A stretch of DNA of 33,313 nt from an uncultured Caryophanales bacterium (lineage in GTDB: Bacteria; Bacillota_I; Bacilli_A; RF39; UBA660): positions 1-33,313 of the forward strand of contig CAMODE010000001.1 of assembly GCA_946611235.1 (NCBI GenBank), in the 5' to 3' direction. Each line of letters starts with the position of its first letter. Positions within the stretch are counted from its first letter, which is position 1. Positions 1 to 33,313 of this stretch are shown piece by piece. A program made the position numbers and the translations under genes. The notes under the pieces are model-generated. The model did no database searches, was not told where the DNA came from, and saw only the letters and a program-made list of their open reading frames with translations.

Positions 1-763
1 AGCAGATGATAAAAAAAGTAATGGTAAAAATAGCAATGAAAGTAAGACAAACGAGGGGAACAACCAAAGTAATAGCGAAGAAAAAAATAGTAGTCAAACA
101 AATAATGCAGTTACATACTATGAATATGTTAAAGAAACAACCACTTATACAAAATGGATGAAGGGTAATATTACCGGAAATAATGTAGAGAATAAATATG
201 AATATTACGGTGTAGCAAGTGATACATACTATTCATTGGGAGTAATTAAAGAAAACGAGTTTAAGGTAGGAAATACCATAAACTATACCTTAAAAGTTAA
301 TAAGGTTCCAAATAGCAAATACTATTTTTCAAAAATCGAAGAAGCTTCATACTATATAAATAATGAATCAACAAATTATATCAATGAGAAAAATATAAAA
401 CTATTTAATCAAAGTTACTCTATAGCAAAAAATATTACAGAAAGTTCATTAAAATCAAATAACTTTACATACAAATTGTCTCCATATTATCGTAAAGGGG
501 TATTCTATGTTGACGTAGAGATAAGTATTATAAATACTGATGGAGTTATTTCATATAAAAATGGTAATAAAAAAATATATTACGTACCATTAAAATTAAA
601 TATAAAATTTGCATCAGATGAAATAACAGAAAATATTCCAAATGGTGAATACGAAACGATAACATATTACCGTTATATAGAAAAAAATAGAGACGTGATT
701 TGGTCAACTGATAATTTTGTTGAAGGATACACAAAAACAGGAAATTATGAAATAAGAAGTTAA
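1..763 (+). CDS. Partial hypothetical protein with Asn/Ser/Lys-rich linker, 3' end only
   Basis: The frame is open from base 2 to the TAA at 761-763, so the gene begins outside the window; the internal ATG at 158 is not its start. The first ~35 visible codons are low-complexity (Lys, Asn, Ser, Glu, Thr), typical of a flexible linker between a membrane or zinc-ribbon N-terminus and an extracytoplasmic domain. The remaining ~215 residues are rich in Tyr, Asn, Ile and Thr with alternating hydrophobic residues, which suggests a beta-rich fold. There is no C-terminal membrane segment or LPXTG-like signal. I do not recognise the family. A surface or cell-envelope role is an inference from the linker and composition only. 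The gene converges on clpP and shares its terminator. Confidence 0.7.
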   Translation, partial: ADDKKSNGKNSNESKTNEGNNQSNSEEKNSSQTNNAVTYYEYVKETTTYTKWMKGNITGNNVENKYEYYGVASDTYYSLGVIKENEFKVGNTINYTLKVNKVPNSKYYFSKIEEASYYINNESTNYINEKNIKLFNQSYSIAKNITESSLKSNNFTYKLSPYYRKGVFYVDVEISIINTDGVISYKNGNKKIYYVPLKLNIKFASDEITENIPNGEYETITYYRYIEKNRDVIWSTDNFVEGYTKTGNYEIRS

Positions 764-789
764 AAGAGTTCACTAATATGAACTCTTTT
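762..789. terminator. Bidirectional terminator between the partial gene and clpP
   Basis: A perfect 11-bp stem (AAAAGAGTTCA at 762-772, TGAACTCTTTT at 779-789) encloses a 6-base loop. Both outer arms are A/T-rich, so an RNA made in either direction ends in a U-run. The stem overlaps the TAA of the plus-strand gene and contains the last codons and stop (773-775) of clpP. Confidence 0.85.
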
Positions 790-1357
790 CTAATATTTTA
801 TCGATAATACCATAATTTAAAGATTCATGGCTATCCATAAAAAAATCTCTCTCAGTATCTTTTTCTATCACTTCCAAATCTTTGCCAGTTTTCTCAGATA
901 GAATACTATTAAGTTTTTTTCGTAACTTTAATATTCTTTCAGCAGCAATTTTTATTTCTGTAGCTTGGCCTTGAACACCTCCAAGTGGTTGATGAATCAT
1001 TACTTCTGCATTAGGAAGAATAAATCTTTTACCAGCTTTTCCTACAGCAAGGAGAAAGGCAGCCATAGAAGCGGCCATACCAACACAAATTGTTGAAACA
1101 TCACTCTTTATAAAATTCATAGTATCATATATAGCCATGCCAGCAGTTATACTTCCCCCAGGAGAATTAATATACAAACTAATATCGTCATTATTAATGC
1201 TGTCCAGATATAATAGTTCGGCAACGACAGCATTAGCATTATTATCGTTAATTTCTCCGTTTAATATAATAATTCTATCTTTTAATAATCTTGAATAAAT
1301 ATCATAGGCCCTCTCACCCATTTCATTTTTCTCAATAATAGTTGGAATTAGATTCAT
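773..1357 (-). CDS. clpP: ATP-dependent Clp protease proteolytic subunit
   Basis: ClpP forms the double-heptamer cytoplasmic peptidase that degrades proteins fed by Clp ATPases. From the ATG at 1357 the product is 194 residues and begins MNLIPT, as in Bacillus ClpP. The catalytic triad is visible as Ser97 (in GMAASMA), His122 (MIHQPLGG) and Asp171 (ERDFF), with the family spacing of 25 and 49 residues. The frame also opens at a GTG at 1366, but a GGGTGA Shine-Dalgarno lies just upstream of the ATG, and the GTG is part of that site, so the ATG is preferred. It is transcribed divergently from the nucleoside kinase gene. I saw no CtsR-type direct repeat or CIRCE element in the upstream region. 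Confidence 0.97.
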
Positions 1358-1413
1358 ATTTTTCACCCATTAATATTATAATTAAAATAGGTAAAAACTA
1401 TGCATTAAAAAAA

Positions 1414-1466
1414 ATGACAAAAAAAACATAAACTATGATATAATGAATATGTATAATAAAAGGAGG
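1414..1466 (+). promoter_or_regulatory. Promoter and RBS for the nucleoside kinase gene
   Basis: An extended -10 (TGATATAAT, 1436-1444) has a possible -35 ATGACA at 1414-1419; the 19-base spacer is long, so the TGN extension probably carries the activity. AGGAGG at 1461-1466 precedes the ATG at 1474. Confidence 0.65.
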
Positions 1467-1473
1467 CTACTAC

Positions 1474-3123
1474 ATGGATATTATAAAGTTAACTTTAGAT
1501 AACGGGGAAGAAAAAGAATATATAAAAGGAATAACATTAAAAGAAATATTAGATAAAGAGCAAGAAAATATTTCTGATGTAGTTTTGGCAAAATATAATG
1601 GGAAAATAATTAATAATGATTTCATATTTGAAAAAAAAGGGTATTTGTCATTATACAATATTGACACAAATATAGGAAATAAGGCATATGAAAGAGGATT
1701 AATTTACCTATTTGAAATATGTATTCAAGAAGTAATGGGAAATGATACAAAAATAATTGTTAAACATTCAATAGATAGGGGAATATTTTGTCAAATTAAT
1801 AAAGAAGTAAAAAGTGAAGATATTACAAGTATAAAAAAAATAATGAAGCAAAAAGTAAAGAAAAATAGTCCGTTTATTAAAATTGAAACAACAAAGTCTG
1901 AAGCAATTCAGTATTTTAAAAGCATCGGAAGAGAGGATAAAATAAAAACTCTTTTTTATAACACAGATAATTTAGTAACACTATATAAATTAGAAGATAG
2001 TTATAATTATTTTATAGGAGAAATGCCCTTATCAACAGGGGTATTAAAATATTTTGATTTAACAATAATTAAAGGAAAAGGAATAGTATTACGATTCCCC
2101 TCAGTTTATGATAACACTAAAATAATAAAATATACACACCACGATAATTATTTTAATTCTCTAGAGGAATATACTTCATGGGGTCAAAATTTAAATATAA
2201 ATAATATAGGGGATTTAAATGATTTCTTAACAAAAAATAATGCAAAAGATTTGATTCAATTATCTGAAATAATGCAAGACTATAAGCTACTAAATATAGC
2301 AGAGGAAATAGTATTAAATAAAGATTTTTATAAAATAATATTATTGTCAGGACCATCAAGTTCAGGAAAAACAACAACTGCAATGAAATTATCTCTATAC
2401 TTAAGAAGTTTAGGATTAAATCCAACCCATCTATCAATAGATGATTATTTTCATGAAAGGGAAGAGACTCCCATGGGAGAAGATGGGAAACCTGATTATG
2501 AATCATTAAAAGCAGTAGATACGAAATTATTTGATAATCAAATAAATAAAATTTTAAAAGGCACGAAAGTAACTGTTCCAACGTTTAATTTTATAACAGG
2601 AAAAAAAGAATATAAACGCAAAATAGAATTAAAAGAAAATGATATTCTAATAATTGAAGGACTTCATGCCCTAAATGAAAATATATTAACAAGTATACCT
2701 AAAAAGAACAAATACAAAATATATGTTAGTCCTTTAACATATCTCAATATAGATAATGATAATCGTATTAGTATGACAGATTTAAGATTATTAAGAAGAA
2801 TAGTAAGAGACAACAGGACAAGAGGGTATTCGCCTACAGTTACAATAAATAATTGGGATAAGGTTCGAGAAGGAGAAGAAAAATATGTATTTCCATATCA
2901 AGATAATGCTAATATAATTTTTAATTCTAGCCTAGCATATGAACTAGGAACATTAAGAATATATGCGGAGCCTTTGTTATACACAATAAAGGAAAATGAG
3001 TCAGAATATGAAACTGCCCAAAGACTTTTGGAACTATTAAAATGTTCTCTTCCGGTATCAAGCGAATACATACCTAAAACATCAATAATAAGAGAATTTA
3101 TTGGAGAAAGTTATTTTGAATAA
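1474..3123 (+). CDS. TGS-domain nucleoside (uridine-type) kinase
   Basis: This 549-residue protein has the architecture of the Bacillota 'nucleoside kinase' family. A TGS/ThrRS-like N-terminus (about 1-65) is followed by a ThrRS-type second domain (about 70-260) and a phosphoribulokinase/uridine kinase P-loop domain (about 285-500). Visible motifs are Walker A GPSSSGKTT at 293-301, SIDDYF at 321-326 and EGLHAL at 395-400; LRLLRRIVRD matches the usual Arg-rich lid. It probably phosphorylates a nucleoside with ATP or GTP in the cytoplasm. The exact substrate cannot be read from sequence, and the role of the tRNA-synthetase-like part is unknown. The amidase gene follows after 30 bases, so co-transcription is likely. 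Confidence 0.88.
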   Translation: MDIIKLTLDNGEEKEYIKGITLKEILDKEQENISDVVLAKYNGKIINNDFIFEKKGYLSLYNIDTNIGNKAYERGLIYLFEICIQEVMGNDTKIIVKHSIDRGIFCQINKEVKSEDITSIKKIMKQKVKKNSPFIKIETTKSEAIQYFKSIGREDKIKTLFYNTDNLVTLYKLEDSYNYFIGEMPLSTGVLKYFDLTIIKGKGIVLRFPSVYDNTKIIKYTHHDNYFNSLEEYTSWGQNLNINNIGDLNDFLTKNNAKDLIQLSEIMQDYKLLNIAEEIVLNKDFYKIILLSGPSSSGKTTTAMKLSLYLRSLGLNPTHLSIDDYFHEREETPMGEDGKPDYESLKAVDTKLFDNQINKILKGTKVTVPTFNFITGKKEYKRKIELKENDILIIEGLHALNENILTSIPKKNKYKIYVSPLTYLNIDNDNRISMTDLRLLRRIVRDNRTRGYSPTVTINNWDKVREGEEKYVFPYQDNANIIFNSSLAYELGTLRIYAEPLLYTIKENESEYETAQRLLELLKCSLPVSSEYIPKTSIIREFIGESYFE

Positions 3124-3153
3124 ATAAAAGCATATATTATTAGCAGGTGAAAT

Positions 3154-3816
3154 ATGAATAAGTATAAACTACTAATAATATTATGTTTTTTCTTTTTGAC
3201 CCTTTTTCTACCCAAAGTTACCGCAATTATTAACGGATATAGTCTTATGGGGAAAGTAATATGTATTGACAGTGGCCATGGTGGAGTAGATACTGGAGCC
3301 TTAAGTAAAACAATTGTAGAAAAAGATTTAAACCTCGTATTATCAAAAAAATTAGAAAAAGAATTAACTTCTCGAGGAGCAATAGTGTATCAAACAAGGG
3401 AAGGAGATTATGATCTTTCAACAACAACAATTAATAGAAAAAGAAGTGATTTATATAACAGAGCAAAATATATCAATGAAATAAAACCAGATTTATATAT
3501 TTCAATTCATTTAAACTCAACAACATCACAAAATTGGAAAGGGCTTCAAGTATTTTACACAAATAAAAATGAAGAGAATAAATTAATAGCACAAGCATTG
3601 ACAAATAATTTAAAAGAAAAATTATCCAATGTAAGAGAAATAAAACAAGGCAATAATTATTATATGTATAAATACATTAAATATCCAGGAATACTAATAG
3701 AGGTCGGTTTCATTTCCAACCCTGATGATAACTATTTATTAAGAAATGGTGAATATCAAGATAAATTAATAGCATTAATATCAAAAGGTATTGAAATATA
3801 TTTTGAAAATAAGTGA
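3154..3816 (+). CDS. N-acetylmuramoyl-L-alanine amidase (Amidase_3, CwlD-like)
   Basis: This zinc amidase is predicted to cleave the bond between MurNAc and L-Ala in peptidoglycan outside the membrane. The 220-residue product starts with one hydrophobic segment (about 5-25) that serves as signal or anchor. Family zinc ligands are visible as His42 (IDSGHGG), Glu56 and His119 (SIHLNS), and the catalytic Glu183 lies in IEVGFISN. The short form, with only a membrane segment plus catalytic domain, resembles CwlD, the spore-cortex muramic-lactam amidase of Bacilli. A vegetative cell-wall amidase is equally possible because no binding domain is present. AGGTGA at 3145-3150 sets the start. The gene lies 30 bases after the nucleoside kinase gene. 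Confidence 0.9.
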   Translation: MNKYKLLIILCFFFLTLFLPKVTAIINGYSLMGKVICIDSGHGGVDTGALSKTIVEKDLNLVLSKKLEKELTSRGAIVYQTREGDYDLSTTTINRKRSDLYNRAKYINEIKPDLYISIHLNSTTSQNWKGLQVFYTNKNEENKLIAQALTNNLKEKLSNVREIKQGNNYYMYKYIKYPGILIEVGFISNPDDNYLLRNGEYQDKLIALISKGIEIYFENK

Positions 3817-3881
3817 CAACCTATTTTAAAAGAGAAAAAAATATTGTATAATTAAGAAGATAAGGGCGATAGGTGATATTG

Positions 3882-4241
3882 ATGAAAAAAATATATTTAA
3901 AATATGATGAAAATAATCCAACAGCAGAGTGTGATTTTGGATTTATTAAAGAAATGACATATATGGGATTTTTATATCCACTAAAGAAAAAAAATTATAA
4001 AATGTTTTCAATAATATTTTTAACAGAACTAGCAGTAGCCATATTAATAATGTTTTTTATTCTTCCCCCAATTGCCGGGATAATAGCTACTTTTTTTATG
4101 ATTATGTTAACAAACATTTTATTTGCGGCAAATTACAATATGATTGTAATTGAAGAACTTCTAAAAAGGGGATATGTGCCAAATGATTATAATTCCTCTA
4201 ATTTATTAATTAAAAAGGGGATATATTTTAAATTACAATAA
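3882..4241 (+). CDS. Small membrane protein, DUF2628-like
   Basis: A 119-residue protein with two adjacent hydrophobic segments (about 43-62 and 65-85) and charged ends. The pattern of an aromatic stretch before the helices, then AxNYN and a terminal KRGY resembles the DUF2628 family of small inner-membrane proteins of unknown function; this is recognition by pattern and is tentative. The start is the ATG at 3882 because AGGTGA at 3871-3876 is 5 bases away; an in-frame GTG at 3873 is part of that site. A TATAAT at 3847-3852 may be its own -10. No function is proposed. Confidence 0.75.
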   Translation: MKKIYLKYDENNPTAECDFGFIKEMTYMGFLYPLKKKNYKMFSIIFLTELAVAILIMFFILPPIAGIIATFFMIMLTNILFAANYNMIVIEELLKRGYVPNDYNSSNLLIKKGIYFKLQ

Positions 4242-4253
4242 ATATATTTTTTT

Positions 4254-4284
4254 AAATTTTATCAATTTCGTAATTAAAATTTTT
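4254..4284 (+). terminator. Possible A/T-only terminator after the small membrane protein
   Basis: AAATTTT (4254-4260) and AAAATTT (4276-4282) can pair across a 15-base loop and are followed by T residues. The stem has no G-C pair, so this is weak. Confidence 0.25.
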
Positions 4285-4309
4285 GACATTCAGCAATTTC
4301 AAACATAAT
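4283..4309 (+). promoter_or_regulatory. Candidate promoter for the non-coding RNA upstream of the Abi gene
   Basis: A consensus -35 TTGACA (4283-4288) and a -10-like CATAAT (4304-4309) are separated by 15 bases, shorter than the optimal 17. No coding frame of note starts downstream before 4458, so a transcript from here would first make the hairpin at 4323-4360. Confidence 0.45.
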
Positions 4310-4315
4310 GAAATA

Positions 4316-4380
4316 AAAAACAGCTAGGAAACCATTATCTTAAGATGATTGGTTGTTAGCAATTACATCCAGTATATAGA
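4316..4380 (+). ncRNA. Candidate structured RNA upstream of the AbiF-like gene
   Basis: Bases 4323-4360 fold into an interrupted hairpin. GCTA (4323-4326) pairs with TAGC (4357-4360), AACCA (4330-4334) pairs with TGGTT (4350-4354), and ATC (4337-4339) pairs with GAT (4344-4346) around a TTAA loop. It lies about 14 bases after a possible -10 and about 100 bases before the Abi start. AbiF/Abi_2 genes are known to be associated with a conserved upstream ncRNA that acts as an RNA antitoxin, so position and structure fit. The RNA ends given are guesses; I see no strong intrinsic terminator, and I have not matched the sequence to the published motif. Confidence 0.4.
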
Positions 4381-4405
4381 ATAAAAAAATAACTAAAATA
4401 TGTAT

Positions 4406-4431
4406 CAATTTTTTTAAAATTGTGGTATACT
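4406..4431 (+). promoter_or_regulatory. Abi gene promoter with overlapping dyad
   Basis: TGGTATACT (4423-4431) is an extended -10. An inverted repeat CAATTTT-TTT-AAAATTG (4406-4422) fills the spacer just before it. This dyad could be an operator or a weak terminator of the upstream RNA. No convincing -35 is seen. Confidence 0.5.
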
Positions 4432-4457
4432 TTAAAAAGGATAACGGGTGTGATACT

Positions 4458-5381
4458 ATGGAAAAAACATTTAAAACAATAGACGAACAAATACAAATAC
4501 TAAAAGATAAAAACCTAATAATTGAAGATATAGATTTTACAAAAGAAATCCTTCTTAGAGAAAACTATTTTTTCATAATGGGATATCGCAATCTATTTTT
4601 AAAACCAAAAGAAAATAAATTTATATCCGGGGTAACTTTCGATGAATTATATGCCCTTTTTACTTTTGATAGAAATTTTCGAAATATTATACTAAAAAAC
4701 ATTCTGGTTATTGAAAATCAGTTAAAATCCATCATTTCATATCAGTTATCAAAAAAATATGGATATAAAGAAAATGAGTATTTAAATTCTAAAAATTTTA
4801 CTCAGGAAAAAGAAAAAACTAGAAGAGTAAAAGATTTAATTGAAAAAATGAAACGGCAAATAAGGGTTAATGCAACTACTCATAACGCCACTATGCACTA
4901 TATAACAAACTATGGATATATTCCCTTGTGGGTGCTCGTAAAGGTTTTATCTTTTGGTATTGTTTGTGAATTATATACAATACTAAAAAAAGAAGATCAA
5001 AATGATATAGCAGAAATTTTCGGGACTACTCCTCAAATATTGAGTGATACTTTAATTCTGTTATCGAACTATCGAAACTTATGCGCTCATGAAGATATAC
5101 TGTATGATCATCGAACTGAAAGAGTTGTGCCTGATACAAAGTATCACGAATATATGAGTATATCTAAAATGGATGGTGAATATATTTATGGAAAAAACGA
5201 TTTATTTTCTCTTATAATAATTTTTAAAATTTTATTGGAGAAAAAGGATTTTAGAATAATGATGCGAGAAATAGAATATGAAATAGAATTATTGGATGGA
5301 AAAGTCGATTCGATTTCAATAAATAAAATATTAGATAGAATGGGTTTTCCTCAAAACTATATAGAAATAATAAGTAGGTGA
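4458..5381 (+). CDS. Abi_2/AbiF-type HEPN RNase-like protein (abortive infection)
   Basis: The 307-residue product has the features of the Abi_2 (AbiD/AbiF) family. These are an N-terminal KNLII..FTKEILLRENYFFIMGYR-type segment, IPLWVLVKVLSFG at 155-167, and the HEPN motif RNLCAH at 206-211 (R-x4-H) followed by YDHR. In HEPN RNases the Arg and His form the active site, so an RNA-cleaving toxin is expected from family knowledge. AbiF proteins have been described as toxins held in check by an RNA antitoxin and as relatives of the ancestors of Cas13. The start is the ATG at 4458, with GGGTGTGAT just upstream; the frame extends back to 4422 but that part contains the promoter. htrA begins 6 bases after the stop. 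Confidence 0.88.
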   Translation: MEKTFKTIDEQIQILKDKNLIIEDIDFTKEILLRENYFFIMGYRNLFLKPKENKFISGVTFDELYALFTFDRNFRNIILKNILVIENQLKSIISYQLSKKYGYKENEYLNSKNFTQEKEKTRRVKDLIEKMKRQIRVNATTHNATMHYITNYGYIPLWVLVKVLSFGIVCELYTILKKEDQNDIAEIFGTTPQILSDTLILLSNYRNLCAHEDILYDHRTERVVPDTKYHEYMSISKMDGEYIYGKNDLFSLIIIFKILLEKKDFRIMMREIEYEIELLDGKVDSISINKILDRMGFPQNYIEIISR

Positions 5382-5387
5382 TAAAAA

Positions 5388-6500
5388 ATGAAAAATAAAA
5401 ATAAAATATCAATTATAGTAATTGTAATACTATCCTTTGCTCTAGGAGCATCATGGACATACATGGTGTTAAGGCAATTAAATGGAAAAGATTCACCACT
5501 TTCACAAGTAATTGGTAGTTATACAATTAGCGAAAATAGTATAGCTGGAGCCGTTGATAAAGTATATGATGCAACAGTAACAGTAATAACTTCAAGTGGT
5601 GGTAGTCAAGTATCATCTGGAACTGGCTTTGTTTATAAAGTAGACGGCTCTACAGCATATATAATGACTAATAATCATGTTATAGCTAGTGGTGATGCAG
5701 CAAAAATAATTTTTAGTGATGGTTCTGAAGCCGAAACAAAAATACTTGGAGGAGATACCTATGCTGATATAGCTGTATTGACAACTAGTACAAAGTCAAT
5801 CAAACAAGTAGCAACAATTGGTAATACCGAAAACATAAAATTAGGAGATACAACTTTTGCAGTTGGAGCTCCCCTTGGCGATACTTATAGTGGAACAGTA
5901 ACAAAAGGAATATTGTCGGGCAAAGACCGCCTAGTTGAAGTTAGTTTTAGCGGGACAACATCTGACTACTACATGAAAGTCCTTCAGACAGATGCAGCCT
6001 TAAATCCTGGAAATAGCGGGGGCCCATTATGTAATATCAATGGTGAAGTAATAGGCGTTACATCTTTAAAATTAACTCAAGAAAAGATATCGGCAACAAA
6101 CACATATAGTGTTGAAGGAATGGGATTTGCAATACCAATAGAGGATGCACTATACTATGCGGAAATAATAGAAACAGGAGAATCTATAAAAAGACCATAT
6201 GTGGGAATAAGTATGCTAGATATAACAGATAGTTATTATTTATGGCAAGCAGGTATTACAATACCAGAAGGAATAAAAAAAGGAGTAGCATTACTTGAGG
6301 TAGTAGAATCATCTCCAGCCGAAAAGGGAGGACTAAAAAAAGGAGATATTATTGTAAAATTAGAAAATGAAAAAATAGAGTCAGTAGCGGAACTTCGCTA
6401 TGAATTATATAAACATAATCCTGGTGAAACAGTAAAAATTACATTTAATAGAAATGGTAAGGAACATACAACTACAATAACATTAGAAGAATCTAAATAG
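5388..6500 (+). CDS. htrA: HtrA/DegP-like membrane-anchored serine protease with PDZ domain
   Basis: A trypsin-fold (S1C) protease that degrades or refolds damaged proteins at the outer face of the membrane. The 370-residue product has an N-terminal membrane anchor (about 7-27), a Gly/Ser-rich catalytic domain and one C-terminal PDZ domain (about 275-368). The catalytic residues are His97 (TNNHV), Asp127 (ADIAVL) and Ser210 (GNSGGPL). The start follows AGGTGA at 5377-5382, which overlaps the stop codon of the Abi gene. No promoter is visible in the 6-base gap, so htrA may depend on the Abi gene promoter or on one inside it. A strong terminator follows. Confidence 0.95.
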   Translation: MKNKNKISIIVIVILSFALGASWTYMVLRQLNGKDSPLSQVIGSYTISENSIAGAVDKVYDATVTVITSSGGSQVSSGTGFVYKVDGSTAYIMTNNHVIASGDAAKIIFSDGSEAETKILGGDTYADIAVLTTSTKSIKQVATIGNTENIKLGDTTFAVGAPLGDTYSGTVTKGILSGKDRLVEVSFSGTTSDYYMKVLQTDAALNPGNSGGPLCNINGEVIGVTSLKLTQEKISATNTYSVEGMGFAIPIEDALYYAEIIETGESIKRPYVGISMLDITDSYYLWQAGITIPEGIKKGVALLEVVESSPAEKGGLKKGDIIVKLENEKIESVAELRYELYKHNPGETVKITFNRNGKEHTTTITLEESK

Positions 6501-6520
6501 ACTACAAATGTAGTCTTTTT
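6499..6520 (+). terminator. Terminator after htrA
   Basis: AGACTAC (6499-6505), loop AAAT, GTAGTCT (6510-6516), then a T-run. The stem overlaps the TAG stop. Confidence 0.85.
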
Positions 6521-6540
6521 AAATAATTAAATGAAATCTA

Positions 6541-6570
6541 TTGTATTTTATATTCATAATTTGATATAAT
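6541..6570 (+). promoter_or_regulatory. Promoter of the tsaE-tsaB-rimI-tsaD operon
   Basis: Extended -10 TGATATAAT (6562-6570) with a -35-like TTGTAT at 6541-6546, spacer 18. Confidence 0.65.
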
Positions 6571-6596
6571 ATCATTGAAAAAGAAAGGTGATTAGA

Positions 6597-7046
6597 ATGG
6601 ACGAATACAAAATAATAACACATAGTGAAAATGAGACAATAGCCCTTGCTCAAAATATTGAATCTGAAAAATTTCCAAATATGGTAATATGTTTAAACGG
6701 AGATTTAGGTAGTGGAAAAACATTATTCACAAAGGGATTTGCACATGCCATGGGAATAGATGAAATAACATCTCCAACTTTCACAATAATAAAAGAATAT
6801 CAAGGAGAATTAATGCTATATCACATGGACGTATATAGATTGGAAGAAACTAATGAAGAAATTGGCATTGAAGAGTATTACGATAGAGGCGGTGTAACAA
6901 TAATAGAGTGGTCTGACATGATAAAAGATATTTTGCCAGAAGAAAGATTAGAGATAAAAATAAAAATAATAGATGAAAATACAAGAAGCTTAACATTTAC
7001 TCCTTATGGAGATAAATATAGAGAAATATGTGAGATGATATTATGA
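6597..7046 (+). CDS. tsaE: tRNA t6A biosynthesis ATPase TsaE
   Basis: TsaE is the ATPase that drives turnover of the TsaB-TsaD complex, which places threonylcarbamoyl on A37 of ANN-decoding tRNAs. The 149-residue product shows Walker A GDLGSGKT at 35-42, the conserved SPTFTII segment, the HMDVYRL motif and IIEWSD. The start is the ATG at 6597 with AAAGGTGA upstream; an in-frame GTG at 6588 lies within that site. It is the first gene of a tight operon and its stop overlaps the tsaB start in ATGA. Confidence 0.95.
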   Translation: MDEYKIITHSENETIALAQNIESEKFPNMVICLNGDLGSGKTLFTKGFAHAMGIDEITSPTFTIIKEYQGELMLYHMDVYRLEETNEEIGIEEYYDRGGVTIIEWSDMIKDILPEERLEIKIKIIDENTRSLTFTPYGDKYREICEMIL

Positions 7047-7636
7047 TAAGTTTATTCATAGATACATGCCTATCCGATGTATCTATTTCATTGTTAAAAA
7101 ATAATAAAATATTATCATATATAAGTAATAACATTCCAGGAGAGCATTCAATATATGTAACAAAATATATTGAAAACATTTTAAAAGAAAATAAAATTGA
7201 TCCCAAAGAAGTAAATGAAATAGTTGTAGTAAATGGTCCTGGATCATTTACTGGTGTAAGAATAGGGGTAACTATTGCAAAAATGTTTGCCTATCTCACA
7301 AAAATAAGAATAGTTACAATTACATCTTTAAAGGCTAGGGTAATAGGAAGACAAAGTAATTATTTATTATCAATGATAGATGCAAAACATGATAATTATT
7401 ATGTTGGATTATATGATAAAAATTATAATAAAATTAAAGAAGAATTTATGTCAAAAGACCTATTAGATGCACTGGTAAAAAAATATAATCCCCTAATAGT
7501 TGGTGAAAAAGATAAATATTTAATAGAAGATATAGTAAAATATACCAACAATCAAAAAAATGAAAATCCTCATAGCATAAATCCAATTTATTTAAAATTA
7601 CCAGAGGCAATGGAAAAAAATGATAAAAGAGTCTAA
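7043..7636 (+). CDS. tsaB: tRNA t6A biosynthesis protein TsaB
   Basis: TsaB is the catalytically inactive ASKHA-fold partner that stabilises TsaD in threonylcarbamoyl transfer to tRNA. The 197-residue product has the family signature VVNGPGSFTGVRIGV at about 63-77 and the N-terminal IDTCLSDVSISL. It overlaps tsaE by 4 bases and rimI by 17 bases, which suggests translational coupling. The C-terminal third is short compared with Bacillus TsaB and poorly conserved, as is common in this family. Confidence 0.94.
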   Translation: MISLFIDTCLSDVSISLLKNNKILSYISNNIPGEHSIYVTKYIENILKENKIDPKEVNEIVVVNGPGSFTGVRIGVTIAKMFAYLTKIRIVTITSLKARVIGRQSNYLLSMIDAKHDNYYVGLYDKNYNKIKEEFMSKDLLDALVKKYNPLIVGEKDKYLIEDIVKYTNNQKNENPHSINPIYLKLPEAMEKNDKRV

Positions 7637-7973
7637 AGAGTATAGCATAAATCCTTTTACTAATAAAATTGAATATATCGAAGATGGAAAAATAGTAGGA
7701 GTATTAGAGTATTCTCTTATCTATGATAGAATAGAAATAGATAATATAATTGTTAAAGAAGAATATCGAAATAAAAAAATAGGTACAAAATTATTAGATT
7801 ATGTTATACAGTTATCAACAAAAAAAGGATTATTAAATATTACGTTAGAAGTAAGAAAAACAAATGATATTGCAAGACATTTATATAAAAAAATGGGATT
7901 TCAAGAAGTTGCTATTAGAAAATATTATTATGGAGATGAGGATGCAATACTAATGGAAAAAAAGGTGATGTAA
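7620..7973 (+). CDS. rimI: RimI-like GNAT N-acetyltransferase
   Basis: This GNAT-fold protein is predicted to acetylate a protein N-terminus (ribosomal protein bS18 in the classical case) using acetyl-CoA. The 117-residue product is shorter than typical RimI (~150). The acetyl-CoA loop is NIIVKEEYRNKKIGTKLL (about 41-58): the consensus R/Q-x-x-G-x-G/A appears as R-N-K-K-I-G, with Lys in place of the first Gly. LEVRKTNDIARHLYKKMGF follows as expected. The start lies within tsaB and has only a weak Shine-Dalgarno, fitting coupled translation. The order tsaB-rimI-tsaD is the usual one in Bacilli and supports the name. Confidence 0.88.
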   Translation: MIKESKEYSINPFTNKIEYIEDGKIVGVLEYSLIYDRIEIDNIIVKEEYRNKKIGTKLLDYVIQLSTKKGLLNITLEVRKTNDIARHLYKKMGFQEVAIRKYYYGDEDAILMEKKVM

Positions 7974-8993
7974 ATGAAAGATATATACATATTAGCTATA
8001 GAATCAAGTTGTGATGAGACAAGCATGAGTATAATAAAAAATGGAAGTGTAGAAATAGCTACTGTCGTATTAAGTCAAATTGATATTCATAAGAACTACG
8101 GCGGAGTTGTTCCAGAAATTGCAAGCAGAAACCATATTGAAAATATTACAATAGTATTAGAGGAACTCCTTCAAAAAGCAAACATGAAAACTGAAAATAT
8201 AACCGCTATAGCTGTTACATATGGTCCTGGTTTAATAGGCAGCTTATTGATAGGAGTTCAAGCCGCCAAAACAATATCCTTAGTAACTGGAAAACCATTA
8301 ATACCAGTGCATCATATAGCAGGGCATATATATGCCAATAATTTAGAAAAGAGATTATCTTTTCCCTTAATAGCTCTAGTAGTAAGTGGTGGCCATACTG
8401 AGCTTGTTTACATGAACGAAGATTACTCGTTCAAAAAAATAGGTGGTACACTTGATGATGCAGTAGGAGAATGCTATGATAAAGTGGCTAAAGTTATAGG
8501 CTTAGAGTATCCTGGAGGACCAAAAGTAGATAAACTGGCTCATCTTGGAAAAAATACGTATAATTTACCTTATCCTCTAAATGACAATTCGTATAACTTT
8601 AGTTTCAGCGGAATAAAATCAGCCGTTATTAATTTAGTTCATAATGAAAAACAAAAAGGAAATACAATAAATAAAGAAAATTTATGTACTTCTTTTCAAG
8701 ATCGTATAACAACAGTTCTTGTCAAAAAGACAATCAATGCCCTTAAAGAATATAATGTTAATAATTTAATAGTAGCAGGAGGAGTATCAGCAAACATTGG
8801 ATTAAGAGAAAGATTAGAAGAAGAATGCAAAAAGAATAACATTAATTTGTCATTTCCTAGACTTAGTTACTGCACAGATAATGCCGCTATGATTGGTGCA
8901 GCAGCATATTATGCCTACAAAAAAGGAATAATAGCAGATCAAACATTAACAGCAAAGGCCGTTGACAATTTATATAATCAAAAATTCATATAA
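7974..8993 (+). CDS. tsaD: tRNA threonylcarbamoyladenosine transferase TsaD
   Basis: TsaD transfers the threonylcarbamoyl group from its adenylate to A37 of tRNA. The 339-residue product carries the ASKHA N-terminal motif [10 protein letters not shown] (9-18), the metal-binding H-x3-H pair His114 and His118 ([11 protein letters not shown]), VSGGHTEL, and the C-terminal YCTDNAAMI with the third metal ligand. Length is normal. The start follows the rimI stop with no gap, and AGGTGATG within the end of rimI supplies the ribosome site. A hairpin terminator follows at 9031-9060. Confidence 0.97.
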
Positions 8994-9030
8994 AGTTTAT
9001 CTAAATTATAATTTTTATAATTATTAAAAT

Positions 9031-9060
9031 AAGGGAAGTTTGAGATACAGACTTCCTTTT
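9031..9060 (+). terminator. Terminator after tsaD
   Basis: AAGGGAAGT (9031-9039) pairs with ACTTCCTTT (9051-9059), with one G-T pair, across an 11-base loop and runs into T residues. Confidence 0.75.
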
Positions 9061-9094
9061 AGTTTATGTTTTTAAAAATTATGATTAAAACCTA

Positions 9095-9144
9095 TTGCAA
9101 AACAAAAGAAAAAATATTATAATTAATTTATAATAGATAGGAGG
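9095..9144 (+). promoter_or_regulatory. Promoter and RBS of the surface protein gene
   Basis: -35 TTGCAA (9095-9100), 17-base spacer, -10 TATAAT (9118-9123); AGGAGG at 9139-9144. The same TTGCAA -35 occurs in the last promoter of the window (33246-33251). Confidence 0.8.
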
Positions 9145-9148
9145 AAAA

Positions 9149-10408
9149 ATGAAAAGGAATTTATTAAAAAGAGTATCATTGTTAAGTTTAGCATCGTTAG
9201 CTCTATTATCACCAACAATTACCAAAGCTGAAAATGTATGTACTACTCACAAAAATTATTATCTTTATTTATTGATTGATGAGGTGCCAGGATTTGTAAA
9301 TAATGTTTACAATTCTAATGAAAACCACGAAAAAGAATATTATAATAGTGCATATTTTCCAATGTTACCCGAAAATGCTCAAGCTGCCTTCAACAATAGC
9401 AGTGGAATAGTATATGGAAGAATATGCTTATCAAAAGACGGAGTTGCTGATGGGAAGGATCTTCAATGTGTTAAAGGCATTACATGGACACTAGAAGATT
9501 ATTATCGCATAAGATTGGATATTACAAATCACCCATCTAGGAAAACCCCAATAACGATTAATAATAAAGAATATACAATTACTGAATATGAAAAAGAAGG
9601 AGAACTTGAAAATGGCTATAAAGTAATTGAACACTATTATGGGGGAGCAAAATGGTATAAATGTGAAGATGCCGCATGTGCAAATGCAACTGAAGGAGCT
9701 TCAGGAGCAGATACTTCAAAAATGTCAATTGAAAATTTAGTTAAAGGGTCATATTTACCTACTCAAACAGGAATTACTTTTCATCCCGCTGAATCAAGTA
9801 GAGCAATAATAACTAGAAAAATAAATGTAAAAGATTTTTTAGATTATTTAACATATGATGAAAATGGCAATCCTAAAGTGGATGATGAGGGAAGTTTAAT
9901 TATTAATAACAATTCACAAAAAGTTACTCCTTTTAACCTTGTATGGATGAATGGTCAAGAAGCAAGAAAAAGTTTATTAGCTCCAGCAGTTTATTATGTT
10001 GAATATCAAACATGTCAAGATGAATATAAAGCTACAATCAATTATTACTACTTTAAAGATGGAAAAACAACAACAGATAAAGTAGAATTTGATAATAAAG
10101 AAGATAATCCATATACTAAAACTGGATTAATTTTAGGTTCAAAAGATAGTGTTAAATCTCCTGAAAAGAAGGGTTGTACAATAGTAGATACTAAAGGAAA
10201 TAAATATGATACAGATAAAGTAGTTAGTTATGAAATAAAAAATGAAGATTTCACAAAGGATGTATACTATTATTGCCCTGCTGAGGATGAAGCAAAAACT
10301 AATAGTAAAACAGGCGATGCTCTAATCTATCTTGCTTGGGCTATAGGACTAGGAGCAATTGGATACTCAGTATATTACTTTAAAAAAGAAAAAAAAGAAG
10401 AAATATAA
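9149..10408 (+). CDS. Secreted surface protein with C-terminal anchor (NSKTGD) and eight cysteines
   Basis: The 419-residue product begins with a classical signal peptide (KRNLLKR, hydrophobic 9-22, probable cleavage after TKA at 27). It ends with NSKTGD (385-390), a hydrophobic helix (391-411) and a KKEKKEE tail. This is the layout of a sortase sorting signal, with NSKTG where LPXTG or NPKTG is usual. No sortase gene is in the window, so it may instead simply stay membrane-anchored. Eight cysteines (31, 93, 107, 172, 177, 289, 343, 376) are spread through the mature part, unusual for Gram-positive surface proteins and suggestive of disulfides. Residues ~293-376 recall MucBP-type repeats (TINYYYFKDGK...YYC), tentatively. 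Its own promoter and terminator make it monocistronic. Substrate or partner unknown. Confidence 0.8.
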   Translation: MKRNLLKRVSLLSLASLALLSPTITKAENVCTTHKNYYLYLLIDEVPGFVNNVYNSNENHEKEYYNSAYFPMLPENAQAAFNNSSGIVYGRICLSKDGVADGKDLQCVKGITWTLEDYYRIRLDITNHPSRKTPITINNKEYTITEYEKEGELENGYKVIEHYYGGAKWYKCEDAACANATEGASGADTSKMSIENLVKGSYLPTQTGITFHPAESSRAIITRKINVKDFLDYLTYDENGNPKVDDEGSLIINNNSQKVTPFNLVWMNGQEARKSLLAPAVYYVEYQTCQDEYKATINYYYFKDGKTTTDKVEFDNKEDNPYTKTGLILGSKDSVKSPEKKGCTIVDTKGNKYDTDKVVSYEIKNEDFTKDVYYYCPAEDEAKTNSKTGDALIYLAWAIGLGAIGYSVYYFKKEKKEEI

Positions 10409-10413
10409 AAATA

Positions 10414-10445
10414 AATGGTTAAGAAATTAACCATTTTTCTTTTTT
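10414..10445 (+). terminator. Terminator after the surface protein gene
   Basis: AATGGTTAA (10414-10422), GAAA tetraloop, TTAACCATT (10427-10435), then a T-rich run. Confidence 0.88.
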
Positions 10446-10466
10446 AATAAATTCTAATATTTTACC

Positions 10467-10495
10467 TTTACTTCTAAAAATAATAATGATAAAAT
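10467..10495 (+). promoter_or_regulatory. Promoter of pcrA
   Basis: TTTACT (10467-10472), 17-base spacer, TAAAAT (10490-10495) preceded by TGA (extended -10). Confidence 0.55.
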
Positions 10496-10517
10496 TATAA
10501 AGAAAGATGGTGGTAAA

Positions 10518-12599
10518 ATGACATTACAAGAATTAAACAAAGAACAAGAAAAAGCAGTAAATCATATCGATGGACCAATGCTAGTACTCGCCGGAGCAGG
10601 ATCAGGTAAAACTAAAGTATTAACAAGTAGAATAGCAAATTTAATAGATAATGGAGTTTCTCCTTATAATATATTAGCAATAACTTTTACCAATAAAGCT
10701 GCTAAAGAAATGAAAGATAGAGTATTTAGGCTTATTGGAAGTTCTGCTAATAATATCCAAATATCAACCTTTCACTCTCTAGGTTTAAAGATATTAAAAG
10801 ATAATTATAGTTTACTTGGTTATGACCGAAACTTTACTATCATTGATAGTGATGATGTCTTAACTATAATCAAAAAAATATTAAAAGATTTAAACTTATC
10901 TAAAGAACTATATAATCCAAGAGAAATAAAAAATAAAATAAGTTCTGCTAAAAATGAAATGATGGGAGTAGATTCATTTTCAAGAGTAGAATTTGATCAT
11001 AATGTCGTAGAAGTATATCGTCTATATCAAAAAAAGTTAAAAAATGGTAACTCCGTTGACTTCGATGATTTATTAGTTCTTCCTATAAAACTATTTAAGA
11101 ATTATCCCAATCTATTAGATGAATATCAAGAAAGATATAAATACATCTTAATAGATGAGTATCAGGATACTAATGAAGCTCAATATACATTTAGTAAATT
11201 ACTATCAGCCAAATATCGAAATATCTTTGTCGTAGGAGATAATGACCAAGCCATATATGCCTTTAGAGGAGCAAATTACAAGAATATCTTGAACTTTGAA
11301 AAAGATTATCCTGAAGCAAAAACAATTCTTTTAGAAGAAAATTATCGTTCTACTAAAACCATATTAAATGCTGCTAACTGTGTTATAAAAAATAATAAAG
11401 AAAGAAAAGATAAAAATCTATGGAGTAACAACGAAGAAGGAAATAAAATTAAATATAAAGTTGTTGAAAATGAGAAAGAAGAAGCATCTTTTGTAGCAGA
11501 TTCAATAAAAGAATTAATTGATAAAGGAATAAAAGAAGAAGATATCGCAGTACTATATCGAACTAATGCTCAGTCTCGTGTTATTGAAGAAGAAATGCTA
11601 AAGAAAAATATTAAATATCGCATTGTAGGTAGTTTCTATTTCTATAATAGAAAGGAAATAAAAGACTTATTATGCTATTTAAGACTAATAAATAATCATA
11701 AAGATGATGTAAGTTTCTTAAGAGTTATAAATACTCCAAAAAGAGGAATAGGAGAAAAGACACTGGATAATTTAACTAGTATTGCTACTGAAGAAGGAGT
11801 ATCCCTTTATGATGCTATAACATCTGGTAAAGAATTAGAATTTAAAAAGTTAATAGAAGAACTAACAAGTGATAGTGAGAATTTATCTCTTACTGAATTA
11901 ATAGATACTATCTTAGATAAAAGTGGTATGAAAAAAGAATATTCATCATCTAAATTACTAGAAGATGAAATAAGATTAGAAAACTTAAATGAATTTAAGT
12001 CTATTACTAAGAGTTACGAAGAAGAATATGGTTCTGCTACTTTAAGTGATTTTCTAGATGAAATATCATTAGTTAGTGATATGTCGGAACATCAAGAAGG
12101 AAATGATAGAGTAAGTTTAATGACAGTTCACTCGGTAAAAGGACTAGAATATGACTATGTCTTTATTGTTGGTATGGAAGAAGGAATATTTCCTCACTAT
12201 AATGCTATAAATTATGGAGGTAATGCAGAAATAGAAGAAGAACGAAGACTTTGTTATGTAGCAATAACTAGAGCAAAGAAAGATTTAACTATTACTTCTG
12301 CTAAATCAAGAATGCTATTTGGTAATACTACTCGTAATATGCCTAGTAGATTTATCGAAGAAATAGATAAAAAGTATTTAGATATTGAAGAGAAGACTCC
12401 CATTAAAAAGGCTGTTAACTTTATTAAAAAGAAAATAGATAGCACTGTAGACTATGAAGTAGGAGAAAAAATAAGTCATACAGAATTTGGGGAAGGAATC
12501 GTTGTAGGAGTAGATAAATCAATACTAACCGTAGCTTTTCCTCATCCCGTAGGAATAAAGAAATTAATGAAAGGGCATCCTAATATAACAAAATTATAA
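10518..12599 (+). CDS. pcrA: ATP-dependent DNA helicase PcrA/UvrD
   Basis: A superfamily 1A 3'-5' helicase acting in excision repair, replication-transcription conflict and plasmid replication. The 693-residue product shows the Q motif (LNKEQEKAV), Walker A AGAGSGKT at 25-32, FTNKAAKEM, Walker B DEYQDTN at 213-219, QAIYAFRGA, the LEENYRS motif III/IV region, TVHSVKGLEY and VAITRAKK. The C-terminal ~45 residues form the Tudor-like RNA-polymerase-interaction domain seen in PcrA. GATGGTGG is the presumed ribosome site. In many Bacilli pcrA is followed by ligA; here an accessory block follows instead. Confidence 0.97.
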   Translation: MTLQELNKEQEKAVNHIDGPMLVLAGAGSGKTKVLTSRIANLIDNGVSPYNILAITFTNKAAKEMKDRVFRLIGSSANNIQISTFHSLGLKILKDNYSLLGYDRNFTIIDSDDVLTIIKKILKDLNLSKELYNPREIKNKISSAKNEMMGVDSFSRVEFDHNVVEVYRLYQKKLKNGNSVDFDDLLVLPIKLFKNYPNLLDEYQERYKYILIDEYQDTNEAQYTFSKLLSAKYRNIFVVGDNDQAIYAFRGANYKNILNFEKDYPEAKTILLEENYRSTKTILNAANCVIKNNKERKDKNLWSNNEEGNKIKYKVVENEKEEASFVADSIKELIDKGIKEEDIAVLYRTNAQSRVIEEEMLKKNIKYRIVGSFYFYNRKEIKDLLCYLRLINNHKDDVSFLRVINTPKRGIGEKTLDNLTSIATEEGVSLYDAITSGKELEFKKLIEELTSDSENLSLTELIDTILDKSGMKKEYSSSKLLEDEIRLENLNEFKSITKSYEEEYGSATLSDFLDEISLVSDMSEHQEGNDRVSLMTVHSVKGLEYDYVFIVGMEEGIFPHYNAINYGGNAEIEEERRLCYVAITRAKKDLTITSAKSRMLFGNTTRNMPSRFIEEIDKKYLDIEEKTPIKKAVNFIKKKIDSTVDYEVGEKISHTEFGEGIVVGVDKSILTVAFPHPVGIKKLMKGHPNITKL

Positions 12600-12618
12600 T
12601 ATATTTTCTATATTAATT

Positions 12619-12654
12619 CCGCCTATGGCGGGTCAAAGTAACTAGTTACTTTGA
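12619..12654. repeat. Double hairpin downstream of pcrA
   Basis: CCGCC-TAT-GGCGG (12619-12631) is followed by one base and then a perfect 22-base palindrome (12633-12654, centred on CTAG). The first is a rare G/C-rich spot in this sequence. Neither is followed by a T-run, so this is not a standard intrinsic terminator, although it may reduce read-through or protect the pcrA mRNA end. Confidence 0.6.
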
Positions 12655-12770
12655 TAATACCTTTATTAGAAATATCTTGTATATATAATTTTAAGTAATA
12701 TTATAGTTATGATAATAATGTAAATAAGGTGTAAAATATTTAGAAAAAGAGATAGAAATATAATAAAGTG

Positions 12771-12799
12771 TGGTATAATAATGCAAGTAAACAGGGAGG
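12771..12799 (+). promoter_or_regulatory. Extended -10 promoter and RBS of the P-loop ATPase gene
   Basis: TGGTATAAT (12771-12779) without a clear -35, then GGGAGG at 12794-12799, 7 bases before the ATG at 12807. Confidence 0.6.
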
Positions 12800-12806
12800 T
12801 TTTATC

Positions 12807-13775
12807 ATGTCAAAAATAAATGCAAGAAATTTAGTTAATTCTGAACAGTTCGTAAGAGAACCTGTAGATAAAGAAGTAAATAATATTCTTAATTCATCAA
12901 GGACAAAGATTATTTTAACAGGAGGTAAAGGCGTAGGTAAAAGTACAGTTTTATGCAGCTTAGAAAATAGAGGTCTTGGCTGCAAAGAACAAACAATATA
13001 TGATAGTCCAGAACCAGCTATAGTTCTTGCCAAAGAACCAAATGATATATTTGATGGTAGGGTTTTTGATTATCTTTCTGAACTACGTTTTACAAATAAT
13101 ATATTATTTTATATAAAAAGAAATTATCCTATAGTATTTCAAAAACATTTTGAAAGAAATATGGAATTAGTGCATTATTTATTACAGAAACTATATGAGC
13201 AAGTTAATAACCTTGGGTTTGATGATACTACAATTGAATGTTCATATGGAATAAAAGAATTATCATTTGATGTTTTAAGTAGATTTCGACAAATAATGGG
13301 AATAGATAAACTAAATATAGCTATTGATAAATTTGATAAGATAAATGGATCAAGCAAGTACATACAAAAAACTTATGAAAAATTTTTTGATATGTTTGAT
13401 AGAGTCATAATAACTTCAGATGATCCTAGTCTAGATAATGAAAGATTATTAGACAAAGGATATAACTTGATATCTATAACATATGGAAATGATAAAGATG
13501 TTTTAAGAGAAATAATAAGACGTAGAGAATCTTTATGGGAAGGTAGCCAAACTTGTGAAGGGTTATTTTTGGATGATATATTTCTCGATAGATTAATAGA
13601 ACTTAATAGTAATATTGATTTTGCTATAGAAGTTATTAGATATTTAAATAGTTTTTTAGTTTTCTATGGTAATAATTATAATATTGAAAATGAGTTAGAA
13701 AAAGTAATTGAAGAAAAAAAAGAACGTTCTAAAACTTTAGAAAGAATAATATCCAAACCAACTTTATATTTATAA
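12807..13775 (+). CDS. P-loop ATPase of unknown function
   Basis: The 322-residue cytoplasmic protein has a clear Walker A (GGKGVGKST, 39-47) and a possible Walker B in LNIAIDKFDKI (about 171-181), with VIITSDD further on as a sensor-like strand. That order resembles small AAA or STAND-type ATPases such as those in archaeal and phage ATPase families. The C-terminus is helical and ends in a charged KVIEEKKERSKTLERI stretch. I cannot assign a family or partner. The start is the ATG at 12807, downstream of GGGAGG; the frame extends upstream only through promoter sequence. It has its own promoter and terminator, so it stands alone between pcrA and the M15 peptidase. Confidence 0.75.
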   Translation: MSKINARNLVNSEQFVREPVDKEVNNILNSSRTKIILTGGKGVGKSTVLCSLENRGLGCKEQTIYDSPEPAIVLAKEPNDIFDGRVFDYLSELRFTNNILFYIKRNYPIVFQKHFERNMELVHYLLQKLYEQVNNLGFDDTTIECSYGIKELSFDVLSRFRQIMGIDKLNIAIDKFDKINGSSKYIQKTYEKFFDMFDRVIITSDDPSLDNERLLDKGYNLISITYGNDKDVLREIIRRRESLWEGSQTCEGLFLDDIFLDRLIELNSNIDFAIEVIRYLNSFLVFYGNNYNIENELEKVIEEKKERSKTLERIISKPTLYL

Positions 13776-13811
13776 AAACTAATGTTTATATTAATATTAC
13801 AAAATTATAGG

Positions 13812-13843
13812 AATAGATAGAGAGTATCTATTTCTTTTCTTTT
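13812..13843 (+). terminator. Terminator after the P-loop ATPase gene
   Basis: AATAGATA (13812-13819), loop GAGAG, TATCTATT (13825-13832), then a T-rich tract. A TATAAT at 13847-13852 just behind it may be the -10 for the M15 peptidase. Confidence 0.8.
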
Positions 13844-13868
13844 GAATATAATACACCAGGAGGTAATT

Positions 13869-14420
13869 ATGGATTATCAAATACTTGTAAATAAGGACAA
13901 TCCTTTACCAAGAGCCCATATACCAAATAATTTAGTAGAAGTAAATAGTAATTATAAAGATAATATTAAATTAGATAAAAATGCATATGAATCTTTTAAA
14001 TTATTACAAAAAGAAGCATTAAAATATAATTATAAAATAGATATAATGAGTGGATATCGAGATTATGATTATCAAGAGAATATATATAATAAATTAGTTA
14101 AAGATAAAGGATATAGTTATGCTATTACTAGAATAGCGGAACCAGGTAAATCAGAACATCAAACTGGATTAGCAATAGACTTTTGTATATATAAAGATAA
14201 TAAATGTTATATAGAACATGAAATAGAAGAATTAGAAGAAACTAAATGGATACATAATAATGCATATAAATATGGATTTATTTTAAGATACCCAGAAGGG
14301 AAAGAAGATATAACTAAATATTCATATGAGCCATGGCATCTTAGATATTTAGGAGACATATCTTCTGTATTATATAATAATAAAATAACTCTAGAAGAAT
14401 ACTATGAAAAGAAATACTAG
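13869..14420 (+). CDS. M15B D-Ala-D-Ala carboxypeptidase-like protein without signal peptide (VanY/VanXY type)
   Basis: A zinc peptidase predicted to trim D-Ala from muropeptides or D-Ala-D-Ala. In the 183-residue product, SGYRD (61-65), SEHQTGLAID (95-104, zinc ligands His97 and Asp104) and EPWHLRY (154-160, catalytic Glu154 and zinc ligand His157) are all intact. The N-terminus DYQILVNKDNPLP matches the segment that normally follows the signal or membrane anchor in VanY/DacB proteins, but here nothing precedes it. AGGAGG at 13858-13863 fixes the ATG at 13869, so no signal peptide is encoded. Cytoplasmic members such as VanXY are known; otherwise export by another route would be needed. No van genes are adjacent. 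The 3' end forms its own terminator. Confidence 0.88.
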   Translation: MDYQILVNKDNPLPRAHIPNNLVEVNSNYKDNIKLDKNAYESFKLLQKEALKYNYKIDIMSGYRDYDYQENIYNKLVKDKGYSYAITRIAEPGKSEHQTGLAIDFCIYKDNKCYIEHEIEELEETKWIHNNAYKYGFILRYPEGKEDITKYSYEPWHLRYLGDISSVLYNNKITLEEYYEKKY

Positions 14421-14432
14421 TATTCTTCTTTT
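14394..14432 (+). terminator. Terminator overlapping the end of the M15 peptidase gene
   Basis: GAAGAATACTA (14394-14404) pairs perfectly with TAGTATTCTTC (14418-14428) and a TTTT run follows. The stem contains the last codons and the TAG stop. Confidence 0.82.
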
Positions 14433-14521
14433 ATATATTATCTATAAATACAATAATTAATTTCATACTAAAAAATGTAAATAAAGTGTAAAAAAATCAA
14501 AAAAAAATGAAAAAAGTGATG

Positions 14522-14555
14522 AACTATGATATAATTTAATTAGATATGAGAGGAG
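14522..14555 (+). promoter_or_regulatory. Extended -10 promoter and RBS of the coiled-coil gene
   Basis: AACTATGATATAAT (14522-14535) is identical to 1431-1444 ahead of the nucleoside kinase. AGGAG at 14551-14555 serves the ATG at 14564 (an ATG at 14546 lies upstream of this site and is not preferred). Confidence 0.65.
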
Positions 14556-14563
14556 AAAAGTAC

Positions 14564-15304
14564 ATGGCGAATAATGAAAACAATATTAATTTAAGAGATT
14601 TATTTAATGAAGCACAAGAAAAAATAGAAGAGCAAAGACAAGCAAAGTTGCAAAGGCAAAAAGAAGAACGAGAAAAAAAGGCAGAAGAACAAAATAGGAA
14701 AGCATTGGAAAATCAAAAAAAAGAAATACAAAGAAAGACAAATACAGAAAATTATGCAAATTCTCTGAAACAGTTTATTAAAGATTTAATGATTAATGCT
14801 GCGCAACATGGTGAACCTATAGGAATAATAACACCAAATGATTTTGAAAAATATAATTTGGGTAAATTAAAAAAAGATAGAAATTTTGATAGACCAATTA
14901 ATGATTTTTCATTATATACTTCTAAACCAAAAGATAATGGCTGCTTTCGAAACTATGATAGTTCGACTTTGAAACAGGATTTAAGAAATAGTCTTAAACA
15001 TGATAAAAACGCCTTTGAATCACCTAAATATTATGAAATTGACAAGGATAAAATTCATGTTGTATTAAATTTTTCAGAGCAAAATAATTGGGGTTCTGCA
15101 ACTGATGATAGTGGTAAATTAATAGATATGGATATGGATTATTTAAATACTTTGTTGAATGATGACGGTATTTATGTTCAGTTATATTCTGGAAAGCATA
15201 TTGATGATTATGATAATAGCTGTATTCAATATCTTAGAATACTTGAAATATACTATTATAATAACACTCTTGATAGGAAACCAGCAATAGGTACTAAGAG
15301 GTAA
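14564..15304 (+). CDS. Hypothetical protein with N-terminal charged coiled coil
   Basis: The 246-residue protein has a long Lys/Glu/Gln-rich helical stretch (about 10-70) predicted as a coiled coil, then a folded-looking domain with GIITPNDFEKY, several Trp/Tyr residues and an acidic DMDMDYLNTLLNDDG segment. There is no signal peptide or membrane helix, so it is probably cytoplasmic. I recognise no family. It is flanked by its own promoter and terminator and lies in the accessory block between pcrA and rlmN. The promoter resembles that of the nucleoside kinase, which suggests housekeeping-type expression. Confidence 0.7.
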   Translation: MANNENNINLRDLFNEAQEKIEEQRQAKLQRQKEEREKKAEEQNRKALENQKKEIQRKTNTENYANSLKQFIKDLMINAAQHGEPIGIITPNDFEKYNLGKLKKDRNFDRPINDFSLYTSKPKDNGCFRNYDSSTLKQDLRNSLKHDKNAFESPKYYEIDKDKIHVVLNFSEQNNWGSATDDSGKLIDMDMDYLNTLLNDDGIYVQLYSGKHIDDYDNSCIQYLRILEIYYYNNTLDRKPAIGTKR

Positions 15305-15324
15305 CAATTAAGTTATCTCTTTTT
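15298..15324 (+). terminator. Terminator overlapping the stop of the coiled-coil gene
   Basis: GAGGTAAC (15298-15305) pairs with GTTATCTC (15312-15319), with one G-T pair, then TTTTT. The TAA stop (15302-15304) is in the left arm. Confidence 0.8.
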
Positions 15325-15350
15325 AATATACACAAAATAATGAAAATAAG

Positions 15351-15399
15351 TTCAAATATATAGTAAAATCTGCTATAATATAGATAGAGTTAAGAGGTG
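15351..15399 (+). promoter_or_regulatory. Promoter and RBS of the rlmN-rpe operon
   Basis: -35 TTCAAA (15351-15356), 17-base spacer, -10 TATAAT (15374-15379) with TGC before it; AGAGGTG at 15393-15399 supports the GTG start at 15405. Confidence 0.75.
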
Positions 15400-15404
15400 C
15401 ATTA

Positions 15405-16418
15405 GTGAGAAATATTTATGATTTAACATTAAAAGAATTAGAAGATTACCTTATATCTATTGGAGAAAAATCATTTAGAGCTTCTCAAATATATGAAGGA
15501 TTATATAAAAAGAGACTCTCTTCTTTTGATGAAATAACAAATATAAGTAAAGATTTAAGGCAAAAATTAAATAATACTTTCTCTTTATATAAAATTAAAT
15601 TATTAATAAAACAGACAGGAGATAATGTTAATAAATACTTATTTGAACTAGAAGATGGTAATAAAATTGAATCAGTATTAATGTTTCATGACTATGGAAT
15701 TAGTATTTGCGTATCATCACAAGTAGGATGTAATATGGGGTGTGCATTCTGTGAAAGTGGTAGACTAAAGAAAGTAAGAAATTTACTAGCCTATGAAATA
15801 GTAGAGCAGATACTTTTAATCGAAGAAGATATAAAGAAAAGAATAACTCATGTTGTTGTAATGGGAATAGGAGAGCCTTTTGATAACTATGATAATGTTC
15901 TAAGATTTGTTAAAATAATTAATTGTAATAAAGGAATAGATATTGGATCAAGACATATTACTATATCAACATGTGGAGTAATACCAGGTATTAAGAAGTT
16001 TATGAAGGAAGATGGACAAGTAAATTTAGCAATAAGCTTACATGCTCCAAGTGACGAATTAAGAAGTAAGATAATGCCTATTAATAAAGCATATCCTTTA
16101 AAAGAATTAATGAAAGTCATAAAAGAATATATTTCTGTTACTAATAGAAGAGTAACTTTTGAATATATTATGTTAGAGGATGTTAATGATTCGGAAAAAG
16201 AAGCATTAGAGTTAGTTAAATTACTTAGAGGAATAAACTGCTATGTAAATTTAATACCATATAATGAGACAGAAAATATCCAATTTAAAAGGACAAAAGA
16301 GTGGAAAATTATGAAGTTTTATGATATACTTAAATCGAATAAGATTAATGTAACAATTAGAAAAGAATTTGGAGGCTCTGTTGATGCTGCTTGCGGACAA
16401 CTAAGAGCTAATAATTAA
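15405..16418 (+). CDS. rlmN: Dual-specificity 23S rRNA/tRNA adenine C2-methyltransferase
   Basis: A radical SAM enzyme that methylates C2 of A2503 in 23S rRNA and A37 in some tRNAs. The 337-residue product has the Fe-S motif C109-x3-C113-x2-C116 in QVGCNMGCAFCESG. GIGEPFDNYDNVL, the SAM-binding ISTCG segment and the C-terminal DAACGQLRANN with the methyl-carrying Cys are also present. The start is GTG, with AGAGGTG in place. It heads the conserved Bacilli cluster rlmN-prpC-prkC-rsgA-rpe and the next gene starts 12 bases later. Confidence 0.96.
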   Translation: MRNIYDLTLKELEDYLISIGEKSFRASQIYEGLYKKRLSSFDEITNISKDLRQKLNNTFSLYKIKLLIKQTGDNVNKYLFELEDGNKIESVLMFHDYGISICVSSQVGCNMGCAFCESGRLKKVRNLLAYEIVEQILLIEEDIKKRITHVVVMGIGEPFDNYDNVLRFVKIINCNKGIDIGSRHITISTCGVIPGIKKFMKEDGQVNLAISLHAPSDELRSKIMPINKAYPLKELMKVIKEYISVTNRRVTFEYIMLEDVNDSEKEALELVKLLRGINCYVNLIPYNETENIQFKRTKEWKIMKFYDILKSNKINVTIRKEFGGSVDAACGQLRANN

Positions 16419-16430
16419 GGAAGTGAAATA

Positions 16431-17171
16431 ATGCAAACATTTTATATGACAGATGCGGGAAAAGTAAGAACCCATAATGAAGATAATGTCACAATAATAA
16501 GTAATAAAAATAATGAATTCATTCTTGCCGTAGCAGATGGTATGGGAGGACATAAAGCCGGTGAAGTAGCATCAGGTATTGCTATAGATCATCTAACCGA
16601 AAGTTTTGAGGCTAAAGAAACGCTTGGTAAAAAAGAAGATGCTATTGACTGGTTAAGAATTATTGTTAAAGAAATTAATGATAAAATTTTTGCTTATACT
16701 GCATCTCATCCTGAAAGTAAAGGAATGGGTACTACTTTAGTAATTGCTGTAAAAACAGATGATTATATATTATATGGAAATATCGGTGATTCATCAGGAT
16801 ATGCTATAAAGAATGAAAAATTACATAAAATAACTAAAGATCATACATTAGTAAATTTACTAGTATCAACGGGAGAATTAACACCTGAACAAGCTAAATT
16901 TCATCCGAGAAAAAACTTATTAACAAGAGCATTAGGAGCGAATGATCCAATTGAAATAGATGTCTTTGATGTCGACAATACTGTTGATGGATTATTCTTA
17001 TGCAGTGATGGACTTACTAATATGGTAACTGATGAACAAATAGAAAAAGTATTAAATAGTAAATCTTCAATTGAAGAACAAGTAGATAAATTAATCAAAA
17101 AGAGTAATATGCGTGGTGGCACAGATAATATATCAATAGCTTATCTAAGAAAAGAAAGTGGTGATTTATAA
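16431..17171 (+). CDS. prpC: PP2C-type Ser/Thr protein phosphatase (partner of PrkC)
   Basis: A metal-dependent phosphatase that reverses phosphorylation by the adjacent kinase. The 246-residue product shows the PP2C motifs THNEDN (14-19), VADGMGGHKAGE with metal ligand Asp36, GDSSGYA, SDGLTNMV and GGTDNISI. There is no membrane segment, so it acts in the cytoplasm. It follows AAGGAAGTGA, and its stop overlaps the prkC start by one base (TAATG), so the two are translationally coupled. Confidence 0.97.
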   Translation: MQTFYMTDAGKVRTHNEDNVTIISNKNNEFILAVADGMGGHKAGEVASGIAIDHLTESFEAKETLGKKEDAIDWLRIIVKEINDKIFAYTASHPESKGMGTTLVIAVKTDDYILYGNIGDSSGYAIKNEKLHKITKDHTLVNLLVSTGELTPEQAKFHPRKNLLTRALGANDPIEIDVFDVDNTVDGLFLCSDGLTNMVTDEQIEKVLNSKSSIEEQVDKLIKKSNMRGGTDNISIAYLRKESGDL

Positions 17172-18958
17172 TGCTATCTAGGGGTCAAAAAGTTAATGAA
17201 AGATATGAAATCATTAAAACCATTGGTGAAGGTGGTATGGCTAATGTATATTTAGCAAATGATACAATATTAGATCGAAAAGTAGCAATCAAAGTTTTAA
17301 GGGGAGATCTATCTAACGATGAAAAATTTATTCGTCGTTTTAAAAGAGAAGCTCTTTCAGTATCTAATCTTTCTCATCCCAATATTGTTGAAGTATATGA
17401 TGTTGGAGAAGAAGAAGGAAACTATTACATTGTAATGGAATATATTGAAGGAAAAACATTAAAACAATTACTTCAAAAAAGAGGAGCCCTTACTTTAACT
17501 GAAGTAATTGATATCATGAGTCAGCTAACGGATGGCTTATCTCATGCCCATGAAGCATATATCATACATAGAGACATTAAGCCTCAAAACATTATGATTG
17601 AGGATAATGGCTTAGTAAAAATAACAGATTTTGGAATAGCTATGGCTTTAAATTCAACTCAGCTTACTCAAACAAACTCTGTTATGGGTTCAGTTCATTA
17701 TTTACCACCAGAACAAGCAAATGGTAAAGGATCCACTGTTAAAAGTGATATCTATTCATTAGGAATACTAATGTATGAATTACTTACTGGTTCTGTTCCA
17801 TTTAAAGGAGATAATGCTGTTGAAATAGCTTTGAAGCACATGAAAGAAAAACTACCTAGTATAAGAAAGCAAAATCCAACAATACCTCAGTCAATAGAAA
17901 ATATCGTATTAAAAGCAACAGCAAAGAATCCTAAGAATAGATATGATACTGTAAAAGATATGTATAACGATTTACAGACTGCTATGGATAGAACTAATGA
18001 AAAAAGATTAGTTTATGAATATCCTGAAAATGATTTAGAAGAAACAAAAGTAGTTCCTGTTGTAACCAAAGAAGTAAAAAAATCAATGGTTGATAAGCCA
18101 AGTGATGTAGAAGATAAAGATTCTTCATTATTAAAAGAAAAAAATGATAAAAATAAACTTCCAATAATACTAGCGGTTGTACTATTAGTAGTACTAATAG
18201 TACTAGCAGGAGTTTACCTTCTAATCTCAAATAGAAATGTTAAAGAAGTAAAAGTACCTAATGTAATTGGATTAACTACTGAAGAAGCTATAGAAAAAAT
18301 CAAAAAAGTAGGACTTGAATATACAACAAAATCAGAAGAAAATGCTGATGTTGAAGAAGGGTATGTTATAAAAACAGAACCAAAATCAGGATCTACTAAA
18401 ACTAAGGGAAGTACCATAACAATAATAGAATCATCTGGTAAAGAGTATCTATTACTTGAAGACTATTCTGGAAAGAATTATTATGAGATTAAAGGTTTAC
18501 TTGAAGCAAAAGGAATCAAAGTAGAAATGAAAACCAAATCGGTAGAGAATGTATCCGAATATAAAGACAAAGAAGATTTAATTATAGCTCAAGAACCAGA
18601 ATATAAGTCTGATGAAGAAACAAAACTATTTAAAGGAGATAATGTTGTTCTTTATATACCAGAAGTAGATGTTTATCCTGATATGGTAGCGGAAAAATGG
18701 ACTATTGATAAAGTTATAGAATTTGCCGATAAATATCATTTAACAATCGATAAATCATATAAAGAAACTGAAGATGAAGAGGAAGGAACTATTTTAAAAC
18801 AAAGTAGAGAACCTGGAGATCCTATCTATAATGGTTATACCTTAAAGGTAACAATTGCTAAAAAACCTGAAGAAAAAGAACCAGTAGATGACCTTATCCC
18901 TTCGGATGATACAAATAAAGAGTCAAATAAAGAAAAAGATAAAAAAACAACTGAGTAA
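17171..18958 (+). CDS. prkC: Membrane Ser/Thr protein kinase with three PASTA domains
   Basis: A Hanks-type kinase that senses peptidoglycan or lipid II outside the cell and phosphorylates cytoplasmic targets. In 595 residues, the kinase domain spans about 11-272: GEGGMANVY loop, Lys41, HRDIKPQN with Asp135, DFG at 153-155, and SVHYLPPEQ at the end of the activation segment. A charged linker is followed by a membrane helix at 330-352. Three PASTA units lie at about 357-421, 425-497 and 499-565, and the tail is acidic and lysine-rich. The activation segment contains many Thr/Ser residues (TQLTQTNS), suited to autophosphorylation. Length and architecture match Bacillus PrkC. Confidence 0.97.
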   Translation: MLSRGQKVNERYEIIKTIGEGGMANVYLANDTILDRKVAIKVLRGDLSNDEKFIRRFKREALSVSNLSHPNIVEVYDVGEEEGNYYIVMEYIEGKTLKQLLQKRGALTLTEVIDIMSQLTDGLSHAHEAYIIHRDIKPQNIMIEDNGLVKITDFGIAMALNSTQLTQTNSVMGSVHYLPPEQANGKGSTVKSDIYSLGILMYELLTGSVPFKGDNAVEIALKHMKEKLPSIRKQNPTIPQSIENIVLKATAKNPKNRYDTVKDMYNDLQTAMDRTNEKRLVYEYPENDLEETKVVPVVTKEVKKSMVDKPSDVEDKDSSLLKEKNDKNKLPIILAVVLLVVLIVLAGVYLLISNRNVKEVKVPNVIGLTTEEAIEKIKKVGLEYTTKSEENADVEEGYVIKTEPKSGSTKTKGSTITIIESSGKEYLLLEDYSGKNYYEIKGLLEAKGIKVEMKTKSVENVSEYKDKEDLIIAQEPEYKSDEETKLFKGDNVVLYIPEVDVYPDMVAEKWTIDKVIEFADKYHLTIDKSYKETEDEEEGTILKQSREPGDPIYNGYTLKVTIAKKPEEKEPVDDLIPSDDTNKESNKEKDKKTTE

Positions 18959-18969
18959 AAGGAGCATTA

Positions 18970-19803
18970 ATGGAAGGCATAATAATAAAAAATGAAAGTA
19001 ATAACTATACAGTAAGAACAAGTAAAGGAATCAATATATGTAAGCCAAGAGGAAAATTTCGCTTAGACAAAATAACTCCTTTAGTCGGAGATAATGTCAT
19101 AATAGATGAAGAAAATAATTATATATTAGATATCAAACAAAGAAAGAATTTTCTTATAAGACCTCAGATAGCCAATGTTGATATTGCTCTTATAGTAACA
19201 TCAGTAAAAGAACCAAACTTTGATTGCAATCTATTAGATAAATTGTTAACAATTATATCTTATAATAATATAAAACCAGTAATTTGTTTAACAAAATTAG
19301 ATTTATTAAATAACATCGAAAGAAAAGAAATAGATAAAATAATGGATTATTATCAAAAGATTGGATATATTGTTACAAATAATGAAAGTATCAAAGAAAT
19401 AAAGAAAATAATAAATAATAAAGTAATTGTTTTTGCAGGCCAGTCAGGAGCAGGTAAATCTTCTCTATTAAATAAGCTAGATAAAAACCTATCCCTTGAA
19501 ACAAATGAAATATCAAAAGCTTTAGGAAGAGGAAAACATACAACAAGATGTACAACGTTATATGATATCGATGGAGCCTTAGTCGCAGATACCCCAGGCT
19601 TTTCATCCGTAGATTTTCTAGGTATGACTAAAGAAGATATAAGAGATAATATGAAAGAAATGTTTGATAATTTAGATAATTGCAAATATAGGGATTGTAT
19701 GCATATAAAAGAAGATGATTGTAGAGTCAAAAAACTCCTTAGTGAAGGTAAAATATTACCATCTAGATATGAGAACTATAAAAAATTTATCGGAGGCAAA
19801 TAA
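18970..19803 (+). CDS. rsgA: Small-subunit ribosome biogenesis GTPase RsgA
   Basis: A circularly permuted GTPase that checks the decoding centre of the maturing 30S subunit. The 277-residue product has an N-terminal OB-like region and motif G4 (TKLD, 108-111) before G1 (GQSGAGKSS, 157-165), then DTPGFSS (G3). A C-terminal zinc cluster, CKYRDCMHIKEDDC (about 238-251), completes the family order. AAGGAGC lies before the ATG. The gene starts 11 bases after prkC and ends 1 base before rpe. Confidence 0.96.
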   Translation: MEGIIIKNESNNYTVRTSKGINICKPRGKFRLDKITPLVGDNVIIDEENNYILDIKQRKNFLIRPQIANVDIALIVTSVKEPNFDCNLLDKLLTIISYNNIKPVICLTKLDLLNNIERKEIDKIMDYYQKIGYIVTNNESIKEIKKIINNKVIVFAGQSGAGKSSLLNKLDKNLSLETNEISKALGRGKHTTRCTTLYDIDGALVADTPGFSSVDFLGMTKEDIRDNMKEMFDNLDNCKYRDCMHIKEDDCRVKKLLSEGKILPSRYENYKKFIGGK

Positions 19804-19804
19804 T

Positions 19805-20431
19805 ATGAAATTATCAGTATCATTATTAAATGCAGAAGACAAACTATTTACAACTAAAAAAATTAATAATACAGAAATAGATTACTTTCATATTGATGTA
19901 ATGGACGGAAAATTCGTCTCACAAACATCTTTCTCAATTAAAGAAATACAAGAAATATCTAATGTCAGTAAAAAACCTCTAGATATTCATCTTATGGTAA
20001 ATGATCCTAGTATCTATATTGAACAGTTAAAAGAACTCTCAAATATAAATAACATAACATTTCATCTAGAAATAGATAAGGATATTAATAAATTATTAAC
20101 AAAAATAAAAGACTATGGCATTAAAAGAGGAATAGCAATAAAACCAAATACTGATATAAATTTATTAAAACCATATTTAGATAATATTGACCTAATACTT
20201 ATAATGACCGTAGAACCTGGTTATGGTGGTCAACCCTTTATTGAATCAAGTGTAGAAAGAATAAAAAAGATAAAAGAGTTAATAAAAGATTATAATATTC
20301 TACTTGAAGTAGATGGTGGTATAAATGATAAAACCATAAAAAAAGTATCTCTTTCCGATATAGCAGTAGTGGGTTCCTATATAACTACTAGTGACAATAT
20401 GGAAGAAAGAATTAATAATTTATTAGTATAA
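19805..20431 (+). CDS. rpe: Ribulose-phosphate 3-epimerase
   Basis: A TIM-barrel enzyme that interconverts ribulose 5-phosphate and xylulose 5-phosphate in the pentose phosphate pathway. The 208-residue product contains DVMDGKFV (metal-binding His/Asp region), HLMVNDP, MTVEPGYGGQPF and the phosphate-binding VDGGI and VVGSYI segments. The start is the ATG at 19805, after GGAGG at 19793-19797; the frame runs upstream through rsgA but without a plausible start. This is the last gene of the rlmN operon. Confidence 0.95.
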   Translation: MKLSVSLLNAEDKLFTTKKINNTEIDYFHIDVMDGKFVSQTSFSIKEIQEISNVSKKPLDIHLMVNDPSIYIEQLKELSNINNITFHLEIDKDINKLLTKIKDYGIKRGIAIKPNTDINLLKPYLDNIDLILIMTVEPGYGGQPFIESSVERIKKIKELIKDYNILLEVDGGINDKTIKKVSLSDIAVVGSYITTSDNMEERINNLLV

Positions 20432-20434
20432 ATA

Positions 20435-20476
20435 AAAACTCCTATTTAATAATAATATTGAAAGGAGTTTTCTTTT
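20435..20476 (+). terminator. Terminator after rpe
   Basis: AAAACTCCT (20435-20443) pairs with AGGAGTTTT (20463-20471) across a 19-base A/T-rich loop, followed by CTTTT. The right arm also supplies an AAAGGAG Shine-Dalgarno for the small ORF at 20477. Confidence 0.7.
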
Positions 20477-20596
20477 ATGAATAATAATAATAATATAAAT
20501 AAAGAAATAATTGAAGAAGAATATATGCTAGGAAAAGAATATTATAATAAATTATTAGATAGTGCTAAACAGGAAAAAGATAATAAATATAAATAA
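20477..20596 (+). CDS. Small 39-residue ORF, hypothetical
   Basis: ATG at 20477 to TAA at 20594-20596 encodes a 39-residue highly charged peptide: five Asn after the Met, then an amphipathic acidic/lysine helix (KEIIEEEYMLGKEYYNKLLDSA). AAAGGAG at 20461-20467 is 9 bases upstream, inside the right arm of the rpe terminator. Translation would need read-through of that hairpin, and the stem would hide the ribosome site. Alternatively the peptide may be fortuitous. Confidence 0.4.
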   Translation: MNNNNNINKEIIEEEYMLGKEYYNKLLDSAKQEKDNKYK

Positions 20597-20599
20597 AAA

Positions 20600-20622
20600 A
20601 AGACAGATACAATATCTATCTT
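20600..20622 (-). terminator. Terminator of the bL28-like gene
   Basis: On the minus strand AAGATAGATA (20622-20613), loop TTG, TATCTGTCTT (20609-20600), then seven or more T residues. One T-G pair makes it work better on this strand. Confidence 0.8.
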
Positions 20623-20800
20623 AAGCAGCTTTCTTACTATTCTTTTTAAAAGTTCTAGCTTCTCTAACACTAGTCTTAATTTTTTTACCAAATTCATCAA
20701 CAATAGTAGTAAAATTAACTTTTTGTTTGCTTTTTGTTATTTTTAAACAATTAGGTCTATTATTAACAGATCTAGTTTTTTTAGTTGTTACTTTCTTCAT
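20621..20800 (-). CDS. rpmB: Probable 50S ribosomal protein bL28, short form
   Basis: ATG at 20800 to TAA at 20621 encodes a basic 59-residue protein. The pattern SVNNRPNCLKITKSKQKVNF, then VDEFGKKIKTSVREARTFKK aligns by eye with bL28 (SGNxRSHAxNxTKRxWxxNLQ, G-K-xKVSxRxxRTxKK), including the NNR, K-x-N and S-x-R-x-x-R-T-x-K-K positions. The N-terminal CxxTGK zinc/loop region of Bacillus RpmB is replaced by KKVTTKK. GAGGAGG precedes the ATG, and the promoter and terminator are both clear. The gene lies 65 bases downstream of the sigK-like gene on the same strand. Assignment rests on pattern, not a search. Confidence 0.7.
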   Translation of the reverse strand: MKKVTTKKTRSVNNRPNCLKITKSKQKVNFTTIVDEFGKKIKTSVREARTFKKNSKKAA

Positions 20801-20829
20801 AATTCTTCCTCCTCATCAGTTCGATATTA

Positions 20830-20858
20830 ACTTTATCATAAAAATGGTATTTAGTCAA
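20830..20858 (-). promoter_or_regulatory. Promoter of the bL28-like gene
   Basis: Minus strand: -35 TTGACT (20858-20853), 17-base spacer, -10 TAAAGT (20835-20830) with TGA before it. Confidence 0.65.
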
Positions 20859-20865
20859 TAATTAT

Positions 20866-21585
20866 TTAATTATTTCTATGTTTTTCCCTATCTTCGTTAT
20901 CCTTTTTAATAAATTCTCTAAGTATTTTAGTAATAGCTCTTTTCTCTATTCGAGAAACATAACTTCTCGATATTCCAAGTTTTTTAGATATTTCTTTTTG
21001 TGTTACTTCATCATTACCATCGAGACCATATCTTTTTTCAATAATATCTCTTTCTCTTGGGGTAAGAATATTTAAGTATTTTCTTAGTAGTTTAATATTA
21101 TCTTGTTTATCTATTTCATCAGCATAATCTGGATCTTCTGTTTTAAGAACATCAAGTATAGTAATTTCATTACCCTCTTTATCAAAACTAATACCATCAA
21201 ATAAACTAACATTTTTAGAATTTTTTTTATCTGCCCTAAAATGCATAAGAATTTCATTTTCTGCGCATTTAGCTATATAAGTAGTAAGCCTAACATTCTT
21301 ATTAGGAGAAAAACTATCTATCCCTTTAATCAACCCAACAGTACCAATACCGATTAAATCATCTGTATCATTAGTACTAGATTCAAACTTTTTTACAATA
21401 TGAGCTACTAATCTTAAATTATGCTCAATAAGTTTACTTCTAGCGGCCTTATCTCCTTTTAGCATTTTATCAATATATAATTCTTCTTCCTCTTTAGAAA
21501 GTGGCTCAGGGAAAGCATTATTAGAATAAGAACCGGAAAAGAAAGAAAAATTACTTATAAGAAAATTAATTAAATTAATTAACAT
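20866..21585 (-). CDS. Sigma-70 family factor of the SigK/SigE sporulation type
   Basis: The 239-residue product follows Bacillus pro-sigma-K along its length. It has a hydrophobic N-terminal stretch (1-17), then NNAFPEPLS, GDKAARSKLIEHNLRLVAHIVKKFE (region 2.1), DDLIGIGTVGLIKGIDSF (2.2), KCAENEILMHFRA (2.3-2.4), DKEGNEITILDVL, LTPRERDIIEKRYGLDG and the helix-turn-helix QKEISKKLGISRSYVSRIEKRA. The N-terminal hydrophobic stretch matches the pro-sequence that holds sigma-K at the membrane until cleavage. SigK normally directs late mother-cell spore genes; whether that holds here is open. AGGAGG lies 8 bases before the ATG at 21585. It is divergent from yqeG. Confidence 0.92.
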   Translation of the reverse strand: MLINLINFLISNFSFFSGSYSNNAFPEPLSKEEEELYIDKMLKGDKAARSKLIEHNLRLVAHIVKKFESSTNDTDDLIGIGTVGLIKGIDSFSPNKNVRLTTYIAKCAENEILMHFRADKKNSKNVSLFDGISFDKEGNEITILDVLKTEDPDYADEIDKQDNIKLLRKYLNILTPRERDIIEKRYGLDGNDEVTQKEISKKLGISRSYVSRIEKRAITKILREFIKKDNEDREKHRNN

Positions 21586-21642
21586 CGCATAAACCTCCTA
21601 ATAAAGATTATGCAAAAAATGTCATATAAAGATATAAATAAC

Positions 21643-21682
21643 TTCAAAATAGAAAAAAAGTATAGTATAATTAAAAGGAGGT
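21643..21682 (+). promoter_or_regulatory. Promoter and RBS of yqeG-yqeH
   Basis: TTCAAA (21643-21648), 17-base spacer, TATAAT (21666-21671): the same -35/-10 pair as rlmN. AAAGGAGGTG directly upstream fixes the ATG at 21688. Confidence 0.8.
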
Positions 21683-21687
21683 GGAAA

Positions 21688-22209
21688 ATGAATTACTTTT
21701 ATCCTGATATATATTCTCAAAGTATTTATACAATTAATTACAATAAATTAATTGATAAAGGAATTAAATGTCTACTATTTGATTTAGATAATACATGTAT
21801 ACCATATATAGATAAGAAACCAACAAAAGAATTAAAAGAGCATTTTGATAAACTTAAAGATATGGGCTTTAAAGTAATTATTTTTTCCAATTCTTCTAAA
21901 GAAAGATTAGAACCATTTAAAAACTACTTAAATGTTGATTGCTGTGCTAAGGCAGGCAAACCAAGAAAAAGAAAATTTTTAAAAGTATTAAAAAAATATC
22001 ATTTAAATTTACCTGATGTAGCCATAATAGGAGATCAATTAGTAACGGATATTTATGGCGGAAATAAAGTAGGAATAACCACAGTATTAGTAAATCCAAT
22101 TTCTAATATTGATATGCCATTTACTAAAATACATCGTTTTATTGAAAAAATAGAAATTAAAAAGATGAATAAAAAAGGCATTTTTAAGTTAGGAGAATAT
22201 TATGATTAA
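21688..22209 (+). CDS. yqeG: YqeG family HAD-IIIA phosphatase
   Basis: A small cytoplasmic HAD-superfamily phosphatase of poorly defined substrate, usually next to yqeH in Bacillota; relatives include phosphatidylglycerophosphate phosphatases. The 173-residue product has the nucleophile motif FDLDNT (31-36), ISFSNSS-like IIFSNSSKERL, and KAGKPRKRKF followed by IIGDQLVTDI with the last Asp pair. The start is chosen at the ATG with AAAGGAGGTG. The frame also runs upstream to 21610, but that part contains the promoter. The stop overlaps yqeH by 8 bases. Confidence 0.93.
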   Translation: MNYFYPDIYSQSIYTINYNKLIDKGIKCLLFDLDNTCIPYIDKKPTKELKEHFDKLKDMGFKVIIFSNSSKERLEPFKNYLNVDCCAKAGKPRKRKFLKVLKKYHLNLPDVAIIGDQLVTDIYGGNKVGITTVLVNPISNIDMPFTKIHRFIEKIEIKKMNKKGIFKLGEYYD

Positions 22210-23176
22210 AAAGTGTATAGGATGCGGAAGTATTCTTCAAGAACAAGATATTAATAAAGTAGGTTATACAAGTAATATAAATAATCCATTATGTGAAAGA
22301 TGCTTTAAATTAAAATATTATGGAGAATATCAGAGTGTAAATTTAAATAACAGTGATTATAAAAAAATAATAGATAGTATACCCGAAAATTCATTAGTGG
22401 TCTATATTACTTCTCTTTTAAATATAAATTTAGATTATGTTGATCGTTTTAAGAATGTGTTAATTGTTTTAACCAAAAAAGACTTACTACCAAAATCCAC
22501 AAAAGATTATAAATTAATTGACTATATAAAAAAACATACCAATAATTACCTAGATATTGAAGTAGTTAGTGCTGTTAAAAATTATAATTTAGATAATCTT
22601 TTAAATAAGATAAAGAAATATAGTAATAACAAAGAAATATATTTTGTAGGTATGACAAATTCTGGTAAGTCAACTTTAATAAATAGTCTTATAAAAAATT
22701 ATACAGAAGATAATATTGAAATAACAACAAGTATATACCCATCGACAACATTAGATAAAATTACCATTGATTTAGGTAATGTAAAAATAATTGACACTCC
22801 AGGACTATTAAGTGAAAAAAGTATATTAAATTATTTATCATTAAAAGAGATAAAGAAGATAACCCCAAAGAAAGAATTAAAACCCCGAAGCTACCAAATA
22901 AGTAAAGAGGCATCATTAATTATTGAAAATATGCTAAGAATAGATATTCATAATAAAGACAATATTGTTATATATATAGCAAATAATTTAAATATTACAA
23001 AGATAGGAAAAGATAATAAAAAATTAATAGAATCAAAAAAATATAGTTTAAAAATAGAAAAAAACAAAGATATCGTAATTGAAGATTTATGTTTTATTAA
23101 ATGTCAAAATAATATTAATATTGATATTTATTCATTCTACGATGTAAACATCTATACAAGAGATAATTTAATATAA
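22202..23176 (+). CDS. yqeH: YqeH, circularly permuted ribosome-assembly GTPase
   Basis: YqeH acts in 30S subunit assembly. The 324-residue product (Bacillus ~366) has an N-terminal zinc finger (Cys5, Cys8, Cys31, Cys34) and motif G4 TKKD (91-94) before G1 GMTNSGKST (150-158), then DTPGL (G3), as expected for the permuted family. The C-terminal RNA-binding domain is shorter than in Bacillus. Translation is coupled to yqeG. The usual downstream neighbours aroE, yqeI and nadD are missing. Confidence 0.94.
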   Translation: MIKKCIGCGSILQEQDINKVGYTSNINNPLCERCFKLKYYGEYQSVNLNNSDYKKIIDSIPENSLVVYITSLLNINLDYVDRFKNVLIVLTKKDLLPKSTKDYKLIDYIKKHTNNYLDIEVVSAVKNYNLDNLLNKIKKYSNNKEIYFVGMTNSGKSTLINSLIKNYTEDNIEITTSIYPSTTLDKITIDLGNVKIIDTPGLLSEKSILNYLSLKEIKKITPKKELKPRSYQISKEASLIIENMLRIDIHNKDNIVIYIANNLNITKIGKDNKKLIESKKYSLKIEKNKDIVIEDLCFIKCQNNINIDIYSFYDVNIYTRDNLI

Positions 23177-23179
23177 AAA

Positions 23180-23210
23180 AAGAGTAATTCTATTTACTTT
23201 TTTTTCTTTT
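23180..23210 (+). terminator. Terminator after yqeH
   Basis: An A-run and AGTAA pair with TTACT and a long T-run across a 6-base loop, with one bulged G. The right arm overlaps the -35 of the next gene. Confidence 0.5.
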
Positions 23211-23221
23211 TATATTATAAT
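23193..23221 (+). promoter_or_regulatory. Promoter of the low-complexity protein gene at 23248
   Basis: TTTACT (23193-23198), 17-base spacer, TATAAT (23216-23221); GAGGGG follows before the ATG at 23248. Confidence 0.6.
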
Positions 23222-23247
23222 TTATTTAAGATAGAGAGGGGACGCAT

Positions 23248-24060
23248 ATGAAGTATTTTACAATGGAAGAATTAGATTATATTGCTAAAGAATTAATAGA
23301 AAATCCAAGTAAGGAAACATTAAAAAGATTAAATGATAAGTATAATGGAGAAGGAACTACGAATAATTTAAATTGGGTAGAGGCCCAAAAAGAAGAACAA
23401 ATAGTACCATCAAAACCTATTGAAAAAATAGATAATAAAATTGAATTAAATAGTAATCCAATTCCAAATTTAAACATGCCTATTTATGAAAATCAAAATA
23501 GTCAAATTTCGGAAACATCTAAAATTGATATAATGAGTTCTCCCCAGACTAATGAAGAACTTGTTGTGAAAACCCCTGTATGGGAGCCTATTACAAATAG
23601 TTCTAATACATTATTTGGAGCAACTATAAATAATCAAAATAATTCAGTTAATGAAAATAAAACTGCTAATGATAGCATTGTAGTACCTAATTTAGGCATC
23701 CAAAATAATAATACAAATAGTTTTGAATTACCTAATATAAATACAAAGTCAAATTTAAATGGGGTACCAAGCTTAGATCTACCTAAAACAGAAACCCCAA
23801 TAGTAAATAATAATGTCCCATTTACGGGTAATTTATGGGAAACAAATAATAATGGAATAAATACTATGATGCAGACAACTGACAATTTTAATGTAGCCGT
23901 AGAAAATACTAACAATAATGAAATAAGAGGAACAAATCCATTCTTTCAACCAAATCCTAATATAACAAATAATCCAATACCAGTAAGTGAGCCTCCTAAA
24001 GTAGAAGGACCTACTATGTTTGGACAATTTGAACAAAATTTTAATAATAATGCAGCTTAA
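23248..24060 (+). CDS. Hypothetical Asn/Pro-rich disordered protein with short aromatic motifs
   Basis: The 270-residue protein starts with a short helical module (1-34, FTMEELDYIAKELIENPSK) and is then mostly Asn/Pro/Thr-rich and predicted disordered. Repeated short motifs stand out: Trp motifs at 43, 112 (PVWEP) and 197 (GNLWET), P-N/S-L/I-x segments at about 73, 147, 162 and 174, and LFGATINN (122-129) versus MFGQFEQN (257-264). There is no signal peptide or membrane helix. Such short linear motifs often bind a partner protein. It precedes mrnC but is separated by a terminator and a strong promoter. I do not recognise the family. Confidence 0.75.
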   Translation: MKYFTMEELDYIAKELIENPSKETLKRLNDKYNGEGTTNNLNWVEAQKEEQIVPSKPIEKIDNKIELNSNPIPNLNMPIYENQNSQISETSKIDIMSSPQTNEELVVKTPVWEPITNSSNTLFGATINNQNNSVNENKTANDSIVVPNLGIQNNNTNSFELPNINTKSNLNGVPSLDLPKTETPIVNNNVPFTGNLWETNNNGINTMMQTTDNFNVAVENTNNNEIRGTNPFFQPNPNITNNPIPVSEPPKVEGPTMFGQFEQNFNNNAA

Positions 24061-24072
24061 AAGCTGCTTTTT
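24052..24072 (+). terminator. Terminator overlapping the stop at 24060
   Basis: GCAGCT (24052-24057), loop TAAA (including the stop codon), AGCTGC (24062-24067), then a T-run. Confidence 0.85.
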
Positions 24073-24077
24073 CTATA

Positions 24078-24106
24078 TTGACATTACTATCTAAATAATA
24101 TATAAT
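24078..24106 (+). promoter_or_regulatory. Consensus promoter of mrnC-rlmB-sigma operon
   Basis: Perfect TTGACA (24078-24083), 17-base spacer, perfect TATAAT (24101-24106). Confidence 0.92.
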
Positions 24107-24127
24107 AACAAAAGAATTGAGGTATTT

Positions 24128-24502
24128 ATGAATGCAAAACAAATAAATGTCCAAGTATTAGCTTTACTAGGAGATGCAGTATTTTCACTATATATAAGAG
24201 AAGAACTACTTAAATTAGGCTTTAATAATCCTAATTTGCTTCAAAAAGAATCTACTAATTATGTATCCGCTAAAAGCCAAGCAAGAATCCTTGAAGAATT
24301 AATAAACAAACAAGTATTAACAGAATCAGAAATAGATACCGTTAAACGCGGAAGAAATAATAAAAAAGATAATCATCCTAAAAATACCGATATAATTACA
24401 TATAAACTATCTACAGGATTTGAAGCCCTACTCGGAGACCTTTACCTAAATAATAAAGAAAGATTAAAAGAAGTATTATCGAATATCGAGGTGAAAAGAT
24501 GA
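24128..24502 (+). CDS. mrnC: Mini-ribonuclease III
   Basis: Mini-III is an RNase III catalytic domain without the dsRNA-binding domain; it matures the ends of 23S rRNA. The 124-residue product shows LALLGDAVFSLYIRE (11-25) with the catalytic Asp, YVSAKSQARIL, RGRNNKKDNHPKN and FEALLGDLYL with the second acidic set. Length is typical. The ATG follows GAGGTA. The stop overlaps rlmB by 4 bases (ATGA). The same order is found in Bacillus (cysS-mrnC-rlmB-yacP-sigH). Confidence 0.95.
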   Translation: MNAKQINVQVLALLGDAVFSLYIREELLKLGFNNPNLLQKESTNYVSAKSQARILEELINKQVLTESEIDTVKRGRNNKKDNHPKNTDIITYKLSTGFEALLGDLYLNNKERLKEVLSNIEVKR

Positions 24503-25203
24503 AAATATACGGAAAAAATGTGGCATTAGAAAAACTAAAAAGTAATAACAAAATTAATAAAATATATATAAGTAATAAGTTTAATGATGAGGTAATCATA
24601 TCATTAATAAAAAATAAAAATATACCTACAAAAATAGTTGATAATAGAGAACTAGATAAAATGTGTAAAGGACTACATCAAGGTATAGTTTTAGAAGTAG
24701 AAGATATAAAAACATATGATTTAGAAAAAACATTAGAACAAATTGATAAAGAGTATCCCCTTATAGTAATATTAGATCATATTGAAGACCCACATAATTT
24801 TGGGGCAATAATAAGATCTTGCGAAGCCTTTGGGGTAGACGCTATTATTATTCCTAACGACAGATCTGTTGATATAACAAGTACTGTAGTTAAAGTATCA
24901 GTGGGAACAATAGAAAAAATAAAGATAATCAAAGTAGTAAATCTAAATAATACAATCAAAAAATTAAAAGAGTATGGTTACTGGATAGTAGGAACAGATA
25001 TGGAAGGAACAGATTATACTAATATTGACTATAAAACTAAAATAGCTATAGTTATTGGCAATGAAGGTAAAGGTATAAGTAGATTAGTAAGTGAAAATTG
25101 CGATTATTTAGCAAAAATACCAATGAAAGGAACAGTTAATAGTTTAAATGCCTCTGTTGCATGTGGTATATTTTTATCAGAAATAAATAGATCGAGGGGG
25201 TAG
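24499..25203 (+). CDS. rlmB: 23S rRNA 2'-O-methyltransferase RlmB (TrmH/SPOUT family)
   Basis: A SPOUT methyltransferase that uses SAM to methylate a 2'-O ribose in 23S rRNA. The 234-residue product has an N-terminal substrate-binding domain with IYGKNVALEKL, then the SPOUT motifs HIEDPHNFGAIIRSCEAFG, IVIGNEGKGIS and SLNASVACGIFLSEI that form the trefoil knot and SAM site. It overlaps mrnC and is 4 bases before the sigma gene. Confidence 0.94.
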   Translation: MKIYGKNVALEKLKSNNKINKIYISNKFNDEVIISLIKNKNIPTKIVDNRELDKMCKGLHQGIVLEVEDIKTYDLEKTLEQIDKEYPLIVILDHIEDPHNFGAIIRSCEAFGVDAIIIPNDRSVDITSTVVKVSVGTIEKIKIIKVVNLNNTIKKLKEYGYWIVGTDMEGTDYTNIDYKTKIAIVIGNEGKGISRLVSENCDYLAKIPMKGTVNSLNASVACGIFLSEINRSRG

Positions 25204-25207
25204 TAAG

Positions 25208-25780
25208 ATGTTAGATGATTATGAATTACTTTATCTTGCTAATGAAAAAAATGAAGATGCAATAAATGAATTATTAAAGAAGTATTATTGGCTAATAAGT
25301 TATAAAGCAATTAAATGTGCTACATCAAAACAAGATGAAGAAGATTTTGTTAATGAAGGTATAATAGGTTTTTATGAAGCTATTAATAGTTATAAAGAAA
25401 TAAATAATACAAGATTTATAACTTATTTAAATTCATGCCTTGATCGTAGATTAAGTAATTATAAAAAATTTCTTTTAAGAAAAAAATTTCATATATTAAA
25501 TAATGCTCTTTCATTAGATGATAATAATATGCAGCTAGATAAATATTTATTGGATAATAGAGAAAATCCAGATATTGTTTTAATAAATGAAGAAAAATAT
25601 AAAATATTAAAAAAGAGAATATTAAAATATTTAAATAGTACTGAAGAACTAGTCTTTATACTTAAAGAACAAAATTATACTCCCAAAGAAATATCTAGAA
25701 TAATAGATATCAAAATAGTGGATATATATAATATAATTAAAAGCATTAGAACAAAAGCTATTAAAGCAATGTCAAATTAA
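25208..25780 (+). CDS. SigH-like sigma-70 family factor
   Basis: The 190-residue protein has sigma regions 2 and 4: DDYELLYLANEKNEDAINELLKKYYWLI, DEEDFVNEGIIGFYEAINSYKEI (2.2), RFITYLNSCLDRRLSNYKKF (2.3-2.4) and a C-terminal helix-turn-helix (YTPKEISRIIDIKIVDIYNIIKSIRTKAI). Position after mrnC-rlmB matches sigH in Bacillus, where only yacP intervenes; yacP is absent here. SigH controls early stationary phase, competence or sporulation genes. The sequence is quite diverged, so the name rests mainly on synteny. GAGGGGG at the end of rlmB is the ribosome site. Confidence 0.82.
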   Translation: MLDDYELLYLANEKNEDAINELLKKYYWLISYKAIKCATSKQDEEDFVNEGIIGFYEAINSYKEINNTRFITYLNSCLDRRLSNYKKFLLRKKFHILNNALSLDDNNMQLDKYLLDNRENPDIVLINEEKYKILKKRILKYLNSTEELVFILKEQNYTPKEISRIIDIKIVDIYNIIKSIRTKAIKAMSN

Positions 25781-25801
25781 TGTCATAAATCAAAAAAAGC
25801 A

Positions 25802-25839
25802 TTTACTTTTTGTTAATTATTGTTTATACTATAAGTATA
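25802..25839 (+). promoter_or_regulatory. Promoter with dyad upstream of the gene at 25860
   Basis: TTTACT (25802-25807), 17-base spacer, TATACT (25825-25830). An inverted repeat TATACT-ATA-AGTATA (25825-25839) covers the -10 and could be an operator. AAAGGAGG follows. Confidence 0.55.
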
Positions 25840-25859
25840 GTAAAAAGGAGGCCTAAAAA

Positions 25860-26471
25860 ATGTCAGAGAAAGAAATTAATGCCTTAAAGGATGCGCTAAA
25901 GTTAGAAAATAATATAAAATCATTTATAGAAAAATACGGAATAGAAGCTTTAAGAATTATACTAAATCATGTAGGATTTTTTGAAAAAGTAGGAATATTA
26001 AATCCTGAAGAAGTAGATAAAAGTGAGCTTGAAGAGCAATTAAAAGGATTACCCCTAAGTAATAGTAATCCAGTAGATAATAATTTAAAGATAGATAAAA
26101 GTAGTAACCCAGAAGATTTTGGCCTTTATAAAAAAGTTTTAGATAGAGGAGATACTTCTATTGGAGATACAAGTATTTACGCTCAAGATCCTAAGATACT
26201 ATCAAAAGTTGAGGAAGATAGAACAAGTCACCCAAAATTAGTACCAGCTGGGGCAAATATACAAGAACCTATGCCCCCACTTTTCGAAGACCTCTCAGCT
26301 CATCCTAAGTTAACTCCAGTTGAACCACCGGCTCCAGTTGCTATGACAAAACCTGAAGAGATATATGATGGGAAACAAAAAAAGTTAGTCCCATCACAAG
26401 GAGAAACTCGTCAAAATAATCTATGGGATGATATTGGTTCTCCTGTAGCCCCAGGACAAATTAAATTTTAA
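25860..26471 (+). CDS. Hypothetical protein, helical N-terminus and Pro-rich disordered tail
   Basis: The 203-residue protein has a helical module (1-65) followed by a Pro-rich, low-complexity tail. The tail carries a repeated HPKL-x-P motif (124-129 and 148-153, partial KKLVP at 174-178), a near-duplicate GDTSIGDTSIY (98-107), and ends with NNLWDDIGSPVAPGQIKF. The NLW motif recalls GNLWET in the protein at 23248. There is no signal peptide or membrane helix. I recognise no family. AAAGGAGG fixes the start. Confidence 0.75.
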   Translation: MSEKEINALKDALKLENNIKSFIEKYGIEALRIILNHVGFFEKVGILNPEEVDKSELEEQLKGLPLSNSNPVDNNLKIDKSSNPEDFGLYKKVLDRGDTSIGDTSIYAQDPKILSKVEEDRTSHPKLVPAGANIQEPMPPLFEDLSAHPKLTPVEPPAPVAMTKPEEIYDGKQKKLVPSQGETRQNNLWDDIGSPVAPGQIKF

Positions 26472-26482
26472 GGAATATAAAG

Positions 26483-26510
26483 AATGCTTTAATTAGCATT
26501 TTTTCTTTTA
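26483..26510 (+). terminator. Terminator after the gene at 25860
   Basis: AATGCT (26483-26488), loop TTAATT, AGCATT (26495-26500), then a T-rich run. Confidence 0.8.
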
Positions 26511-26546
26511 TGCTTTTATAACAAACAAATGTATTAATATTATAGA

Positions 26547-26599
26547 TTGACAATTACATTTTCATATAGTAAAATATTAATGATATCAAAAAAGAGGTG
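26547..26599 (+). promoter_or_regulatory. Promoter and RBS of uvrA
   Basis: TTGACA (26547-26552), 17-base spacer, TAAAAT (26570-26575). GAGGTGA (26594-26600) serves the ATG at 26609. No LexA-type dyad is seen. Confidence 0.82.
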
Positions 26600-26608
26600 A
26601 CTTTAATA

Positions 26609-29425
26609 ATGGATAAAATAATAATAAAGGGTGCAAGAGAAAACAATTTAAAAAATATAAATATCGAAATACCTAAAAATAAGTTAGTGGTAATGACGGG
26701 AGTATCAGGTAGCGGTAAATCTTCTCTTGCCTTTGATACAATATATGCTGAAGGTCAAAGAAGATATGTCGAAAGTCTATCTGCTTATGCAAGACAATTT
26801 TTAGATAATTCAGGCAAACCAGATGTTGATGTAATCGAGGGCTTATCTCCAAGTATTTCAATAGATCAAAAAACTACGAATAAAAATCCAAGAAGTACTG
26901 TTGGAACAATAACAGAAATATATGATTATCTAAGACTATTATTTGCAAGAGTTGGGGTGCCATATTGTCCTAATCACCATATACCAATAACATCACAATC
27001 AATTGAAGAAATGACTAATAGAATTCTAGAATTAGAAGAAAATACAAAAATAATGGTCATGTCTCCAATAGCAAGAGGAGAAAAAGGTACTCAAAAAGAT
27101 TTATTTGAAAAATTAAGAAAAGAAGGATACATAAGAGTAAAAGTAGATGGAGAAATAAAAGATTTATCTGAAGATATCGAACTAGAAAAAAATAAAAAGC
27201 ATAATATCTATGTAATTGTCGATCGTTTAGTAATAAAAGAAGGAATAAGAAGTAGATTATATTCATCGTTAGAAACCGCTACTAACTTAGGACATGGCAA
27301 AGTAATTATCGATGTAATCGGAGGAGAAGAAATACTTCTATCTGAAGATTATGCATGCCCATATTGTGATTACTCGCTTGAAGAATTAGAACCAAGGATA
27401 TTTTCCTTTAATGCTCCATATGGTTCTTGCGAAGATTGTAAAGGACTTGGTATAAAATATAAAATAGATGTTGACTTAGTAATACCTGACAGAAATAAAT
27501 CAATTCTTGAGGGAGCTATAAAACCTATTAATATTGATGAAGAATCAAATATTACATATACAGAATTAACTACTGTAGCTAAATACTATAATATTGATTT
27601 AAATAAGAAAGTAAAAGATTTAAAAAAAGAAGAATTAGATATAATTTTATATGGTTCTAAAGATTTAATGAATTTTAATTATACATCAAAGACAGGCAAT
27701 ACTAGAAAGACAACTAATTACTATGAAGGAATAATAACTAATCTTGAAAGAAGATATATCGAAACCAAAAGTACTTGGATTAGAGAATGGATCGAAGGCT
27801 ATATGACTGAACTAGAGTGTCCTACTTGTCATGGTTCAAGATTAAAAGATTCCGTATTACATGTTTTAATAAATAATAAAAATATTTATGAAGTAACATG
27901 TATGTCTATTGAAGAATTAAAAGGGTTTATTACTAATTTAAAACTAAGTAAAGAAAAGAAAGAAATATCTGATATTGTAATAAAAGAAATATCTTCTAGA
28001 TTAAACTTTTTAAATAACGTTGGCTTAGGATATTTAACATTATCTAGAGAAGCAGGAACATTATCAGGTGGTGAAAGTCAAAGAATAAGATTAGCCACTC
28101 AAATAGGCTCTCGACTAACAGGAGTTCTATATGTCTTAGATGAACCAAGTATTGGTCTTCATCAAAGAGATAATCAAAAACTAATAAATTCATTAATAGA
28201 AATGCGTGATTTAGGAAATTCTCTAATAGTCGTAGAGCATGATACTGATACCATGCTTGCCTCAGATTATCTAATAGATATCGGACCAGGAGCAGGAGAG
28301 TCTGGTGGTTACGTCGTAGCAGCAGGTACTCCCGAAGAAGTAATGAATAATCCAAATAGTATTACAGGAAGATATCTAAAAGGAATCGAGAAAATAGAAA
28401 TTCCTAAAAAGAGAAGAAAAGGTAATAAAAAGTATTTAGAAATAAAAGGTGCTGAAGAAAACAACTTAAAGAAAATAAATGTTAAGATACCTCTTGGTAC
28501 TATGACATTAGTAACAGGAGTATCTGGTAGTGGTAAATCAACCTTAATAAATGAAATTTTATATAAAGTACTTGCTACAAATATCTATAAATCAAAATTA
28601 AAACCAGGTAAACATAAAGAAGTAAAAGGAATAGAGAATGTTGACAAAGTAGTTCAAATAACGCAAAGCCCAATTGGAAGAACTCCAAGAAGTAATCCTG
28701 CGACTTATACAGGAGTATTTGATGATATAAGAGATATCTTTGCCGAAACCAAAGAAGCCAAAATAAGAGGATACGATAAAGGAAGATTTAGCTTTAATGT
28801 TAAAGGTGGAAGATGTGAAGCATGTTGGGGAGATGGAGTAAAGAAAATAGAAATGCACTTTCTACCAGATGTCTATGTACCATGTGAAGTATGTCATGGG
28901 ACGAAATATAATACTGAAACATTAGAAGTAAAATATAAAGGAAAAAGTATCTATGACGTATTAAATTTAAGAGTAGATGAAGCCATCGAATTCTTTGCAA
29001 ATCATCCCAAAGTATTAAATAAATTACAAGTACTTCATGATGTAGGACTAGGCTATGTAAAATTAGGCCAAAGTGCTCCTACATTATCAGGAGGAGAAGC
29101 AGCTCGTGTAAAACTATCTAAAGAATTACAAAAGAAGCCTACTGGTAAAACAGTCTTTATCTTAGACGAACCTACTACTGGACTACATCAAGATGATATC
29201 AAAAAACTACTAGTTATCTTACAACGAATCGTCGATAATGGAGATACTGTAATAATTATTGAACATAATCTTGATGTCATTAAAGTAGCGGACTATATCA
29301 TCGACCTAGGCCCTGAAGGGGGAAATAACGGAGGAACAGTCGTAGCTACTGGTACTCCTGAAGAAGTGTCTCTTGTAAAAGAATCATATACAGGACAGTT
29401 CCTAAAAGAAATATTAAATAAGTAA
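26609..29425 (+). CDS. uvrA: Excinuclease ABC subunit A
   Basis: UvrA is the damage-recognition ATPase of nucleotide excision repair. The 938-residue product has two ABC ATPase halves: Walker A GVSGSGKSS (31-39) and a second GVSGSGKST in the middle, ABC signatures LSGGESQRIRLA and LSGGEAARVKLS, and Walker B VLDEPSIGLHQ and ILDEPTTGLHQ. Zinc modules are CPYC...CEDC, CPTC and CEACWGDG...CEVCHG. Length is normal. The frame also opens at a GTG at 26597, which is part of the ribosome site. uvrB is not adjacent. A strong terminator follows. Confidence 0.98.
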   Translation: MDKIIIKGARENNLKNINIEIPKNKLVVMTGVSGSGKSSLAFDTIYAEGQRRYVESLSAYARQFLDNSGKPDVDVIEGLSPSISIDQKTTNKNPRSTVGTITEIYDYLRLLFARVGVPYCPNHHIPITSQSIEEMTNRILELEENTKIMVMSPIARGEKGTQKDLFEKLRKEGYIRVKVDGEIKDLSEDIELEKNKKHNIYVIVDRLVIKEGIRSRLYSSLETATNLGHGKVIIDVIGGEEILLSEDYACPYCDYSLEELEPRIFSFNAPYGSCEDCKGLGIKYKIDVDLVIPDRNKSILEGAIKPINIDEESNITYTELTTVAKYYNIDLNKKVKDLKKEELDIILYGSKDLMNFNYTSKTGNTRKTTNYYEGIITNLERRYIETKSTWIREWIEGYMTELECPTCHGSRLKDSVLHVLINNKNIYEVTCMSIEELKGFITNLKLSKEKKEISDIVIKEISSRLNFLNNVGLGYLTLSREAGTLSGGESQRIRLATQIGSRLTGVLYVLDEPSIGLHQRDNQKLINSLIEMRDLGNSLIVVEHDTDTMLASDYLIDIGPGAGESGGYVVAAGTPEEVMNNPNSITGRYLKGIEKIEIPKKRRKGNKKYLEIKGAEENNLKKINVKIPLGTMTLVTGVSGSGKSTLINEILYKVLATNIYKSKLKPGKHKEVKGIENVDKVVQITQSPIGRTPRSNPATYTGVFDDIRDIFAETKEAKIRGYDKGRFSFNVKGGRCEACWGDGVKKIEMHFLPDVYVPCEVCHGTKYNTETLEVKYKGKSIYDVLNLRVDEAIEFFANHPKVLNKLQVLHDVGLGYVKLGQSAPTLSGGEAARVKLSKELQKKPTGKTVFILDEPTTGLHQDDIKKLLVILQRIVDNGDTVIIIEHNLDVIKVADYIIDLGPEGGNNGGTVVATGTPEEVSLVKESYTGQFLKEILNK

Positions 29426-29470
29426 AAAAATAGTTCATTTTAATTTGAACTATTTTTCTTATTTTAAATA
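29423..29470. repeat. Direct repeat copy A flanking the gene at 29627
   Basis: 16 identical bases (29423-29438 = 30513-30528) and 27 identical bases (29444-29470 = 30535-30561) differ only in the hairpin loop (5 versus 6 bases). The right part of copy A also matches the last three codons and stop of the HerA-like gene, as in copy B. Confidence 0.85.
29426..29457. terminator. Terminator after uvrA (repeat copy A)
   Basis: AAAAATAGTTCA (29426-29437) pairs perfectly with TGAACTATTTTT (29446-29457). It lies inside a 48-base segment (29423-29470) duplicated at 30513-30561. Confidence 0.9.
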
Positions 29471-29490
29471 TCCGTTTTAATAAATATAAT

Positions 29491-29541
29491 ATACTAACAT
29501 AATCAAAAGTTAATACATACTAACATTATCATAAATTAATA
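29491..29541. repeat. Two tandem 25-base repeats upstream of the gene at 29627
   Basis: Units at 29491-29515 and 29517-29541 both start ATACTAACAT and end TTAATA; they match at 22 of 25 positions with a period of 26. They lie 33 to 83 bases upstream of the -35 and may be a protein-binding site. Confidence 0.75.
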
Positions 29542-29571
29542 ACACACACCAGTTCTTAAAAGAAGTTGTTG

Positions 29572-29602
29572 TATTGACACAATAATAAAATTATGATAGT
29601 AT
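29572..29602 (+). promoter_or_regulatory. Promoter with dyad of the gene at 29627
   Basis: TTGACA (29574-29579), 17-base spacer, TAGTAT (29597-29602) with TGA before it. An inverted repeat TATTG-ACA-CAATA (29572-29584) covers the -35. AAAGGAGGG follows ahead of the ATG. Confidence 0.65.
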
Positions 29603-29626
29603 ATTCATCAACAAAAGGAGGGTTTT

Positions 29627-30523
29627 ATGGAAAAAATAATTAAAGAACAAATAGGAGATGTCATATACTATCATGCTGAGAACCATGATAAAAGATTTTA
29701 TGTAAAAATAATAGATGAAGAATCTGGAATTCCTTGTTTATGTTATAATGATGAAACCTACGGAGAAATTGAATTAAAAAAACTTGGTTATGTTGGCCCA
29801 AGTACAAAAACAAATTTTATTTATCAAGTTGAAAACTTAGGTATCGATAGAAAGGGACCGGGTTTTTACATAAAAACATCTTTTAAATATAATAAAACCG
29901 CAGATTTAAGACTATATTGCTTTTACGTTAAAGATAATTGGCCAAAACTATATCCACTCAAGCCTAGAACAATTGTTAATGGTTCTCTTGATGAAATATT
30001 TATTAATCCCCATCATTACATATATGATTTAGAAGATAAATATGATGCAGATAAAGGTGGAAGAATTTCTGGCGTTAATGGACAACTAAATAGAAAGCAT
30101 AGTATTATATATACAAAAAAAATTGATGATGATACATATGCAGAAGTTGAAAAAGTCTTTAAAGAAAAAAACATTATATTAATTAAAGATATTTTTCCTC
30201 AAACAATTTTTGATGGTTCTACAACTCTTTCACTAGAAGAAATAACTTATGGAATAGATGCTAATACTTTAGAGGTTGTTACTCCTATTTATAGCATGAG
30301 ACAGCAGGCATTTATTGATATAGAACAAGATGCATTTATTAATAATGGAGGAGAATACCCATCATGGGCAATGGGACATTTTAACGAATCTGATTTTGAT
30401 GCAACAGTAGTATTTAAAATTCTTGCTCCCCTAATTACTATTCCTACAAAAGGGCCAGATATACTTAATTCAGATGGAAACATTAATGATGCTTTTGCTA
30501 AAAGGTTATTATTAAAAAAATAG
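29627..30523 (+). CDS. Hypothetical protein in a repeat-flanked single-gene cassette
   Basis: The 298-residue protein has no signal peptide or membrane helix and an alternating, beta-rich pattern, with Gly/Pro-rich turns (YVGPSTKTNF, DRKGPGFYI) and LYPLKPRTIVNG. A middle part holds IFINPHHYIYDLEDKYDADKGGRISGVNG, and a C-terminal Ala/Ile segment ends in KRLLLKK. I recognise no family. Its surroundings are notable: direct repeats derived from the uvrA terminator lie on both sides, tandem 26-base repeats precede it, and its own promoter and AAAGGAGGG ribosome site are strong. It converges on the HerA-like gene. Its product may be an accessory function acquired as a unit. Confidence 0.75.
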   Translation: MEKIIKEQIGDVIYYHAENHDKRFYVKIIDEESGIPCLCYNDETYGEIELKKLGYVGPSTKTNFIYQVENLGIDRKGPGFYIKTSFKYNKTADLRLYCFYVKDNWPKLYPLKPRTIVNGSLDEIFINPHHYIYDLEDKYDADKGGRISGVNGQLNRKHSIIYTKKIDDDTYAEVEKVFKEKNIILIKDIFPQTIFDGSTTLSLEEITYGIDANTLEVVTPIYSMRQQAFIDIEQDAFINNGGEYPSWAMGHFNESDFDATVVFKILAPLITIPTKGPDILNSDGNINDAFAKRLLLKK

Positions 30524-30561
30524 TTCATATCAAATTTGAACTATTTTTCTTATTTTAAATA
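30513..30561. repeat. Direct repeat copy B / bidirectional terminator
   Basis: Second copy of the segment at 29423-29470. The hairpin AAAAATAGTTCA (30516-30527) with TGAACTATTTTT (30537-30548) ends both the gene at 29627 (stop 30521-30523) and, in the other direction, the HerA-like gene (stop 30550-30552). Confidence 0.88.
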
Positions 30562-32307
30562 CCAAGTATTATTAATATCACAACTTTGACTTAAAGGTTC
30601 AGGATTAGGTTTATCCAGGATAGCAATCGTAGGCATCCTAAAGGCTGTACCAAACATAATACAAGTACCTGGATGCAATGTTTTAATTTTATTAGTTACT
30701 GTAATATCTGCACTAGATATAATATCTTTAATGAATTGTAGATCCTTAGGATGAAACATTTTAAATACTAAGAAATTACTACATTGTGAAATCGTTGTTT
30801 CCGATAATTCTGAAGGTCTTTGAGATACTATACCAAGAAGTAATCCATATTTTCTACCTTCTTTAGCAATTCTTTCAAATATATTATAACCAAGTATATC
30901 TACATCACTATCATTTTGTACGTATCTATGAGCTTCTTCTAGTACAATATGGAATGGCATCGAAGCTCTTTGATTAAGGGAAGTAATATAATCAAATAAA
31001 AGTTTAGAATATATTTTAACTAAGTTTTTAGCAAATCTATCATCAACATAGTTTATATTAAAGTTAACAATCTGAGCCTTTCTACCATTATTACAAGTAA
31101 GCAATGTACTTATAAAGCCTTCTCTATTGACATATCCGTCATACTCAAAATATCTAGCATAATCACTATTCATAAGATTATTAAATCTTACTTTAAGAAC
31201 ATTACCAAGTTCAAAAGCAGTATCACTGTTCATTATACCTTCACTAATTAGTGCAAACTCAAGAGCAGTAGAAAAATCCTTCATCGTATACATAAACTCA
31301 CCATTAGGTAGATTTAATTCAAAATTATTTAGACATAAACTTTCCAAGTACTCAATGACAAGTTCAACATCTGCAAACTCCCCACCTTGTTCAACAAATA
31401 AACATTGTCTAATTGTTCTAGTCCATCCACCTTTTTCAAGTTTAATTTCAAGATTAAGATTACTAGTACTAAACTTAGTTAGGATAGATACAAACTTATT
31501 TCTAATAAGACTAGGAGCTTTACCAGAAAATAATACATCTAAAAGACATCTAGCTATAATATCATTTTTTTGACCAATAACCTCTGCTTCTTCTCTAGCA
31601 AAATAAGAAACTAACTTTAAAGCTTTCTCAATAATAGGAATTTGTTCTTTAGAAGTAACATTCATAAGTAGACATAGATCATCTACTCCAAGAAGCCAAA
31701 AGGGGTACCTAAGTAGTTCAAACTCATTACTATTTATATCAGTAGTGTATACTTTATAATTAATGTTTTCATTAACTTCATGGATTCTCGAAAAAGCTCG
31801 CTGATACTCACCATAAGCATCAAATAAGAAAATATTTGAGTAAAAAGGTAATTTCTTACATTGATAAAAGACACTTTGAAGTATTTTAGCGACACTATAA
31901 CTTTTACCAGAACCAGAGTTACCTAGAATAGAAAAATGATTAGAAAAGAAGTTTCCTATATCTAGTTTAAGATTGTAATTAGGGTATACATAACTCTTAC
32001 CAAGTACAATGCTATTATCAGAACTGCTACTTAAAATAATATCTAGACTAGCATTATCAATAAGTTCACATACTGCATTAAAAGAAGGCTTAGTAATATC
32101 GCCAAATAAAAATTTACCATTCCTTATTTCCCCGGTAAGAACAGTTTTCATGATACCATCTTCAATAGAAGTAACTTCACCGATACTAGTAAAGTCCTTA
32201 TCTTTAAATACAACATGTTTACCAATTAAGCCATCTATTGAATAAATATCTATACCAAGTCTAACAGATACAATACTTTCGTCAATAGCAATAATCTTTC
32301 CTAGCAT
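30550..32307 (-). CDS. HerA-like (DUF87) hexameric ATPase/translocase
   Basis: The 585-residue product has an N-terminal HAS-barrel-like region (1-75) and the FtsK/HerA RecA fold: Walker A GNSGSGKS (129-136), Walker B HIVLEEAHRY near residue 465, and GIVSQRPSEL, a typical HerA sensor/arginine region. HerA proteins translocate DNA, in archaea with the nuclease NurA for end resection; bacterial ones often work with SIR2, NurA or other nucleases in phage defence or repair. No such partner is adjacent here. The start at 32307 follows AAAGGATG. Convergent with the gene at 29627. Role unknown; repair or defence are both possible. Confidence 0.88.
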   Translation of the reverse strand: MLGKIIAIDESIVSVRLGIDIYSIDGLIGKHVVFKDKDFTSIGEVTSIEDGIMKTVLTGEIRNGKFLFGDITKPSFNAVCELIDNASLDIILSSSSDNSIVLGKSYVYPNYNLKLDIGNFFSNHFSILGNSGSGKSYSVAKILQSVFYQCKKLPFYSNIFLFDAYGEYQRAFSRIHEVNENINYKVYTTDINSNEFELLRYPFWLLGVDDLCLLMNVTSKEQIPIIEKALKLVSYFAREEAEVIGQKNDIIARCLLDVLFSGKAPSLIRNKFVSILTKFSTSNLNLEIKLEKGGWTRTIRQCLFVEQGGEFADVELVIEYLESLCLNNFELNLPNGEFMYTMKDFSTALEFALISEGIMNSDTAFELGNVLKVRFNNLMNSDYARYFEYDGYVNREGFISTLLTCNNGRKAQIVNFNINYVDDRFAKNLVKIYSKLLFDYITSLNQRASMPFHIVLEEAHRYVQNDSDVDILGYNIFERIAKEGRKYGLLLGIVSQRPSELSETTISQCSNFLVFKMFHPKDLQFIKDIISSADITVTNKIKTLHPGTCIMFGTAFRMPTIAILDKPNPEPLSQSCDINNTWYLK

Positions 32308-32336
32308 CCTAACTACATCCTTTCTATTCTATAACA

Positions 32337-32365
32337 ATTATACATCATAAAATAAAATTTGTATA
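32337..32365 (-). promoter_or_regulatory. Promoter of the HerA-like gene
   Basis: Minus strand: TATACA (32365-32360), 17-base spacer, TATAAT (32342-32337). Confidence 0.6.
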
Positions 32366-32372
32366 TAAATAA

Positions 32373-32401
32373 TTGAAAAAAAACAAGAGTTATGGTAATA
32401 T
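32373..32401 (+). promoter_or_regulatory. Promoter of the superoxide reductase gene
   Basis: TTGAAA (32373-32378), 17-base spacer, TAATAT (32396-32401) with TGG before it; AGGAGG lies just ahead of the ATG at 32437. Confidence 0.65.
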
Positions 32402-32436
32402 GTATTTATAAATAACACTATATATAGGAGGAAAAT

Positions 32437-32814
32437 ATGAAAGAATATGTTGTAAAGAAATGTTTGAAGTGTGGAGCTTTAGTAAGAGTATTAGAAGATT
32501 GTCCAAATCCCGAATGTGGTATTAAATGTTGTGGTGAACCTATGACTAAATTGAAAACTAATTGTACTGATGGAGCGGTAGAAAAACATGTTCCTAGTTA
32601 TAAAATAGATGATAGTAAAGTATATGTAACTGTAAACCATGTTATGGAAGAAGATCATTATATCGAGTGGATTAGTTTTGTCTATGATGATATTGAAATA
32701 ACAACATACTTAACACCAGGTAAAAAGGCTACTGCTCATGGAAAATATGTTAAAGGAATGAAAATATATTCATATTGTAATAGACATGGATTATGGGTAA
32801 CAGAAGTAGAGTAA
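32437..32814 (+). CDS. dfx: Desulfoferrodoxin / superoxide reductase
   Basis: A non-haem iron enzyme that reduces superoxide to hydrogen peroxide without making oxygen, typical of anaerobes. The 125-residue product has an N-terminal desulforedoxin-like Cys cluster (KCLKCG, CPNPECGIKCCGEPM). The catalytic iron ligands follow in DGAVEKHVP, VNHVMEEDHYIEW and the C-terminal CNRHGLW. The N-terminal cluster carries extra Cys residues in an inserted DCPNPECG, so the exact iron centre I geometry is unsure. AGGAGG fixes the start. The small membrane protein follows 6 bases after the stop. Confidence 0.95.
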   Translation: MKEYVVKKCLKCGALVRVLEDCPNPECGIKCCGEPMTKLKTNCTDGAVEKHVPSYKIDDSKVYVTVNHVMEEDHYIEWISFVYDDIEITTYLTPGKKATAHGKYVKGMKIYSYCNRHGLWVTEVE

Positions 32815-32820
32815 TTAATT

Positions 32821-33117
32821 ATGGAAGTACAAGAGTTAGAAAATAAAATAAAAGAATTAGAAGCCCGTCTATCTAGATTAGAAAAAATAGAAACAAGAAG
32901 ACAAACTACTAAGTATATCAAACTATTTATTAAAATTATAATACTATTAGTAATTTTATTTGGTATATGGATAGGTTACAACTATGTAAATGAAACATTT
33001 ATTAAACCATATAAAGAAACAGTAGATGAAATAAAAGGAACTTATGATAATGTAAAAAACTATGATTTTTCTCTAGAAAATATTCTAGGTAAAAATAAAG
33101 ATAAGAATAAAGAATAA
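32821..33117 (+). CDS. Small coiled-coil single-pass membrane protein
   Basis: The 98-residue protein has an N-terminal leucine-zipper-like coiled coil (VQELENKIKELEARLSRLEKIE, 3-24), a basic patch, one membrane helix (about 33-53) and a charged C-terminus that probably lies outside the cell. I recognise no family. It probably shares the superoxide reductase transcript (6-base gap, weak GTAGAG site), but a functional link is not established. Confidence 0.75.
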   Translation: MEVQELENKIKELEARLSRLEKIETRRQTTKYIKLFIKIIILLVILFGIWIGYNYVNETFIKPYKETVDEIKGTYDNVKNYDFSLENILGKNKDKNKE

Positions 33118-33140
33118 TACTTGTATAGGTATTATTTTTT
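33113..33140 (+). terminator. Terminator after the coiled-coil membrane protein gene
   Basis: AATAATAC (33113-33120), 8-base loop, GTATTATT (33129-33136), then a T-run. Confidence 0.82.
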
Positions 33141-33145
33141 TAAAT

Positions 33146-33199
33146 CTTTTGAAGCCTGTAGTCTTCAAAAGTACTTTAGAGCCTGTAGTCTCTAAAGTA
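33146..33199. repeat. Two contiguous hairpins with identical loops and different stems
   Basis: CTTTTGAA-GCCTGTAGTC-TTCAAAAG (33146-33171) is followed directly by TACTTTAGA-GCCTGTAGTC-TCTAAAGTA (33172-33199). Both stems are perfect, yet their sequences differ, while the 10-base centre is the same. No T-run follows. Confidence 0.85.
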
Positions 33200-33221
33200 A
33201 CAATTATTTAATATTAGATTT

Positions 33222-33274
33222 TCAATAATAATATTGATATAACCATTGCAACTTAAAGCTATTCTTGGTACAAT
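33222..33274 (+). promoter_or_regulatory. Dyad and promoter of the last, partial gene
   Basis: A perfect inverted repeat TCAATA-ATAA-TATTGA (33222-33237) precedes -35 TTGCAA (33246-33251), a 17-base spacer and -10 TACAAT (33269-33274) with TGG before it. Confidence 0.7.
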
Positions 33275-33296
33275 AAAATTATACAAGGGTGGTTTT

Positions 33297-33313
33297 ATGA
33301 TTAAAAGAATAAT
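33297..33313 (+). CDS. Start of a gene cut off by the window end
   Basis: ATG at 33297 with AAGGGTGG upstream, behind a good promoter; only the first five codons (MIKRI) are visible. No family can be named. Confidence 0.6.

Follow-up and report, generated by a model that had tools for sequence, protein, structure and literature searches.

AbiF proteins are viewed as toxins restrained by RNA and as ancestors of Cas13. The AbiD/F proteins fall in a clade with the HEPN domains of Cas13an (PMC12165695). PbAbiF, a relative of the protein considered here, is bound to an RNA encoded in cis, and the bulge nucleotides of that RNA block the enzyme in the complex (PMC12737573). Genes of the abiF/abi_2 type are not present in every genome of a species, and they are enriched in defence and mobile surroundings (PMC12373285).

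Here we analyze an abi locus in a stretch of 33,313 nucleotides from an uncultured Caryophanales bacterium, the whole of which is referred to as the window. The original prediction for this locus was a chromosomal toxin-antitoxin module, in which a hairpin upstream of the gene may represent a diverged form of the abiF RNA. The features of the locus are as follows.

3154-3816, plus strand: CwlD-like N-acetylmuramoyl-L-alanine amidase gene (Pfam Amidase_3)
3882-4241, plus strand: gene for a 119-aa membrane-type protein between the amidase gene and abi (matching nothing in Pfam or NCBIfam)
4242-4282, no strand assigned: flank after the 119-aa gene, a possible decayed remnant of a divergent gene (blastn to a congener)
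4283-4380, no strand assigned: lineage-specific 98-nt segment containing the claimed promoter and hairpin (no match in congeners)
4283-4309, plus strand: promoter-like TTGACA-N15-CATAAT (sequence match; not conserved)
4323-4360, plus strand: interrupted hairpin with arms GCTAG/TTAGC (fold; not conserved; not RF03085)
4381-4457, plus strand: congener-conserved strip upstream of abi, with promoter and ribosome binding site (alignment)
4421-4431, plus strand: extended -10 box TGTGGTATACT, the putative own promoter of abi (conserved in orthologous loci)
4458-5381, plus strand: abi, encoding an Abi_2 (AbiF/AbiD family) HEPN protein of 307 aa (Pfam, PADLOC, PDB 8VZ6)
5073-5090, plus strand: HEPN catalytic motif R206-N-L-C-A-H211 (invariant in orthologues)
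5388-6500, plus strand: htrA, encoding an HtrA-type serine protease with a PDZ domain (Pfam Trypsin_2, PDZ)

The abi gene product

The product of 4458-5381 is a true AbiF relative, a HEPN protein of the AbiF/AbiD family. The Pfam profile Abi_2 (PF07751) matches it over the full profile length (1-184 of 184) with an E value of 1.2e-42 and 146.7 bits, above the curated cut-off of 25.6, and the PADLOC AbiD profile spans the whole protein (E 3.6e-58). By sequence, PbAbiF (PDB 8VZ6, E 2.7e-14) is the sole relative with a solved structure, and the same structure was the best match (TM 0.76/0.79, E 8e-10) in a fold search with an AlphaFold2 model (pLDDT 82; input of 24 sequences, the window protein and relatives); this search gave no significant match besides 8VZ6, a Cas13d chain being a distant and non-significant second. 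The motif RNLCAH occupies residues 206-211, its codons starting at 5073, and in the form RN[LVI]CAH it is present in 89 of 89 orthologues, whose loci come from 89 genomes of mostly different genera; the equivalent residues of AbiF-Cd, R202 and H207, are required for toxicity (PMC12373285). The family assignment and the HEPN motif given in the original prediction are thus borne out by Pfam, PADLOC and the sequence and fold of 8VZ6, and its description of the gene as chromosomal in an AT-rich Bacilli lineage also holds.

Distribution and inheritance

A relative of abi is present at an E value of 1e-20 in 362 of 388 genomes of the family and in 137 of 138 genera, and an orthologue at 1e-60 is found, with one match each, in 180 of 194 good genomes (about 93%) and 81 of 83 genera of the order. 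Their record titles describe these relatives as uncultured Bacilli of gut and faecal origin, and abi is a near-core gene at a fixed chromosomal place in this order of gut Bacilli. The approximately 7% of good genomes without it argue against essentiality, with the qualification that the genomes are mostly metagenome assemblies and that this absence may partly reflect missing contigs. The literature searched contained no published account of AbiF as a core gene in this lineage.

Among congeners the dN/dS of abi is 0.05-0.11, an approximate range with dS near saturation, and the gene is, so far as such estimates indicate, under strong purifying selection. Trees of abi and htrA have 17 splits in common, against 0.2 expected by chance, and the Mantel r between the two genes is 0.64 against a permutation maximum of 0.46; because they are adjacent, this agreement shows joint inheritance and not strict vertical descent. 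The remaining Abi_2 copies of these genomes are distributed patchily, and some of them, one in the window's genome among them, are broken. We note that two extra copies in that genome, both outside the window, G000:C8:3542-4124 and G000:C35:41598-42137, comprise one that is split into two reading frames and one that is divergent; accessory Abi_2 copies seem to decay, whereas the copy in the window is retained.

Neighboring genes

In the window htrA begins 6 nt after abi, and it directly follows abi in 81 of 89 loci with a median gap of a few nucleotides, at least 500 nt of downstream sequence being available in 87 of the 89; the two genes are probably co-transcribed. On the other side, the amidase, whose best NCBIfam match is CwlD with a score below the CwlD cut-off, is the direct upstream neighbor of abi in many genera, and where it directly adjoins abi, 20 of the 21 loci measured have a gap of 58-141 nt, the remaining one having a gap of 4 nt. 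The 119-aa protein that intervenes in the window has no match in Pfam or NCBIfam; it is conserved in congeners and in locus L027, and occurs in this genus and a single near genus.

We note that in phage phiC2 (L113) abiF lies between a holin and an amidase endolysin, and that the window abi follows the CwlD-like amidase (3154-5381); the resemblance is possibly a coincidence or a trace of a phage lysis module. Two more distant features of the window may be recorded. A HerA-type ATPase gene at 30550-32307 on the minus strand (PADLOC E 8e-105) is convergent with a gene at 29627-30523 on the plus strand for a 298-aa protein with no Pfam match, and no partner nuclease was recognized near the ATPase. 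At 9149-10408 on the plus strand is a gene whose 419-aa product carries a membrane anchor at its C terminus and matches nothing in Pfam; this product is probably secreted and likely a surface protein.

The region upstream of abi

As had been described, a gap of 216 nt (4242-4457) separates the open reading frame that ends at 4241 from the abi ATG (4458), and the elements that the original prediction placed there are present: TTGACA at 4283, CATAAT at 4304, the interrupted hairpin with its GCTAG/TTAGC arms at 4323-4360, and a separate second promoter sequence at 4421-4431, which is conserved in relatives. No convincing small open reading frame was found in the gap. There are two instances of the pattern TTGACA-N(14-20)-CATAAT in the window, where 0.06 would be expected; at 4283 the spacer is 15 nt, and our promoter scan requires 16-18 nt. 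The hairpin has a folding energy of -13.3 kcal/mol (z -3.9 relative to dinucleotide shuffles), there are 22 other spots in the window, counting both strands, with a 46-nt fold equal to or better than it, and 4290-4450 folded as a single piece is not unusual (z -1.5). A role as a terminator was rejected, since the hairpin has no T-run and was not detected by the terminator scan, which found no terminator-like site anywhere in 3800-5450. Rfam searches of the window and the gap, at gathering and permissive thresholds, returned nothing or chance matches only.

The extended -10 box at 4421-4431 ends 26 nt before the abi ATG. In 73 of the 89 orthologous loci a box of the form T(A/G)TGNTA(T/C)A(A/C)T lies with its end 15-34 nt upstream of the start codon, and in shuffled upstream regions it occurs in 0.48 loci on average and at most in 2. 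The strip 4381-4457 aligns to relatives with a score of 96, against 41.9 (sd 3.2) for shuffled sequence, and within the genus RNAalifold detected no conserved base pair in this upstream strip. We also considered a palindrome spanning the abi promoter, for which the extended -10 promoter is the simpler reading. A box so close to the start codon leaves no room for a leader RNA, and if these boxes are the promoters actually used, the architecture rules out leader-RNA control of the C. difficile type. As a separate observation, boxes of the form TRTGNTATAMT occur seven times in the window against 1.4 expected, and because of this the promoter type looks general in this genome.

Origin of the segment 4283-4380

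The flanks of this segment align to congeners, up to 4282 on one side and again from 4381 on the other. No homologue of the segment itself was found in the other genomes of the genus, 10 in number, there is no second copy in its own genome, and plasmids and phages gave no meaningful match; the last two results led us to discard the idea that the hairpin belongs to a repeat or mobile element. By blastn, 4200-4282 is 83% identical to the nearest congener, its non-coding part alone aligning weakly (12 of 200 shuffles reach its score), and the alignment of 4242-4282 reaches the 3' end of a divergent gene in congeners. Nine of the 10 congeners keep abi, and in eight of these nine the divergent gene, of about 985 nt, occupies the segment's place; it belongs to the Zn_dep_PLPC family (PF00882), is Zn-dependent phospholipase-like, and is absent from the window's genome. 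The ninth congener, G009, has neither the divergent gene nor the insert, and only about 100 nt are present. From the matching flanks and the presence of a divergent gene at the same place in eight of nine congeners, 4283-4380 is therefore best read as a species-specific scar of a lost divergent phospholipase-like gene. As a decayed part of the Zn_dep_PLPC gene the segment was rejected, its similarity being no greater than that of shuffles.

We note that a Zn_dep_PLPC-family gene lies head to head with abi in 31 of the 89 loci (for example L088:2413-3399, L089 and L091). The two genes share an intergenic strip of about 100 nt, the Zn_dep_PLPC gene having been lost in the window's genome and in G009, and the head-to-head pairing may be functional.

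Search for the abiF RNA

The covariance model of the abiF RNA family, RF03085, gave no match up to E 10 in 4150-4520, no match in the window's own genome with permissive filters, and nothing above chance in 60 relatives with stricter filters. As a positive control, it recovered the two motifs known to lie upstream of abiF in phage phiC2 (37.6 and 19.5 bits). It gave no match at the Abi_2 genes of two other phages either, so that a diverged RNA family is possible, and Rfam searches of 20 loci of divergent Abi_2 copies returned unrelated families and no abiF RNA. The phiC2 motifs have a long single-stranded stretch in the 3' side of the stem, and the hairpin at 4323-4360 is without this asymmetric single-stranded stretch.

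The identification of the hairpin as a diverged abiF RNA therefore fails, on the negative RF03085 searches with their positive phiC2 control, on the missing single-stranded stretch and on the lack of conservation of the segment. Nor is the proposal of an RNA toxin-antitoxin module supported, RF03085 not being found and 4283-4380 being absent from all abi-keeping relatives, where a comparison for conserved pairing likewise found no conserved structure upstream of abi; the original prediction had named this very outcome as one that would refute it. An RNA acting in trans, an antisense RNA, or an RNA overlapping the 3' end of the amidase gene would be missed by these searches.

Discussion

The reading that we favor, with a probability of about 0.6 for the whole, is that abi encodes a vertically inherited, stand-alone AbiF-type RNase with no recognizable adjacent RNA antitoxin, and that it is probably co-transcribed with htrA. 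Such a protein would most likely be a homodimer, by analogy with PbAbiF, and would cut single-stranded RNA through R206 and H211, as the conserved motif and the fold suggest. The gene would be transcribed from the extended -10 promoter directly in front of it, giving a leader of about 20 nt and probably one message shared with the envelope protease gene. Restraint would probably come from low expression, from an activity that is intrinsically weak or specific, or from a partner in trans, and the most likely role would be a fixed RNA-cutting response to stress or phage, perhaps tied to the envelope state; the link to envelope stress is drawn because of the adjacency of htrA, solely from gene order.

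Some of the same features could be accommodated by an ordinary resident abortive infection gene of the AbiD/AbiF kind, directed against phage, without an antitoxin and fixed in this order by happenstance. The PADLOC AbiD match and the link of the Abi_2 family to phage defence are consistent with this, but the usual distribution of Abi_2 genes is patchy, with enrichment around mobile and defence genes, whereas the window gene is single-copy and fixed beside htrA in about 93% of good genomes, and we regard this explanation as rather unlikely. Somewhat less credit still is due to a split RNA toxin-antitoxin system, with the RNA partner encoded elsewhere and belonging to a family outside RF03085. 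The basic and catalytic residues are retained, the AbiF proteins studied experimentally in the cited papers bind an RNA, and RF03085 also misses other phage Abi_2 loci; against this, RF03085 does not rise above chance anywhere in 60 relatives, and an antitoxin in trans would require strict co-inheritance over more than 130 genera.

The remaining alternatives concern the hairpin segment. It is improbable that 4283-4380 represents a small RNA or regulatory insert that arose recently in this species and has no connection with AbiF, for although its promoter-like boxes and hairpin are good ones, there is no copy of it in its own genome, congeners, plasmids or phages, and many equal hairpins occur in the window. 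Very improbable indeed is a type III-like pair, in which an RNA from the TTGACA promoter carrying the 4323-4360 hairpin would bind and silence AbiF. The boxes and a hairpin stronger than shuffles do lie upstream of a true AbiF gene, and AbiF-Cd and PbAbiF are both restrained by an upstream RNA, but the segment is missing from all abi-keeping congeners, the hairpin is not RF03085 and is without the abiF bulge, and the abi promoter is separate and conserved, with no terminator. A false antitoxin lead is corrected, because the hairpin sits in what is best read as a gene-loss scar of one species.

The surprise, as it emerges from genome comparison, is a near-universal inherited AbiF in a group of gut bacteria with no sign of the guardian RNA of its known cousins. 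A stand-alone AbiF-type RNase of this kind raises the question of how a clade-wide AbiF with an intact active site and no recognizable neighboring RNA is kept safe, and what its daily role might be. More tentatively, and with the odds somewhat against it, we suggest that it is an RNA-free, near-core HEPN RNase that shares an operon with htrA and has a housekeeping or envelope-stress function throughout an order of reduced-genome gut Bacilli. If true, this would be a living example of an AbiF freed from, or never tied to, an RNA antitoxin. It would also offer a naturally occurring case with which to compare the transition from toxin to guided enzyme, asking whether RNA is still bound and whether dependence on it was gained or lost.

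Comparison with known systems

The PbAbiF-ncRNA complex (8VZ6) is the closest solved structure by both sequence (E 2.7e-14) and fold (TM 0.76/0.79), and it differs in that PbAbiF has a cis-encoded RNA for which no counterpart was found here. The AbiF-Cd/RCd22 system of C. difficile prophages likewise consists of an Abi_2 protein of similar length with an RN-x-C-A-H HEPN motif, encoded by a single gene (PMC12373285). There, however, RCd22 is situated between the promoter and the gene and contains two RF03085 motifs; the window locus has no such RNA, but a predicted leader of about 20 nt, and its gene keeps a fixed place with one orthologous copy in nearly all relatives. Unlike Cas13, the window protein has one HEPN domain, and no guide RNA family was detected at its locus. 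The lactococcal abortive infection proteins AbiD, AbiD1 and AbiF belong to the same Pfam family, and the PADLOC AbiD profile spans the whole window protein; whereas the lactococcal genes are plasmid-borne (PMC12373285), the window gene is located on the chromosome in conserved synteny and is nearly universal within its order.
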